Below are positions 1-53,122 of a DNA stretch of 53,122 nucleotides, piece by piece; the first letter of the stretch is position 1; the number at the start of each line of letters is the position of its first letter. The notes below the pieces were generated by a model, which saw nothing but the letters and a program-made list of their open reading frames with translations, had not been told where the DNA came from and searched no databases. This DNA comes from Nitrososphaerota archaeon (GTDB lineage: Archaea; Thermoproteota; Nitrososphaeria; Nitrososphaerales; Nitrosopumilaceae). The DNA is taken from the NCBI GenBank assembly GCA_027315065.1, contig DAHUYT010000010.1:1-53122 (forward strand), written 5' to 3'. The translations under genes were made by a program, and so were the position numbers.

Positions 1-2
1 TT

Positions 3-773
3 GTATCACAAAAGATAGAATCTCAAATACAACTATTCAACGAGTTTGTGTCAGAACCAATGCGAGTCTATAACTCTTACAACAAGAAATGGCAGATATG
101 CAACAACCAAAGGTCTGGGATGAATTATTCCCTCAAGGCAAGTGCCGAGGTCAAGGAGAGGATCAAAAAGGCCATAGTTGCTATGGAGAGGATATATTCG
201 AATCTAGGTTTTGCTCATGAACTACGTGAAATAATGAAGGTTGAAGCTGACATTGCCAAATGGTACTATCCAACCTTTTGTTTGTTGTTCAAACCTGATT
301 TGAGATTCAATTCAAGAAATAATGCTAGAACGTTCAGGCCAAAAGACGCCAGTGATGTAATCAATGGACTACTAAACTATGGCTTTGGTATACTGTATGC
401 AGAGGTAGCAAAACAACTCAACATACTAGGACTTGATTGCTACGTTGGATTCTATCACAAGAACCACGAGTCACATCTTGCCTTGGTCTATGACATGATA
501 GAGCCTTTCAGGCACTTGATAGATAGAAGCGTCTTTGAGATTCAAGATCAGATACGAAAGAAGGATTATGTTTACTCACGAGAAGGAATTGTTGTGTTAT
601 CTGATGAGTTGAAGCAAAAGTACATTGAATTGTTATCTACTGTATTCGATAGGAAACGTGATTACAAGGCAAGAAGCGGAATTAGAAGAAAGGATGGTTA
701 TCAGAAGATGGAGGAGATTACTATAATGAAGATGAGAGTTATTGAATTAAAGACACTAATAGGTATTGAATGA
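3..773 (+). CDS. cas1: Cas1-family integrase/endonuclease, N-terminus cut by window edge
   Basis: Metal-dependent DNA integrase of CRISPR adaptation, or its casposon relative. The frame is open to the left edge. GTG at 48 and ATG at 60 look internal, because the residues just before them (QIQLFNEFV) fit the Cas1 segment preceding the catalytic lobe. Numbered from the GTG, the core is clear: NGLLNYGFGILYAEV with E119, GLDCYVGFYH with H137, and LALVYDMIEPFR with D149 and E152, the usual E-H-D metal site. The tail after residue 200 looks like an ordinary Cas1 end, without the extra helix-turn-helix seen in many casposases. No cas2 or repeat array lies to the right. Its stop codon directly abuts the stop of the convergent next gene. 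The family call is firm; CRISPR versus casposon cannot be decided here. Confidence 0.85.
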   Translation, partial: VSQKIESQIQLFNEFVSEPMRVYNSYNKKWQICNNQRSGMNYSLKASAEVKERIKKAIVAMERIYSNLGFAHELREIMKVEADIAKWYYPTFCLLFKPDLRFNSRNNARTFRPKDASDVINGLLNYGFGILYAEVAKQLNILGLDCYVGFYHKNHESHLALVYDMIEPFRHLIDRSVFEIQDQIRKKDYVYSREGIVVLSDELKQKYIELLSTVFDRKRDYKARSGIRRKDGYQKMEEITIMKMRVIELKTLIGIE

Positions 774-1379
774 TTATTTCCTCCAATGATATTTTTCATT
801 AAATTCTTTAGCCCTTTTAGCAGAGGATCTCTCTGCCCATTTTATTGCATCATCTAATGGTTCTACTGGATCTTGATTAAATTCAAAAGTTTTCATAAAA
901 TCATGGCCTAAAATGCCATGATCGCCAATCATAAATGTTGAACCAGTATTCTTTTTTCTTAAAATAGCTGTTATTCTTGTAGAATCTCTTACAATACTAT
1001 ATTCAAAGATATGACCAGATGGATTAGTATCATACATTACAACAAATTTAGATAGCATAACCCACAATCTTACTTTTTCCTCATTTGAATGAACGTCGAT
1101 GTCGGGAATTTGTTTGATTAAGAGAGCATTGTAGTTTTTTGTTTTAAGATAATTTTGAATTTTTATTAGATCATGAATTTCTGGTTCGGTATCTTTTCCG
1201 AGTATAATTACATTCTTTTGTAATCCTTCTTCCAAGTCTACTACCATGTCGAATTTTTCTTTTTTAGTTTCGAGTAAATCAGGCTTTTGAACCGACTTTC
1301 TTTCTTTTTTCTTTTTTTTCTTTTTTTGAAATACATTCTCAAACCGGTGTGAGAACTGTCCGTGACCTATCTCGTGCAA
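774..1379 (-). CDS. HEIGH-motif protein with Rossmann-like (TIR/deoxyribosyltransferase-like) domain, probably frameshifted
   Basis: Not recognised as a named family. The open frame begins with a TTG codon immediately before HEIGHG, which resembles the HExxH zinc site of metallopeptidases. A lysine run (residues 19-25, homopolymeric A tracts) follows. Residues 55-185 look like an alpha/beta nucleotide-binding fold: the strand VIILGKD, then FVVMYDTNPSGHIFEYSIV, where D117, S121 and E126 mirror the D...SG..E pattern of nucleoside deoxyribosyltransferases and related TIR-like domains. That assignment is weak. The HEIGH helix lacks its N-terminal half in this frame, and the missing part is readable in another frame upstream (see 1387-1482). 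It ends exactly against the Cas1 gene. A damaged effector-like protein in an accessory edge region is a possible reading. Confidence 0.5.
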   Translation of the reverse strand: MHEIGHGQFSHRFENVFQKKKKKKKERKSVQKPDLLETKKEKFDMVVDLEEGLQKNVIILGKDTEPEIHDLIKIQNYLKTKNYNALLIKQIPDIDVHSNEEKVRLWVMLSKFVVMYDTNPSGHIFEYSIVRDSTRITAILRKKNTGSTFMIGDHGILGHDFMKTFEFNQDPVEPLDDAIKWAERSSAKRAKEFNEKYHWRK

Positions 1380-1386
1380 TAAATCA

Positions 1387-1482
1387 AAACAGGGTGGGTT
1401 TGTGCAGAAATGGTATTGGGAAAACTAGTCCATGAAATCCCTCTTCCTCCACGGCTACGGCCTTTCTATCAAAGTACAAAAC
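1387..1482 (-). pseudogene. Displaced N-terminal segment of the HEIGH-motif gene
   Basis: On the minus strand this short open frame encodes about 31 residues including YFDRKAVAVEEEGFHG and ends LHKPTLF at a TGA (1384-1386). Removing one T from the TTTT run at the junction would join LF to DLLHEIGHGQFSHRF in the downstream frame, giving a natural lead-in helix to a zinc-peptidase motif. An in-frame stop lies directly upstream and no TATA box sits about 27 bp before the possible TTG at 1479. The segment is therefore most simply part of a decayed or mis-sequenced gene. Confidence 0.35.
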
Positions 1483-1587
1483 TCAAGACTAGTATTCTCT
1501 CAAGGGATTGATCCTTTTTCAATAATGATCCATGTAACCTTTTGGTATGACTTGATCCATCTGAAGTTTTATCCTAAAATTCCTGCC

Positions 1588-1595
1588 TTTATATA
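1588..1595 (+). promoter_or_regulatory. TATA box for the 33-codon ORF
   Basis: TTTATATA is centred 26 bp before the ATG at 1617, the spacing expected of a leaderless archaeal transcript. It supports the small downstream ORF as transcribed. Confidence 0.45.
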
Positions 1596-1616
1596 ACCGT
1601 GAAAGTCTTACTAGAC

Positions 1617-1718
1617 ATGTTAAAAGAAATAATTGCAAAATTGAAATCTTGCTCTTGTAACAAGAAATCATCTGATGACATAAACGCAGTAAAAAAATCT
1701 GAAGAATCGAAAAAGTAA
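1617..1718 (+). CDS. Small basic/polar protein, 33 aa, unknown
   Basis: A 33-codon frame starting MLKEIIAKLKSCSC and ending KKSEESKK. It has an amphipathic helical start, a C-x-C pair and a lysine/serine-rich tail. An exact TATA box lies at leaderless distance and a T-rich stretch follows the stop (1735-1745). No family is recognised. The opposite-strand frame over the same bases has an implausible composition and no suitably placed promoter. The flanks (1483-1616 and 1719-2012) show no other gene. The call rests on promoter geometry only. Confidence 0.4.
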   Translation: MLKEIIAKLKSCSCNKKSSDDINAVKKSEESKK

Positions 1719-2012
1719 AAAAATTAGGTATTTGTTTAGTTTTTTGAAGTTCAGGCACGAATCATTGGATTTTATAACACGAAAAACACGACATCTGTGC
1801 GTAAAAATCCATTTTACTTTAAAACTCTAAACAGTTACAAAATTAGATTCTAAACTCTTTTTGTTTTTCAATACAGTATCGGACTACATCTGATCATAAC
1901 TTACATTACAAAGTGTTGATGGGTTTTTCTTCGTAAAAAGATCGAATTCCATTCTATTAAGCCACAATAAAATGGGACAGCCACAAGACGTGCCTAGCAG
2001 TAACCAGTAATC

Positions 2013-2282
2013 ATGCCAAATTTAAAATTGACATCAATGGAAATAAACGATATGCACAAAATACAGGGGGACGCCAAGGCAGGACCGGCAATCAAATGCA
2101 TAGTCTGCGGGTATAACGATACCGTTCGTTGTACTAAATGTAAAACTCTTGTTTGCAAGCGTTGCCACAAGCCAACTACTCAGGTTTATTGCGAGATATG
2201 TCTTGAAAAGCTTCCAAAACATAAGACACATTGTGAGAAAAAAATGGAATTGTCTTATAAAAAGTACAGTAATTTGTTGTAA
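2013..2282 (+). CDS. Cys-rich zinc-binding protein, unknown function
   Basis: 89 residues. After a 27-residue lead come four cysteine pairs: CIVC, CTKC, CKRC and CEIC, followed by a His/Cys tail (KHKTHC). This could bind two zinc ions in a treble-clef or B-box-like arrangement. The ATG at 2037 is an alternative start that would remove eight residues. It is monocistronic in its surroundings and convergent with the PfkB kinase gene. No specific function can be read; a nucleic-acid or protein-binding zinc module is the general expectation. Confidence 0.6.
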   Translation: MPNLKLTSMEINDMHKIQGDAKAGPAIKCIVCGYNDTVRCTKCKTLVCKRCHKPTTQVYCEICLEKLPKHKTHCEKKMELSYKKYSNLL

Positions 2283-2312
2283 GACGATTTTCTAGTCCAT
2301 CTTTGAGATAGA

Positions 2313-3320
2313 CTAATTTTTTGCTACAAAAGACAATATTTCATCTAGCGTAGGAGGACATCCTTGTGTATTTTTTATGTAAAGTGCAGAGGCACTATTT
2401 GCAAATACAAGCCTTTCATGGGTATTCAGGTTTGCAAGATATCCTACGATATTTGCTGCATCCCATACATCCCCTGCACCAGTAACAATAACAGGTTCTA
2501 CTTGAAAGGATTTGACAAATTCAATCTCACTTCCATTTGACCAACAGGAGCCAGAAGCTGTATGCAGATCTATTGCTACATGTATCTTCTTTGCCAGCTC
2601 TTGAACTAGTTTTTTTGTGCCTTCAACATCAGAGATTGTGCCAAGACCATACTGCTTGAGCAATATATTACATTCATTCTCGTTAATGCATAAAGAATTC
2701 AAACTGGTATGTAGTTCATTTAGAGCTTCCTTGAATTCCTCAGATCTTGTTTGTATGTCGGCAGGATCTATGAAATGAAATGCCTTATCAGATTTTTCAA
2801 ATACAAACTTTGATAGTTCTGTTCCTTTCTTGTTGCTTGCCCAATTTGCTACAATGACAGCTTTGGAATTTTTTAGTGCCTGTTGTTCCCTTACTCCAAG
2901 TTTTTCAGGGCCAAAATTTTCATTGTCGCCAAGATCAGAGAGCATTATATTTACAATGTTTTCACCATCTCGAAATTCAAGTGCGGTGGTTCTGCCTGGT
3001 TTTCCATCAATTACAAAAAGCGACGCCTTTTCAAACTTTGAAAATAACTCAGTTAGAAGAGCAGAACTTGTCTTGTCTGCCACCGTAATAAGAGAGACAG
3101 GACAGCCAAGTCTTGCAAGGGCATATGCAACATTTGTAGCATTGCCACCTTTGATGTCCTTTTGTGGAATGCCACGGATACTTCCACCAAACTTGCTTTT
3201 CTCCAGAATCTGACTGTAGACTTTGCCAAGATCAGATATCGAGATTATCCTATCAAGAAAAAAATCATTTAGAACAACAACCGAGTCTACAAGATTAATA
3301 TTTTCTAGTTTTTCTAGCAT
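2313..3320 (-). CDS. PfkB/ribokinase-family carbohydrate or nucleoside kinase
   Basis: ATP-dependent phosphorylation of a sugar or nucleoside hydroxyl in the cytoplasm. The family signatures are present: KGGNATNVAYALARLG near residues 57-72 (substrate pocket) and TGAGDVWDAAN at 280-290, with the anion hole GAG and the catalytic base D284. The usual Phe after GAGDA is Trp here. Length (335) is normal for the family. Start ATG at 3320 lies 9 bp after the thermosome stop, so the gene is probably the second cistron of that transcript. The substrate cannot be deduced; a ribokinase-like or adenosine kinase-like role is possible. Confidence 0.85.
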   Translation of the reverse strand: MLEKLENINLVDSVVVLNDFFLDRIISISDLGKVYSQILEKSKFGGSIRGIPQKDIKGGNATNVAYALARLGCPVSLITVADKTSSALLTELFSKFEKASLFVIDGKPGRTTALEFRDGENIVNIMLSDLGDNENFGPEKLGVREQQALKNSKAVIVANWASNKKGTELSKFVFEKSDKAFHFIDPADIQTRSEEFKEALNELHTSLNSLCINENECNILLKQYGLGTISDVEGTKKLVQELAKKIHVAIDLHTASGSCWSNGSEIEFVKSFQVEPVIVTGAGDVWDAANIVGYLANLNTHERLVFANSASALYIKNTQGCPPTLDEILSFVAKN

Positions 3321-3329
3321 GAAATGGTT

Positions 3330-4961
3330 CTAGCCCATTGGTGGCATTGGAGGTCCGCCTCGTCCTCCACCTTTACCAGACGATGCGATTACATCATCTA
3401 TTCTTAGAATCATACACGCAGCTTCTGTTGCAGATTTTATTATCTGCTCCTTTACTGCCACTGGTTCTATAATATCAAGAGAATACATGTCAGACACCCT
3501 TGTGTTTCGCGCATCAATTCCAGTCCATTTCTTGCCCTGACTATGTTTTGCACGTAATGTAACCATTGTATTGATCGGATCCATGCCTGCATTCTCAGCT
3601 ATTGTCAACGGAATTATTTCAAGAGCTTCTGCATATTTTTTGATTGCAAGCTGCTCTCTTCCCTCGAATCTGTCTGCCCAATCTTTTAGATTTGATGCAA
3701 GAAATTCTTCAGGAGCACCGCCGCCAGCTACAACTGCTGGCTTTTCAATTACATCTTTTACCACCATTAATGAATCATGAAGTGATCTGTCTACTTCATC
3801 TACAACTCTTTGTGAGCCACCTCTAATTAGCACGGTAATTGCTTTTGGGTTCTTGCATCCTTCAACAAATGTCCATTTTTCTGTCTCCACCTTTCTTTGT
3901 TCTACTAGTTCAGCAGATCCTAGATCTTTTGTAGTCATATCGTCTATATTGCTGCTGATTCTTCCACCAGTAGCTTTTGCAAGCTTTGTCATGTCGCTTT
4001 CCTTTACTCTTCTTACCGAGAGAATTCCTTGTTTTGCAAGGTAGTGTTGTGCAATGTCATCTATTCCCTTTTGACATATCAGGACATTAGCACCAATTTC
4101 ATAAATCTTGTCTACCATTGATTTTAGCATTCTATTTTCTTCCTCAAGGAACATCTGCATTTGAGAAGGATCGGTAATTCTGATCTCTGCACTCATCTCT
4201 GTCTTTTCAATCTCAAGAGCGGAGTTTAACAGTGCAATTTTTGCCTTTTCTATTTTTGTTGGCATACCACTATGAACTACTTCCTTATCAAGCACAATAC
4301 CTTTGATGAGTTGTGTATTTCTAATTGAACCTCCAGCTTTCTTTTCTACTTTAATATTATCTAGATCAACTTTATTTCCTCCTTCCTCTTTTTCAACTAC
4401 TTGCATAATTGCATCCACAACAAGTTTTGAGAGCATGCCACTGTCCTCTGAGATTAGTTTTGATTCCATGCTTGTTTTTGCAACCTTTAAAAGAATTTCC
4501 TTTTCATTTGGACTTACAGTCTTGGCAAGCTCTTGGAGAAGAGAAAGTGCCTTCTCTGCAGCAGCCTGGTATCCCTCAATGATTACAGTAGCGTGAATGT
4601 TTTTTTCTAATAGTTCTTCAGCCTTTGCCAAAAGAGATCCTGCAAAGACAACCGAGGATGTTGTTCCATCTCCTACTTCAGTGTCTACTGTCTTTGAGAT
4701 CTCTACCATCATCTTTGCTGCAGGATGTTGAACGTCAATTTCCTTTAGAATAGTAGCACCATCATTTGTAATTGTAACATCGCCTAATCCATCTACAAGC
4801 ATCTTGTCCATTCCTCTTGGACCAAGGCTTGTTCGTACTAGTTCAGCAACGAGTTTTGCTGCTGCAATATTGTTTTTCTGAGCATCTCGCCCCTTTTGCT
4901 GCAAGGCGCTCTCCTTTAGCACAAGAACAGGACCTTGTGGTGTTTGTTGAATTGAAGCCAA
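3330..4961 (-). CDS. ths: Thermosome subunit (group II chaperonin)
   Basis: Cytosolic ATP-driven folding chamber subunit, homologous to eukaryotic TCP-1/CCT. The N-terminal signatures [21 protein letters not shown] and [13 protein letters not shown] form the nucleotide site, and the Asp of VAGGGAPEE and the C-terminal equatorial segment are present. The tail ends in a Gly/Met-rich run ([13 protein letters not shown]), typical for chaperonins. The start is TTG preceded by GAGAGAGG, a plausible ribosome binding site, and a TATA-like ATTAAAAG lies further upstream, so this gene has a short leader unlike many neighbours. Full length (543). Confidence 0.97.
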
Positions 4962-5005
4962 AATTATCCTCTCTCTATCGTGATTTAGTTTCCCCTTTTA
5001 ATACC

Positions 5006-6778
5006 TTATCCATCCAAAATTTTAAGATAGATTCTGTTTTTAACGTCTACCATGCCATTATACAAGATTCTAATCTCTGGTAATGCAAGAAATGGGAGAA
5101 AGAGCGGGATCAGATGAGGTTGTTTAAATCTACATCCTGTCTCAATTAACGTTTCGTCAACCTCATTATACTTGGTTACTGCTTCCTCAAGAGGCAGTTT
5201 TGAGACTAAACCTGCAACAGGCATTTCAAATTTGCATATTATTTTTCCATCTCTTGCAGCAATCATTCCACCTTGTGTTTTTACTAGATCGTTTGCCACA
5301 AAAGCCATGTCCTTTTCATTGGAACCAACTATGATTAGGTCATTTTCATGAAAGCTCTGCGTACATCCAAAGGCCCCAATCTCACAGCCAAAGTTCTTCA
5401 AGAATCCAACACATTGTTGCCCAGTACCATATGTTCTGTCTATTGCTGCTACCTTCCAGACATCTTTCTCTTGAGAAGCAATTACATTTCCGTCCTTTAC
5501 GCAAAGCTCTTCATGATCTTTTCTTGTTATAATTTCAGTATCTAGTCTGATTACAAGGGCTTGAGCAGAATTTTTCTTGCTCTTGACTACAAAATCCTTC
5601 TCTGTAAATTTGCGCCTCACCTTTACCGTTTCTGTCATCCATTTTGAGATTGCTAGTTTTGCATTTTTGAATACAGGTTTGCCGTGAGCCACCAACAATT
5701 TACCTCCTACAAAGACCTTGTCCGGTTTTAGATTGTTTAGATCATCAAGGACTAGAATGTCGGCAAGTTTGCCTGGAGCAATACCCCCCAAGTCTTTGTC
5801 CATCTTATAATACTCAAAGCAGTTTCTGGATGCAATGGTTATAGCATCTATCAATTCCATACCAATTGATACGGATTTTCTGACGCAATGATCAATCATG
5901 CCAAATTCAAGCAGATCTTTTGGCGTTATCCCATCAGTACAGAACATCAACCTGTCAAAATATGTCTTCTTGGATAACACATTTGGCATAATCTTATCAA
6001 GGTCTCTTCGTATAGACCCTTCTCTTACCATAACCCACATCCCAAGCCTTAGTCTTTCCATCACTTGATCATAGTCTATCGGTTCATGACATGAGAATAT
6101 TCCAGATGCAATGTAGGCATTTAGCTTCTTGTCGCTTGCACCTGCAGTGTGACCGTTTATGATTCCATCATTTTCAAGAATATAATTTAGACTTTGAATT
6201 GTGTTTGGATCACGCGTTGTTACCTTGGTCCAAGAAAATACTTCGCCCATGCCAAGAACATTTTCTAATTCAAATGCCTTTTTCTGTTCTATCTGGGATA
6301 TTGTTCTTGCGTGGCTAAACTTTCTGTCAACTGGAAGACCACCAGGTATCATATGAAATACCCTTATTGGTAGATTCTCTGTCATTTTGACAAATTCCCT
6401 AAAGCCCCTGTATCCACAAACACTTACGATATCAATTGGATCTGAGAATAATGCAGTAGTGCCACATAGAAGAGAATGCTTTGCAAGTTCAGAAGGCAAG
6501 ATGTACTGGTCCATGTGTATGTGAGAATCTGCAAATCCCGGAGTGACAAATTTTTCTTCCAAGTCAATGATTGCAGTTTTTTCACCAACAGTATGCGATG
6601 CATCCTTTCCGACATATGCAATTCTGTCTTTTAAAATGGCAATCTGTGTTTGTAGCATTATTTCTCTTGAATAGACATTGACAAGTTTGCAGTTTTTTAA
6701 TACAATGTCTGCTTTTTTTTCGCCCATTGCAACCTTGTTTAGTGGACCAATCATTGATGCAAGAGAGCTGGCCTTCAC
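5006..6778 (-). CDS. ade: Adenine deaminase
   Basis: Hydrolyses adenine to hypoxanthine and ammonia in purine salvage. It is an amidohydrolase-superfamily protein of 590 residues, the usual length. The metal site shows as ADSHIHMD (H86, H88), a downstream His in INGHTAGAS, HEPID, and CTDGITP with the catalytic Asp. The C-terminal adenine-deaminase domain (Ade_C) covers roughly residues 400-580. The start at 6778 is supported by a TATA box about 27 bp upstream. It is divergent from the L44e-S27e operon. Confidence 0.93.
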   Translation of the reverse strand: MKASSLASMIGPLNKVAMGEKKADIVLKNCKLVNVYSREIMLQTQIAILKDRIAYVGKDASHTVGEKTAIIDLEEKFVTPGFADSHIHMDQYILPSELAKHSLLCGTTALFSDPIDIVSVCGYRGFREFVKMTENLPIRVFHMIPGGLPVDRKFSHARTISQIEQKKAFELENVLGMGEVFSWTKVTTRDPNTIQSLNYILENDGIINGHTAGASDKKLNAYIASGIFSCHEPIDYDQVMERLRLGMWVMVREGSIRRDLDKIMPNVLSKKTYFDRLMFCTDGITPKDLLEFGMIDHCVRKSVSIGMELIDAITIASRNCFEYYKMDKDLGGIAPGKLADILVLDDLNNLKPDKVFVGGKLLVAHGKPVFKNAKLAISKWMTETVKVRRKFTEKDFVVKSKKNSAQALVIRLDTEIITRKDHEELCVKDGNVIASQEKDVWKVAAIDRTYGTGQQCVGFLKNFGCEIGAFGCTQSFHENDLIIVGSNEKDMAFVANDLVKTQGGMIAARDGKIICKFEMPVAGLVSKLPLEEAVTKYNEVDETLIETGCRFKQPHLIPLFLPFLALPEIRILYNGMVDVKNRIYLKILDG

Positions 6779-6800
6779 AAAGTGACTTTGGGCAAATACA

Positions 6801-6808
6801 TTATTAAA
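6801..6808 (-). promoter_or_regulatory. TATA box for adenine deaminase gene
   Basis: On the minus strand TTTAATAA is centred 26-27 bp before the ATG at 6778, giving a leaderless transcript. Confidence 0.55.
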
Positions 6809-6814
6809 GCGATG

Positions 6815-6822
6815 TTTAAATT
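6815..6822 (+). promoter_or_regulatory. TATA box for L44e-S27e operon
   Basis: TTTAAATT is centred 27 bp before the ATG at 6846. It lies 14 bp from the oppositely oriented TATA box of the adenine deaminase gene. Confidence 0.55.
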
Positions 6823-6845
6823 ACGGTCAGGGCTCGTCTTCTTTT

Positions 6846-7127
6846 ATGAACATGCCTAAGGAGATCAGACGATACTGTCCCAAGTGTAAGAAACACACAC
6901 TACAGAAGGTCTCCTTGTACAAGGCAGGAAAAAGAAGAGGTTCTGCAATAGGTGAAAGGAGACATGCCGAAGACAAAAAAGGATACGGCGGTCAGAAATT
7001 TCCCAAGTTAGCCAAGCCGGCAAAGACCACAAAGAAGATGACACCCATTTTCATGTGCCCTGAATGTAAAAAGAAATTTAATGTACCAGGAATAAGACTA
7101 AGAAAGTTAGAGTTGGTTGCACAATGA
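6846..7127 (+). CDS. rpl44e: Large-subunit ribosomal protein eL44 (L44e)
   Basis: Structural protein of the large ribosomal subunit near the E site, archaeal/eukaryotic specific. Zinc ligands are CPKCKK near the N-terminus and CPECKK near residue 74, with the conserved basic middle (RRGSAIGERRHAEDKKGYGGQ). Two adjacent ATGs (6846 and 6852) are possible starts. The family usually begins MPKEI, favouring 6852, while TATA spacing favours a transcript start at 6845-6846. The stop overlaps the S27e start by four bases (ATGA), so the two are translationally coupled. Confidence 0.96.
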   Translation: MNMPKEIRRYCPKCKKHTLQKVSLYKAGKRRGSAIGERRHAEDKKGYGGQKFPKLAKPAKTTKKMTPIFMCPECKKKFNVPGIRLRKLELVAQ

Positions 7128-7321
7128 AAAAGGCCCAAATCCTCATCCCAAAACCAGGAAGTAAATTCCAGCGAGTCCAGTGTAAAGAATGCGGAGAGGA
7201 AAGTGTTGTTTATTCTCATGTTTCTACTACAGTCGCATGCAAGGCTTGTGGCAATACATTGGCTGAACCAACAGGTTCTATTGCAAAGATTAACGGTAAA
7301 GTTCTAGGCAGCGCCGAGTAG
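7124..7321 (+). CDS. rps27e: Small-subunit ribosomal protein eS27 (S27e)
   Basis: 65-residue zinc-ribbon ribosomal protein. The four cysteines are in CKECG and CKACG, separated by the conserved VVYSHVSTTVAC segment. It is coupled to L44e by an ATGA overlap. Its 3' end overlaps the 3' end of convergent cobY by 18 bp, so the two mRNAs are complementary there. Confidence 0.97.
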   Translation: MKKAQILIPKPGSKFQRVQCKECGEESVVYSHVSTTVACKACGNTLAEPTGSIAKINGKVLGSAE

Positions 7322-7888
7322 ATCGTAATCGCTTTTTGTGTTAAGATTTACCGCAATACGCTTGTCATCAATTACAACATAGGACTCCTGCACATGTTCC
7401 ATAGCAGCAATCATTTTTGGATTTATGATAGATATGCCTGTAAACGCACATTGCTCTCCGTCGTAATTTACAAGATATTCTGGTTTTATTCCAATCAAAT
7501 CCAAAAATTTCTTGCTTACAAGAATACTTGTCCATGATTGTCTGTCCTCAAAATCATTTACAATTTTTTGTATGATTTCAGAATCTAACAGTGCAAGGTC
7601 ACCAGAAACTACAAAGACATTATCATCAAAATTTTTCAGCACCTCGTTTAGATCCTCCACGTATCCTTTTCCTTTTGTTTCAATTGTAAATATACCAAGA
7701 TCCTTTACAAACTTGGATGTTTTTGGAGCATTACAACTTGTAGCACATATTATTTTTGAGAAACATCCAGACTTGCCTAATGCAGAAATAACATGATAAA
7801 TAACGGGTTTTTTGTATTTGAGGAGGAGTTTTTCCTGTGCTGACTCCATCCTTGTACCCTTGCCTCCACACATTACAAGACCGATCAT
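7304..7888 (-). CDS. cobY: Adenosylcobinamide-phosphate guanylyltransferase CobY
   Basis: Transfers GMP from GTP to adenosylcobinamide phosphate, activating it for nucleotide-loop assembly. It is the archaeal single-function replacement for bacterial CobU. MobA-like nucleotidyltransferase fold: N-terminal MCGGKGTRM (residues 6-14) binds the nucleotide, and VVSGDLALL carries the metal-binding Asp. Length 194 matches archaeal CobY. It is the last gene of the cobalamin operon; its start overlaps the cobS stop by four bases. Confidence 0.88.
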   Translation of the reverse strand: MIGLVMCGGKGTRMESAQEKLLLKYKKPVIYHVISALGKSGCFSKIICATSCNAPKTSKFVKDLGIFTIETKGKGYVEDLNEVLKNFDDNVFVVSGDLALLDSEIIQKIVNDFEDRQSWTSILVSKKFLDLIGIKPEYLVNYDGEQCAFTGISIINPKMIAAMEHVQESYVVIDDKRIAVNLNTKSDYDLLGAA

Positions 7889-8610
7889 CTTGATGCAAAA
7901 ATTATCAGCGATGCGAGCCTTACAAGTTCATTACTGGCCCCAAAGACATCACCCGAAATTCCCCCAAAGATTCTATTTGCCACAACAAGAAGCAAAAATG
8001 ACATTCCAATAGTAATGCCTATCACTATTATTCCTGTAATGCCTCCTAGGATAATAGTGGGCACTATTGCCAGCATAGCTGCCATAGCCAGTTTGGCTGG
8101 ACTTTTCATGGATTGTGTAAATGGGGAGCTAAGTCCTTGCCATGCAGAATAGCCTCGATTTGCTTGCAGAGTCATGGCAAACTTTGCCATAAGTTCGCTA
8201 ACCAATATTGCCTCAAAGAGAATAAAACCCTTCATCATGGAAATTGACATTATCATTCCAGCTACGTAGAGAACTACAGTAACTACACCTGCCGAGCCTA
8301 CTGCCGGATCCCGCATTGCTTTGAGTTTCTTTTCCTTTGTCCCCTTTGCCATCATACCATCGGCAAAATCACAGAGGGCATCAGTATGATGTATTCCCGT
8401 AATGATCACAAGTGCTCCTGTTAGAACAAGACCCACAATTAGCGGCTGAACATACGAAGAGAGTCCATAACCTGCACCACCAATTACAAGTCCAATTAAT
8501 GCACCAACAATTGGGAAGAGATACATGTTTTTTGCAACAGTATCAAGATCAGCACTTTTTGACGGAATAATTGTTAGAAATGAAATTACCGAGGTGATTC
8601 CTTTAAACAA
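7885..8610 (-). CDS. cobS: Adenosylcobinamide-GDP ribazoletransferase (cobalamin synthase) CobS
   Basis: Membrane enzyme joining adenosylcobinamide-GDP with alpha-ribazole or its phosphate to make adenosylcobalamin (phosphate). The family motif appears as HHTDALCDFADGMMAKGTKEKK, whose Asp-rich part binds metal. Several hydrophobic helices follow (GLVIGGAGYGL, IVPTIILGGITGIIVIG). Length 241 is typical. It overlaps cbiB by 8 bp upstream and cobY by 4 bp downstream. Confidence 0.93.
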   Translation of the reverse strand: MFKGITSVISFLTIIPSKSADLDTVAKNMYLFPIVGALIGLVIGGAGYGLSSYVQPLIVGLVLTGALVIITGIHHTDALCDFADGMMAKGTKEKKLKAMRDPAVGSAGVVTVVLYVAGMIMSISMMKGFILFEAILVSELMAKFAMTLQANRGYSAWQGLSSPFTQSMKSPAKLAMAAMLAIVPTIILGGITGIIVIGITIGMSFLLLVVANRIFGGISGDVFGASNELVRLASLIIFASR

Positions 8611-9595
8611 GATTCCACCATCCCAAGTAAGACAAGATTACAACCATAGGGATTGTAAACAATATGGCAAATAGAATAGTCGTAACTTTCATTATCAATA
8701 TGGCATCCTTGAAGTGTTTCTCTGTAAACTCTGTGCTACCGTCACCCAAGACGTAATGATCCAGTTTTTCAAATTTTACTCCCAGTGCACCTGCCATTGT
8801 TGCCATTGGATATCCGGCATTTGGGCTCTCAGTCTTTGGACCGTCACGCTTCATGACTTCAAGTGAGTGTTTCCAGTTATTTCCTGCAATTATGCTTGCA
8901 AGTATCATAATAAGACTTGTCAACCTTGAGGGTACAAAGTTTAACACCTTATCACAATTTGCCCCAAACCACCCCAAGTTTCTAAAAATGTCAGTCTTGT
9001 ATCCAATCATTGAATCAATGGTGTTTACTGTTCTGTAAACAAAGGCTCCCACAAGTCCAAAAAATGCAAAATAAAACAAAGGACCTGTTATTCCATCCAC
9101 AATATTCTCGCTTATGCTCTCAAGTGTAGCAGAGATGATGTGTTGCTTGTCCAGATTCTTTGTGTTTCTCTTTACTATCATTGATAGTTTTACCCTTGCA
9201 TCATCTAGATCATTTCTTGATAGAGAGTCCATGATCTGAGATGCATGCCTTTGCATTCCCTTGACTGCAATTGTAGTCTTTAACAACAATCCAATTGCAA
9301 ACACAGAAGTTACTAGGACTAGAATCTTTGAGAATTCAACCAAATCAAGATGATTAAGATACGCAAAGGCTTGATCAATGTAAAATGACAAAATAGCAAT
9401 AGGTATTGCTATAGAAACAACGAGAATAATTCCCCCTAATTTTTCCGATGTGGGATTGTTTGATCTTACCAATGGTGCAAACTTTCCAATCAGAGCTCCA
9501 ATCCAGACTGTCGGATGATACCTGTTTTTTGGATCGCCAAGAGCAAGATCAAGCCCAATAGCAAGTGTAACTGAGAGAATAAGAACAAGCATCAT
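8603..9595 (-). CDS. cbiB: Adenosylcobinamide-phosphate synthase CbiB/CobD-type
   Basis: Integral membrane protein that attaches the aminopropanol (phosphate) arm to adenosylcobyric acid. Signatures: DLALGDPKNRYHPTVWIGALIG at the N-terminus, SENIVDGITGPLFYFAFFG in the middle and DGPKTESPNAGYPMATMAGALGV near residue 250, all characteristic of CbiB. Hydrophobic segments flank these. Full length (330). Its ATG overlaps the stop of the preceding cobyric acid synthase gene (ATGA). Confidence 0.94.
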   Translation of the reverse strand: MMLVLILSVTLAIGLDLALGDPKNRYHPTVWIGALIGKFAPLVRSNNPTSEKLGGIILVVSIAIPIAILSFYIDQAFAYLNHLDLVEFSKILVLVTSVFAIGLLLKTTIAVKGMQRHASQIMDSLSRNDLDDARVKLSMIVKRNTKNLDKQHIISATLESISENIVDGITGPLFYFAFFGLVGAFVYRTVNTIDSMIGYKTDIFRNLGWFGANCDKVLNFVPSRLTSLIMILASIIAGNNWKHSLEVMKRDGPKTESPNAGYPMATMAGALGVKFEKLDHYVLGDGSTEFTEKHFKDAILIMKVTTILFAILFTIPMVVILSYLGWWNLV

Positions 9596-10434
9596 TTCAA
9601 AAGACCACGTATCGCTTTCATATTTAGATTTGATCTCACAACTTGACTTAAATGCTCTATCTCTTTGTCAAGGGATCTAATGTATTGCGTAGTAAATGAT
9701 ACTTGTTTGGGATTTGTATGCAATGAATCCTCATCTGGAATATCAAGTTTTAAGAGAGGAATGGTTCCAAATACGGGCCTGTTGGTTTTCTTCTTTAGCA
9801 TCATAAAGCCCGGACGTAAAATCTCAATGTCGCCTCTGAACTTGTTTATTACATATCCCTTGACAAATCGCTTGTATTCTCTCTCAAGCAGTTCCATGGT
9901 TCCTATTATGCTAGCAAATGTTCCTCCCTTATCTATATCAGATACCAAAATTACTGGCGATGAACAATACTTTGCCATTTTCATGTTAGCAATATCATAC
10001 TTTTGCATGTTTATCTCTGCAGGAGAACCTGCTCCTTCCAGAATAACGAGATCATATCTTCCTCTTAGATAATCAAGTGATCCTTTTGCTATGTCAAGCC
10101 CCCTTGTGAGAGAAAACTTTTTGTAATATTCATCAGCGTGCATCTTTTTGTAGAATTTTCCCTTGACAAAGACCTCACTCTTGTAATCTCCAAGTGGTTT
10201 TAGTAGAATAGGATTCATGTGTGGAGAGACATCGGTTCGGGCTGCAATGGCCTGAATTGCCTGAGCCCTTGAGATCTCAAAATCATTTCTTCGATAAGAG
10301 TATGTTGACATGTTCTGTGACTTGAATGGTGCTACCCTGTAACCTTCATCTGCAAAAAATCTACACAGTGCAGTAACAAGAGTTGTCTTGCCTGCGCCAG
10401 AAGATGTTCCCTGAATCATCAATGTTTTTGTCAT
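9592..10434 (-). CDS. cbiP: Cobyric acid synthase CbiP/CobQ, synthetase domain only
   Basis: Amidates peripheral carboxylates of the corrin ring using ATP and an ammonia source. The dethiobiotin-synthetase-like domain is intact: the P-loop GTSSGAGKTT (residues 9-18), APFKSQNMS and the switch-like ILEGAGSPAEIN. At 280 residues it stops where the synthetase domain ends; family members usually run to about 480-500 residues with a C-terminal glutaminase domain, which is absent. The end is not an obvious frameshift, because the stop overlaps the cbiB start as ATGA. Nitrogen may come from free ammonia or a separate glutaminase. Its own start overlaps the upstream gene by four bases. Confidence 0.88.
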   Translation of the reverse strand: MTKTLMIQGTSSGAGKTTLVTALCRFFADEGYRVAPFKSQNMSTYSYRRNDFEISRAQAIQAIAARTDVSPHMNPILLKPLGDYKSEVFVKGKFYKKMHADEYYKKFSLTRGLDIAKGSLDYLRGRYDLVILEGAGSPAEINMQKYDIANMKMAKYCSSPVILVSDIDKGGTFASIIGTMELLEREYKRFVKGYVINKFRGDIEILRPGFMMLKKKTNRPVFGTIPLLKLDIPDEDSLHTNPKQVSFTTQYIRSLDKEIEHLSQVVRSNLNMKAIRGLLK

Positions 10435-11528
10435 GTCTTTCTAAATTCTTTGACAAGTTTTTGATTTTCATCATGAGTGCGTACAGCAACTCGAATGAAT
10501 TTGTTGTCTAGTCCTCTAAACGAGCTACAGTTCCTTATCAAGATATTTTTTCTCAATAGTTTTTTCTGTAATTGCTTTGAGTTGATTTTGGATTTTATCA
10601 AAATAAAATTTGCGTCAGAATCATAACACTGGAATCCAGCAATCTGAGATATTGATCTCTTCAGAAACCCCCGTTCTTTTTCAATTAGTTTTCTTGTCTT
10701 TTCCAGATGTGACCTGCTTGATAGCGCCCTTATCGCAATGTTTTGTGCAATACCACTTACATTCCATGGAATCTTGATCTTGTTTAGAATCCCGACCATC
10801 TTCTTGCTTCCAAGTCCATATCCTATTCGTAGGCCCGCAAGCCCAAAAGATTTTGTCATAGACCTCAAGATGAAAAGGTTATCAAATTCGTGTATCTTGG
10901 ATACTATGCTTTCTTTTGGGTTTGAAGCAAGTTCTATAAAACACTCATCTATAAAGATCAGAGCAGACTTGTCATGTGAGAGATCTAAGATCTTTAGCAT
11001 GTTTTTTTTGCTAGTGAGAACACCAGTTGGATTGTTAGGATTACAAACAAAGATACAGTGATTTTTTGCAATTGTTTTTAGAAAGTTATCAATGTCTTGA
11101 TTTAAATTCATGGTCTTGAAATAAGAAACCCTAGCACCATTCAGTCTTGCTGCCGACTCATATTCTCCAAAGGTTGGTATTGGAATTGACACATTACGCT
11201 TGTTCAAAAATGCTTTGCTAAAGTTGTAAATTATTTCGGTAGCTCCATTGCCTACTATTATCTGATTTTTTGGAACTCCAGTGTATTTTTCCAAATGATT
11301 TCTTAGCCTAGTTGAATCTGAATCAGGATATACAGAAAACAAGCAAGAGTTCTTTTTCAGGCCATTTCTTATTGCAGGCGGAAATCCCAACGGATTTACA
11401 TTTGAGCTAAAGTCTAGTATTTTTGAATCAAATTCAAGTCCTGCAGAATATATTCCTCCATGCGCTACTGTCTTGTGATTGGCAATATGAGGTTCTACTC
11501 CGAGTCTCACACCATCATGGTATTTCAT
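10431..11528 (-). CDS. cobD: Threonine-phosphate decarboxylase CobD (PLP-dependent)
   Basis: Makes (R)-1-aminopropan-2-ol phosphate from threonine phosphate for the cobalamin side arm. Class I/II aminotransferase fold close to HisC: LDFSSNVNPLG near residue 38, NPNNPTG at 163-169, D194 in FIDECF, and the PLP lysine K226 in SMTKSFGLAGLR. First gene of a five-gene operon (cobD-cbiP-cbiB-cobS-cobY) whose members all overlap. Histidinol-phosphate aminotransferase is the alternative family member, but the context strongly favours cobalamin. No cobalamin riboswitch is seen in the 68 bp before it. Confidence 0.87.
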   Translation of the reverse strand: MKYHDGVRLGVEPHIANHKTVAHGGIYSAGLEFDSKILDFSSNVNPLGFPPAIRNGLKKNSCLFSVYPDSDSTRLRNHLEKYTGVPKNQIIVGNGATEIIYNFSKAFLNKRNVSIPIPTFGEYESAARLNGARVSYFKTMNLNQDIDNFLKTIAKNHCIFVCNPNNPTGVLTSKKNMLKILDLSHDKSALIFIDECFIELASNPKESIVSKIHEFDNLFILRSMTKSFGLAGLRIGYGLGSKKMVGILNKIKIPWNVSGIAQNIAIRALSSRSHLEKTRKLIEKERGFLKRSISQIAGFQCYDSDANFILIKSKINSKQLQKKLLRKNILIRNCSSFRGLDNKFIRVAVRTHDENQKLVKEFRKT

Positions 11529-11565
11529 GGGTATTTAGTTGTGTTTTGGATCCACTGCTAAAGGA

Positions 11566-11573
11566 ATATTAAT
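11566..11573 (+). promoter_or_regulatory. TATA box for aspartate-semialdehyde dehydrogenase gene
   Basis: ATATTAAT is centred 27 bp before the ATG at 11597 and is near-palindromic, so it might also serve the divergent cobalamin operon with a leader of about 15 nt. It favours the ATG at 11597 over the in-frame TTG at 11573. Confidence 0.5.
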
Positions 11574-11596
11574 TGTATGAACAGAATTTTTTGTAT

Positions 11597-12676
11597 ATGA
11601 AGAAACGAGTAGCTGTCATAGGAGTTACTGGAGCAGTAGGACAGGAGTTTGTATTGGCTCTAAACAATCATCCATGGTTTGAGGTAAAACAGATAGCCGC
11701 ATCAGAAAGATCTGCAAAGAAAAAGTTTGTTGAGGCAATAAGAGACCCAAATAGCGGTATACTCAGATGGCATCTAAGGGAGCCTATTCCTGAATATGTC
11801 AAGGAGATGACTATTGAATCAGTTGATGATATCAAACCAGAAAATCTCGATCTAGTTTTCAGCTCAGTTGAAAGCGAGGCTGCAAGGGAGATCGAGTCAA
11901 AATTTGCACAGGTCATACCTGTCATTAGCACCTCTGCAGCATACAGATATGAATCAGATGTGCCAATTTTGATTCCAGGAATAAATGATGATCATGTTGC
12001 ACTCTTAGATCAGCAGAGAAAAAACAGGGGATGGAAAGGATTTGTGGCACCTCTACCAAATTGTACCACTACGGGTCTTGCAATTACGATGAAGCCACTC
12101 TTGGACAAGTTTGGTGCACAAAAGATAATCATGACATCAATGCAGTCAATGTCCGGAGCCGGAAGGTCTCCTGGTGTTTCTGCTTTGGATATTACAGATA
12201 ACATAATTCCATATATTCCAAAGGAAGAAGACAAGGTTAGAATAGAAACAGGAAAAATTCTTGGCAAATTAGTAGATGGTAAGATAGATCCAGCCAAACT
12301 GAAAGTTAGCTGCACATGCACAAGAGTTCCAGTAATTGATGGACACACCGAATCTGTTTTCGTCGAAACCGCAGCTCATGTTGACCCAGAGAGCGTAAAG
12401 AAAGCCATGCAAGAGTTTTCAAGCAAGGTAAGTATCGCAAACCTTCCATCTGCTCCAAAAGAATATCTCTTGGTTCATGAAGATCCAACAAGGCCACAGC
12501 CAAGATTAGATCGTGAGATTAATGATGGTATGACAACAGTGGTTGGCAGAATCAGAGAGGACACGGTTTTCGATAACGGTATAAAATACGTGTTGTTCTC
12601 ACATAACGAGAAGATGGGTTCTGCCAAGGGAGCCGTTTTATTAGCTGAAATGCTATACAAGAAAGGCTATATCTAG
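11597..12676 (+). CDS. asd: Aspartate-semialdehyde dehydrogenase (archaeal/fungal type)
   Basis: Reduces aspartyl phosphate to aspartate semialdehyde for threonine, methionine and lysine. NADP-binding GVTGAVGQEF lies at the N-terminus and the catalytic Cys at residue 156 in PLPNCTTTGL. Later active-site stretches include SMQSMSGAGRSPG and CTCTRVPVIDGHTESV. Start chosen at ATG 11597 by TATA spacing and family length (359). Sulfolobales malonyl-CoA reductase arose from this same subfamily, so a malonyl- or succinyl-CoA reductase role is a real alternative. It is followed by an Lrp-type regulator. Confidence 0.85.
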   Translation: MKKRVAVIGVTGAVGQEFVLALNNHPWFEVKQIAASERSAKKKFVEAIRDPNSGILRWHLREPIPEYVKEMTIESVDDIKPENLDLVFSSVESEAAREIESKFAQVIPVISTSAAYRYESDVPILIPGINDDHVALLDQQRKNRGWKGFVAPLPNCTTTGLAITMKPLLDKFGAQKIIMTSMQSMSGAGRSPGVSALDITDNIIPYIPKEEDKVRIETGKILGKLVDGKIDPAKLKVSCTCTRVPVIDGHTESVFVETAAHVDPESVKKAMQEFSSKVSIANLPSAPKEYLLVHEDPTRPQPRLDREINDGMTTVVGRIREDTVFDNGIKYVLFSHNEKMGSAKGAVLLAEMLYKKGYI

Positions 12677-12750
12677 CAACTGCAAATTATAGAAAAATTA
12701 TAATAACAAGTTTATTAAGATCCATTTATTCACAATAAATGGTGTTTTGA

Positions 12751-13209
12751 ATGGCAAAAGTTGATGATTTAGATATGATAATTTTATCAGAGTTGTCACA
12801 GGACGCAAACATTTCAGTTCCTCGAATCTCAAAGAAGATAAACGTAAACTCATCCGTTGTTTACAGCAGAATCAAGAGGCTCATCAAAAGAAAGCTGATT
12901 GAGCGCTTTACCATTGTAGTAAATGACAGGGAGCTTGGTTATACTGTAAAAGCCCTAACGGGTATAAACATGGATTCTAAGATGAGAGATCATGTAATTG
13001 AAGAGCTGTTAAAAATAGCAGAAGTGAGGGAGATCTCAGAAGTTACTGGTAGATTTGATATCATTGTTACAATGCATGCCAAAAACCTCGATGAGATGCA
13101 CAGGCTCATATCAGAGAGGGTAGGGCGAATACAAGGAGTTCAGCGTTCTGAGAGCTTCATTGAGATGAAAAGGACTACAAAGCCGATGCCCTATAAGGCT
13201 ACTAAATAA
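12751..13209 (+). CDS. Lrp/AsnC-family transcriptional regulator
   Basis: 152 residues: an N-terminal winged helix-turn-helix (about residues 1-60, including ISVPRISKKINVNSSVVYSRIKR) followed by a RAM ligand-binding domain (about 65-145, with VREISEVTGRFDIIVTM). Such proteins act as feast/famine regulators that bind amino acids as octamers. It follows asd in the same direction with its own TATA-like CATTTATT, so it may respond to aspartate-family amino acids; that link is inferred from position only. Confidence 0.92.
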   Translation: MAKVDDLDMIILSELSQDANISVPRISKKINVNSSVVYSRIKRLIKRKLIERFTIVVNDRELGYTVKALTGINMDSKMRDHVIEELLKIAEVREISEVTGRFDIIVTMHAKNLDEMHRLISERVGRIQGVQRSESFIEMKRTTKPMPYKATK

Positions 13210-13259
13210 CCCCAGTATTTTCAACCTATAAATAACAAAAAGGCTCCAAAAAGGAGAGT

Positions 13260-14168
13260 GTGCTAACAACAAAAGCTAGTTCCAGAATTAAGACGTATTA
13301 TGAGGTAACCAAGCCGAAGATATGGTATCTTTTAGTCTTTACTGCAATGGGTGCAACATATACTGCTTCTAATCTATATCATATCCCGGTATCGGCCTTG
13401 ACTTGGGCACTTGTAACCTTTGGTGTCATAGCAGGTTCCGCTGCAGCTAACACACTAACAAACTACAATGACAGGGACATTGATGCCATCATGGAAAGGA
13501 CAAAGGAAAGGCCAATTCCGAGCAGGAGGATCTATCCGGCAAAAAAGGCGCTTTACTTTGGATTAATCCTTGCAGGCATATCACTAGTTTGTGCATTTGC
13601 AATTAACATATGGGCTGGAATCTTTATGGCATTTGGTCTTGCAGACAATATTCTGGTTTATAGTAAATTCCTAAAGCGAAGAAGCAGAACAAACATTATC
13701 TTGGGTGGATTCTCAGGAGGAGCTCCCGCAATGATTGGCTACGTGGCAGTGACAACAACTGGTATGTGGGATCTAGGATTAGTCATGGCGGGATTGGTTT
13801 TTGTTTGGATCCCAATGCACATCTGGAGTCTCACGTTGCATGTCAAAGACGATTACAATAAAGTTAAAGTTCCCATGCTTACCGCAGTTGAATCTGAAAA
13901 GACATCGGTTCGAGTAATAGCTGGTACCACATTGATGATGGTGTTATTTAGCGTGTTGCCATTTTTCATGACAGATGCTTCTGGAAAACATTTGTTTCAT
14001 GCAACATATCTTTACAGTGCAATAGTATCAGGTGCAATAATGATAGCATTGAGCATATGGCTTCTTGTGAAACCTTCAGAGAGGGCATCTTGGACATTGT
14101 TCAAGTTTTCCAGTCCATATCTTGCGATCTTGTTTATTGCACTTATGGTTGATTCTGCTCTGAGATAG
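13260..14168 (+). CDS. ctaB: Protohaem IX farnesyltransferase (haem O synthase)
   Basis: UbiA-superfamily membrane prenyltransferase that converts haem B to haem O for terminal oxidases. The first Asp-rich motif is NYNDRDIDAIMERTKERPIP (near residues 67-86), and the second region reads HVKDDYNKVKVPML. About nine hydrophobic helices are visible and the length (302) is normal. The start is GTG at 13260 with AAGGAGAG immediately before it; the spacing is short but this is one of few visible Shine-Dalgarno-like sequences here. It converges with the UbiD gene, almost touching. Confidence 0.88.
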   Translation: MLTTKASSRIKTYYEVTKPKIWYLLVFTAMGATYTASNLYHIPVSALTWALVTFGVIAGSAAANTLTNYNDRDIDAIMERTKERPIPSRRIYPAKKALYFGLILAGISLVCAFAINIWAGIFMAFGLADNILVYSKFLKRRSRTNIILGGFSGGAPAMIGYVAVTTTGMWDLGLVMAGLVFVWIPMHIWSLTLHVKDDYNKVKVPMLTAVESEKTSVRVIAGTTLMMVLFSVLPFFMTDASGKHLFHATYLYSAIVSGAIMIALSIWLLVKPSERASWTLFKFSSPYLAILFIALMVDSALR

Positions 14169-14169
14169 T

Positions 14170-15504
14170 TTACTTGAGATAATTTTTTAGAAAAACTTTT
14201 TCTGAATTTGGAATCTTTGCAATCTCAAATCCTTCCGGGCGTTTTGAGAAAGGTTTGGTTGCATCTATCCCCATCTTTGTTGTCAGTAAATTTTTTTGAT
14301 CGCTTGACGGGTCAAGGCTTGAGCCTCGCACCTTTGACATTATCACAAGATTCTTGTCTGCCTGGAATCTTGTCGCCATGGCATATTCAACCTCCACTGG
14401 GTTGGACGGATCAATATCATCATCTACCACAGTTACATGCTTGAGTGACCTGTGAGCACCAAAGGTTGCGCTAATTGCTTTCTTTGGATCGGATTCTTTC
14501 TTCTTTGAAATTTGCACTATGGCGTGAAGCCAATTACATCCCCCATCACTTAGTACTACATTTCTTATCTGTGGCAATATCTGCTTGAGATTTTTGTTTA
14601 GTTTTGCTTCAATTGGCATTCCCATGAGCAATCTATGTTCTGCATACCCTGACAGAATATCATGAAAGATTGGATTGTTTCTAAAATACATTCTGTCAAG
14701 TTCAAAGACTGGTTGTTCTCTCTTAAAGTCATATGTACGAAGCATCTCCACCATCCATTCCTTGTGGGTTTTGTCCTTGAGTATGCGCCCCTCCAGTACT
14801 ATCTCGGATTCGGATGGCACAAGCATACCAGAGTAAGAACACGCCGCCAGTGTCAGTTTCCTTGTTAGTAGTTCGTTTGCTATCTCAAGTTCATCCTTGC
14901 CCCATTCGGCCTGATAAGCACCTGCTATTGATACGGCAGGATGCACTCCTACAGTAATAGCTACACGCAGGTCTTCACCATGATCTTTGGCATACATATA
15001 GGAACTGTGTAGATGTCTTCCTTCTACCATTCTTACTGAAAAGTGTCTCTTGTCAAGCCTGAGAAGCCTATGAAAAGACGAGTTCTGGGTTCCAGTCTCC
15101 TGATTTTGTGTATAAACTATGGAGGACGTGATAAAGGCACCTGGTTCCTTTTCAAAGTGTGTTATTATCGGCAGATCGTGTAGGTCCTGTGAATAATTTT
15201 CCATGAATCTGCCTTTTTTTACTATTTTGGGCTTTGATGCATGATTTATTGCATGAATTACTTTGTCATGGATCTTGTCTTCTGCAGATCCTACTGCAAG
15301 TGCAAATCTTTTCTTTGTACCAACAAGATTTGATACTACACGAAATTTGCTTTCTTTGATATTTTCAAACAAGATGGCTTTTGAGCCATCAAGTTTTGCG
15401 GTAACAGCTGCAATCTCGTATTTTGTAGAGACTTTCTTTTTTACAATTGCCAATTCATTTATTCTAGTAATCTTACCAAGGTAATTGCGTAGATCAGAAC
15501 TCAT
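14170..15504 (-). CDS. UbiD-family (de)carboxylase
   Basis: Prenylated-FMN-dependent reversible decarboxylase, as in ubiquinone/menaquinone and aromatic acid metabolism. 444 residues with family segments: HFEKEPGAFITSSIVYTQN, the SFHRLLRLD region, GVHPAVSIAGAYQ, VPSESEIVLEGRI (with catalytic Glu) and the C-terminal DVDPSNPVEVEYAMATRFQ-like stretch. The partner UbiX that makes prenyl-FMN is not in the window. The substrate is unknown; quinone biosynthesis fits the neighbouring prenyltransferase. It is translationally coupled to the upstream 113-residue gene (ATGA overlap). Confidence 0.88.
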   Translation of the reverse strand: MSSDLRNYLGKITRINELAIVKKKVSTKYEIAAVTAKLDGSKAILFENIKESKFRVVSNLVGTKKRFALAVGSAEDKIHDKVIHAINHASKPKIVKKGRFMENYSQDLHDLPIITHFEKEPGAFITSSIVYTQNQETGTQNSSFHRLLRLDKRHFSVRMVEGRHLHSSYMYAKDHGEDLRVAITVGVHPAVSIAGAYQAEWGKDELEIANELLTRKLTLAACSYSGMLVPSESEIVLEGRILKDKTHKEWMVEMLRTYDFKREQPVFELDRMYFRNNPIFHDILSGYAEHRLLMGMPIEAKLNKNLKQILPQIRNVVLSDGGCNWLHAIVQISKKKESDPKKAISATFGAHRSLKHVTVVDDDIDPSNPVEVEYAMATRFQADKNLVIMSKVRGSSLDPSSDQKNLLTTKMGIDATKPFSKRPEGFEIAKIPNSEKVFLKNYLK

Positions 15505-15842
15505 TGTCGTATAATCTCCATTACTTCATTCATTATAACCTTCATACTATCAAGTTCCAATTCTTTTTGAATATTTAATGAAAAAATACAAATGCCATTA
15601 ATAGTTGAAGCTACACGTTCAGATACCATCTTGAGAAAAATTGTTTCTGATTTTGATGGTATTACTGTGGCAGTACTTGTAGTACGTCCAGCAGAACCTA
15701 TTGAAACAACAAGTGTTCCAATCTTCTCCTTTCCTTCAGTTATAGAAATAAAATCTCCATTATCGAAGGGAACTATTTGAACCAAAAATTCGCGTTGATT
15801 CACGGTGAAGGTTTTTTTCTTATACCCGACTTGTGATATCAA
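15501..15842 (-). CDS. Conserved-looking small protein upstream of UbiD, unknown
   Basis: 113 residues. The pattern is beta-strand rich in the first two thirds (TFTVNQREFLVQIVPF, GTLVVSIG) with an amphipathic helix at the C-terminus (KVIMNEVMEIIRQ). No catalytic motif, signal or membrane helix. I do not recognise the family. Its stop overlaps the ubiD start by four bases, so the two are coupled and probably act together or at least are co-regulated. It lies 13 bp after a zinc-ribbon gene and may belong to that transcript. Confidence 0.7.
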   Translation of the reverse strand: MISQVGYKKKTFTVNQREFLVQIVPFDNGDFISITEGKEKIGTLVVSIGSAGRTTSTATVIPSKSETIFLKMVSERVASTINGICIFSLNIQKELELDSMKVIMNEVMEIIRQ

Positions 15843-15855
15843 CAGCTAACTACGC

Positions 15856-16197
15856 CTATACTGCTACAGGTTCTATTGCTACTTTCTTTATAGCATTAGC
15901 CTTAGTCGACTTTGTCTTTCTTGTAGATTTTACTACCACCGGTGCTATCTCTTCTATTTCCATAGCCTTCCCAGCGACAGCTTCTAATTGATCAGCTTCG
16001 ACTCTTGCTCGTAGTTTTGCTTTGTATTTGAGGTTTCTAGGTTTAGTTCTGAGTCTGTATCCGCAGCAAGGACACCAAAGACCTTCCCATTTTATGAAGA
16101 TCTCGCAGATTTGACATCTTTTTTGTCCTGATGCGTAACGTCCCGTACCTACTGGCTTCTGTGCCTTGTATCTTGTGCATATTCCTTTACATGTCAT
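15856..16197 (-). CDS. Small zinc-ribbon protein with basic tail
   Basis: Start reset to the internal ATG at 16197, giving 113 residues; a longer frame to 16254 adds residues unlike the rest, and a TATA box (minus-strand TATTAAAT at about 16225-16232) sits at near-leaderless distance from 16197. The N-terminal half is compact with cysteines in MTCKGICTRYK, RCQICE and WCPCCGYRLR, sufficient for one or two zinc sites, plus a basic RTKPRNLKYKAKLR. The C-terminal third is low-complexity, Lys/Thr/Val-rich. It resembles small RNA- or DNA-binding zinc proteins common in Nitrososphaerota; function not assigned. Confidence 0.7.
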   Translation of the reverse strand: MTCKGICTRYKAQKPVGTGRYASGQKRCQICEIFIKWEGLWCPCCGYRLRTKPRNLKYKAKLRARVEADQLEAVAGKAMEIEEIAPVVVKSTRKTKSTKANAIKKVAIEPVAV

Positions 16198-16379
16198 TTT
16201 ACGATCACTTTTTACCTTGTGTGATTTAATATAGTAATAGTATAATTTAAGCATGGATCAGAAATTTTTATAATTTAGAATACTTTTTTTTATAAAAATT
16301 ACATGTGGTATCCAAGACTATAGCAATACTTTTCAAAAAAAGAAAAGAAATGTTCTATAAATATGTATGTTATTTTAAA

Positions 16380-16452
16380 AATCAAGGATCTTTCAATTTT
16401 AAGCGGCTTTTCCGAGCAGGTATTTAAAGATTCTTGATTGCTTTTTGATTTT
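16380..16452 (+). ncRNA. Candidate hairpin RNA with T-tract
   Basis: AATCAAGGATCTTT (16380-16393) pairs over 14 positions with AAAGATTCTTGATT (16426-16439), enclosing a small inner CGG/CCG hairpin. The only non-Watson-Crick position is G-U when read from the plus strand and becomes A-C on the minus strand, so plus-strand RNA is favoured. T5 and T6 runs follow (16441-16452), and a TATAAATA lies upstream at 16356-16363, although its expected start point (about 16386) falls inside the first arm. It may instead be a terminator for the adjacent minus-strand gene. Confidence 0.28.
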
Positions 16453-17079
16453 TTATCCTATTCTTGAAATGGGCAGTACAAGATGTCTGTATCCCTCTCT
16501 TTGAGTAATGTATCTTGCAGATAACTTGTCACGTGCTCCTCGTTTATTATAGTTCTTAATCCTAAGTGATGTTCTGCGTTCATCAACAAACTCTAATTCA
16601 AAATGAGAGCAAAAACGAAGATTTAACAAATTAGCTATTTGTTTTGCAATTTGCATATTTCCGTTTCCTACCTTGACTACTTTTCGTTCCGCATTTAGTC
16701 CGACGAGAATTTTTACCATATGAGATATTAGATCATCAATCGATGTGTAGATAGAACTTTCTATCTCTTTCTCGTAATAGAATACAGAAAGTCCAATTCT
16801 GTTACCAGGATCAATTCCTATTATTAATGAACTGTGATGAATTCCTGATTCCAGTTTTTGTACTATCCTACCCCGTACTATTATAGGATCATAATCAAAT
16901 TCGTCATCAAATAGAACAAGATTACTCGGTATTTTAGATGATTCTCTAACTGTTGTAAGGATTAATCTCCTATCAGAGTTTGTAATTTCTTCTGGCAGTA
17001 CAGAGTCATAATCTAATTTTAGGTTCTTTAGCGTATTAACAAATTTAAAATAAGATCTGCCGTATACGGTTGCAACCAC
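16453..17079 (-). CDS. RuvC/YqgF-like RNase H-fold protein
   Basis: 208 residues with an uncharacterised N-terminal domain (1-80) and an RNase H-like fold from about 84. It shows SLIIGIDPGNRIGLSVFYY (D90), FVDERRTS (E167) and a late acidic residue in KRGARDKLSARY (D184), the D-E-D layout of RuvC and YqgF nucleases. DERRTS echoes the DERLTT motif of YqgF/RuvX. This suggests a metal-dependent structure-specific nuclease. Archaea normally resolve Holliday junctions with the unrelated Hjc. It stands alone, downstream of NAC with a gap of about 90 bp. Nuclease activity is inference from motif order. Confidence 0.55.
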   Translation of the reverse strand: MVATVYGRSYFKFVNTLKNLKLDYDSVLPEEITNSDRRLILTTVRESSKIPSNLVLFDDEFDYDPIIVRGRIVQKLESGIHHSSLIIGIDPGNRIGLSVFYYEKEIESSIYTSIDDLISHMVKILVGLNAERKVVKVGNGNMQIAKQIANLLNLRFCSHFELEFVDERRTSLRIKNYNKRGARDKLSARYITQREGYRHLVLPISRIG

Positions 17080-17168
17080 AATATTACTTTGGGTTTGATA
17101 CTCTATGATTAGTCTAATTTCTTAGAAAATTTAAAGTTTTTTTGTATCCTAATGTTGATCAACTGAGA

Positions 17169-17510
17169 TCATTTAGTTGTCAACAAGAGTATTGCTCTTG
17201 CTAGATCACCCTTAGCTTCAGTTAGTGCTTTGGTTGCTTCCTCTGGTGAAACATTGGCTTGTTGTGCTACAAGCATTATGTCATCTTGGCTAAAGATTGG
17301 TACTTCTAGTTCCCTTTCTTCATAACTTTCAGCAATTACTTGAAAAATAGAGTTATCTTTGGCCTTCATTTCTGTCACGGCCGGCTTTACGATTATAATC
17401 TCCTTTGTGTCTGTCTTGATTATTACTTCCTGAACATTATTGACCTCCTTCATTTCTAGGCCCATTCTATCCAGCATCCTACGCATTTCTCGGTTTCCGC
17501 CACGCATCAT
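17169..17510 (-). CDS. nac: Nascent polypeptide-associated complex protein (NAC alpha)
   Basis: Ribosome-associated chaperone binding emerging chains as a homodimer in archaea. NAC domain at about residues 15-80, and a C-terminal UBA domain (VSPEEATKALTEAKGDLARAILLL). The length of 113 is standard. Its upstream neighbour on the same strand, 21 bp away, is the PUA-domain gene; together they form a translation-linked pair. Confidence 0.94.
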   Translation of the reverse strand: MMRGGNREMRRMLDRMGLEMKEVNNVQEVIIKTDTKEIIIVKPAVTEMKAKDNSIFQVIAESYEERELEVPIFSQDDIMLVAQQANVSPEEATKALTEAKGDLARAILLLTTK

Positions 17511-17531
17511 TTTCTACTCATATTCCTCAAT

Positions 17532-17984
17532 CTAGACTTTTAAACTATCTCTGATCTTCACAGCAGCTCCTTTCTTCAAGGAACTCATCATTTTTGATGA
17601 AAGAATGGCTTTACCAACAGCGATGACTTTATTCCCGTGTAAAACTGGAACATCAGAGCCAATTAAGATATTCTTGCCGCACCAAGTGATATGACTGCAA
17701 AAGACCGAGTTACCATTTTCAATAAATGGTTTTGAATCATCGTCTACTTCTACACAGTTTTCTCGAAATTTCTTGCTTTTCATTAGCATTTGAGCAAAAT
17801 TTGGAGTGATTGCAAGCCCACCGTCTATTCGTAATGTACACAATAACATATCATTTTGGTATACGTGTTGTATTCTACCCGTTTTTTTTGAGTAAGTAAA
17901 TCTGACATCTTTTGGCATGTGTTTTGATACACCAATACCAAAAAGGGCATCAATGGTATACCTGATCTTCAGAATAGAGTCCAT
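17532..17984 (-). CDS. PUA-domain RNA-binding protein (MCT-1/Tma20-like)
   Basis: 150 residues: a pre-PUA domain (1-70) and a C-terminal PUA domain (about 75-148) with the family stretch GSDVPVLHGNKVIAVGKAILSS. Eukaryotic MCT-1/Tma20 relatives work in translation re-initiation and 40S recycling; archaeal versions are less understood, and tRNA-guanine transglycosylase C-terminal modules look similar. It is transcribed with nac. Divergent from the AbrB-PhoU gene across a 101-bp promoter region. Confidence 0.82.
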   Translation of the reverse strand: MDSILKIRYTIDALFGIGVSKHMPKDVRFTYSKKTGRIQHVYQNDMLLCTLRIDGGLAITPNFAQMLMKSKKFRENCVEVDDDSKPFIENGNSVFCSHITWCGKNILIGSDVPVLHGNKVIAVGKAILSSKMMSSLKKGAAVKIRDSLKV

Positions 17985-18033
17985 CTCGAACTTATCATTT
18001 ACAAGCCCCTAATTATTTTTATAACAATATCAT

Positions 18034-18042
18034 ACTATATAG
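18034..18042. repeat. Upstream copy of ACTATATAG palindromic element
   Basis: ACTATATAG (core CTATATAG is a perfect palindrome) occurs here and again at 18055-18063, exactly 21 bp apart, that is two helical turns. Only the second copy is placed to act as TATA box. This one could be an operator, a second TATA, or a site for the divergent PUA-NAC operon. Confidence 0.4.
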
Positions 18043-18054
18043 TAGAACCGAAGC

Positions 18055-18063
18055 ACTATATAG
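18055..18063 (+). promoter_or_regulatory. TATA box for AbrB-PhoU gene
   Basis: CTATATAG is centred about 26.5 bp before the ATG at 18086, consistent with a leaderless transcript. It is the second of two identical ACTATATAG elements. Confidence 0.55.
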
Positions 18064-18085
18064 AATAGACATAGTACAATATCAC

Positions 18086-19129
18086 ATGGTAAATACAGAA
18101 GAGATGAGAAAAATACAGTTTACCGGCAAGTCTTCCTATATTGTTTCACTTCCAAAACAATGGGTCTCTGACATGGGGTTAAGACAGGGAGATCAAGTAG
18201 CCGTAGTTAGACAGGGAATTTCTACATTGCAAATTATTCCACTAAAGCATCACAATAAACCTGTGGTTACCGAAGATGCAACCATTGAGATAAAACTAGA
18301 GGATGAAGGAGCTGTAATTATCAGGAAGCTTATTTCATTGTACTTACTTGGCTTTAACATCATAAACGTTAAACCAAAGATTGGAAGATTAAAACCGTCT
18401 CAAAGAAATGCCGTCAAGGAGGCAGTAAAGGGAATCTTGATGGGCACTGAAATTATCGCAGACTCAACAGAAGGTCTTACCATACAGGTTCTGATAAATC
18501 TCTTTGAGCTCTCAGTTGATGGGGCATTAAAGAGAATGTTGATAATTGCAAAATCCATGCAAAATGATGCATTACTTGCTTTAGGAGAAGCCAATTATGA
18601 TTTATCAAAGGAAGTTATTGATAGCGACGATGAAGTGGATAGATTCAGCTTCTACATAATAAGACAGCTAAAGATTGCAATTCAAAACGAGCACATGTTA
18701 AAAGAGATGGGAATAGAGAGCCCGTATCATTGTTTGGGCTATAGATTAATTGTTAAAAACATAGAACGTGTTGGTGATCATGCCACAGAATTAGCCAAGG
18801 ATCTGTTAGAATTTAAAAAGCCTATCAAAAAGTCTATACTTGAACCAATTCAGGAATTAAACACCTTTGCATTATCAGTACTTGATGAGGCCTGTCTATC
18901 CCTTTTCAAGAGGGATTTTAGTCAGGCAGAATTTACAGTAGAAAAGAGTGCTGAAATTTCCAAGTATGAAAAAAAAATCCTAGACGGCATCAAGTTACTC
19001 AGAGATGATGAAGAAATATACCGGGTTAGGCGGATGAATGAAAACATACGTAGAATAGCAGAATATGCTAGCGATATTGCTGAAATCGTAATGAATATGA
19101 CCATAGAAAAGAGTCTGCGAAAGCAATGA
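18086..19129 (+). CDS. phoU: AbrB-PhoU fusion, phosphate-type regulator
   Basis: 347 residues. An N-terminal SpoVT/AbrB swapped-hairpin DNA-binding domain (about 5-55, with [21 protein letters not shown] and QGDQVAVV) is joined to two PhoU-like three-helix units (about 110-340), each with the metal-binding pattern seen as [13 protein letters not shown] and [15 protein letters not shown]. In archaea this fusion is thought to link phosphate status to transcription. No Pst transporter lies nearby. Its promoter carries a duplicated palindrome that could be its own operator. Confidence 0.9.
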
Positions 19130-19154
19130 TATACGAAGAAAAGGACTGTATGTA

Positions 19155-20261
19155 TTGAAAGATTCTGCCATCCTGATAACATATGATAAGGAGGATGTTG
19201 TTAAGGAGGCCATTGCTCTCTGTGATACCGCAGGATACGAACTAAAAAAAATAATACGACAAAAATTTCTTAACAGATCTAAATTTGGACTGGGGGAGGG
19301 CAAGGTTGAGGAACTCAAGGAATTTATCAGTTCCATGAGGCCAGATGTCATAATATATGACGAAATACTCAGACCTAGTCAGAATTACAATCTTGCGTCT
19401 GCTCTAAAAACCAAAATTCTAGACAGAGAAATGCTGATCTTGGAAATTTTTGAACGAAGAGCCAGAAGTTCGGAATCAATGCTACAAGTCAAATTAGCTC
19501 ATCTAAGATATGAGATGTCAAGAGCAAAAGAACGAGTAAGACTCGCAAAGATGGGAGAACAACCAGGTTTTATGGGTATTGGAAAGTTCGAAGTAGATGT
19601 GTATCACAATGATATCAAAAATAGAATGAATAACACCAAGTCCAAGCTAGTAAAGTCATCAAAACAACGTGAACTTCACAGACAGGCAAGAAAGAGAATT
19701 GGATTTAAGACCATTTCTCTTGCCGGGTATACATCAGCTGGAAAAACCACATTGTTTAACACATTGACTGGAGAACAAAAAGAAGAGAGCCCGAAGCTTT
19801 TCACTACTCTTTCAACAACCACAAGAAAAATAGTGCTACACGGTACTGAGATACTAATATCGGATACAGTCGGATTCATAAGCAAGCTTCCAGCATACAT
19901 GATTGAAGCGTTCAAGTCTACACTTGAGGAATTAGTTCATACAGATATTGTAATAGTGATAATAGATTCAAGTGATCCCATCCCAGAATTAAAAAAGAAA
20001 TTCAGAAATTGCGTGTTTACTCTTGATGAAATAGGTGTAAATCAAGATAAGATAATTTTTGCTCTAAACAAGTCAGACCTAGTTTCAGAAGAAGAGATCA
20101 TAGATAAGGCAGATCAACTGGGCTTGAAGGAAAATAAAAAATGGCTATTTGTATCAGCAGTAACTGGTCAAAACATTTCAGATCTTAAGAATCTCATTTA
20201 CCACATACTTGAAAATCAACCCTTATTGATCAAGGAAAACGAAGCTGCAAAAAAGAAATAA
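19155..20261 (+). CDS. hflX: GTPase HflX
   Basis: Ribosome-associated GTPase that splits stalled ribosomes. The N-terminal HflX domain (1-180) includes the conserved [12 protein letters not shown], the D-E-I-L-R-P-S-Q-N motif and a coiled coil. The G domain has G1 GYTSAGKTT (191-199), DTVGF (237-241) and NKSD. Start is TTG at 19155, 25 bp after the AbrB-PhoU stop; an ATG at 19150 is out of frame. Co-transcribed with the next two genes. Confidence 0.95.
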
Positions 20262-20270
20262 AAATTAACT

Positions 20271-20801
20271 ATGAAGATTGAAGTTTTACGGATAGGCCAA
20301 AGATTGGTAAGGGATGATAGAGTAACAACCCATGTTACCCTTGTATCAAGAGCATTTGGTGCATCAAAGATACTGATGTATGATGCTAATCCAGAGATCA
20401 GGGACACTATTTCTAAAGTAAACAAAATGTGGGGAGGAGATTTTCAAGTGGAAATCATAGATGATTGGAAGAAGTCCCTCAGATCTAAGAGATCAGATTT
20501 ATACAAAATTGTTCATCTAACAATGTATGGAGAAAACATCAATACAGTAGAAACTGAATTGAGAAGAGAAGAGAAGATCCTAGTGGTAGTGGGAGCAGAA
20601 AAAGTGCCAAGAGAAGTTTACGATATTGCAGATTACAACATAGCAATAGGAAATCAACCTCATTCAGAGATATCGGCATTAGCCATCTTGCTTGATAGAA
20701 TACTAGATGGGAAACAATTGCAAAAGAAGTATGCCAATGCTCAGCGTGAAATAATTCCTACAAGAAAGGGAAAAAAAGTGATAAATAAAACCATTGATTA
20801 A
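20271..20801 (+). CDS. tRNA (cytidine(56)-2'-O)-methyltransferase (aTrm56)
   Basis: SPOUT-class enzyme that methylates the ribose of C56 in the T-loop of archaeal tRNAs, using S-adenosylmethionine. N-terminal LRIGQRLVRDDRVTTHVTLVSRAFGA and the knot region VVVGAEKVPREVYDIADYNIAIG are diagnostic. Length 176 is normal. It begins 9 bp after hflX and is followed closely by the TFE gene. Confidence 0.93.
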   Translation: MKIEVLRIGQRLVRDDRVTTHVTLVSRAFGASKILMYDANPEIRDTISKVNKMWGGDFQVEIIDDWKKSLRSKRSDLYKIVHLTMYGENINTVETELRREEKILVVVGAEKVPREVYDIADYNIAIGNQPHSEISALAILLDRILDGKQLQKKYANAQREIIPTRKGKKVINKTID

Positions 20802-20827
20802 AATGGAGAGAAGAAGGAGATTTTAAT

Positions 20828-21337
20828 ATGAATGTAGAGCATGAGGATCCTTTTGTTAAAATAGCTGCTATGATTGGTGGCGATGAATACCTAAAAGTGG
20901 CCCGTTCCCTGCTAAATACAGAAGATGCAACAGATGAAGAGATTGCAAGCTCTACAGGTCTTAGAATAAACATTGTCAGAAAGGTGCTGTATGACCTTTT
21001 TGGAAAAGCCCTAATAACTGGAATAAGGGTAAAGGACGAAAAGAAAGGATGGTTTGTTTACAGATGGAGAGCCAGAAAGGACGAAGTAGATAATTTCATA
21101 GGAAACCAGAAGAAAAAGATCGTAGAGAGGTTACAACAAAGACTTGATTATGAGAATTCTGCAGATTTTTATCATTGCGGTAACATGGATTGTCAAAAAC
21201 TAACTTTTGAAAAAGCTTTGGACCTATCCTTCAAGTGCCCTACCTGTGGTAAGCTTGTCAACCTTTCAAAAAATGACAAGGTGAAAAAGGCATTGCAAGC
21301 AAAAATTGATCAATTACATGATGACTTGAAACACTAA
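20828..21337 (+). CDS. tfe: Transcription factor E alpha subunit (TFE)
   Basis: Archaeal homologue of TFIIE-alpha that stimulates promoter opening by RNA polymerase. Extended winged helix at residues 5-95 (DEEIASSTGLRINIVRKVLYDLF), a linker helix, and a zinc ribbon with C117, C122, C137 and C140. The 169-residue length is standard. An AGGAGATTTTAAT sequence precedes the ATG. The 3' end overlaps the convergent arfC by 4 bp. Confidence 0.95.
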   Translation: MNVEHEDPFVKIAAMIGGDEYLKVARSLLNTEDATDEEIASSTGLRINIVRKVLYDLFGKALITGIRVKDEKKGWFVYRWRARKDEVDNFIGNQKKKIVERLQQRLDYENSADFYHCGNMDCQKLTFEKALDLSFKCPTCGKLVNLSKNDKVKKALQAKIDQLHDDLKH

Positions 21338-21981
21338 GTAATATAGTGCAAAACTATCTCGTCGCCCATCCTTTTAACATGCTTTAGTTTTAAGGGATAC
21401 GATATACTGTCAAAGCCATATCCTTCTACTAAAGAGACAGATTTTTTGCCACCAACCACGTATGGAGTGATAGTTACAATAATTTCATCAATAAGTTTTT
21501 CTTTTAAGAAATACCAGTTAGTTGTTCCTCCACCTTCAACGAGTATCTTTCTGATACCTCGCTTTGCTAGGATTGATAACAATTTTTTGAGATCTATTAT
21601 AATTTTACCACACCTGATCACTTCCAATCCTTTTTTTGTAAGAAGAGACACATGACTTGCTGGTGCAATTTCTGATACTATTGCCATGGTAGGGATCTTC
21701 TTTGAGGTTTTCACAATTTTTGAGCTGGAAGAAATTGTTGCTTTAGGATCTAGGATTATCCTAATTGGATTTTTACCTTTTACATGCCTTACTGTAAGAG
21801 ATGGATTGTCTACAGATACTGTATTTCTTCCAACTAGTACGGCATCTACATTACCACGAAGTCTATGAACCCGAATAAGATCTTTGGTTGAAGAAAATTT
21901 TGATTTTCCCTTGCGGGTAGCTATCTTCCCATCTATGCTCACAGCAGCGCTCAGGATAACATATGGTTTAGAATTTGCCAT
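21334..21981 (-). CDS. arfC: Diaminohydroxyphosphoribosylaminopyrimidine reductase (ArfC/RibD C-terminal type)
   Basis: NAD(P)H-dependent reduction of the ribosyl side chain of the riboflavin pyrimidine intermediate. DHFR-like fold: VILSAAVSIDGKIATRKG at the N-terminus, DAVLVGRNTVSVDNPSLTVR, and ILVEGGGTTNWYFL. 215 residues, the stand-alone archaeal length, so no deaminase domain is fused. Last gene of the riboflavin operon; its start overlaps the amidohydrolase gene by 14 bp. Confidence 0.93.
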   Translation of the reverse strand: MANSKPYVILSAAVSIDGKIATRKGKSKFSSTKDLIRVHRLRGNVDAVLVGRNTVSVDNPSLTVRHVKGKNPIRIILDPKATISSSSKIVKTSKKIPTMAIVSEIAPASHVSLLTKKGLEVIRCGKIIIDLKKLLSILAKRGIRKILVEGGGTTNWYFLKEKLIDEIIVTITPYVVGGKKSVSLVEGYGFDSISYPLKLKHVKRMGDEIVLHYIT

Positions 21982-23158
21982 GTACTAGCTCTCCCTCAAA
22001 CATTACTGCTCTAATTGCGCTCTCTGATGCACGATGGATAATAGCCGCATAAGGATTATGCATTGGTTCCAAATCAATTGCATGTTTTTCTATAAATATA
22101 CAATCCGCAAAGCTATTTCTTTGAATGGTTCCAACTTTATTGCCAAGCGTATTTGCAGCGTTAACCGTTGCCATTTTTAGTATAGATTTTGGAGACATTC
22201 GCGTTTTACTCATGCCCATGGAAACCTTCCAGAGATAATCCATCTCCCTGAACATGTCAGGAGAGTTTATCATTACATTATCAGTGCCAATTGTAAGGTT
22301 ACATCCTGTTTGCATCATCAGACTAATATTTGGTATGCCTTCAGCAAGTGCACCATTTGCACGTGGACATACTACTATACCTACTTTATTTCTGGCAGTG
22401 AGTAGAAGATCGCTTTTTGATGCATATGTCATATGAATGAGGATATTTGGTTTTGCAAGCAGTGCTCTCTGGGTTTCCGTTTTTTGTGTTGTACTTTTCG
22501 ATATACTATTGCTTTCTTTGGTCTCTGCTGAATGAATTGCGCGTATTCTTTTCTGTTTTGAAAAATATTTTAGGACCGAATCGCTGAATTCATTTGGCCC
22601 GCTAATTCCTAGACCATCACAACTTTTTATGAGATTTTTAAGATCTATCTTTTTTGATTTTGGTAGGGATTCATTTTTTTTAATTAATTTAGGATCTTGA
22701 TAATAATTTATTCTGCCCAAAACTATCGGCCTTATCGGAATTCCAGATGAGGCATTTTTTAGGATGTTGATTCCTTCCATGTAACCTTCTCTAAAGTCAA
22801 TAAAGGTGGTTATCCCTTTTCGAATCATAGAGATGCAAGAATTTCTAATGAAATTTGTAAGATGTGAAGCCTCCGAGTTTGAGAGGATTCTTTGTTTAAA
22901 CCCACTTACGGGGTGAATCTTCGATTCCACATCTGAGTTGATTCCTACATCCTTTCCTATAGAGTCACCTATATGAGTATGTGAATTAATAAAACCTGGC
23001 ATCATCAAGAGACCCTCACAATCAACAACTTTCTCTTTACTATGTGGTATCAGATCTTCTCCTATTGATTCGATGTATTTTTTAGAAATTCTTATGTTTG
23101 TTTTAACAATATAATCTAGATCTTTCCCATAAAGAAGACTGATATTTCGTATTAACAT
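21968..23158 (-). CDS. Amidohydrolase within riboflavin operon, candidate pathway deaminase or deformylase
   Basis: 396-residue TIM-barrel amidohydrolase of the chlorohydrolase/cytosine-deaminase-like group. Metal and catalytic residues are visible: H60 and H62 (INSHTHIGDS), H209 with E212 (AIHSAET), H242 (LIHMTYAS) and D293 (TIGTDNVMINSPD). The HxxE plus metal-site pattern is the one used by aminohydrolases acting on ring amino groups. It overlaps arfA upstream by 7 bp and arfC downstream by 14 bp, so it is locked into the riboflavin operon. Known steps lacking a gene here are FAPy deformylation (ArfB) and pyrimidine deamination. Family is firm, substrate is inferred. Confidence 0.82.
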   Translation of the reverse strand: MLIRNISLLYGKDLDYIVKTNIRISKKYIESIGEDLIPHSKEKVVDCEGLLMMPGFINSHTHIGDSIGKDVGINSDVESKIHPVSGFKQRILSNSEASHLTNFIRNSCISMIRKGITTFIDFREGYMEGINILKNASSGIPIRPIVLGRINYYQDPKLIKKNESLPKSKKIDLKNLIKSCDGLGISGPNEFSDSVLKYFSKQKRIRAIHSAETKESNSISKSTTQKTETQRALLAKPNILIHMTYASKSDLLLTARNKVGIVVCPRANGALAEGIPNISLMMQTGCNLTIGTDNVMINSPDMFREMDYLWKVSMGMSKTRMSPKSILKMATVNAANTLGNKVGTIQRNSFADCIFIEKHAIDLEPMHNPYAAIIHRASESAIRAVMFEGELVHGKF

Positions 23159-23904
23159 GTAAGCTCAAGAATTCTTTGTTCATTTTTACCATAATCTCGA
23201 ATCTCTCGTATTTTGTCAAGTGATTTGGTTGCTAGATTTGCAGCGTCTCGTGCTGTCTTTGCAGTTCCTATACCGCAATTAAACGATATACCATAACGCT
23301 CTTTTATCAATTCAAGAAACTTGCATATGATTTCGTGTTCAACAGATGAACTAACTATCATAAAATTATCTCCTCCCATAAAGAATGTAAGAGAGTTATT
23401 TTTTAGAAAAAATTCTGACATGTCTGAATACAGTTTGAGTATAAGTGATGAAACTTCATAGGGAGATTTCGTGGCAGAAATTGATGTAGAACCGTCTACG
23501 TCCATGTGTATAATTTGTACTAGACCATCATCACCATTTTTCAGTTGTCCAAAGATATTATGTTCCTTGTCCAAAACAAGATTCATCCTCCGTGCATTGT
23601 CTGCATTTAAATTTGCTTCAAATGGAGTATTTCCTTGTCCTATTGTAAGTGATATGCCTAGATCGAAAAGTTTTGATATTTTTTCTTGAATTTCCACATG
23701 ATCTCTTACTGCAAGTCCATTTGTGATGACAAAAATCTCATCGAATCTATTAGGAAAGGCAAGACAATTCCTCTCTGAAAATAGATTTTGAATCTCCTGA
23801 TATAGCGATGATTGGAGAATCTGAAGCCTGTGTTCTCGGTCACTTCCCAAAGTAAGAGTCCATGGTCCATATCCTGTTATTTTTAGTATAGTAAGTTGAA
23901 TCAT
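23152..23904 (-). CDS. arfA: GTP cyclohydrolase III
   Basis: Converts GTP to the formylamino-pyrimidine FAPy, first committed step of archaeal riboflavin (and F420 chromophore) synthesis. Strong resemblance to the methanococcal enzyme: ITGYGPWTLTLGSDREHRLQ at the start, RFDEIFVITNGL, VQIIHMDVDGST, FFMGGDNFMI and GIGTAKTARDAANLA. Two nucleotidyl-cyclase-like halves, 250 residues. Overlaps the next gene by 7 bp and follows ribH by 1 bp. Confidence 0.95.
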   Translation of the reverse strand: MIQLTILKITGYGPWTLTLGSDREHRLQILQSSLYQEIQNLFSERNCLAFPNRFDEIFVITNGLAVRDHVEIQEKISKLFDLGISLTIGQGNTPFEANLNADNARRMNLVLDKEHNIFGQLKNGDDGLVQIIHMDVDGSTSISATKSPYEVSSLILKLYSDMSEFFLKNNSLTFFMGGDNFMIVSSSVEHEIICKFLELIKERYGISFNCGIGTAKTARDAANLATKSLDKIREIRDYGKNEQRILELTC

Positions 23905-23905
23905 T

Positions 23906-24316
23906 TCAAATCTTTTTTAATTCATCAAATACTTTTTGTGCTGCATCCACAGCCCTTTCTGCGACTGGTCTTATTCGTTGATGAGCCTGTCTATCACTCA
24001 TGCCAGGACCTGTTATTCCAAGGGAAATCGGTTTTTGATGCCTTAATGAAAGCTCAGTTAATGTCTTTGCTACAATATTTGCAATAAGCTCATCATGTTT
24101 TGTTTGACCTTTTATTACTGCACCAAGTGTTATTACGGCATCAACCTCTTTCTTTTTCAATAAGACATCTATTACAAGAGGCATATCAAATACGCCAGGA
24201 ACTTTACAGGTATGGCTTATGGTCATCTTGAGAGATCTTGCCTTTTCAAGCGCTACCTCGAGCATTTTCGAGGTTACTTCATCGTTGAATTCTGCTACGA
24301 CAATCGCAATATTCAA
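23906..24316 (-). CDS. ribH: 6,7-dimethyl-8-ribityllumazine synthase
   Basis: Condenses ribitylaminouracil with dihydroxybutanone phosphate. Small alpha/beta protein (136 residues) with VVAEFNDEVTSKML, the substrate loop PGVFDMPLVIDVLL, LGAVIKGQTKHDELIAN (catalytic His) and GITGPGMSDRQAHQRI. Assembles as a pentamer or icosahedral shell in the family. Separated by 2 bp from ribB upstream and 1 bp from arfA downstream. Confidence 0.96.
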   Translation of the reverse strand: MNIAIVVAEFNDEVTSKMLEVALEKARSLKMTISHTCKVPGVFDMPLVIDVLLKKKEVDAVITLGAVIKGQTKHDELIANIVAKTLTELSLRHQKPISLGITGPGMSDRQAHQRIRPVAERAVDAAQKVFDELKKI

Positions 24317-24318
24317 AA

Positions 24319-24999
24319 TTAGTGCTCCTTGGCGTATTCTACAAGTCCACTGCCATCAAAATATGGCATGGTATTTTGCTTTGCATATTTTTTTGCTTTT
24401 TCAGTAGAAAGTGCTCCATATGTTTCCGAATCTAACATTTCACAAATAACAGTTATTGGCGATAAACCTGCAAGAGTGGCCAAATAAACGGACATCTCAG
24501 TATGCCCCAACCTACTAGATAACAGCCCTTCGGATGCAATAAGAATTGAAACATGACCTGGTGTTTTAAAACTTGAATTGAAGATTTCCTTCTTGTTTTC
24601 ATTTGGGCTTTTGTATAGATGGGCTATTTCTGATATGGTCAATGCCCTATCTCTGTCCGTAACTCCAGTATAGGTACTTTTATGATTAACTGAGATTGAA
24701 AATGATGGTCTGTCTCCATATGGTGCTTTTCCAATAATCATCTTTTTAGATTCTGTATCAACATTTTGAGAATTAGAAAGTATATCATGCATATAGTTTA
24801 GGCCCAAGTTTTTTGCAAAAGCGTGGTTTATGGATAGGCATATTAGCCCGCCAGCATCCTGCCGCATTCTTGCAATATGTTCAGGAGTAACAAAATCAGC
24901 AGCGATTACCATATCTACCTCATTTTCTCGCGTATTTTCATCATGAAGTAAGACAAAATCTCCTCTTTTCAGCGAGGTTATGGTTTCTTCCAAGGACAC
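24319..24999 (-). CDS. ribB: 3,4-dihydroxy-2-butanone 4-phosphate synthase
   Basis: Makes the four-carbon unit of riboflavin from ribulose 5-phosphate, Mg-dependent. Signatures: FVLLHDENTRENEVDMVIAA (acidic metal loop), RQDAGGLICLSI, STYTGVTDRDRALTI and TPGHVSILIASEGLL with the conserved GHT after. 226 residues, single function, not fused to GTP cyclohydrolase II. A TATA box about 27 bp upstream gives it its own promoter in addition to read-through from the riboflavin synthase gene. Confidence 0.96.
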   Translation of the reverse strand: MSLEETITSLKRGDFVLLHDENTRENEVDMVIAADFVTPEHIARMRQDAGGLICLSINHAFAKNLGLNYMHDILSNSQNVDTESKKMIIGKAPYGDRPSFSISVNHKSTYTGVTDRDRALTISEIAHLYKSPNENKKEIFNSSFKTPGHVSILIASEGLLSSRLGHTEMSVYLATLAGLSPITVICEMLDSETYGALSTEKAKKYAKQNTMPYFDGSGLVEYAKEH

Positions 25000-25022
25000 A
25001 GTATGATCAGCTTGGAATTATA

Positions 25023-25030
25023 ATTATAAA
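25023..25030 (-). promoter_or_regulatory. TATA box for ribB and downstream riboflavin genes
   Basis: Minus-strand TTTATAAT lies about 27 bp before the ribB start, so ribB-ribH-arfA-amidohydrolase-arfC can be transcribed independently of the riboflavin synthase gene. Confidence 0.5.
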
Positions 25031-25072
25031 TCTTACTACAAAATTGGTTATTACCATAAAAGTAGTAATTGA

Positions 25073-25663
25073 TCAATCTTTGGATAAAATATACTTTCCA
25101 AGAACGTCAGTTTCAATATTAACTTTATCTCCAATTTTCTTCATTCCGAGGTTTGTCATTTTCATAGTATGTGGAATTATAGAGATTGAGAATTTGTTTT
25201 TTATTTTATCAACTATCGTCAAGCTTATACCATCTACTGTGATAGATCCTTTCTTAGCAACATATTTTGAAAGTTCGTTTGGTAATTCTATCCAGATCTG
25301 GACTTGATTGGATTGTTTATTTATTTTTGAAATTGTCCCTAACCCGTCAATATGCCCAAGTACAAAATGTCCTTCCAGTCGATCACCTATCTTGAGACTG
25401 CGTTCTATATTTACTCTATCACCATTTTCTAAAGAGCCAAGATTGGTTTTCTTTATCGTCTCTCCAACCATTTCAAACTTTGCCATGCCTTTTGCAATAT
25501 ATATTGCCGTTAGGCATACGCCGTTTATTGCAACACTGTCTCCAACTCTGAGTCCCCTTGCAAGTTTACCAAGATTTACCATCATCTTTGCTTCGCTACG
25601 GGTTTTCGTGTTATTATCAAATCGTATTATTGTGCCCATCCCTTCAATAATTCCAGTAAACAT
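25073..25663 (-). CDS. ribE: Riboflavin synthase, two-domain lumazine-binding type
   Basis: Dismutates two ribityllumazines into riboflavin and the recycled pyrimidine. The two lumazine-binding repeats are each readable: MFTGIIEGMGTI with VGDSVAINGVCLTA, then GHFVLGHIDGLGTI with KGSITVDGISLTIV. 196 residues. This is the bacterial/eukaryotic trimeric class, not the lumazine-synthase-like RibC typical of methanogens, so the operon combines an archaeal front end with a bacterial-type last step. Confidence 0.95.
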   Translation of the reverse strand: MFTGIIEGMGTIIRFDNNTKTRSEAKMMVNLGKLARGLRVGDSVAINGVCLTAIYIAKGMAKFEMVGETIKKTNLGSLENGDRVNIERSLKIGDRLEGHFVLGHIDGLGTISKINKQSNQVQIWIELPNELSKYVAKKGSITVDGISLTIVDKIKNKFSISIIPHTMKMTNLGMKKIGDKVNIETDVLGKYILSKD

Positions 25664-25735
25664 TAAACAACATGATTTTATGGACTAATCATGATTTATG
25701 TTCATCGTTGAAGGTATCTGTTACAGATTATACAG

Positions 25736-26596
25736 TCACGTAGAATTAACAGACTGGAGTAATGTTTGTGCTCTCTTAAAGTGCACCTCATCTATCATTT
25801 TTCCTTCCACCTTTGTTGCGCCTTTCTTCTTTTTCTTTGCTGATACATATGCATCAATCACTTTTTTTGCCCATTCTACCTCAGAGCTTGTGGGATAAAA
25901 TATCCTGTGAGTGGTTTGAATCTGATTTGGATGAATAATGGTTTTTCCCGTGTATCCCAAGTTTCTTGCCATAGTACAGTCTTGCTCAAGACCCGGTTCG
26001 TCATTTAGGTCCTGCCAGATTGCATCTAGCGCGTATTTTCCTGCAGCTCTGGCATCTATTGGAATCTTCGCCCGTGCATATTTTGCTCCCTCTGCTTGTT
26101 TTGTATATTCTATTCCTAAATCATTGAGCAGGTCAAAGACACCAAATATCAGAGAAGATATGCGGTTACTGGTGGATGCGATGGAATATGCATTTACTAC
26201 TCCTTCAGTTGACTCGATAGATGCCATTAGCTCTATTGGTTTCAATTTTCGCTTCTTTTCTAAATTTGCCAATATTTTTTCTATTTTTTTTATTTCACTT
26301 GCATTATTGACTTTGGGTATAACTATACCATCAATTCCCTCCTGAACAATTGCAGCAAGATCCTCTCCAATTAATTCTGACATTGGAGAATTTGTTCTGA
26401 CATAGATTTCAGATTCATAGTCTGTGCGCCTTTCCAGCTCCCCTTTGATGATATTTCTGGCGGATTTTTTTTCTTCAAGTGGTACAGAATCTTCAAGATC
26501 AAAGCAAACAATATCAGCAGAAAGTGTCTTAGCTTTTTCTAAGAAACGTAGATTGTTACCTGGTACAAATAGGAGACTACGTAAGAGTCTTGCCAT
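25736..26596 (-). CDS. CitE/HpcH-family CoA-ester lyase
   Basis: Aldolase-like TIM-barrel enzyme of the citrate lyase beta/malyl-CoA/citramalyl-CoA lyase family. Conserved pieces: LRSLLFVPGNNLRFLEKA, DIVCFDLEDSVP (acidic metal ligand), IYVRTNSP, IVIPKVNNASEI, ELMASIESTEGV and the later GKTIIHPNQI. 286 residues. It lacks CitD and CitF partners, so it is not a citrate lyase subunit; the physiological acyl-CoA substrate is unknown. It follows the MDR dehydrogenase gene by 13 bp and is probably co-transcribed. Confidence 0.87.
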   Translation of the reverse strand: MARLLRSLLFVPGNNLRFLEKAKTLSADIVCFDLEDSVPLEEKKSARNIIKGELERRTDYESEIYVRTNSPMSELIGEDLAAIVQEGIDGIVIPKVNNASEIKKIEKILANLEKKRKLKPIELMASIESTEGVVNAYSIASTSNRISSLIFGVFDLLNDLGIEYTKQAEGAKYARAKIPIDARAAGKYALDAIWQDLNDEPGLEQDCTMARNLGYTGKTIIHPNQIQTTHRIFYPTSSEVEWAKKVIDAYVSAKKKKKGATKVEGKMIDEVHFKRAQTLLQSVNST

Positions 26597-26609
26597 AGAG
26601 TTAGTCGTG

Positions 26610-27659
26610 TTATGGTTTCAATAATATTTTGCCGAAGAGTCCCTTACCGGTTAACATTTTTGTGTGTGCCTCCGCAGCATTTTCAAAGCTATATGTAGAA
26701 TCAATTACAGATTTTATCTTCTTTTTACCCATCCAGAACAAGCCCTGCTCCAGTTCAGCCTTTGTTCCTTGTGTTGAACCCAAGATGTTCGTTCCTTTGA
26801 AGAAGATGTGTCTCAAGTCAGTCTTTGCGTCATATCCGGTTGTTGCACCACATGAAACAAGTGTTCCGCCATACTTTAGCAATGTGAGTTGGGCATTCCA
26901 GTGTGTCTGACCAATATGATCAAATGAGATATCTATACCGCCGTACGGTTTTGCTATATCTCTTACTTGTTTGCTCCAATCTTCTTTCCTGTGATCTATT
27001 GCATAATCTGCGCCAAGCTGTTTTAGCTTGTCTAGTTTATCTCCACTCGCGGTTGAAATTACAGTACAATTGTACAGTTTCGCAATTTGAATTCCAAAGC
27101 TTCCTACACCAGAACCTCCCCCCATGATAAGGACTACTTGACCTGGTCGAATTTTTGCTCGACCTACTAACATGTGCCAAGAAGTAAGTAATGTCATGGA
27201 AGCTGCTGCTGCCTCATCATAACTTACACCGTCAGGAATCTTCGCTACATTAACTTCAGGTAAATGAGTAGTCTCAGAAAATGCGCCCCAAAGAGGCCCT
27301 GTCTGAAATCCCCAGATACTCCTCTTCTGACAATCATATTCACGTCCGTCAGTGCATGCTTGACATACTCTGCAGGACATGTTTGAGTGAGAAACAACTC
27401 TATCGCCAACTTTGAAACCCATAACATCCTCCCCAACAGCAACTACATCTCCGGCAGCATCAGAACCAGATATGTGTGGCAATGGAACAGGAACTGGTTG
27501 GCCTCTCATTCCCCATATATCATTATAATTTAATGCAGCTGTCTTTACACTAAAGACAACTTCATTTGGTTTTGGTTTTGGATCTGATACTTCTTTTACT
27601 TGTAAAATTGATTTGTAATCATCATTTGGAGCATATTTTTCATAGACAACTGCTTTCAT
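26610..27659 (-). CDS. Zinc-type medium-chain dehydrogenase/reductase
   Basis: 349-residue MDR enzyme. N-terminal GroES-like domain, Rossmann domain with VVLIMGGGSGVGSFGIQIAKL. The structural zinc lobe is intact (cysteines in SCRVCQACTDG...DC). The usual catalytic-zinc GHE region reads PHISGSDAAG instead, like quinone oxidoreductase/enoyl reductase members. Acryloyl-CoA reductase of the 3-hydroxypropionate/4-hydroxybutyrate cycle belongs to this superfamily, so a CoA-ester reductase working with the adjacent CitE-like lyase is possible but unproven. Confidence 0.85.
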   Translation of the reverse strand: MKAVVYEKYAPNDDYKSILQVKEVSDPKPKPNEVVFSVKTAALNYNDIWGMRGQPVPVPLPHISGSDAAGDVVAVGEDVMGFKVGDRVVSHSNMSCRVCQACTDGREYDCQKRSIWGFQTGPLWGAFSETTHLPEVNVAKIPDGVSYDEAAAASMTLLTSWHMLVGRAKIRPGQVVLIMGGGSGVGSFGIQIAKLYNCTVISTASGDKLDKLKQLGADYAIDHRKEDWSKQVRDIAKPYGGIDISFDHIGQTHWNAQLTLLKYGGTLVSCGATTGYDAKTDLRHIFFKGTNILGSTQGTKAELEQGLFWMGKKKIKSVIDSTYSFENAAEAHTKMLTGKGLFGKILLKP

Positions 27660-27703
27660 AGATGGTTTCGACTAATTTACCCCTAATATATTTTCCCTAA
27701 GGT

Positions 27704-27982
27704 TTATCTTCTGTTTATCTTAAAATCGCGCTTTGGTTGCTGGATAGAAAGTAGGATCTGCTTTAGTTGATCATCTGATATCTGTGTATGTAGTTTTCCT
27801 TGCGATGCCATACCTAGAAGATAATTCTCCACCATGGTTGCAAGTTCGGGTTTAACCATACGTACATTATTCAATCTCAATCTTGCTTCTGGTGCAAGGA
27901 GAGTTCTCATAGCCTGTTCTTTTAAGGCTGTGACTTCTGCGTCAGTAGGATTTTTCTCATCATTTGGATCTCGGTTACTCAT
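27704..27982 (-). CDS. PDCD5-family DNA-binding protein
   Basis: 92 residues, homologue of human PDCD5/TFAR19 found across archaea. A charged N-terminus precedes a three-helix bundle with the conserved LLAPEARLRLNNVRMVKPE and ISDDQLKQILLSIQ, ending in a basic DFKINRR tail. Archaeal members bind double-stranded DNA or associate with chaperonin/ribosome functions. It lies 7 bp after rps19e, a pairing conserved in many archaea. Confidence 0.93.
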   Translation of the reverse strand: MSNRDPNDEKNPTDAEVTALKEQAMRTLLAPEARLRLNNVRMVKPELATMVENYLLGMASQGKLHTQISDDQLKQILLSIQQPKRDFKINRR

Positions 27983-27989
27983 AAGATCA

Positions 27990-28442
27990 CTAGGAATACT
28001 TTTTTAGATTTGGATTTTTTGCAATCAGTTCATTTAGTAACTCAGTTGAAACTCGATCAACTTTTTTCATTCCGTCATGAGATATTGTTCTTCCTTTTCC
28101 TTCAACCTTATCAAGATAACCTAATTTTTCCAAGTTATGTATGGCAGTTCTAATTATTGCACCTCCAGCATCTCTGTGATGTGCACCACCATATCCAACT
28201 GGTTTTGTTCCACCATACATTGTTCTTAGGTCTTGTACCCCGATTGGGCCGTGCAAGTAAATCTTTCTCAAAAGTGAAGCACATCTGGTATAATACCAGT
28301 CATTTTGATGAGGAGGTTTAACTGCATGTGAACCTGTCTTGACAAATGGAATCCAACTAGGTGTGATTATATCTTCAGTCTTTAGAATCTCCGATAATCT
28401 GGTAATCAATAAATCTGCTGGTACATCATATGCCTTTGCCAT
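27990..28442 (-). CDS. rps19e: Small-subunit ribosomal protein eS19 (S19e)
   Basis: Ribosomal protein of the small-subunit head. Family features: MAKAYDVPADLLI at the start, TPSWIPFVKTG, DWYYTRCASLLRKIYLHGPIGV and GRTISHDGMKKVD. Start set to the ATG at 28442 rather than 28451, because the family begins MAKAYDV and the TATA box (28466-28473) then fits a leaderless transcript. 150 residues. Confidence 0.96.
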   Translation of the reverse strand: MAKAYDVPADLLITRLSEILKTEDIITPSWIPFVKTGSHAVKPPHQNDWYYTRCASLLRKIYLHGPIGVQDLRTMYGGTKPVGYGGAHHRDAGGAIIRTAIHNLEKLGYLDKVEGKGRTISHDGMKKVDRVSTELLNELIAKNPNLKKYS

Positions 28443-28465
28443 AAAATCCAAAATTCAAAGTTCGT

Positions 28466-28473
28466 CTTATAAA
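28466..28473 (-). promoter_or_regulatory. TATA box for rps19e-PDCD5 operon
   Basis: Minus-strand TTTATAAG is centred 27 bp before the ATG at 28442. The remaining 150 bp up to the CobA gene show no further gene. Confidence 0.55.
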
Positions 28474-28625
28474 TGGTTCTGCCAATTTGTCGTTACGCAA
28501 ACCCTGACAAGTTTGAAACTAAAGTGAACATTATCTCTGATGCTTTTATCTAGTCCGTTTTTAAGACGAACAAATCTAATCTCTCAAGCGCCAGATTTTT
28601 ACTAGTCATAGTAAAATAATCTTTA

Positions 28626-29159
28626 ATGGGAAAGAACGGACTGGTCATTGTTTATACAGGTAAGGGAAAGGGAAAGACAACAGCTGCCCTTGGGATGGCG
28701 CTTCGTGCAATAGGTTATGATTACAAAGTTTGCATGATTCAGTTTATCAAGGGCTCGTGGCATTACGGTGAGATGACCTCATCGAAGAGGCTAGAACCAG
28801 AGTTTGAGCTCACTGCAGTGGGTAAAGGATTTGTTGGCATTATGGACGACAAGAGTCCTATTGAAGATCACAAAAAGATTGCAGATGAGGCGCTTGCCAT
28901 AGCAAAACAAAAAATAACTTCAGAAAAATACGACATTGTAATTCTAGATGAGATAAACTATGCCATCAATCTGGGATTAGTAAAGATTGATGATGTGTTA
29001 AAATTAATACAGACAAAACCGGTAAATGTCAACCTAGTACTGACAGGAAATCACGTCAGAGATGAAATAATAGAATTAGCTGACCTAGTAACAGAAATGA
29101 GAGAGATAAAACACCCATTCAAGTCTGGCATGAGAGCAAAAAAAGGAATTGATTTCTAA
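28626..29159 (+). CDS. cobA: Cob(I)alamin adenosyltransferase, CobA/CobO type
   Basis: Transfers the adenosyl group from ATP to cob(I)alamin or cobinamide. P-loop GKGKGKTTAALG near residues 12-23 in the reversed-nucleotide arrangement of this family, FIKGSWHYGEM, and VILDEINYAINLGL with the acidic residues. 177 residues. It complements the cobalamin operon 17 kb away, giving the window six genes for corrinoid adenosylation, side arm and nucleotide loop. Confidence 0.94.
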   Translation: MGKNGLVIVYTGKGKGKTTAALGMALRAIGYDYKVCMIQFIKGSWHYGEMTSSKRLEPEFELTAVGKGFVGIMDDKSPIEDHKKIADEALAIAKQKITSEKYDIVILDEINYAINLGLVKIDDVLKLIQTKPVNVNLVLTGNHVRDEIIELADLVTEMREIKHPFKSGMRAKKGIDF

Positions 29160-29167
29160 GCAGCAAC

Positions 29168-29175
29168 ATTAAATT
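29168..29175 (+). promoter_or_regulatory. TATA box for aIF2-alpha-Nop10 operon
   Basis: ATTAAATT is centred 26.5 bp before the ATG at 29198 and supports that ATG over the in-frame TTG at 29189. Confidence 0.55.
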
Positions 29176-29197
29176 ACGTATATAGAACTTGGAACCT

Positions 29198-29998
29198 ATG
29201 ACAACTGCCATACAAGAATTTCCCGAAGTTGGAGAGATTGTGATTGCATCAATAACTAGGATTATGGCCCAAGGTGCTTACGTTACTCTTGATGAGTACA
29301 ATAACATACAAGGATTCTTGCATGTATCAGAGATCGCTACCGGTTGGATTAGAAATGTAGAAAAGTTTCTCAAGGTAGGAGAAAAGAAAGTCTTACTAGT
29401 AAAACGTGTTGATCCAAGAAGATCTGAGATTGATCTGTCTCTAAAACAAATTTCCACAGATCAAAAGAAGAAAAAACTCCTAGAAATAAAACGTGGAGAG
29501 AAAGAAAGAGCCCTTATTGACAACCTAAAGGCAAAAGCTAATCTGTCTGCAATCGAAGCTGAAAAAATTGAAAATATCCTAGTAGAAAAATTTGATTCGG
29601 TGTATAATGCTTTCAGCGAGGTAACTGCAAAGGGTCCGTCTGTTTTAGATGGTCTTAACATACCAGAAAAAACAGTTGCGGTAATTAACGAATTGAGTTC
29701 AAAGATGCAAATTCCTCACGTCGAGATAAGGGGAGTATTGGATCTTACATGTACCAAGCCTGATGGGATTGACATTATCAAGAGAGCTTTGCTTGCAGTT
29801 TCTGAAAACAAGAAGGTAAATGTGTCGATAACATACATAGGTGCACCCAAGTATCGTCTTAGTATTACTGCACAAAATTTCAAGGATGCCGAAAAAGAAC
29901 TAAAACCTGCTCTTGAATCAATTGAGCATACCATAGAAAAAAGTGGTGGTACCTTCAAGTTTACAAGAGAAGAATCAAAGAAGACCCGAGAGGGCTAA
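29198..29998 (+). CDS. eif2a: Translation initiation factor aIF2 alpha subunit
   Basis: Subunit of the heterotrimer that delivers initiator tRNA. S1/OB domain at residues 8-85 (GEIVIASITRIMAQGAYVTLDEYNN, GFLHVSEIA), a helical domain, and a C-terminal alpha/beta domain that binds the gamma subunit. Start at ATG 29198. The gene for the gamma subunit is at 34064-35329. The nop10 ATG begins one base after its stop, a linkage widespread in archaea. Confidence 0.96.
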   Translation: MTTAIQEFPEVGEIVIASITRIMAQGAYVTLDEYNNIQGFLHVSEIATGWIRNVEKFLKVGEKKVLLVKRVDPRRSEIDLSLKQISTDQKKKKLLEIKRGEKERALIDNLKAKANLSAIEAEKIENILVEKFDSVYNAFSEVTAKGPSVLDGLNIPEKTVAVINELSSKMQIPHVEIRGVLDLTCTKPDGIDIIKRALLAVSENKKVNVSITYIGAPKYRLSITAQNFKDAEKELKPALESIEHTIEKSGGTFKFTREESKKTREG

Positions 29999-29999
29999 C

Positions 30000-30155
30000 A
30001 TGAAATTTCAGATGCGTAAGTGTACCAACTGCAAAAGATATACGCTAAAAGACAAGTGCCCCAAGTGCGGAAGTGACACAACAAGTGTTCATCCAGGAAA
30101 ATATTCTCCTGATGACAGGTATGCCAGATACCGAATATCTGACAGATACAGGTAA
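30000..30155 (+). CDS. nop10: H/ACA ribonucleoprotein protein Nop10
   Basis: 51-residue core component of the H/ACA guide RNP for pseudouridylation. Zinc ribbon from CTNCKRYTL and CPKCGSDT, followed by HPGKYSPDDRYARYR, which wraps on Cbf5. A longer frame upstream only reads through the aIF2-alpha gene in another phase; the ATG at 30000 is the real start. It is convergent with the AglB gene, with one base between the stop codons. Confidence 0.95.
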   Translation: MKFQMRKCTNCKRYTLKDKCPKCGSDTTSVHPGKYSPDDRYARYRISDRYR

Positions 30156-30156
30156 C

Positions 30157-32952
30157 TTATCTTGTGCTGTTAGTTAAAGCCCTTATCGTTATTATGCGAG
30201 CATCATCTGGATTAACTGGTTGGGCGTTTGAATTTGTTGGCAATGAAGCTATTTTGTCGACTATATTCTGGCCTGAAGTTACCTGCCCAAAGAGAGTATA
30301 CTTACCATTTAGGAAACTGGCATCTCCCACTGTTATGAAAAATTGTGAGCTTCCGCTGTTAACGTCTTGACCACGAGCCATTCCAACCATATATTCTGTA
30401 AAGTTAAGATCACTGAACTCTGGCTGTATCGTATATCCAGCATCTCCCATTCCCCAGGTGTTTCTTGAGCCGTTTATTGTATTAGGATCTCCACCCTGTA
30501 TGACAAATCCAGGAACTATTCTGTGGAATAAAGTTCCGTTATAGAAACCAGAATTTGCCAATTTCTCAAAGTTGGCAACTGTTTTGGGAGCTACATTGTT
30601 GAACAATTTTAGCGTGATGTCTCCATATTTTGTGGTAATTACTGCAGTATCGCCAGTTGCTGTAGACGAATTATTTGTTGTCAGAATCTTTGGCAGTAGA
30701 GCTTGTTGTTGTGCGTTGCTAGTCTGTTGCTGCGTACTATTTACCTGTTGTTGGATGTAGCTTGCTTTAGTATAATTTGCATTGACTTGGTAAATTAATA
30801 CCCCCGAAATGACACCCGAGTCTGTCCTGTTCAGGCTGGATGATTGATACACAAGCTTTAGTGGACCGTTCCCGTTTTCAGGATACTTGATATCTTTAGC
30901 ATAAATTGCAGTAAATCCAGGTTGGTACGTCTGAGACTCGGAATGACTACTTGGATCATAGTATGTTACAGTGGTAAACGGGAACATGTGCCCAAGCAAT
31001 GTATTTTGCCAGAAATAGTCAGTAGGCGTGAATTGATCGGATTGGAGGAACTGCGTCTCGTTCTCACCTGCAATTTTAATGAACCACTGTTTCTTGCTTT
31101 CATCTCCACCGCCACCTAGAATATACAATTCTTGGCCGTTTGAGACGAATTTCTGCCCAACTACATACACAATGACATAGTCTGCGTGCATATCTCGCAG
31201 CATCTTCCATGCATCATCAGGCGAGCTCAAAAACATCTTTGCAATACCTGCTATTTTGTTTGTATCCAGTGTAGCGTTATCAACAAAAGTTGTTCTGTCC
31301 CCTAGAGTTTGTATCCAGTAACCATAATCCCACCATGAAGCTATGACTGAATTTGGAGGAGTGTTGTTTTTTAGCCAATTCATTGCATCTGGCCAATCAG
31401 TTGATGCAATTGCAAAATTAGAACCACCATTGAGTATTGTAGGAGGAGCCTTTACCATAGATATCCAGTTTGCACCAACAGGAAAGACAGTGGGTACCAA
31501 TAGCAAGGCAACAACCACAACTACAAAGGATATCTTTGAAGCTGTGCCAAGAAAGGAAAAGCTCTTTTTTGTCTGAGTCGTTTTCTTTTTTGATGATTCT
31601 TTTGATGATCCTGTGATTACCGGTTTGTTTTCCTTTTTCAGTATTTCCGATGTCATGGCAGCAAGTCCAAGTGACGCCAATACAATAACAGAGGTTGCTG
31701 TCAATAATTCTAATCTAGAAAATGTCGAACCTGCATATGCACCTACGATTCCAAGAATAAGGGCAAAAATAGTCATCTCATTTTTAACATTAAATGGTAA
31801 AGATGTACTACTATCATTTTTTTTCCTAAAGATAAGCCATATTGCAAAGCCCGCAAATAACATAAGAATTGAAAAATAGGCAAAATTTTGTGCTAGAGTG
31901 GGGGTAGCATGTTCTGCAACTGATTCCACCAGCGGATCCACGGAGGATAAGAACGGATCTACTGCATTCAGGTAACGGAAACTGGCTGAATGAAGAACCC
32001 CCGATGCAATGATTGCAAGTCCAACGACCACACATGCAGCAAGAACCAGCAGACTATTACGTAACTTGACTTGATCCTTGCTAAATTTCTGAATGAAAAT
32101 TATTATGACCATAAGTATGGTCGGACCGATAAGAGCAAAACCTCTTTCTCCAAATACAAAACCTAGCCCCGGTCTTGCAAACACACCCCCTGAAATAGCC
32201 ATTGTTATGGCTACAAAAAATGGAATTGCCCACAATAAGAACTTGTGATCTTTTCGCACAAAGGGCAATACAACCACAAAAATTCCCAATGGTATTAAGA
32301 AGAATTCTATTCCTCCCCAGGAAGCAAAACCTATGCTTAGAAACCCTGCACCACCAAAGAGTTTGGCAATTGCAACTTTCCGGTTTTCAGTTTTTATTCC
32401 ACTTAGGAACAGGTACACGCCTAGTAACCCATAAAAAAGACCAAGAGGCTCTGACTTGAACCATCCTATTGTTCCTCTCACTATTATGGGCGGAGAAATT
32501 GCAAAGAAAAGTGATGCAAAAAGGCCAGATGTTGTGCCACCCATAACTCTGACAAGGGCAAATACAATAACAGTTGTTAGAGAACCAAAGACTACTGGAA
32601 ATATTATTGTAAAATCATAAAGACTCAATCCACCGCCAAAGATTTTGTACAAGATGGCATCGGTGAAGTGTAATGGCACCTGAGCAGTGGCAAAGACATT
32701 CCTGCCTTGTGGATACCAGCTCATTGTGTCATGCCAGTGAACATATGCATTGACTCCATTATGTAGCAGGTATTCTGTTGCTCTATAGTTAAAGAACGGG
32801 TCAAACTCGTTTAGCTGGAAACCATAGTCTGCAGCCTGCGATCTTACCATGGCTGAAATGGAAAAAGAGGCTGCAAGTATTCCAATTACAAGCAGATGTC
32901 GTAAATTAAAATCACGAGTTCCTACCGTGAATATCTTTCTATCCTGAATCAA
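30157..32952 (-). CDS. aglB: Oligosaccharyltransferase STT3/AglB fused to C-terminal cyclophilin domain
   Basis: Transfers lipid-linked glycans to Asn in N-X-S/T sites on the outer face of the membrane. Residues 1-490 hold the multi-pass membrane part, with the first-loop motif LNEFDPFFNYR near 48-57. The extracellular domain has the catalytic WWDYG at 540-544. After a Gln/Ser/Asn-rich linker (about 735-765), residues 766-931 are a complete cyclophilin peptidyl-prolyl isomerase: FHRIVPGFVIQGGD (R811, Q819), SGSSQFFITVGDASFLNGKYTLFGQV. The frame runs unbroken through the linker. The isomerase would sit outside the cell, next to the glycosylation site. The linker and cyclophilin hold several N-X-S/T sequons. 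Confidence 0.95.
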   Translation of the reverse strand: MIQDRKIFTVGTRDFNLRHLLVIGILAASFSISAMVRSQAADYGFQLNEFDPFFNYRATEYLLHNGVNAYVHWHDTMSWYPQGRNVFATAQVPLHFTDAILYKIFGGGLSLYDFTIIFPVVFGSLTTVIVFALVRVMGGTTSGLFASLFFAISPPIIVRGTIGWFKSEPLGLFYGLLGVYLFLSGIKTENRKVAIAKLFGGAGFLSIGFASWGGIEFFLIPLGIFVVVLPFVRKDHKFLLWAIPFFVAITMAISGGVFARPGLGFVFGERGFALIGPTILMVIIIFIQKFSKDQVKLRNSLLVLAACVVVGLAIIASGVLHSASFRYLNAVDPFLSSVDPLVESVAEHATPTLAQNFAYFSILMLFAGFAIWLIFRKKNDSSTSLPFNVKNEMTIFALILGIVGAYAGSTFSRLELLTATSVIVLASLGLAAMTSEILKKENKPVITGSSKESSKKKTTQTKKSFSFLGTASKISFVVVVVALLLVPTVFPVGANWISMVKAPPTILNGGSNFAIASTDWPDAMNWLKNNTPPNSVIASWWDYGYWIQTLGDRTTFVDNATLDTNKIAGIAKMFLSSPDDAWKMLRDMHADYVIVYVVGQKFVSNGQELYILGGGGDESKKQWFIKIAGENETQFLQSDQFTPTDYFWQNTLLGHMFPFTTVTYYDPSSHSESQTYQPGFTAIYAKDIKYPENGNGPLKLVYQSSSLNRTDSGVISGVLIYQVNANYTKASYIQQQVNSTQQQTSNAQQQALLPKILTTNNSSTATGDTAVITTKYGDITLKLFNNVAPKTVANFEKLANSGFYNGTLFHRIVPGFVIQGGDPNTINGSRNTWGMGDAGYTIQPEFSDLNFTEYMVGMARGQDVNSGSSQFFITVGDASFLNGKYTLFGQVTSGQNIVDKIASLPTNSNAQPVNPDDARIITIRALTNSTR

Positions 32953-32980
32953 CTAGGTTTGATGAAATTTGCTCTGTTTA

Positions 32981-33667
32981 TTACTCTTTTGGGCTCGCTT
33001 CCCCTAAAGGTTCTTTTGTTAGAATGCATACTTCGCAGGATGTTACCGTATTTTTAAATTCTTGAGCATCATGCAGACTTCCTACAATTGAACCATAATG
33101 CATAGGTATTGCAATCTTTGGCTTTATCACATCTACAGCTCTTGCAGCTTCCCTTGCAGACATAACATATGTTCCACTTACTGGAACTAGCAATACATCT
33201 GGTTGCAAATTATTCATCTCTGGAACCAAATCAGAATCTCCAGTGTGATATATGGTAGTACCGTTGATATTAATCATAAATCCAATTTTGCCGTCTTCTT
33301 TTGGATGAAATGGTTTTTTCGTGTCAGGATTTATTTTGTCTATATTATAGGCTGCAATTCCCCTTAGTTTTATTCCATTTACAGTTTTTTCTTCACCGGG
33401 AGAGAGACTTGTCTTTTCCTTAAATGGAATGCCCACCAACTTGCCAATGCATTCTTTTGCTGCCACAATAGTTGTCCTAATAGATGAGACTTTGCCCAAG
33501 TCTTCTATACTCATATGATCAAAGTGTTCATGAGATACTAGTATCATGTCTGCCTCAAGTGGTATTGAGATTCTGTACGGATCTGTTATTATTATTTTGG
33601 AATCTGTTTCCAGCAAAAAAGTATCATGACCTAGCCACTTTATTTTGGTGCCCTTGTACTCTAACAT
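32981..33667 (-). CDS. UPF0173 metal-dependent hydrolase (metallo-beta-lactamase fold)
   Basis: 228 residues. The metal site is complete: SHEHFDHM near residue 45 (HxHxDH), YHTGDSD in the middle and IPMHYGS near the end. The family is annotated as UPF0173/YtkL-like hydrolases of unknown substrate; some members act on nucleotides or RNA ends. It lies between AglB and the PIN-domain gene, all on the minus strand. Confidence 0.9.
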   Translation of the reverse strand: MLEYKGTKIKWLGHDTFLLETDSKIIITDPYRISIPLEADMILVSHEHFDHMSIEDLGKVSSIRTTIVAAKECIGKLVGIPFKEKTSLSPGEEKTVNGIKLRGIAAYNIDKINPDTKKPFHPKEDGKIGFMININGTTIYHTGDSDLVPEMNNLQPDVLLVPVSGTYVMSAREAARAVDVIKPKIAIPMHYGSIVGSLHDAQEFKNTVTSCEVCILTKEPLGEASPKE

Positions 33668-33691
33668 GTTTTAATATTATTTGTAGTAAAG

Positions 33692-34071
33692 TTAAGTCTT
33701 GCCTGGCTCTAAAATTATTCTGTCATTTGCCAAAGATATGATTGTTCCTCCATTTTTCTTTATCGCCCTCTTGAGCGCAATGTCAATGGTAGCCACTAGA
33801 CCTCCATTTTTCTTCACATGTGATATCAGGGCGTCATCAACGGTTTTTCCAGAAATTTTCATCCTGTCAAGATCTTCTGAGATCTTCAACGCATCAAGTG
33901 CAGAACTTTTTTTTTATCACTTGTTTTTGAAATTTTTGTTAATTCCTCAATTACAAGGTCTGGTACAACAAACTCCAAACTTCCAATTTCCGTTTCCAAG
34001 CTTGAGATATTTTTTATCTTTTTTGAAGCAAGAACCATTAGAAAACTAGTGTCGCATACTACTTTAACCAA
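33692..34071 (-). CDS. PIN-domain nuclease (Fcf1/Utp24-like), split by -1 frameshift at A9
   Basis: Two frames form one PIN domain. The first (34071-33886) starts MVKVVCDTSFLM with D7 and includes VVPDLVIEELTKI; the second (to 33692) carries TVDDALISHVKKNGG and VATIDIALKRAIKKNGG with the remaining acidic residues. They meet at a run of nine A (plus-strand T9 at 33907-33915). Adding one A, or slipping back one base, joins KKK to SSALDALKISEDLDRM. PIN proteins of this type process small-subunit rRNA and accompany aIF2-gamma in many archaea. It overlaps the aIF2-gamma gene by 8 bp. Either a sequencing/assembly error, slippage, or real decay. Confidence 0.78.
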
Positions 34072-35329
34072 CTGCTACACCTGCACCTATTAATCTCCAT
34101 CTTTCCCCTATTCTTCTGCTTATCGCAACCTTACTGCTTTCAAACAGGCATACAGGTCTCTTGAACTGTATCTCCACTGTCTTACCCCTGGCACTCGTTA
34201 CTTTGGATAGTAAGGGAGCTGTTCCTATGCTTAACCTAAGAGATTCTCCGGTTTGGATTGATGATACTTTTATCTCGTCTCCAGAACCAACCGCTGTATC
34301 AAAAAGACTGACTTCGATCTTGGCATTGTAGGAATTTTCAGGTAGAGTCCCGGGTTTTCCTATGATCGAGCCTATCAACGAATCACTTCTTGTCATGGAT
34401 GGATCAAGTTTTGTGCCTATTGCAACAAGGCCACCCGGTTTTACTTGTTTAACAATTCCAGCTCCAGTTCCAAGAGAAGAGATCTGAGTTACAATGGGTT
34501 CATATTTTCCTGACTTTTCATTTTGTAGGCCTGGTTTTATCTCAATCTCATCTCCCACATTAAATGTGCCCTGAGTGATACTTCCCCCTATCACACCTCC
34601 GCTCATGTCTTTTATCTTTGCACCTGGTTTGTTTACATCAAATGATCTTAATACATGCATGACAGTACTTCCAGATTCTTTTCGTTCTGGAGTTGGAATT
34701 GTAGATTCTATTGCACCTATTAGTGCATCAATATTTAATTTGGATTGAGCCGAGATAGGAATTATTGGAGACTTGACTGCATTGGTTCCTTTAACAAATT
34801 TTACTATATCAGAATAATTTTCCATTGCGTCCTCATATGATACTAGATCTACCTTGTTTTGTACCAAGACTATTTGTTTTATGCCAAGTGTTTGCAAGGC
34901 AAGCAAGTGTTCTTTTGTTTGTGGCTGAGGCACTTTTTCATTTGCTGCGATTACAAGCATGGCACCATCTATCAGGGCAGATCCAGAAAGCATATTTGCC
35001 ATAAGGCTTTCATGACCAGGACTGTCGACAAAGCTTACAACGCGAGACAATTCGCTTTCTCCTCCACAATTATTACATTTTGGTGTAACAGAGTATCCTA
35101 GTGGAACCTCACATTTTTTGCATTTATAAAATGCAGCATCTGCATATCCAACTCTAATGGTAATTCCTCGTTTGAGTTCCTCGCTGTGGGCACTCGTCCA
35201 AACACCTGTTAGTGCCTGTATCAGAGTTGTCTTTCCATGATCAACGTGACCAGATGTACCAATATTGACACATGGTTGATATCCGTATTTTTTTATGTAC
35301 CAATCAGGAAGAGTTTCTTTCCAGTGCAC
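34064..35329 (-). CDS. eif2g: Translation initiation factor aIF2 gamma subunit
   Basis: GTPase subunit that binds initiator Met-tRNA. G1 GTSGHVDHGKTTL near residue 23, a zinc knuckle with CKKC and CNNC, DSPGHE (G3) and NKVD (G4), then two beta-barrel domains with SVGVAFKRPV-like regulatory loops. 421 residues, full length. Order rps6e, eif2g, PIN gene is conserved in archaea. Confidence 0.97.
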   Translation of the reverse strand: MHWKETLPDWYIKKYGYQPCVNIGTSGHVDHGKTTLIQALTGVWTSAHSEELKRGITIRVGYADAAFYKCKKCEVPLGYSVTPKCNNCGGESELSRVVSFVDSPGHESLMANMLSGSALIDGAMLVIAANEKVPQPQTKEHLLALQTLGIKQIVLVQNKVDLVSYEDAMENYSDIVKFVKGTNAVKSPIIPISAQSKLNIDALIGAIESTIPTPERKESGSTVMHVLRSFDVNKPGAKIKDMSGGVIGGSITQGTFNVGDEIEIKPGLQNEKSGKYEPIVTQISSLGTGAGIVKQVKPGGLVAIGTKLDPSMTRSDSLIGSIIGKPGTLPENSYNAKIEVSLFDTAVGSGDEIKVSSIQTGESLRLSIGTAPLLSKVTSARGKTVEIQFKRPVCLFESSKVAISRRIGERWRLIGAGVAVG

Positions 35330-35360
35330 ATTGAAGCTAAAAACGTTACCTATCTTAATC

Positions 35361-35774
35361 TTATGCCTTTTTTGGTTTTTCAGTGCTTTCTTTTTTCTCC
35401 GTATGCTCGTCTTTAGGTTTCTCTTCTATCTCAAGCTCACCGTCAAGAAAACAGTTTATTTGGTATACTTCTTCGGTTATTGTACTACCCCGTATTAGCT
35501 TGCGTACTCGCTGACCAATCTCTGCATCTCTTAGGCCAACTCCATGTGACAAAAGTATGTACTTGCGTGCCCCGCCATGAATATCAGGACGTAAAGGAAC
35601 TCCAGACTTGTCACTGCCTCCTGTGACCTTTAGTTTCCCTGCTTCGCCTACCAATGCTGCGTCGATCTCAGAGCCTACCTGTAGTCCTAGAAATGGATTT
35701 GCATCCTTTTCTTTAACCTCTTTTGAGATCGTATTTCCTTTCTTGTCTGAAATGTTTAGCTTGAATGTAGCCAA
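35361..35774 (-). CDS. rps6e: Small-subunit ribosomal protein eS6 (S6e)
   Basis: Ribosomal protein with the archaeal core: FLGLQVGSEIDAAL, LKVTGGSDKSGVPLRPDIHGG and ILLSHGVGLRD, ending in a charged Lys/Glu tail. 137 residues, slightly long because of that tail. The promoter TATA (35797-35804) fits a leaderless transcript. It leads the eif2g-PIN transcript. Confidence 0.96.
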   Translation of the reverse strand: MATFKLNISDKKGNTISKEVKEKDANPFLGLQVGSEIDAALVGEAGKLKVTGGSDKSGVPLRPDIHGGARKYILLSHGVGLRDAEIGQRVRKLIRGSTITEEVYQINCFLDGELEIEEKPKDEHTEKKESTEKPKKA

Positions 35775-35796
35775 GTAGTGAAAAAAGTTTTCTGAC

Positions 35797-35804
35797 TATT
35801 AATT
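35797..35804 (-). promoter_or_regulatory. TATA box for rps6e operon
   Basis: Minus-strand AATTAATA is centred 26.5 bp before the rps6e ATG at 35774. Confidence 0.5.
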
Positions 35805-35820
35805 AACGTTTACATAAATC

Positions 35821-35828
35821 TTTTAAAA
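35821..35828 (+). promoter_or_regulatory. TATA box for 40-residue zinc-ribbon gene
   Basis: TTTTAAAA is centred 26.5 bp before the TTG at 35851, the same geometry as the surrounding leaderless genes. It supports TTG as start. Confidence 0.5.
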
Positions 35829-35850
35829 TTTGCAATTCTGCTCTAGATTA

Positions 35851-35973
35851 TTGAAAGAGCAAATCAAGTGTCCACGATGTGGAAATATCATGGTCTCAAT
35901 GCAAGCGTGTCACATGATATGTACAAATTGTGGTGCGCATCTTGATTGTTCTGACAAGGGTTCGTTCTGGTAA
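35851..35973 (+). CDS. Tiny zinc-ribbon protein, 40 aa
   Basis: A 40-codon frame starting TTG: MKEQIKCPRCGN, then MQACHMICTNCGAHLDC and a short tail. The CPRC and CTNC pairs can hold one zinc, with extra Cys/His nearby. Composition and promoter placement argue it is real, although it is shorter than typical gene-calling limits. Its stop codon directly abuts the stop of the convergent 57-residue zinc-ribbon gene. Function unknown; similar tiny ribbons are common in Nitrososphaerota and often serve transcription or translation. Confidence 0.72.
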   Translation: MKEQIKCPRCGNIMVSMQACHMICTNCGAHLDCSDKGSFW

Positions 35974-36147
35974 CTAAAATCCAGGTCTGTCAAATTGAAA
36001 GTTGTCTACCATTGCTCCAACTCTTTGTTTCATGAGATTTAGGTAGTCTTCATATTTTGCTTCAAAACCACAGTGAGGGCACTTAACACTAGTTACATCA
36101 TCATCAAGAATTGCAACTTTGTTGCACTCTGGACATTTTGCATCCAT
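35974..36147 (-). CDS. Small zinc-ribbon protein, 57 aa
   Basis: Frame of 57 codons: MDAKCPECNKVAILDDD, VKCPHCGFEAKYEDY, then an amphipathic helix (NLMKQRVGAMVDNF). The CPEC and CPHC pairs form a canonical zinc ribbon, like those in transcription-factor and RNA polymerase subunits. The ATG lies 26.5 bp from the centre of a TATA box shared with the divergent tRNA-Gly gene. It is convergent and contiguous with the 40-residue gene. Function unknown. Confidence 0.78.
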   Translation of the reverse strand: MDAKCPECNKVAILDDDVTSVKCPHCGFEAKYEDYLNLMKQRVGAMVDNFQFDRPGF

Positions 36148-36169
36148 TAGATCTATTGAGTGGCTAAAC

Positions 36170-36177
36170 TATATAAT
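36170..36177. promoter_or_regulatory. TATA box shared by tRNA-Gly and divergent zinc-ribbon gene
   Basis: TATATAAT (minus strand ATTATATA) is centred at 36173.5: 27.5 bp from the mature 5' end of tRNA-Gly on the plus strand and 26.5 bp from the ATG at 36147 on the minus strand. No other TATA-like sequence lies in the 53-bp interval. Confidence 0.6.
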
Positions 36178-36200
36178 GTTAGATACCTGAGTTTCACCAA

Positions 36201-36274
36201 GCGGAGTTAGTCCAGCCCGGCACGACGTCAGCTTCCCAAGCTGAAGGTCGCGGGTTCAAATCCCGCACTCCGCA
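36201..36274 (+). tRNA. trnG: tRNA-Gly (CCC anticodon)
   Basis: Cloverleaf reads clearly: acceptor GCGGAGT/ACTCCGC, short D stem GTC/GAC with GG in the loop, anticodon stem TCAGC/GCTGA around loop TTCCCAA (anticodon CCC), T arm GCGGG-TTCAAAT-CCCGC, discriminator A at 36274. No intron and no encoded CCA. The mature 5' end sits at TATA +27, so the primary transcript may have little or no leader. Confidence 0.97.
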
Positions 36275-36448
36275 TACAATATATGATATGGTGCGGTATG
36301 AATAAAATCAAAGCCCCTTCTTAACCAAGTCCTGTAGTTGCAGGTAGAATGAGTAGCGACTTGATATACAACTACACAAAAAGTACAGAGTCTATGAAAA
36401 GAAGTGTGGAATCAAAATGAAAACTAAATCGTAACAATACCCAATTTA

Positions 36449-37360
36449 TTATGTTATTAGTTTGAATCCTTCACTTGTTATCCATTTTGCCTTGTCTAAT
36501 GTGAATCGGTTATTGCATTTTACACAGAGATAGTCGTGCGCTGGCTCTGGAAACTTGTCGCTACAATCATTGCACAAGTAGTAATTGTCAATTGCTTTGT
36601 AATCTACCCCAATTATCTTTATTTCCTTGCGACATTTGGGGCAAATATTATTTTTGTATGATTCGTCTATAGATACATTACCACACTTGAAATGCTCGAT
36701 TAGCTTTCCTTGTTTAAAATTTGAGCTTCTGCATGAAGGACAGTAAAAATTTAGAGAAATTCTTACAGAATTGCATTGATTACAAGAAATCTCTTTTAGG
36801 TCTTCTATTCTTTTTATCTTTCCTTCAGACTCGAGCCTCTTCACGTATTCTTTTACAGCTTCAATCTTAGTGTTTGAATATTCTGAGAGTCTTGCTACAC
36901 TAATTCTAGTTGATAATTTTAGAAAAGACTCAATTTTTTGATCATAGTCAGATGTCTGCTCTCCCAAAGTCTGTCCTTCATCTTCCAGAGTCTTGATCAC
37001 ATTTTTTAGATTTTCATATCTTATTGGTTTCTCTAGATATTGGTATGCACCGTTACTCAACGCTGCTTTGATCTGTTCTTCATTTTTTGCGTCAGCAGTT
37101 TCTATGATAACCCTAGTGTCGGGTTTGATGCTGAATATGTTTGACATTATTTCTTCTGCAGTCATATCAGGTAGGTGGTAATCAAGAAAAACAACCGGTG
37201 CAACTCCTTTACTTGTCATCTCAGAGAATGATTGGATCCCAGCCTTGCCGGTATTGCACATGCAAACGTTATGATAGCCTAGCCTCTTTAGAAATTCATT
37301 GAGGAGCATAGATGTAGCGAGACTATCTTCTATTACCAGTATACTATTTTTGTCTGTCAT
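36449..37360 (-). CDS. Response regulator with winged-helix-like and multi-zinc-ribbon output
   Basis: 303 residues. Receiver domain 1-125: acidic ED near 11, phospho-acceptor D60 in VVFLDYHLPD, and the conserved Lys in YLEKPI. Residues 140-190 look like a winged helix (RISVARLSEYSNTKIEAVKEYVKRLESEGKI shape). The rest is a chain of cysteine pairs: CNQC, CPSC, a CG knuckle, CPKC, CNDC and CVKC, i.e. about three zinc ribbons, resembling the thaumarchaeal TackOD1-type output domains. No histidine kinase is adjacent. Likely a zinc-dependent DNA- or protein-binding regulator. TATA at 37383-37390 fits a leaderless start. Confidence 0.82.
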   Translation of the reverse strand: MTDKNSILVIEDSLATSMLLNEFLKRLGYHNVCMCNTGKAGIQSFSEMTSKGVAPVVFLDYHLPDMTAEEIMSNIFSIKPDTRVIIETADAKNEEQIKAALSNGAYQYLEKPIRYENLKNVIKTLEDEGQTLGEQTSDYDQKIESFLKLSTRISVARLSEYSNTKIEAVKEYVKRLESEGKIKRIEDLKEISCNQCNSVRISLNFYCPSCRSSNFKQGKLIEHFKCGNVSIDESYKNNICPKCRKEIKIIGVDYKAIDNYYLCNDCSDKFPEPAHDYLCVKCNNRFTLDKAKWITSEGFKLIT

Positions 37361-37382
37361 CAGTACATATTTCTAGTATATA

Positions 37383-37390
37383 CTATATTA
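37383..37390 (-). promoter_or_regulatory. TATA box for response regulator gene
   Basis: Minus-strand TAATATAG is centred 26.5 bp before the ATG at 37360. Confidence 0.5.
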
Positions 37391-37481
37391 CTTTTAGAGT
37401 ACAAATATAACAAAAAGCAAAATGAGTTAATGAGAAAAACATATCTTAGTGAATAAGCATCTAAGGAGATGTTCTTTTAGA

Positions 37482-39401
37482 TTAGATTATTCTTGTCTCA
37501 ATCAGATATTCGATGATATGGATAAACTCTTGATCAGAAATTAGGCCAGAAGACCACCACATTGCATTATGTTTTAGCCAATTTGGAATACTCTTTAGCT
37601 CTGCACTAGGTGTGCTTTTTATGATATTCTGTTTTATCATAAATTGTATTGTATTTAGAAATTCAGAGTTGGAAGCAGTACCTTGAGACCACGATTGTGC
37701 GCTAAGCTTTACCCATGGCGGAACTTCAGATGTAACGCCTGTCTTATTACCAATCTCGCTTACTTTGACTATTTGCAGTCCGTTGCCTCTAATCATATCT
37801 ATTAGAGATTCTAGATTTTTAATCTGTGATGGATCTGGCGAATTTACTTTAAGGGTGTCATTCTCAAGTGCGTAATCTTGAAAGTTTAGTGTTACAACGG
37901 CAAACCCACGATTTTGTATACTACTTTGGATTTGATACATAATCATATTATTTGTCATGTATTGTAGAGTTCCATTCTCTAAATGATAATAACCGGCAAA
38001 GACAGTGACCGGAATACTATGTATCTTATCTGAAAGAGTTTCAGGTGGAACAACATCAGAGGTGGTAGTAACATAGTAAATTCCATTATCCTTCATGGCA
38101 GAAAATGTGTCCTGATTTATCCTTCCATAGGGAGGAATAAAGATTACAGAGTTTACGCCAAGAAGTGAGGATATTTTGCTTTTTGATTGGTTAAGGAGTG
38201 AGGCTTGATGATGTTCATCATACAAAGTAAAATCTTCAAAACTCCATCCATTTATTCCGATATCAAACAACTTGTTACCTGAATTAACTTGATTCTTGAT
38301 ACTGTTTGTCAATTTAGAATCATTTCCAAATGCATTTACTATTATACCCAAGGTCAAGCTTGCATCTTTTTGTTTGAAGGCATTCAATATCCCGATCTGA
38401 ACATTATCCAGCCAATAATCTTGGATGTTATCTAGCATGAATGCCACGCAGTTACAATTTATGATAAGAGGTTTTTTGTAAGAAGATTCCGATACAGCTG
38501 CATTGCTCTGGTTTCTCACTATATTGAAACTAAACTTGGTACCGTCTATTGTAACATTAGAGTCAGGCCACGTTGAATTATCTTTGTGGTCTATTACGTG
38601 AAAAATATAATCTCCGACTTTGAGATTATAGAAATATGCTTCACCTCTAGCATTGACTGGAGACTGAGAGACCAAATTTCCATCATAGTCCAACAAATTT
38701 ACTGTAAGAGCACCAGGTAAAGGCGAAATGACCGCTGATTGATTATTGTACAACTTTACTGTTATCAAGCCATTAACTATTGATGGCCAAGGCGTGATAA
38801 CATAGACCTCTTGAGGTGTTCCAGGCGATAGAAAAACAGGAGAATATGAATATGAGAGAGTTTTGCCAACTTTTACGTTTACTGTATAATAATCGCTTTG
38901 ATCAGTGGTAGGAGATATCCAATATCGTAATGTCTGCCCTTTTGCATCAGTAGTACCCGTAGCCCAAGTTTTATTATAATCTGACTTGACCTCAACTGTG
39001 GCATTTTCCACAGGAGTAAGTTTGTCATCATATAGTACGTTTACGCGCATGCCCCCAGGCAGTGGTATGTTTACATTAAGATTTTGTTGTGACTGTTCAA
39101 GGTCGACATAACGATCAGCAGCATGCATATCATTTGCATATACTACGATCTTGTATTGATGCCCCAAAGGAAGAGATAGAATGTTGAAGGGATTGCCCGT
39201 AATTGATGATATCTCCCTATAAGGACTGGCGTTATTATCTTGATAAATTTTCATCGAGATTGGCCAGTAATCCGCCCTGTCACCGTTTGTGTAAGTGATA
39301 TTGACTACGATAGAGCCAGATGTCTCTGCATGGGCTACAAAATAAAATGAGCCCAGTACAAAAATAGAAATAAGTACTACAAGGAGATGTTGTTCCATCA
39401 T
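37482..39401 (-). CDS. Secreted polysaccharide-deacetylase-like protein with Ig-like domains
   Basis: Start moved to ATG 39401, where it overlaps the upstream stop as ATGA; this leaves a clean signal sequence (LLVVLISIFVLGSFYFVAHA). Residues to about 310 form several beta-sandwich/carboxypeptidase-regulatory-like repeats. A NodB-type (CE4) barrel follows: CVAFMLDNIQDYW at the position of the TFDD motif, DEHHQASLL, and FIPPYGRI where RxPY is expected. The motifs are degenerate, so catalysis is uncertain. The C-terminus has two copies of a W-rich repeat (WVKLSAQSWSQG and WLKHNAMWWSSG, each ending in I-x-x-I-I) common on thaumarchaeal exported proteins. Coupled to the GT2 gene. Confidence 0.8.
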   Translation of the reverse strand: MMEQHLLVVLISIFVLGSFYFVAHAETSGSIVVNITYTNGDRADYWPISMKIYQDNNASPYREISSITGNPFNILSLPLGHQYKIVVYANDMHAADRYVDLEQSQQNLNVNIPLPGGMRVNVLYDDKLTPVENATVEVKSDYNKTWATGTTDAKGQTLRYWISPTTDQSDYYTVNVKVGKTLSYSYSPVFLSPGTPQEVYVITPWPSIVNGLITVKLYNNQSAVISPLPGALTVNLLDYDGNLVSQSPVNARGEAYFYNLKVGDYIFHVIDHKDNSTWPDSNVTIDGTKFSFNIVRNQSNAAVSESSYKKPLIINCNCVAFMLDNIQDYWLDNVQIGILNAFKQKDASLTLGIIVNAFGNDSKLTNSIKNQVNSGNKLFDIGINGWSFEDFTLYDEHHQASLLNQSKSKISSLLGVNSVIFIPPYGRINQDTFSAMKDNGIYYVTTTSDVVPPETLSDKIHSIPVTVFAGYYHLENGTLQYMTNNMIMYQIQSSIQNRGFAVVTLNFQDYALENDTLKVNSPDPSQIKNLESLIDMIRGNGLQIVKVSEIGNKTGVTSEVPPWVKLSAQSWSQGTASNSEFLNTIQFMIKQNIIKSTPSAELKSIPNWLKHNAMWWSSGLISDQEFIHIIEYLIETRII

Positions 39402-40861
39402 ATTCCAACCCGATCTGCACTTGTCCAAGTCATTTTTCTCCTAAACAGGTGTTCAAACACGGCTCTAATTAAAAGAAAGTCCAGTATCTGTTTGTAACCC
39501 ACTACCAGAAACACGCTGTAGAAGATCAATTTTGGATCCTCGTTATCCATTCTAACAGCCAGTGCTGCTTGCAGAACTTGCAAAATTGAAAAGATGGCAA
39601 ACACTTCAAGGACAAATATGCCATTGCCCAAGATTGCGGCATAGATTGCACTTCCAAGTGTAACAAATCCTACAAAAGGCATAATGACACTTGAGAATAT
39701 CATATAAGGAAAGACCAGTCTTTGCAAAAGGCCAAACCTTGGATTTAACAATGCGTCAGCATGTTTTGAGAAAACTTGGATATTGCCGCCATACCATCTC
39801 TTTCTCTGCTTGTACAAGTTGTGTATGGTCTCAGGGGCCTCTGTAAACGCGGTGGCTTTTATGCTACCAGAAATTACGCGCTTTGTCTTTAAAATCTTTA
39901 ACGTAACATCAAAGTCTTCTACAAGTGTATCTTTGTGATAAGTTCCAATTTCTTCAAGCGCTGTCTTTTTGAAGGCACCAAGGGCTCCTGGTACTACAGA
40001 TATGGCACCGAAGACATCAAGTGCCCTTCTTACAATTTGGATTCCTGCCACATATTCTATTGATTGACAGAATGTAAGCCAGTTTCTTCTGTTTCTTACT
40101 TTGATATTTCCGGCAACTGCTGCCACATCATTACTCAAAGAAAACCCCTTAGCTAAATGAATCAACGAGTCCATACCAATTATTGTATCTGCATCCACTA
40201 CGACAATGATTTCTCCAGTTGCATAAACTAGTCCAAGATTAATTGCGCTTGCTTTGCCCCCATTTTCCTTGTGTAAAGCCTTGATCTGATTTTTATATTT
40301 ATTTATTATTTGGAATGTCTTGTCTTTGCTTCCATCATCTACTGCTATGATCTCTTTGTTAGGATATTTTGTTTCAACTAGTGCTTGAATTGTTCTTTCT
40401 ATGACTTTATCTTCATTATATGCAGGAACAATTACTGTTAGCTTTGGATACGTGACCAGTTCTGATAACATATTTTCTCTGTATTTGCTGTACAACGCTA
40501 GCGGTACAAATAGCAATGTGCTCCAAAAAGTAAGTGTCAGACCCCAAAGTAAGATTGCTTTTATTAGAGATTCCTGCAATGAGTAATTATCAAAGGCAAC
40601 AGTAGCTCCAAGTACAATAGGCACTGTAATAAGAAATATAAGAAAAAATGACGGGAACCGCGTTCCATATCCGAACCTTACAATATCTTTTCGTTGTAGA
40701 GTCACAACCTGATATACAACAACAGAAGAGCCAATCCCAATTGCCACCACGCTTATGATAGAAAGAAGCAGATATGCCATGAATAAGAGAACCCCAACAA
40801 TTGTTATTGTTATTGCTACAAGTACTGGATCAAATCGATTCACATTTTCCACGTTAACCAT
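39398..40861 (-). CDS. Membrane family 2 glycosyltransferase, processive polysaccharide synthase type
   Basis: 487 residues. Two or more N-terminal helices (residues 12-50, 72-125), then a GT-A catalytic domain with DDGSKD (175), DAD (223-225), EDFD (315-318) and QRKRW (352-356), followed by C-terminal helices. This full set, including the Q-x-x-R-W motif, marks a processive synthase of the cellulose/chitin/poly-N-acetylglucosamine group. It is coupled by ATGA overlap to a secreted deacetylase-like gene, matching the PgaC-PgaB logic of exopolysaccharide export and modification. The sugar is not determined. A TATA-like element lies near 40887-40894 on the minus strand. Confidence 0.92.
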   Translation of the reverse strand: MVNVENVNRFDPVLVAITITIVGVLLFMAYLLLSIISVVAIGIGSSVVVYQVVTLQRKDIVRFGYGTRFPSFFLIFLITVPIVLGATVAFDNYSLQESLIKAILLWGLTLTFWSTLLFVPLALYSKYRENMLSELVTYPKLTVIVPAYNEDKVIERTIQALVETKYPNKEIIAVDDGSKDKTFQIINKYKNQIKALHKENGGKASAINLGLVYATGEIIVVVDADTIIGMDSLIHLAKGFSLSNDVAAVAGNIKVRNRRNWLTFCQSIEYVAGIQIVRRALDVFGAISVVPGALGAFKKTALEEIGTYHKDTLVEDFDVTLKILKTKRVISGSIKATAFTEAPETIHNLYKQRKRWYGGNIQVFSKHADALLNPRFGLLQRLVFPYMIFSSVIMPFVGFVTLGSAIYAAILGNGIFVLEVFAIFSILQVLQAALAVRMDNEDPKLIFYSVFLVVGYKQILDFLLIRAVFEHLFRRKMTWTSADRVGI

Positions 40862-40908
40862 GTTTAAGTGATAACAACATCCAGTTCTTATAATTTAACG
40901 GTGAATTA

Positions 40909-41061
40909 GTGAGGATACATCCAAATAAAGTCATAAGACGAAAAAGGAAGACAAAGTTTGATTTTCTACAAAAATGGGTCCAAAATTGTATCCATGATGT
41001 GATTGGTTCCCCTGTGCCAGATGCTTGGCCTGGCCTACTGCTCAAAAATATTCTTACGTGA
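40909..41061 (+). CDS. Possible 50-residue basic protein
   Basis: GTG-initiated frame within the 353-bp interval between the synthase and HIT genes. The start is strongly basic (MRIHPNKVIRRKRKTKFDF) and the rest mixed with prolines (GSPVPDAWPGLLL). No family recognised and no well-placed TATA box, so support is composition only. The opposite-strand 77-residue frame over the same bases looks like a shadow. The remainder of the interval (41062-41214) shows nothing recognisable. Confidence 0.3.
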   Translation: MRIHPNKVIRRKRKTKFDFLQKWVQNCIHDVIGSPVPDAWPGLLLKNILT

Positions 41062-41214
41062 CTTGGTGCAGACATGAAGACCTGCACTATGACTAATTGC
41101 CAGAAAAAGATACAGATGATCTATAAAACAGAGTTGTTATAAAAACAGAAAATCTATGCTTCACAGAACTCAATCTTCATATCTTGTACTCCGCATTTTA
41201 CAAATACAAAAAAT

Positions 41215-41625
41215 TCAGCTATTTTTTAAAATACTGACAATGTCAGCAAGCTCATTATCATTTAATGTTGGTTTCTTTGTAAACATGTTATGAACTGGAC
41301 CTACGCCATCTTCTTGCCTCCTTGGAATTAAGTGTACATGAACATGTGGTATTTCTTGTCCACTTTCTTTGCCGTTATGGATTACCACTAGTGAAGATGG
41401 CGCCAGACGTTCAATCTTGCCTGTCAATATTCTTACAGTCTCAAATAGATCAGCGTTGTCTGATTCTGTCATCTCTTGCATCTTGACACAGTGAGTCTTG
41501 GGTATTACAAGTGTGTGTCCTTTAGTCAATGGAAACGCATCAAGAAATGCAATCGACCTGAAAGTCTCATGTATCTTTCTTACAGGAATCTTTCCAGATA
41601 CAATGTTGCAGAATATACAATCCAT
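41215..41625 (-). CDS. HIT-family nucleotide hydrolase
   Basis: Histidine-triad protein (136 residues) with CIFCNIVSGKIP at the N-terminus, GHTLVIPKTH in the middle and the triad HVHVHLIPRR. Members hydrolyse AMP-NH2 or dinucleoside polyphosphates. The two Cys at the start plus His residues may bind zinc. It lies 26 bp after the C39-TPR gene on the same strand. Confidence 0.94.
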   Translation of the reverse strand: MDCIFCNIVSGKIPVRKIHETFRSIAFLDAFPLTKGHTLVIPKTHCVKMQEMTESDNADLFETVRILTGKIERLAPSSLVVIHNGKESGQEIPHVHVHLIPRRQEDGVGPVHNMFTKKPTLNDNELADIVSILKNS

Positions 41626-41651
41626 TTACATTTTTGTGGTGGTTAGAAGAC

Positions 41652-42617
41652 TTAATCCTTTTGGAGGTCTTGGTTCAATTCCGTTATCGCTTGTGCAATA
41701 GATGCGTTATCTGGAGCGTCTGGCATTTGTTCCAGATATTTTTTAAGATCTTCTTTGGCCTCAACCGTTTTATTTTGCTCTAGTCTTGCAATGCCTCGAT
41801 TCTTGTAGATTGGCACAAATCTGTATGGATTTATTTTGATTGCAGCTGTGTAATATATTTCTGCATTTAGGTAGTCTTTTGTTTTCAGGTAATAGTTACC
41901 AAGTCCCCTATACGCAAGATAACATCTGCCATTTAGATCTATACTTTTCTTGTAATACTGAATTGCTTCTTGTAGAATAAGATCATTTAATATTCCAGCA
42001 TATAGGCATGAAGCAGTAGAGTTTGATGGATTCATCTCAAGTGCTTTTTTTAATAATTGGACAGATTCATCAGTATTTCCCTGTAACCGTAATTTTTCTG
42101 CATCAAAACACAGCCTATTTGATTTTGTCTTAGTGTCATACACTATTTTTGCCTCTTGCATGACATCAGGAGGTACCAGCAAAAGTATCAACCTATCATC
42201 CTCTTCCCACTGTTTGTCAAATTTTTCATCAGGAATTGCGCCAATCTTGTCAGGTTCTGGAATGTAATGAAAAACGGTCTTTTCCATTTCATCATATCCA
42301 ATTACTAAAGATGCGTGTTGCACGACATCTTTTATTCCAGGTAGAATAACAATAGGGGGTATTCCCATATCAATGAATTTCTTGAGTTCTTTTAGTGAAG
42401 AATTCAAAATTATGCTTGCAAGTCCGTGTCTTTCTGCAAGCTCAACTCCTTCAATTAATATCGTTCCCTTTACATCTGGATACCTTTTTGCAATCTCTTT
42501 GGCTTCTACCAAGGGAAGATCTATTCCCCAGTATTTTGACACGGCGCTGATAACAAGAGGTAGACAGATGTTCTCCTCTTTAACTATAGGCACATCAAGC
42601 GAGTGACTCGATTCCAT
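41652..42617 (-). CDS. C39 peptidase-like domain with C-terminal TPR repeats
   Basis: 321 residues. The N-terminal half has the papain-like C39 pattern: VKEENICLPLVISAVSKYWG with C18, and HASLVIGYDE with H101. The residues around the Cys differ from the usual CGP, so proteolysis is uncertain. From about residue 170 there are at least three tetratricopeptide repeats (e.g. ATGCLYAGIL-like, YLAYRGLGNYYLKTKDY, PIYKNRGIARLEQNK). No signal peptide. A cytoplasmic adaptor or bacteriocin-type processing relative is possible; I cannot name a substrate. Confidence 0.75.
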   Translation of the reverse strand: MESSHSLDVPIVKEENICLPLVISAVSKYWGIDLPLVEAKEIAKRYPDVKGTILIEGVELAERHGLASIILNSSLKELKKFIDMGIPPIVILPGIKDVVQHASLVIGYDEMEKTVFHYIPEPDKIGAIPDEKFDKQWEEDDRLILLLVPPDVMQEAKIVYDTKTKSNRLCFDAEKLRLQGNTDESVQLLKKALEMNPSNSTASCLYAGILNDLILQEAIQYYKKSIDLNGRCYLAYRGLGNYYLKTKDYLNAEIYYTAAIKINPYRFVPIYKNRGIARLEQNKTVEAKEDLKKYLEQMPDAPDNASIAQAITELNQDLQKD

Positions 42618-42648
42618 AAGATGAAATCTTGTTTGTGTGTTAATAACT

Positions 42649-43191
42649 CTATTTCATAGATATGAAATTTTTCAAAAAATTCTTTCCGTCATGACTCATT
42701 TCTGGATGAAATTGAGTTCCAAAGATATTTTGGTTCTTGTACTGGAAGATTTCAAACTTGCATGCATCTGAGCTGGCTATCACGTCAAAGGATGAATCAA
42801 GCGTAGCAACCTTGTATGAATGACTTTCAAATACTTTGATCTTTCCGTTGCATAAAGGGTTGTCTTGTATTATATGGATCTCATGAATTCCATGTCGTGA
42901 CTGGTCCATCTTTTTTATTGTACCCCCTAGAGTGATTGCGAGAATTTCTGCGCCATAACATACTCCAAGAAGAGGCTTTTTCTTTGCAAGTGCATGCTTT
43001 ATCAATTTAGAGTTGGTAGCATTCATCATGGAATCATTTTGTCTTCTTCCAGATAAAATGATTGAAAACGAGTTATCAATGTCTGGTTCTGCTACCCTAT
43101 CAAACAAGATGCACCTATAGTTTATTTTCATTTCTTTGAGACAGTCTATTATGTAATTTGTGTAAACAGAGCCGTTGTCTACAACCAGCAT
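42649..43191 (-). CDS. Class I glutamine amidotransferase domain protein
   Basis: Start moved to the ATG at 43191 (MLVVDNGSVYTNYI), where the fold begins; the frame extends to 43230. The glutaminase triad is complete: nucleophile in LLGVCYGAE (C91 of the longer frame) and FHPE (H175, E177). Most similar in style to the stand-alone GATase subunit of archaeal GMP synthetase, but no synthetase lies beside it. It gives ammonia from glutamine to an unknown partner. GMP synthase glutaminase is the leading alternative; it could also pair with the glutaminase-less cobyric acid synthase. Confidence 0.82.
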   Translation of the reverse strand: MLVVDNGSVYTNYIIDCLKEMKINYRCILFDRVAEPDIDNSFSIILSGRRQNDSMMNATNSKLIKHALAKKKPLLGVCYGAEILAITLGGTIKKMDQSRHGIHEIHIIQDNPLCNGKIKVFESHSYKVATLDSSFDVIASSDACKFEIFQYKNQNIFGTQFHPEMSHDGKNFLKNFISMK

Positions 43192-43287
43192 GATTCTGTC
43201 AGATCTACGGTTGATCATATTATACAGCAACTAACTTGCTTCCAACTACAAGGATTAATGGCTTCAAGTTTCCATGTTCCCCAGCAA

Positions 43288-46125
43288 CTATCCTACCCCT
43301 ATTGATATGTAGTGTAGTTCTGGCACATTATTGACAACCACAATAGAGCCTATGTTTATCGTATTGTTCTCTTGCCAGAAGATTATCCTGTCATTGCCAG
43401 GTAGCACAAAGTTTTTGACAAATCCTGAGATCAGCGTTTTTGCGTTATTAAGATCAGATGGTTGTTGGAATGAAACATTTCCCTCTTCAAAGGTAAGCGG
43501 TAGTTGTATTGTGGTGGGGGTTACTATGGTAAGCTTGTCATCTTTAAGTATTGACCTGATAGCAGATACTCTAGAGGTTTCATCCAGCGCTAGTGTGGAA
43601 GTAACATTAGATGTGGTAACACCACTAAGCTTTGCAAGGTATGCCGTAAATGCTTCCTGTGGAGTATTTCCCAATCCTACAAAGTATTCGCCATCAAATG
43701 CTGCTCCAACAGCTGCAATTGTTCCAAGTTGAGCCACAACTCCGCCAGTACCTGCAGTGTATACAGGAATAAAGTATACATCCTGATTTCCCACCCTGTA
43801 CAAGATATTATCACCTAATCTAGGATTTTGAAGTAGTGTTCTAAGCTGTCTGAAATCCGAGTCCTTGTCAAGTGCCTCGCTTACCGAGGATGGTCCAAGA
43901 AGCTTTGTACTGGAATTGAGTGGAACTTGATAAAATTGCATCTTTCCAAGGTTTGATGCATCGTTCTGAACTATCATGAATCCCGCCAGGTTTCTGCCTG
44001 CAGATCCTTGAAGTTCCAACGAGAGTAGGCCCAAATATGTTGGCTTGTCAAATCCCGGCGGTTTTGCCTCTACGTAATAAGTTGCAACACCACTTGGAAC
44101 CTCATAAAAGTCGTTTGCCTGGATGAATGTCGATGGGTCTGTAACGTGGTAAATGTTAAACATGTCTACTTTCCAATTGAACAGCTCCTCTGGATATCTA
44201 AGTTGCTTGCTGAGCCATTGTGGCATATCTATGAATTTATCTTTGTATTGACTGTAGAACATGTTTGTAAAGAAATCATTTCCTGTCTTTATCATAGTAA
44301 CATTTCCATTGTAGGTATCAATCAATGCATAACCGACTAGTCTCAGATATGGATTACTAACAGACCATGGCACGTTCTTTGTATCAAATCCTACTATCAG
44401 AGGCATGAGCCAATAGGTTTTGTCTCCGTTAGCAACAGGAAGTGTACTCACTTGGTTTCCAAATAGATTATACTGGAAATACGGGTATAGTAACTGCATT
44501 CTGTCATGTATGTCTCTGTATCGCATAATGTGAACTGGCTGCGTTGGATATGACAAGAAGAAGTTTGGCTCAAAGAGCTGGCTTACCGGGGGACTGACAT
44601 CCAGCCCTCCGGTTCCATGATAAGATGCATTATTTAGCTCAGCTGTTGTGGTTCGTCCTACAGGATATGCAGCCCAAGTATCGGCAAACAGTCCTCCCTC
44701 TCCATAGTAGATTTCCCTTTGCTTGAAGAATTTACTGCTATCAACTATGGTTCCATTATGAGCATTAAGTGTAAGGAATCCATTGTCTACATGTGTGTAG
44801 ACAAAGTGTTGATTATACCACACGTTTCCTGTGCTAACCGATGATGGTAGGATTGGTTTCATTGATGCAGTCCAGTATAATGTATTATTGAATCTGAGTA
44901 TATCATTACCTTCAAAATCAACATACGGTATGAGTCCTATTTCCGGTTTTAGTTTTGCAAATGCCGCATCCCAATCCCATTCCCTAACTTTGCTTAACAC
45001 ATCATTATTGGCAGCAACATAAGATGAGATCTGATCTGGAGGAACAGGCGAGAGTTTTACATAATGAGGCACGACAGATATTTGATCTAATTGGGCTAGA
45101 TACCTGTTCACTCCAATCTGCTGTGCCTTGTATGGCCCAAGATACTCTATCTTTCTTGCATCAGCTATGCTATTGTTAACAACCATTATCGAGCCTGCGA
45201 TTATTGCTATTATGACCAAGGTCAGTATACGGATATAGATATCGCGTTTTGATGGATGCATGATTACCCTAGACTTGAATTTATCAATGAAATAAAATGC
45301 AATAAGCGCAAAGCCTGCCGCAAAAGTTCCAGCAATCTGGTATTTTGTGTTATAATCTATTTGGTCTGTGAAGAACATGTTGAATGCAGCCCATATCACT
45401 CCTATCCCGATTATTCCCTCGACTGTTGACACATAATCAAGAAACTTTGGCTTGCCTTTTGCTGCATCTTGAATGTAACTTGTAATTATTCTCACAATAT
45501 TATGAAGTCCAACATATAGTACAAGTCTCAGACCAATGACAGCTAACAACGAAGGTACAAGGACTGTTAACGCTGGAATCATTGGTATTACTTGGTGTAT
45601 CGCATAAGCAGGGTCAGATGACGGAGTGGTAAAGGGAAGAGAAAAGATATTCCAAATGCTTTGTATGCCTAGATTATGTCCCTGTAAAAGATAGACCATG
45701 GCAAATCCAAAAATGAGATTTGTAAAAAACGCCCCAAAGAGCAGAATCTTGGTTATCTGCCAGATTACAAAGTTTGGAATGCTCAGTTTGTATTCCTTAA
45801 AACTAGGAATACTATCTGCTCCAACATAACTTCCCCTTTTAAGAAATGTTAGGGCAACATGAAGAGAGTACCAGGAGATTGAAGATCGGTTCTTGACATT
45901 TACTCTAATCAGTGCTATTGATGACAGAACAAGTGCCGATACGAGTGAGAAATACAGAGGTTTTGTAAAGAGCGTGCCAAATTCCAGGAAATTCATGTAC
46001 AAAATGGCAGCTTGGTTACTGCCCATCACAAAAATTACAATTGCAATTATGGCCACAATTCCTAGTCGGATGTACCTGCTGGCGTCACGCGGAGGTGGGT
46101 TGGATTGAGTCGATGAACTATACAA
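43288..46125 (-). CDS. UPF0182-family large membrane protein
   Basis: 945 residues, the length typical of this family (COG1615). The N-terminal third has about seven hydrophobic helices (e.g. LGIVAIIAIVIFVMGS, ILTLVIIAIIAGSIMVV), followed by a large soluble extracellular-looking domain rich in Tyr, Pro and N-x-S/T sites with typical family stretches such as RYRDIHDRMQLLYPYFQY and YGEGGLFADTWAAYPVGRT. The role is unknown. It stands alone upstream of the GATase gene. Confidence 0.88.
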   Translation of the reverse strand: MYSSSTQSNPPPRDASRYIRLGIVAIIAIVIFVMGSNQAAILYMNFLEFGTLFTKPLYFSLVSALVLSSIALIRVNVKNRSSISWYSLHVALTFLKRGSYVGADSIPSFKEYKLSIPNFVIWQITKILLFGAFFTNLIFGFAMVYLLQGHNLGIQSIWNIFSLPFTTPSSDPAYAIHQVIPMIPALTVLVPSLLAVIGLRLVLYVGLHNIVRIITSYIQDAAKGKPKFLDYVSTVEGIIGIGVIWAAFNMFFTDQIDYNTKYQIAGTFAAGFALIAFYFIDKFKSRVIMHPSKRDIYIRILTLVIIAIIAGSIMVVNNSIADARKIEYLGPYKAQQIGVNRYLAQLDQISVVPHYVKLSPVPPDQISSYVAANNDVLSKVREWDWDAAFAKLKPEIGLIPYVDFEGNDILRFNNTLYWTASMKPILPSSVSTGNVWYNQHFVYTHVDNGFLTLNAHNGTIVDSSKFFKQREIYYGEGGLFADTWAAYPVGRTTTAELNNASYHGTGGLDVSPPVSQLFEPNFFLSYPTQPVHIMRYRDIHDRMQLLYPYFQYNLFGNQVSTLPVANGDKTYWLMPLIVGFDTKNVPWSVSNPYLRLVGYALIDTYNGNVTMIKTGNDFFTNMFYSQYKDKFIDMPQWLSKQLRYPEELFNWKVDMFNIYHVTDPSTFIQANDFYEVPSGVATYYVEAKPPGFDKPTYLGLLSLELQGSAGRNLAGFMIVQNDASNLGKMQFYQVPLNSSTKLLGPSSVSEALDKDSDFRQLRTLLQNPRLGDNILYRVGNQDVYFIPVYTAGTGGVVAQLGTIAAVGAAFDGEYFVGLGNTPQEAFTAYLAKLSGVTTSNVTSTLALDETSRVSAIRSILKDDKLTIVTPTTIQLPLTFEEGNVSFQQPSDLNNAKTLISGFVKNFVLPGNDRIIFWQENNTINIGSIVVVNNVPELHYISIGVG

Positions 46126-46210
46126 AATTATGCTACCTTCCCAGATGTCAAATTAATGTCTACCTACATCCAGTTCCTTGGCAACTATTAATAAGTCAAG
46201 TTGCGTTTTC

Positions 46211-47335
46211 TCATACCACACTAGCTAATCCCTTGCATATCATATACACAGCTGCGTATTTTGGCACAGAGATTTGCTCATTTGCATATGGACCGTATTT
46301 CTTGTTCTTCAACCTAATCAAGACCGGACAGTTGGCAATAATGTTCACCTCTTCCTCCCCGATCAAGCACGCGTCCAAAAAGGGATCAAAGTCATCAAGG
46401 TTTTTGCATTGGATTTTTGACAGGCCGCTCTTGCTGTTTACCGAACCTTCAAGCCTAAAAATCCTGTGTATGTCCATAGTTACTTTTGGATCCACTTTCA
46501 CCCCCATTGTTTGGCGTATCTCATCTAGTTTTACTTGGAAGGCCAGATATCCATCTGAAATTATTTGTCTTGTTACTTTTGGCACCTTTGTTTTTGATCC
46601 AAATAAGCTAGTTGCTACCCTTCCTTTCCATCCTGCCTCGCCCATCTCAGGAAGCGTTGATTTGGAATTGTTCTGTTTTTTTATTCCAAAGGTTTCTGGC
46701 ATGGCACCGTTGAACATGATATAATCTACGAGATCTGCTCTTTCTTGCGAGCCCAACATTTCATAATTATCGTTTATGACTCTGATGTGAAATCCCTCGT
46801 TTCCTGAAAAATATACCTCAGTTTCCTCCTTTTTTATACCAAGATCTTCACCTAGTATCCGTACCAGTTTTTTGACTTCCTTTTTAGATTCGCTGATACA
46901 GTTTTTGCAAGCAACTGATACAACATCGAACTTGGTAGACCCGCATTTGGGACAGGCCGATTGCTTTCCCGGCATAATACCATGACATGAACCACACTTG
47001 AAAACAGAATGATCATTTCTGCAGGACAAGGTCAAGTCCTTTGCGTCTATATCAAAGATTAGATCGGCACCCTTCCAATCCTTTTCTGACATTGGCAAGT
47101 TTGGAAAAGAATAGTACGCATTTGAGCAATAGACATCTGATGGAGCCTCTTTCATTAGGAGAAGATGCAGCTCCTTGTTATCTTTTATTGCAATGTGTCG
47201 TATCATGCCGCCGTTGATTTTTTGATAACCAAATTCTCTTTGAGTATGTTTTGGTGGAACGTTGACCAGATCAAAGTGGTTAAAATAATATTCCTTGATT
47301 GCATTTTCTACAATGGCTGTATCTTTTTCAAGCAT
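46211..47335 (-). CDS. priS: DNA primase small (catalytic) subunit
   Basis: Archaeal/eukaryotic-type primase catalytic subunit making RNA/DNA primers. The catalytic acidic pair is LIFDIDAKD (D95, D97), and a zinc motif follows in CRNDHSVFKCGSC and CPKCG. Later HIRVINDN and the basic VATSLFG region also fit. 374 residues. Its start codon overlaps the priL stop by one base (TAATG). Confidence 0.95.
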   Translation of the reverse strand: MLEKDTAIVENAIKEYYFNHFDLVNVPPKHTQREFGYQKINGGMIRHIAIKDNKELHLLLMKEAPSDVYCSNAYYSFPNLPMSEKDWKGADLIFDIDAKDLTLSCRNDHSVFKCGSCHGIMPGKQSACPKCGSTKFDVVSVACKNCISESKKEVKKLVRILGEDLGIKKEETEVYFSGNEGFHIRVINDNYEMLGSQERADLVDYIMFNGAMPETFGIKKQNNSKSTLPEMGEAGWKGRVATSLFGSKTKVPKVTRQIISDGYLAFQVKLDEIRQTMGVKVDPKVTMDIHRIFRLEGSVNSKSGLSKIQCKNLDDFDPFLDACLIGEEEVNIIANCPVLIRLKNKKYGPYANEQISVPKYAAVYMICKGLASVV

Positions 47336-48375
47336 TAGATCTTCCTCTTTTTTCCAAATTGAATTGGATTTATTATTCCGTCACAATCTGGAATTGCAAA
47401 ACATAGGTTCTCGCTTCGAAGTTTATCACAAGATGGACATTGGTATTTTGTACCTTTTCCTGAAGAGCCAGATATATGTTCCAGTTGGTATCTAGTTACA
47501 CGCTCGTTATAGTCTGGCGCATTTTTAAAAAGCGGAGCTATCTGATCAGTTGTCTGACCCCTTGCAAGAAGATACGTAGCAAGTAGGAATCTTCCCGAGT
47601 GTGGTAGGTTTTCCCCTTTTTCTAGTACCTCGATAGCGTGTTTTACACATGGAGGATAGTCAGACGATATCACTACGGCATCAGAAAATTTGGTTGCCAG
47701 TTGAACGAGGTCTTGCACGCGAGCCTTGAAGGTGTCTGGGATTGACGTCAATGTTATCGATTGGATTCTAGAGTTGATGTATTGACCAAGTTCGGTACGT
47801 ATGAGCCTGACAGTTTCATGTGCTGTCAAATGTACAAACCCAGTTGCTACTCTCCTGTTTACAAGTTTCCATTCTTTTTCATGAAAATGTACTGCCCTTT
47901 GCAAGTAATTTGGTACACTTAACATAAATTCGTCATTTTCTACCACAACTTTTACTGAAAATAGTTCTTGGATGATTTTTAATGGAAAATCACTATCCTT
48001 TACTGCCTTGTCACTTACATATTTTCGTCCAAGATCATGTTCCAGATATTTTTCAGATCTTCTTGCTTCTGCAAGAGAGAATCTTCTTGTCAGAGTATTA
48101 ATTCCAGCCGCTTTTAGCAAGATGACTGCAACAATAAACGAAAGTATTTCCATATCCTTATCCAAATCTTTGAGCTTTTCTATATCAGAGCTGTACACTT
48201 GGCCCGAGGATGCGGTTATGATTCTGCCATATGCCTTTTCCACCAGAGGCATCCAGTCAGGATGACCCAGCTGTTCAAGATTAAACCCCTTGTCTCGCAG
48301 ATATTCCCCTGCTTCTGCAAGAAAGGGATACTTGGCAAGATCCATTATACCTGGATGTAACACACCTCTCTTCAT
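47335..48375 (-). CDS. priL: DNA primase large subunit, Fe-S type
   Basis: Regulatory subunit of primase. 346 residues with the C-terminal iron-sulfur domain: PPCVKHAIEVL, SGRFLLATYLLARG, and two further cysteine groups in YQCPSCDKL and NLCFAIPDC supplying [4Fe-4S] ligands. Gene order priL-priS as one transcript with a one-base overlap. Confidence 0.94.
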   Translation of the reverse strand: MKRGVLHPGIMDLAKYPFLAEAGEYLRDKGFNLEQLGHPDWMPLVEKAYGRIITASSGQVYSSDIEKLKDLDKDMEILSFIVAVILLKAAGINTLTRRFSLAEARRSEKYLEHDLGRKYVSDKAVKDSDFPLKIIQELFSVKVVVENDEFMLSVPNYLQRAVHFHEKEWKLVNRRVATGFVHLTAHETVRLIRTELGQYINSRIQSITLTSIPDTFKARVQDLVQLATKFSDAVVISSDYPPCVKHAIEVLEKGENLPHSGRFLLATYLLARGQTTDQIAPLFKNAPDYNERVTRYQLEHISGSSGKGTKYQCPSCDKLRSENLCFAIPDCDGIINPIQFGKKRKI

Positions 48376-48451
48376 TTTGCACGACTTAAAAATTTGATTG
48401 TGTTTTGATTCAATTGCAAAATACTTGCATCATGAGAAAATACGCATCGAA

Positions 48452-48459
48452 CTTAAATT
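48452..48459 (+). promoter_or_regulatory. TATA box for endonuclease IV gene
   Basis: CTTAAATT is centred about 26 bp before the ATG at 48481. Confidence 0.5.
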
Positions 48460-48480
48460 ATGCTCAAATAAACCACTGAC

Positions 48481-49323
48481 ATGCAAGTCGGGATGCACGT
48501 ATCCATATCGGGTTCCATTGACCGCGCTGTAGATAATGCTATAGCAATGGACTGTACTGCATTTCAAATATTTACTCGCAATCCACGCGGTTGGGCAGCA
48601 AAGCCCTTGGTAGCCAAGGATGTCTCGAATTTTAGGGAAAAACTTGCTGCAAGCAAGATAGACAGATTTGCCACTGTTGCTCACATGCCATATCTGCCAA
48701 ACCTTTCATCACCTGAGGATGATCCATTTGCAAGGTCGCTTGGCTCGCTAATAGACGAGATAAAAAGATGTGGCAAACTTGGCATTCCTTATATTGTAAC
48801 ACATCTTGGAAGTCACAAAGGTGCAGGAGATAAGAAAGGAATTGAAAAATTGATAAAGGCATTTACAAAAGCAGTTGATGACACTGCAGATGATGTCATG
48901 ATTCTACTTGAAAATACAGCTGGACAAAAAAATAGCGTAGGTTCTGATTTTGATCAGCTTGGATCCATACTACAACAACTAAAGCCTGCCAAGCGTTTTG
49001 GAATATGTCTTGATACATGTCATGCGTTTGCAGCAGGATATGATTTAAGAACAGAAAAAAGTGCTACAGATACACTTGAAAAATTCCACAAAGCGATAGG
49101 ATTTGAGCATCTAAAGATACTACATCTAAACGACTCAAAGGGTGAGATTGGGTCCAACCTAGACAGGCACGAACACATTGGCTTGGGTCATATTGGTGAG
49201 AAGGGGCTTGCATATGTTATACATACCATGAACTCAAAAAAAATTCCGATGATTTTAGAGACTCCCATCGATGAGAGACGGGACGATATTGGCAACCTTA
49301 AAAAAGTTAGGGAACTTGCTTGA
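48481..49323 (+). CDS. nfo: Endonuclease IV (AP endonuclease)
   Basis: Zinc-dependent cleavage at abasic sites in base excision repair. AP2EC TIM barrel, 280 residues: MQVGMHVSISGSIDRAV, THLGSHKGAG, LLENTAGQ, ICLDTCHAFAAGYDL, LHLNDSKGEIGSNLDRHEHIGLG-type metal ligands and LETP near the C-terminus. The glyS start follows after 26 bp, so the two are likely co-transcribed. Confidence 0.95.
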   Translation: MQVGMHVSISGSIDRAVDNAIAMDCTAFQIFTRNPRGWAAKPLVAKDVSNFREKLAASKIDRFATVAHMPYLPNLSSPEDDPFARSLGSLIDEIKRCGKLGIPYIVTHLGSHKGAGDKKGIEKLIKAFTKAVDDTADDVMILLENTAGQKNSVGSDFDQLGSILQQLKPAKRFGICLDTCHAFAAGYDLRTEKSATDTLEKFHKAIGFEHLKILHLNDSKGEIGSNLDRHEHIGLGHIGEKGLAYVIHTMNSKKIPMILETPIDERRDDIGNLKKVRELA

Positions 49324-49349
49324 GATCTGGCTCCATTGGTGATATTTAG

Positions 49350-50810
49350 ATGAATTATGAACAGATAATACAACTCGCGCTTGAAAGAGGATTTTATTTT
49401 CCAAGCTGTGAGATTTATTCAGATGCATCTGCAGGATTCTGGGAGTACGGACCATCAGGTGTTAGTCTAAAGAACAAGTTCATAGAGTTATGGAGACGCG
49501 AGCTCGTCAGGCGTGACAGAATGTGGGAGATTGACGGTTCCCAGATAATGTCACAGTCGGTATTTACAGCATCAGGTCACCTGTCCAGTTTTGCTGATCC
49601 AATAATAACTTGCCAAAAATGCAAATCCATCTTCAGGGCAGACAAGCTAATTGCCGAGGTTACTTCAATAGTTGTTCCAGAGAATGCAGAGATTGAACAG
49701 TTTGACCGTGTGATATCAGAAAAAGATGTAAGGTGCCCCAAATGCAAGGGAAGTTTTGATAACGCAAAAAAATTCAACATGATGTTCAAGGTGGGTATAG
49801 GGCCCCAAAGCGAAGCAGCATATCTTAGACCAGAGACATGCCAATCTATCTTTGTCGACTTCCCAAGACTTTACAAGACAATGCGAGGAAGACTGCCAAT
49901 TGGAGTTGCACAGATTGGAAAGAGCTTTAGAAACGAGATCTCGCCACGACAAAGCCTTCTTAGATTAAGAGAGTTTTATCAGGCAGAGATCGAGGTCTTT
50001 TGTAACCCCAATAAACTAAATGAGATAGATAGGTTCTCTGAGGTAGAAAATACGGAGATCAGGCTAATGGTTGATGATGATACCATCAAACAAGTAACAT
50101 GCAGGGAGGCACTAGAGTCTGGGATGCTGCCCAACAAGCTTGTGACATATTATTTGGCGCTATTGGTAGAATTTTATCAAAAGACCGGAATTGATGTAAG
50201 CAAAAGCAGATTCAGAAAACTAGGCGACAAGGAAAAAGCATTCTATGCGTCAGTTGCCTTTGACTTTGAGGTAGAGACCACGATTGGATGGCTTGAGCTT
50301 GTTGCGTGTAACTATAGATCTGACTATGATCTTAAGAACCATGAAAATATCAGCAAGGAAAAGTTTGAGGTGCTAGACGATAACATCAAGGTTTTGCCTC
50401 ATGTCTTTGAGCTCTCAATGGGAATAGATCGTAGTCTGTATACTATTTTGGAGCACAGTTTCAGGGAAGACAAGGAACATGATAGGGTTGTACTTTCTCT
50501 AAAACCATACCTTGCTCCAATACATGTAGGAATACTTTCTCTTGTAAAAAAAGACGGTCTTGCAGAAAAAACAGAAGAAGTCTTTTCAAAGATAAGGACA
50601 GGATATGATGCGTTCTTGGATCACTCTGGAGCCATAGGGCGAAGATACAGAAGGCTTGATGAGGTAGGTGCGCCCTTTGCCGTAACAATTGATCATCAGA
50701 CCCTGCAGGACGATACTGTAACAATAAGGACACGAGACTCGATGAACCAAGAAAGGATAAAGATCTCAGATCTAGAGTCACATCTTTCCAAAGAAACCAG
50801 ATTTCCCTGA
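49350..50810 (+). CDS. glyS: Glycyl-tRNA synthetase, class II
   Basis: Charges tRNA-Gly (one isoacceptor is encoded at 36201). Archaeal/eukaryotic alpha2 type: RGFYFPSCEIYSDASAGFWEYGP at the start, motif 2 near FRNEISPRQSLLRLREFYQAE, and motif 3 MGIDRSLYTIL. A zinc-ribbon-like insertion has CQKC and CPKC (residues 90-135). The C-terminal anticodon-binding domain ends with the VTIDHQTLQDDTVTIRTRDS stretch. 486 residues. Confidence 0.97.
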   Translation: MNYEQIIQLALERGFYFPSCEIYSDASAGFWEYGPSGVSLKNKFIELWRRELVRRDRMWEIDGSQIMSQSVFTASGHLSSFADPIITCQKCKSIFRADKLIAEVTSIVVPENAEIEQFDRVISEKDVRCPKCKGSFDNAKKFNMMFKVGIGPQSEAAYLRPETCQSIFVDFPRLYKTMRGRLPIGVAQIGKSFRNEISPRQSLLRLREFYQAEIEVFCNPNKLNEIDRFSEVENTEIRLMVDDDTIKQVTCREALESGMLPNKLVTYYLALLVEFYQKTGIDVSKSRFRKLGDKEKAFYASVAFDFEVETTIGWLELVACNYRSDYDLKNHENISKEKFEVLDDNIKVLPHVFELSMGIDRSLYTILEHSFREDKEHDRVVLSLKPYLAPIHVGILSLVKKDGLAEKTEEVFSKIRTGYDAFLDHSGAIGRRYRRLDEVGAPFAVTIDHQTLQDDTVTIRTRDSMNQERIKISDLESHLSKETRFP

Positions 50811-50836
50811 TTTTACAATAATCAATCTTTGCCTGA

Positions 50837-53122
50837 CTATTGCAGAGTCAGAAATGGTGTCTCGACTGGCCTGTATGTTACCTTCATGGATACATCATTC
50901 ATCGCATCTGCTTGCGGGATGAATCCTTGAGATGAGTCTATCTCTACTTTCCACTGACCCACTATTGGATCTACCGATGTTATGGAGAATCTTTCAAGGG
51001 GATCATCTGGACCAGAATATCTTACCCTATAAATCTGGTTTTCTATAGTTATGCTCTTTAGTTGCCCTCTTTCTCCAAATGTAGAGTCTTTTACAAGACA
51101 TCCATCTGAGCCTCCTATGACACACGTACCATCAGGTGCAGTTACCTTGTATCTTGTTGTTCCATCATTGTGATATGAAGAGTAGAGAATTCTTGGGTTG
51201 GCAATTGTGTGGTTGTTGTTATCAGTTATGGACTTGATGTCTGTAAATTCTGTAATTGGAATGGTTTTTACTGCAGAAAATGTTGTCATTGATGCGTTTG
51301 CAGTAAAGTTTTGGCCATAAAAATCTGCTTTGGCTTGTAGAAGGTGGTTTGCCACTTGGTTATCTGACAAGGTCTGCCATTGTAACGATACAGAAGTCTG
51401 AGTGGTTCCATTGAATAGCTGTGGCTGTGATGTATACACCTTATCTCCGTCCACCAGTAAAGATATTGTTCCATAAACAGAGCTGCCGTTGTTGGTAAAG
51501 TATGCCGTTGGGTTTTCCGCACTACCTGCTGCTCCATACTGTACGACATCAAGTTCCAGTTTTCCGCCTATGGGATAGTCAGGCTTGACTCCGATTGCAT
51601 ATGTATCTGAGTCGCTTATCTTGCCTGCCTCATTTTGCACATCAACCCAGTAGTTGATGGCAGGTCCTTGCATCATTTCTGAAGGAATTGTTCCCGATAT
51701 GGCGTATGTCGTGTTTGATATCTGGAGTGGTACCACGCTCATCTCTATGACAGAATATTTCGTAAAGTCCTGGCCTATCGGTACATACCTAAGCTCTGCT
51801 TTGGTAATTGGCGTTGGGCTGTTGATAATAGAGTATACCGTAAGTGGCTGATTGTCTACATACTGATTTGTTGTATTTGAAGATAACACAGTGGTACCGT
51901 TTGCTATTTGGAATCTGACATCAAATATCCTTGGGGCTGTAAGATCAATTGGCTGTTGCTCAATCGTTGTTCCGGACGGTTCAAATGTAATGTTTGCCTT
52001 GCATGTAGTAACATCTATTGTCTGGCCAACGGTATTGATATTGTTGTTTTCCGCAAGCAATGCTACTACTTCAAATGATTTTTCCTGTGGGCTTATTGAT
52101 ACGTCATACACATACTTTTTGATTGTTGCGTTATCGTTCTGAGTCAGGAATGGTTGGTTGGCATCAAGCTGTGCAGAGACTACACCAGATATTGATGAGC
52201 GTATTATGACAGACGGTACTTGGGTACTATCTGTTCCGATCACTATTCTTGCTGTATCTGTATCACAGACATCATACGATACTTGTTCAATCTTTAACTG
52301 TGGAAGTAATATTCCTCCAAATCCTGCTGATCCTCCAGCACCTGCTCCTGTTGAGCCAGCTCCTCCGCCGCCTGAACCAGATGAACTAGAGCCTGTACCA
52401 CTAGTGGATCCACTAGATGACCATGAACCAAATCCTGTAAAGTGGTTTGTCCAAACAACTAGATCTGAGCCTCTGTTTATCTTGCATTCATTTGCTCCAG
52501 TAGGTAGACCTGACCCACTGTCAGTAGTACAAAGAGCAGTAATCTCTGTAACTGTGGTAGGAATATAGAAGAAACCTACATGTTGCCCGGCTTGACCTGC
52601 AAGTACTACGCTCACAGGATTACTAAAATGCAACGGCGTATTTGTAGTTGAACCAAGTTGAATTACAACTCCTTGGGTAGTGGTTTGACCAGCTGTTGTG
52701 GGTAGTGATAGAACAACGTTTGTTTGTACCGTTGGCAAGTCAAGTACACCATTCCATGATGTTCCTGATATGGTCGTATTTGCTGGAATTGTTATTTGGG
52801 CTAAAATAGAATTGTTGTCGTTATATCTTGTGATAGTAAGAGGATTTGAGATCTTGGTAGTGTTAATATTGCCATTTGGTTTAGATATTGCAGAATAGTT
52901 AATTGATGGAGTAGTTACATCATATGGAACTGTAACACTGGATAGAGCTGCATTGGAGCTGACCACGACCAGTTGTGGTTGTGATGGATTGATTGTAATT
53001 TGTGTTTGTGAATTCTCAACTAGATCTTGATTTGGAGCCAAATTTTTGTCTTCTGTGGACGAATCTGTGATTGATAGCAAGTCTGATAGGGACTGGGTTA
53101 CTGTTCTTGTCGTAGCTACTGC
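50837..53122 (-). CDS. Large secreted/cell-surface protein, N-terminus beyond window
   Basis: The frame stays open through the right edge (53122), so the TTG at 53080 is not a convincing start: the upstream in-frame residues TRTVTQSLSDLLSITDSS match the TRT-x-S-DSLS-x-TDS repeats of large thaumarchaeal surface proteins. The visible part is Thr/Ser/Asn-rich with many beta strands, a Gly/Ser hinge (about residues 222-255) and two cysteine-containing loops. No transmembrane anchor is seen at the C-terminus. Likely an adhesin or S-layer-associated protein and a substrate for N-glycosylation; not assignable to a named family. Confidence 0.7.
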   Translation of the reverse strand, partial: AVATTRTVTQSLSDLLSITDSSTEDKNLAPNQDLVENSQTQITINPSQPQLVVVSSNAALSSVTVPYDVTTPSINYSAISKPNGNINTTKISNPLTITRYNDNNSILAQITIPANTTISGTSWNGVLDLPTVQTNVVLSLPTTAGQTTTQGVVIQLGSTTNTPLHFSNPVSVVLAGQAGQHVGFFYIPTTVTEITALCTTDSGSGLPTGANECKINRGSDLVVWTNHFTGFGSWSSSGSTSGTGSSSSGSGGGGAGSTGAGAGGSAGFGGILLPQLKIEQVSYDVCDTDTARIVIGTDSTQVPSVIIRSSISGVVSAQLDANQPFLTQNDNATIKKYVYDVSISPQEKSFEVVALLAENNNINTVGQTIDVTTCKANITFEPSGTTIEQQPIDLTAPRIFDVRFQIANGTTVLSSNTTNQYVDNQPLTVYSIINSPTPITKAELRYVPIGQDFTKYSVIEMSVVPLQISNTTYAISGTIPSEMMQGPAINYWVDVQNEAGKISDSDTYAIGVKPDYPIGGKLELDVVQYGAAGSAENPTAYFTNNGSSVYGTISLLVDGDKVYTSQPQLFNGTTQTSVSLQWQTLSDNQVANHLLQAKADFYGQNFTANASMTTFSAVKTIPITEFTDIKSITDNNNHTIANPRILYSSYHNDGTTRYKVTAPDGTCVIGGSDGCLVKDSTFGERGQLKSITIENQIYRVRYSGPDDPLERFSITSVDPIVGQWKVEIDSSQGFIPQADAMNDVSMKVTYRPVETPFLTLQ

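Follow-up and report, generated by a model that had tools for sequence, protein, structure and literature searches.

The window, by which we mean the whole stretch of DNA that was analysed (53,122 nucleotides), comes from an ammonia-oxidising, Nitrosotalea-like archaeon; among named organisms, its nearest relatives belong to Nitrosotalea and other Nitrososphaerota. Its minus strand carries a riboflavin operon in the order ribE-ribB-ribH-arfA-amidohydrolase-arfC (Table 1). As the first-pass annotation had stated, the amidohydrolase gene overlaps both arfA and arfC: its start and the stop of arfA share the 7 nt ATGTTAA (23152-23158), and its stop and the start of arfC overlap by 14 nt (21968-21981). 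That annotation had also placed these genes in a riboflavin operon, which holds, although its description was incomplete, since upstream ribH, ribB and ribE also belong to the operon. The riboflavin synthase of the operon (25073-25663) is of the bacterial RibE type and not of the archaeal RibC type. A promoter scan of the window, of a kind that does not cover archaeal promoters, gave no more hits than shuffled sequence.

Table 1. Features of the riboflavin operon and of the amidohydrolase that it contains.
Feature	Position	Strand	Basis
ribE (riboflavin synthase of the bacterial type, with two lumazine-binding domains)	25073..25663	-	profile matches
ribB	24319..24999	-	profile matches; GTG start as listed
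ribH (lumazine synthase)	23906..24316	-	profile matches; TTG start as listed (predicted start)
arfA (GTP cyclohydrolase III)	23152..23904	-	profile matches; end shares 7 nt with the start of the amidohydrolase gene
396-aa amidohydrolase of the NF005552/PRK07213 family, the proposed 2,5-diamino-6-ribitylamino-4(3H)-pyrimidinone 5'-phosphate deaminase	21968..23158	-	profile matches, invariant residues, tree, AF2 model
arfC (archaeal RibD_C-type reductase)	21334..21981	-	profile matches; start shares 14 nt with the end of the amidohydrolase gene
metal-binding HTH motif with H60 and H62	22973..22981	-	translation; invariance in family alignment
HxxE motif with H209 as metal ligand and E212 as proton shuttle (roles by analogy)	22523..22534	-	translation; invariance in family alignment
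D293-N294 (D, metal ligand by analogy; N294, family-specific, G in paralogs)	22277..22282	-	translation; alignment

The amidohydrolase frame opens with an ATG and has no internal stops. Its product matches PF01979 at 6e-40 and, over residues 2-387, NF005552 at 5e-98 (328 bits, cut-off 294). This full-length match above the curated cut-off is to an NCBIfam model (NF005552/PRK07213) called 'chlorohydrolase', a name that states no riboflavin function, whereas the operon context of the gene suggests one. The protein has no match to PF00383, the domain of the RibD_N and Rib2 deaminases, and neither PF02633 nor NF033501 (creatininase-fold ArfB) is among its matches. It is the sole member of its family in its own genome, and the neighbouring arfC product matches TIGR01508 with 207 bits (cut-off 186). 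In two Nitrosotalea assemblies, TS and FS, the amidohydrolase frame is broken with its neighbours intact (L005:6001-7189 and L075:6001-7273), which could be a sequencing error or a young lesion.

The distribution of the family was surveyed in 398 genomes of the phylum, with membership cut at an E-value of 1e-20; the Euryarchaeota were represented by control genomes and by plasmid records of haloarchaea, and a contig scan gave close archaeal relatives only. Among the Nitrososphaerales loci examined, the order ribE-ribB-ribH-arfA-amidohydrolase-arfC is kept essentially throughout, wherever the contig reaches far enough, with a gap of ~1 kb ahead of arfC in one genome (G227). An arrangement found again in nearly every one of these loci is not due to chance. 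In the Sulfolobales (f22), the amidohydrolase follows ribB-x-ribH-arfA and arfC is located elsewhere; in other lineages it adjoins arfA (f35), arfC (f31, f36, f38, f18, f54, f63, f17, f2 and f3), or ribB or ribH (f6 and f19). All 73 ArfC-positive genomes of the window organism's order possess the amidohydrolase, and the one order member devoid of it (G338, a single contig, 100% complete) also has no ArfC, GTP cyclohydrolase III or creatininase. Outside the order, ArfC occurs in 54 of the 55 confident family members against 123 of 324 genomes overall (Fisher 9e-26, uncorrected for phylogeny), and ArfA in 48 of the 55; the single confident member without ArfC (G007) is a genome that is 76% complete. 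Strong homologs (E at most 1e-80) are present in M. jannaschii, Hfx. volcanii and M. acetivorans, and S. acidocaldarius has a family match at E at most 1e-20. In two Nitrosopumilaceae genomes, a further GTP cyclohydrolase III gene (G068:C9:5396-6088 and G245:C31:239-934) lies on a contig other than that of the riboflavin operon.

The residues that the first-pass annotation had read as a ring aminohydrolase site (H60/H62, H209/E212, H242 and D293) proved to be invariant in an alignment of 49 diverse members, together with D65, K88, E124 and N294, while R266, N268 and R376 are conserved at 98%. The protein thus has the subtype III-like residue set (HxH, HxxE, H, D) on a predicted TIM barrel. Its AF2 model has a mean pLDDT of 88.5, with residues 66-87 poorly defined; these perhaps form a mobile loop just ahead of K88. 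Fold neighbours of the model in the PDB include AtzA, the isocytosine deaminase Vcz (7ww2, 8is4), TM0936, guanine deaminases and SAH deaminase. Vcz and the guanine deaminases (2i9u, 6ohb) have the barrel fold in common with the amidohydrolase, with a TM-score of about 0.8 on the query and an identity of <20%. They act on the 2-amino-4-oxo pyrimidine ring of free bases, whereas the substrate that we propose here would carry ribitol phosphate.

Operon linkage alone would also suit another role in the same pathway, and the gene had been put forward as a candidate for a missing archaeal step, either the FAPy deformylase or the pyrimidine deaminase. Were it a functional ArfB, it would cleave the N-formyl group off the ArfA product by hydrolysis, giving formate and 2,5-diamino-6-ribosylamino-4(3H)-pyrimidinone 5'-phosphate. 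Amide hydrolysis is possible for enzymes of the amidohydrolase fold, and the gene directly overlaps arfA. The first-pass annotation had seen no ArfB; a creatininase-family gene, the only one of the genome, does exist away from the operon, and yet it scores just 48.6 bits against the NF033501 (ArfB) cut-off of 180, a point that also speaks for a deformylase encoded in the operon. None of the creatininases scanned reached this cut-off, so that the deformylase role of such genes is that of a candidate. However, M. jannaschii has, besides its family member, an ArfB that was biochemically characterised (Grochowski 2009, as cited in PMC9478397). Creatininase genes adjoin arfA or arfC in f13, f63, f17, f19 and f42, and in f63 and f17 the creatininase and the amidohydrolase lie side by side in one operon; the f63 run, arfA, amidohydrolase, arfC, creatininase, holds both genes and suggests two separate functions. 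Moreover, the family follows ArfC at least as tightly as ArfA, its nearest folds are ring aminohydrolases, and M. acetivorans possesses it with no match to PF05165 or PF02633, as expected if the step of the family is neither that of ArfA nor that of ArfB. A deformylase function is accordingly quite unlikely, and the slot seems to be taken by an ArfB-like creatininase. In the genome of the window organism (G000, contig C85), the sole creatininase gene shares 4 nt with a formyltetrahydrofolate-deformylase-like (PurU) gene (L173:6947-8535), an odd context for what is nevertheless a plausible ArfB candidate.

A nucleoside or base deaminase of the MtaD/DadD, guanine or cytosine type, merely co-regulated with the operon and recycling purine or SAM by-products, would share the superfamily with the protein studied here, and the PDB matches do include SAH/MTA deaminase and guanine deaminase. 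The TM0936 SAH deaminase, MtaD and DadD have the superfamily subtype and the HxH, HxxE, H and D residues in common with the amidohydrolase. MtaD-like paralogs from the same phylum keep these metal-site residues, but they differ at positions 65, 88, 124, 294 and 376, with no equivalents of D65, K88, E124, N294 and R376, and they form a clade separate from the family (a branch of 1.4 units, support 100/100). The window protein lies off this clade and lacks its residue pattern, some genomes encode both a family member and an MtaD-like paralog, and the linkage to arfA and arfC is maintained across many lineages, all of which makes a recycling function highly unlikely. The family signature is also carried by homologs borne on haloarchaeal plasmids. 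The f25 and f15 copies were considered as possible unrelated paralogs and this was rejected: the copies tested join the family on the tree, where several long branches leave their exact position unsure, and since most or all of the signature is present these unlinked copies were counted as members.

The reading that remains is that of the deaminase, for which distribution, linkage and the absence of PF00383 proteins provide good support. The only PF00383-fold deaminase of the window genome is dCMP-deaminase-like and is encoded away from the operon, and no GTP cyclohydrolase II was found in that genome. M. jannaschii and S. acidocaldarius have the family and ArfC and no PF00383 protein at all, and the same holds for the four f2 genomes and, outside the order, for 23 genomes with a family member. 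We therefore consider it very likely that the amidohydrolase serves as pyrimidine deaminase in the riboflavin/F420 route of archaea, and the best reading for this archaea-wide family, as against a deformylase, is that it most probably acts after ArfC. The deaminases RibD (N-terminal domain) and Rib2 are those of bacteria, fungi and plants. They belong to PF00383 and have the cytidine-deaminase fold; the same kind of reaction is proposed here, and Rib2 likewise acts after the reductase. In contrast, the folds are unrelated, and the amidohydrolase would be a non-homologous replacement. One f5 genome (G309), with no family match at 1e-20, encodes a RibA-RibD fusion, which scores above the cut-off for RibD. 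The fusion frame (L205:2782-4548, 589 aa) comprises GTP cyclohydrolase II and a complete bacterial-type RibD with its deaminase and reductase.

The first-pass annotation had named relatives that have the operon without this gene as evidence against its proposal, and such relatives were in part found. Each of the 18 f13 genomes sampled has arfA, arfC and a creatininase gene with no amidohydrolase family match at 1e-20, and at three f13 loci (L153, L154 and L155) creatininase, arfA, arfC and ribB are clustered without it. In the three f13 genomes read, the only PF00383 protein looks like a cytidine deaminase, and no riboflavin deaminase was identified among these proteins. CDA-fold proteins of Sulfolobales and f13 had been considered for the riboflavin step and were rejected, those read being cytidine deaminases or dCMP-deaminase-like. 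Another deaminase must therefore be present in f13. Four further genomes (G074, G262, G349 and G387) have ArfA and ArfC with no family match at 1e-20; some of these absences may be detection failures, as congeners of G262 do have matches. Given these exceptions, the amidohydrolase is not universal for the route. That f13 manages without it could indicate an activity off the main route on a molecule tied to the ArfC product, such as the disposal of an unstable diaminopyrimidine, but this is very unlikely for a gene that is single-copy and universal in the ArfC-positive genomes of its order, that is absent along with the pathway in G338, and for which the PF00383 search offers no other deaminase candidate in M. 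jannaschii or S. acidocaldarius. It is likely that riboflavin/F420 deamination in archaea relies on an amidohydrolase of the barrel fold, which is unrelated to RibD/Rib2, and that this step was replaced again, by some other enzyme in f13 and by the RibA-RibD fusion in one f5 genome.

From the family assignment, the conserved metal-site residues, the predicted fold, the operon linkage and the co-distribution we infer a substrate, a metal and an order of steps for the deaminase. One metal ion, probably Zn2+, would be held by H60, H62, H209 and D293 and would activate a water molecule. By analogy with subtype III aminohydrolases, E212 would shuttle the proton and H242 would polarise the intermediate. 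The water would attack C2 of the ArfC product, with release of ammonia; since this product is a substituted isocytosine, an attack at C2 would be the chemistry of isocytosine and guanine deaminases. Binding of the ribityl-phosphate and the ring is probably due to the family-specific residues D65, K88, E124, R149, R266, N294 and R376. The deamination product would be 5-amino-6-ribitylamino-2,4-pyrimidinedione (5'-phosphate), which a phosphatase would dephosphorylate to supply RibH and FO synthase.

The idea that such a gene fills the deaminase gap is not new in outline. According to PMC8305020, three gaps were left in haloarchaeal riboflavin synthesis, and a bioinformatic study, Rodionova et al. 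2017, had predicted candidates for two of them. In PMC8305020, Table 6 gives HVO_1235 as the arfB candidate; HVO_2483, with the remark 'also predicted for MJ0699', follows arfC there and comes ahead of the phosphatase gap, a slot that by elimination within the table is that of the deaminase. Hfx. volcanii and M. jannaschii both have strong members of the family, and from these genome-level matches (1e-80 or better) and the position in the table HVO_2483 and MJ0699 very probably belong to it. The window gene is thus probably a new member of a family already predicted in 2017 to fill the riboflavin deaminase gap, as far as Table 6 of PMC8305020 reports that prediction. Our literature searches found no experimental assignment of this function to the family, and PMC8305020 still lists the archaeal riboflavin/F420 deaminase as a prediction. 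What the present analysis adds are operons that hold both creatininase and amidohydrolase, member genomes without PF00383 proteins, the case of the RibD fusion, and a diagnostic residue set.

If the function is confirmed, a single gene would close the deaminase gap in ammonia-oxidising archaea, methanogens, haloarchaea and Sulfolobales, and a residue signature would be available for annotation in place of 'chlorohydrolase'. It would also represent a non-homologous replacement of RibD/Rib2. The f13 lineage, with an archaeal route and neither of the known deaminases, would become a defined search problem.
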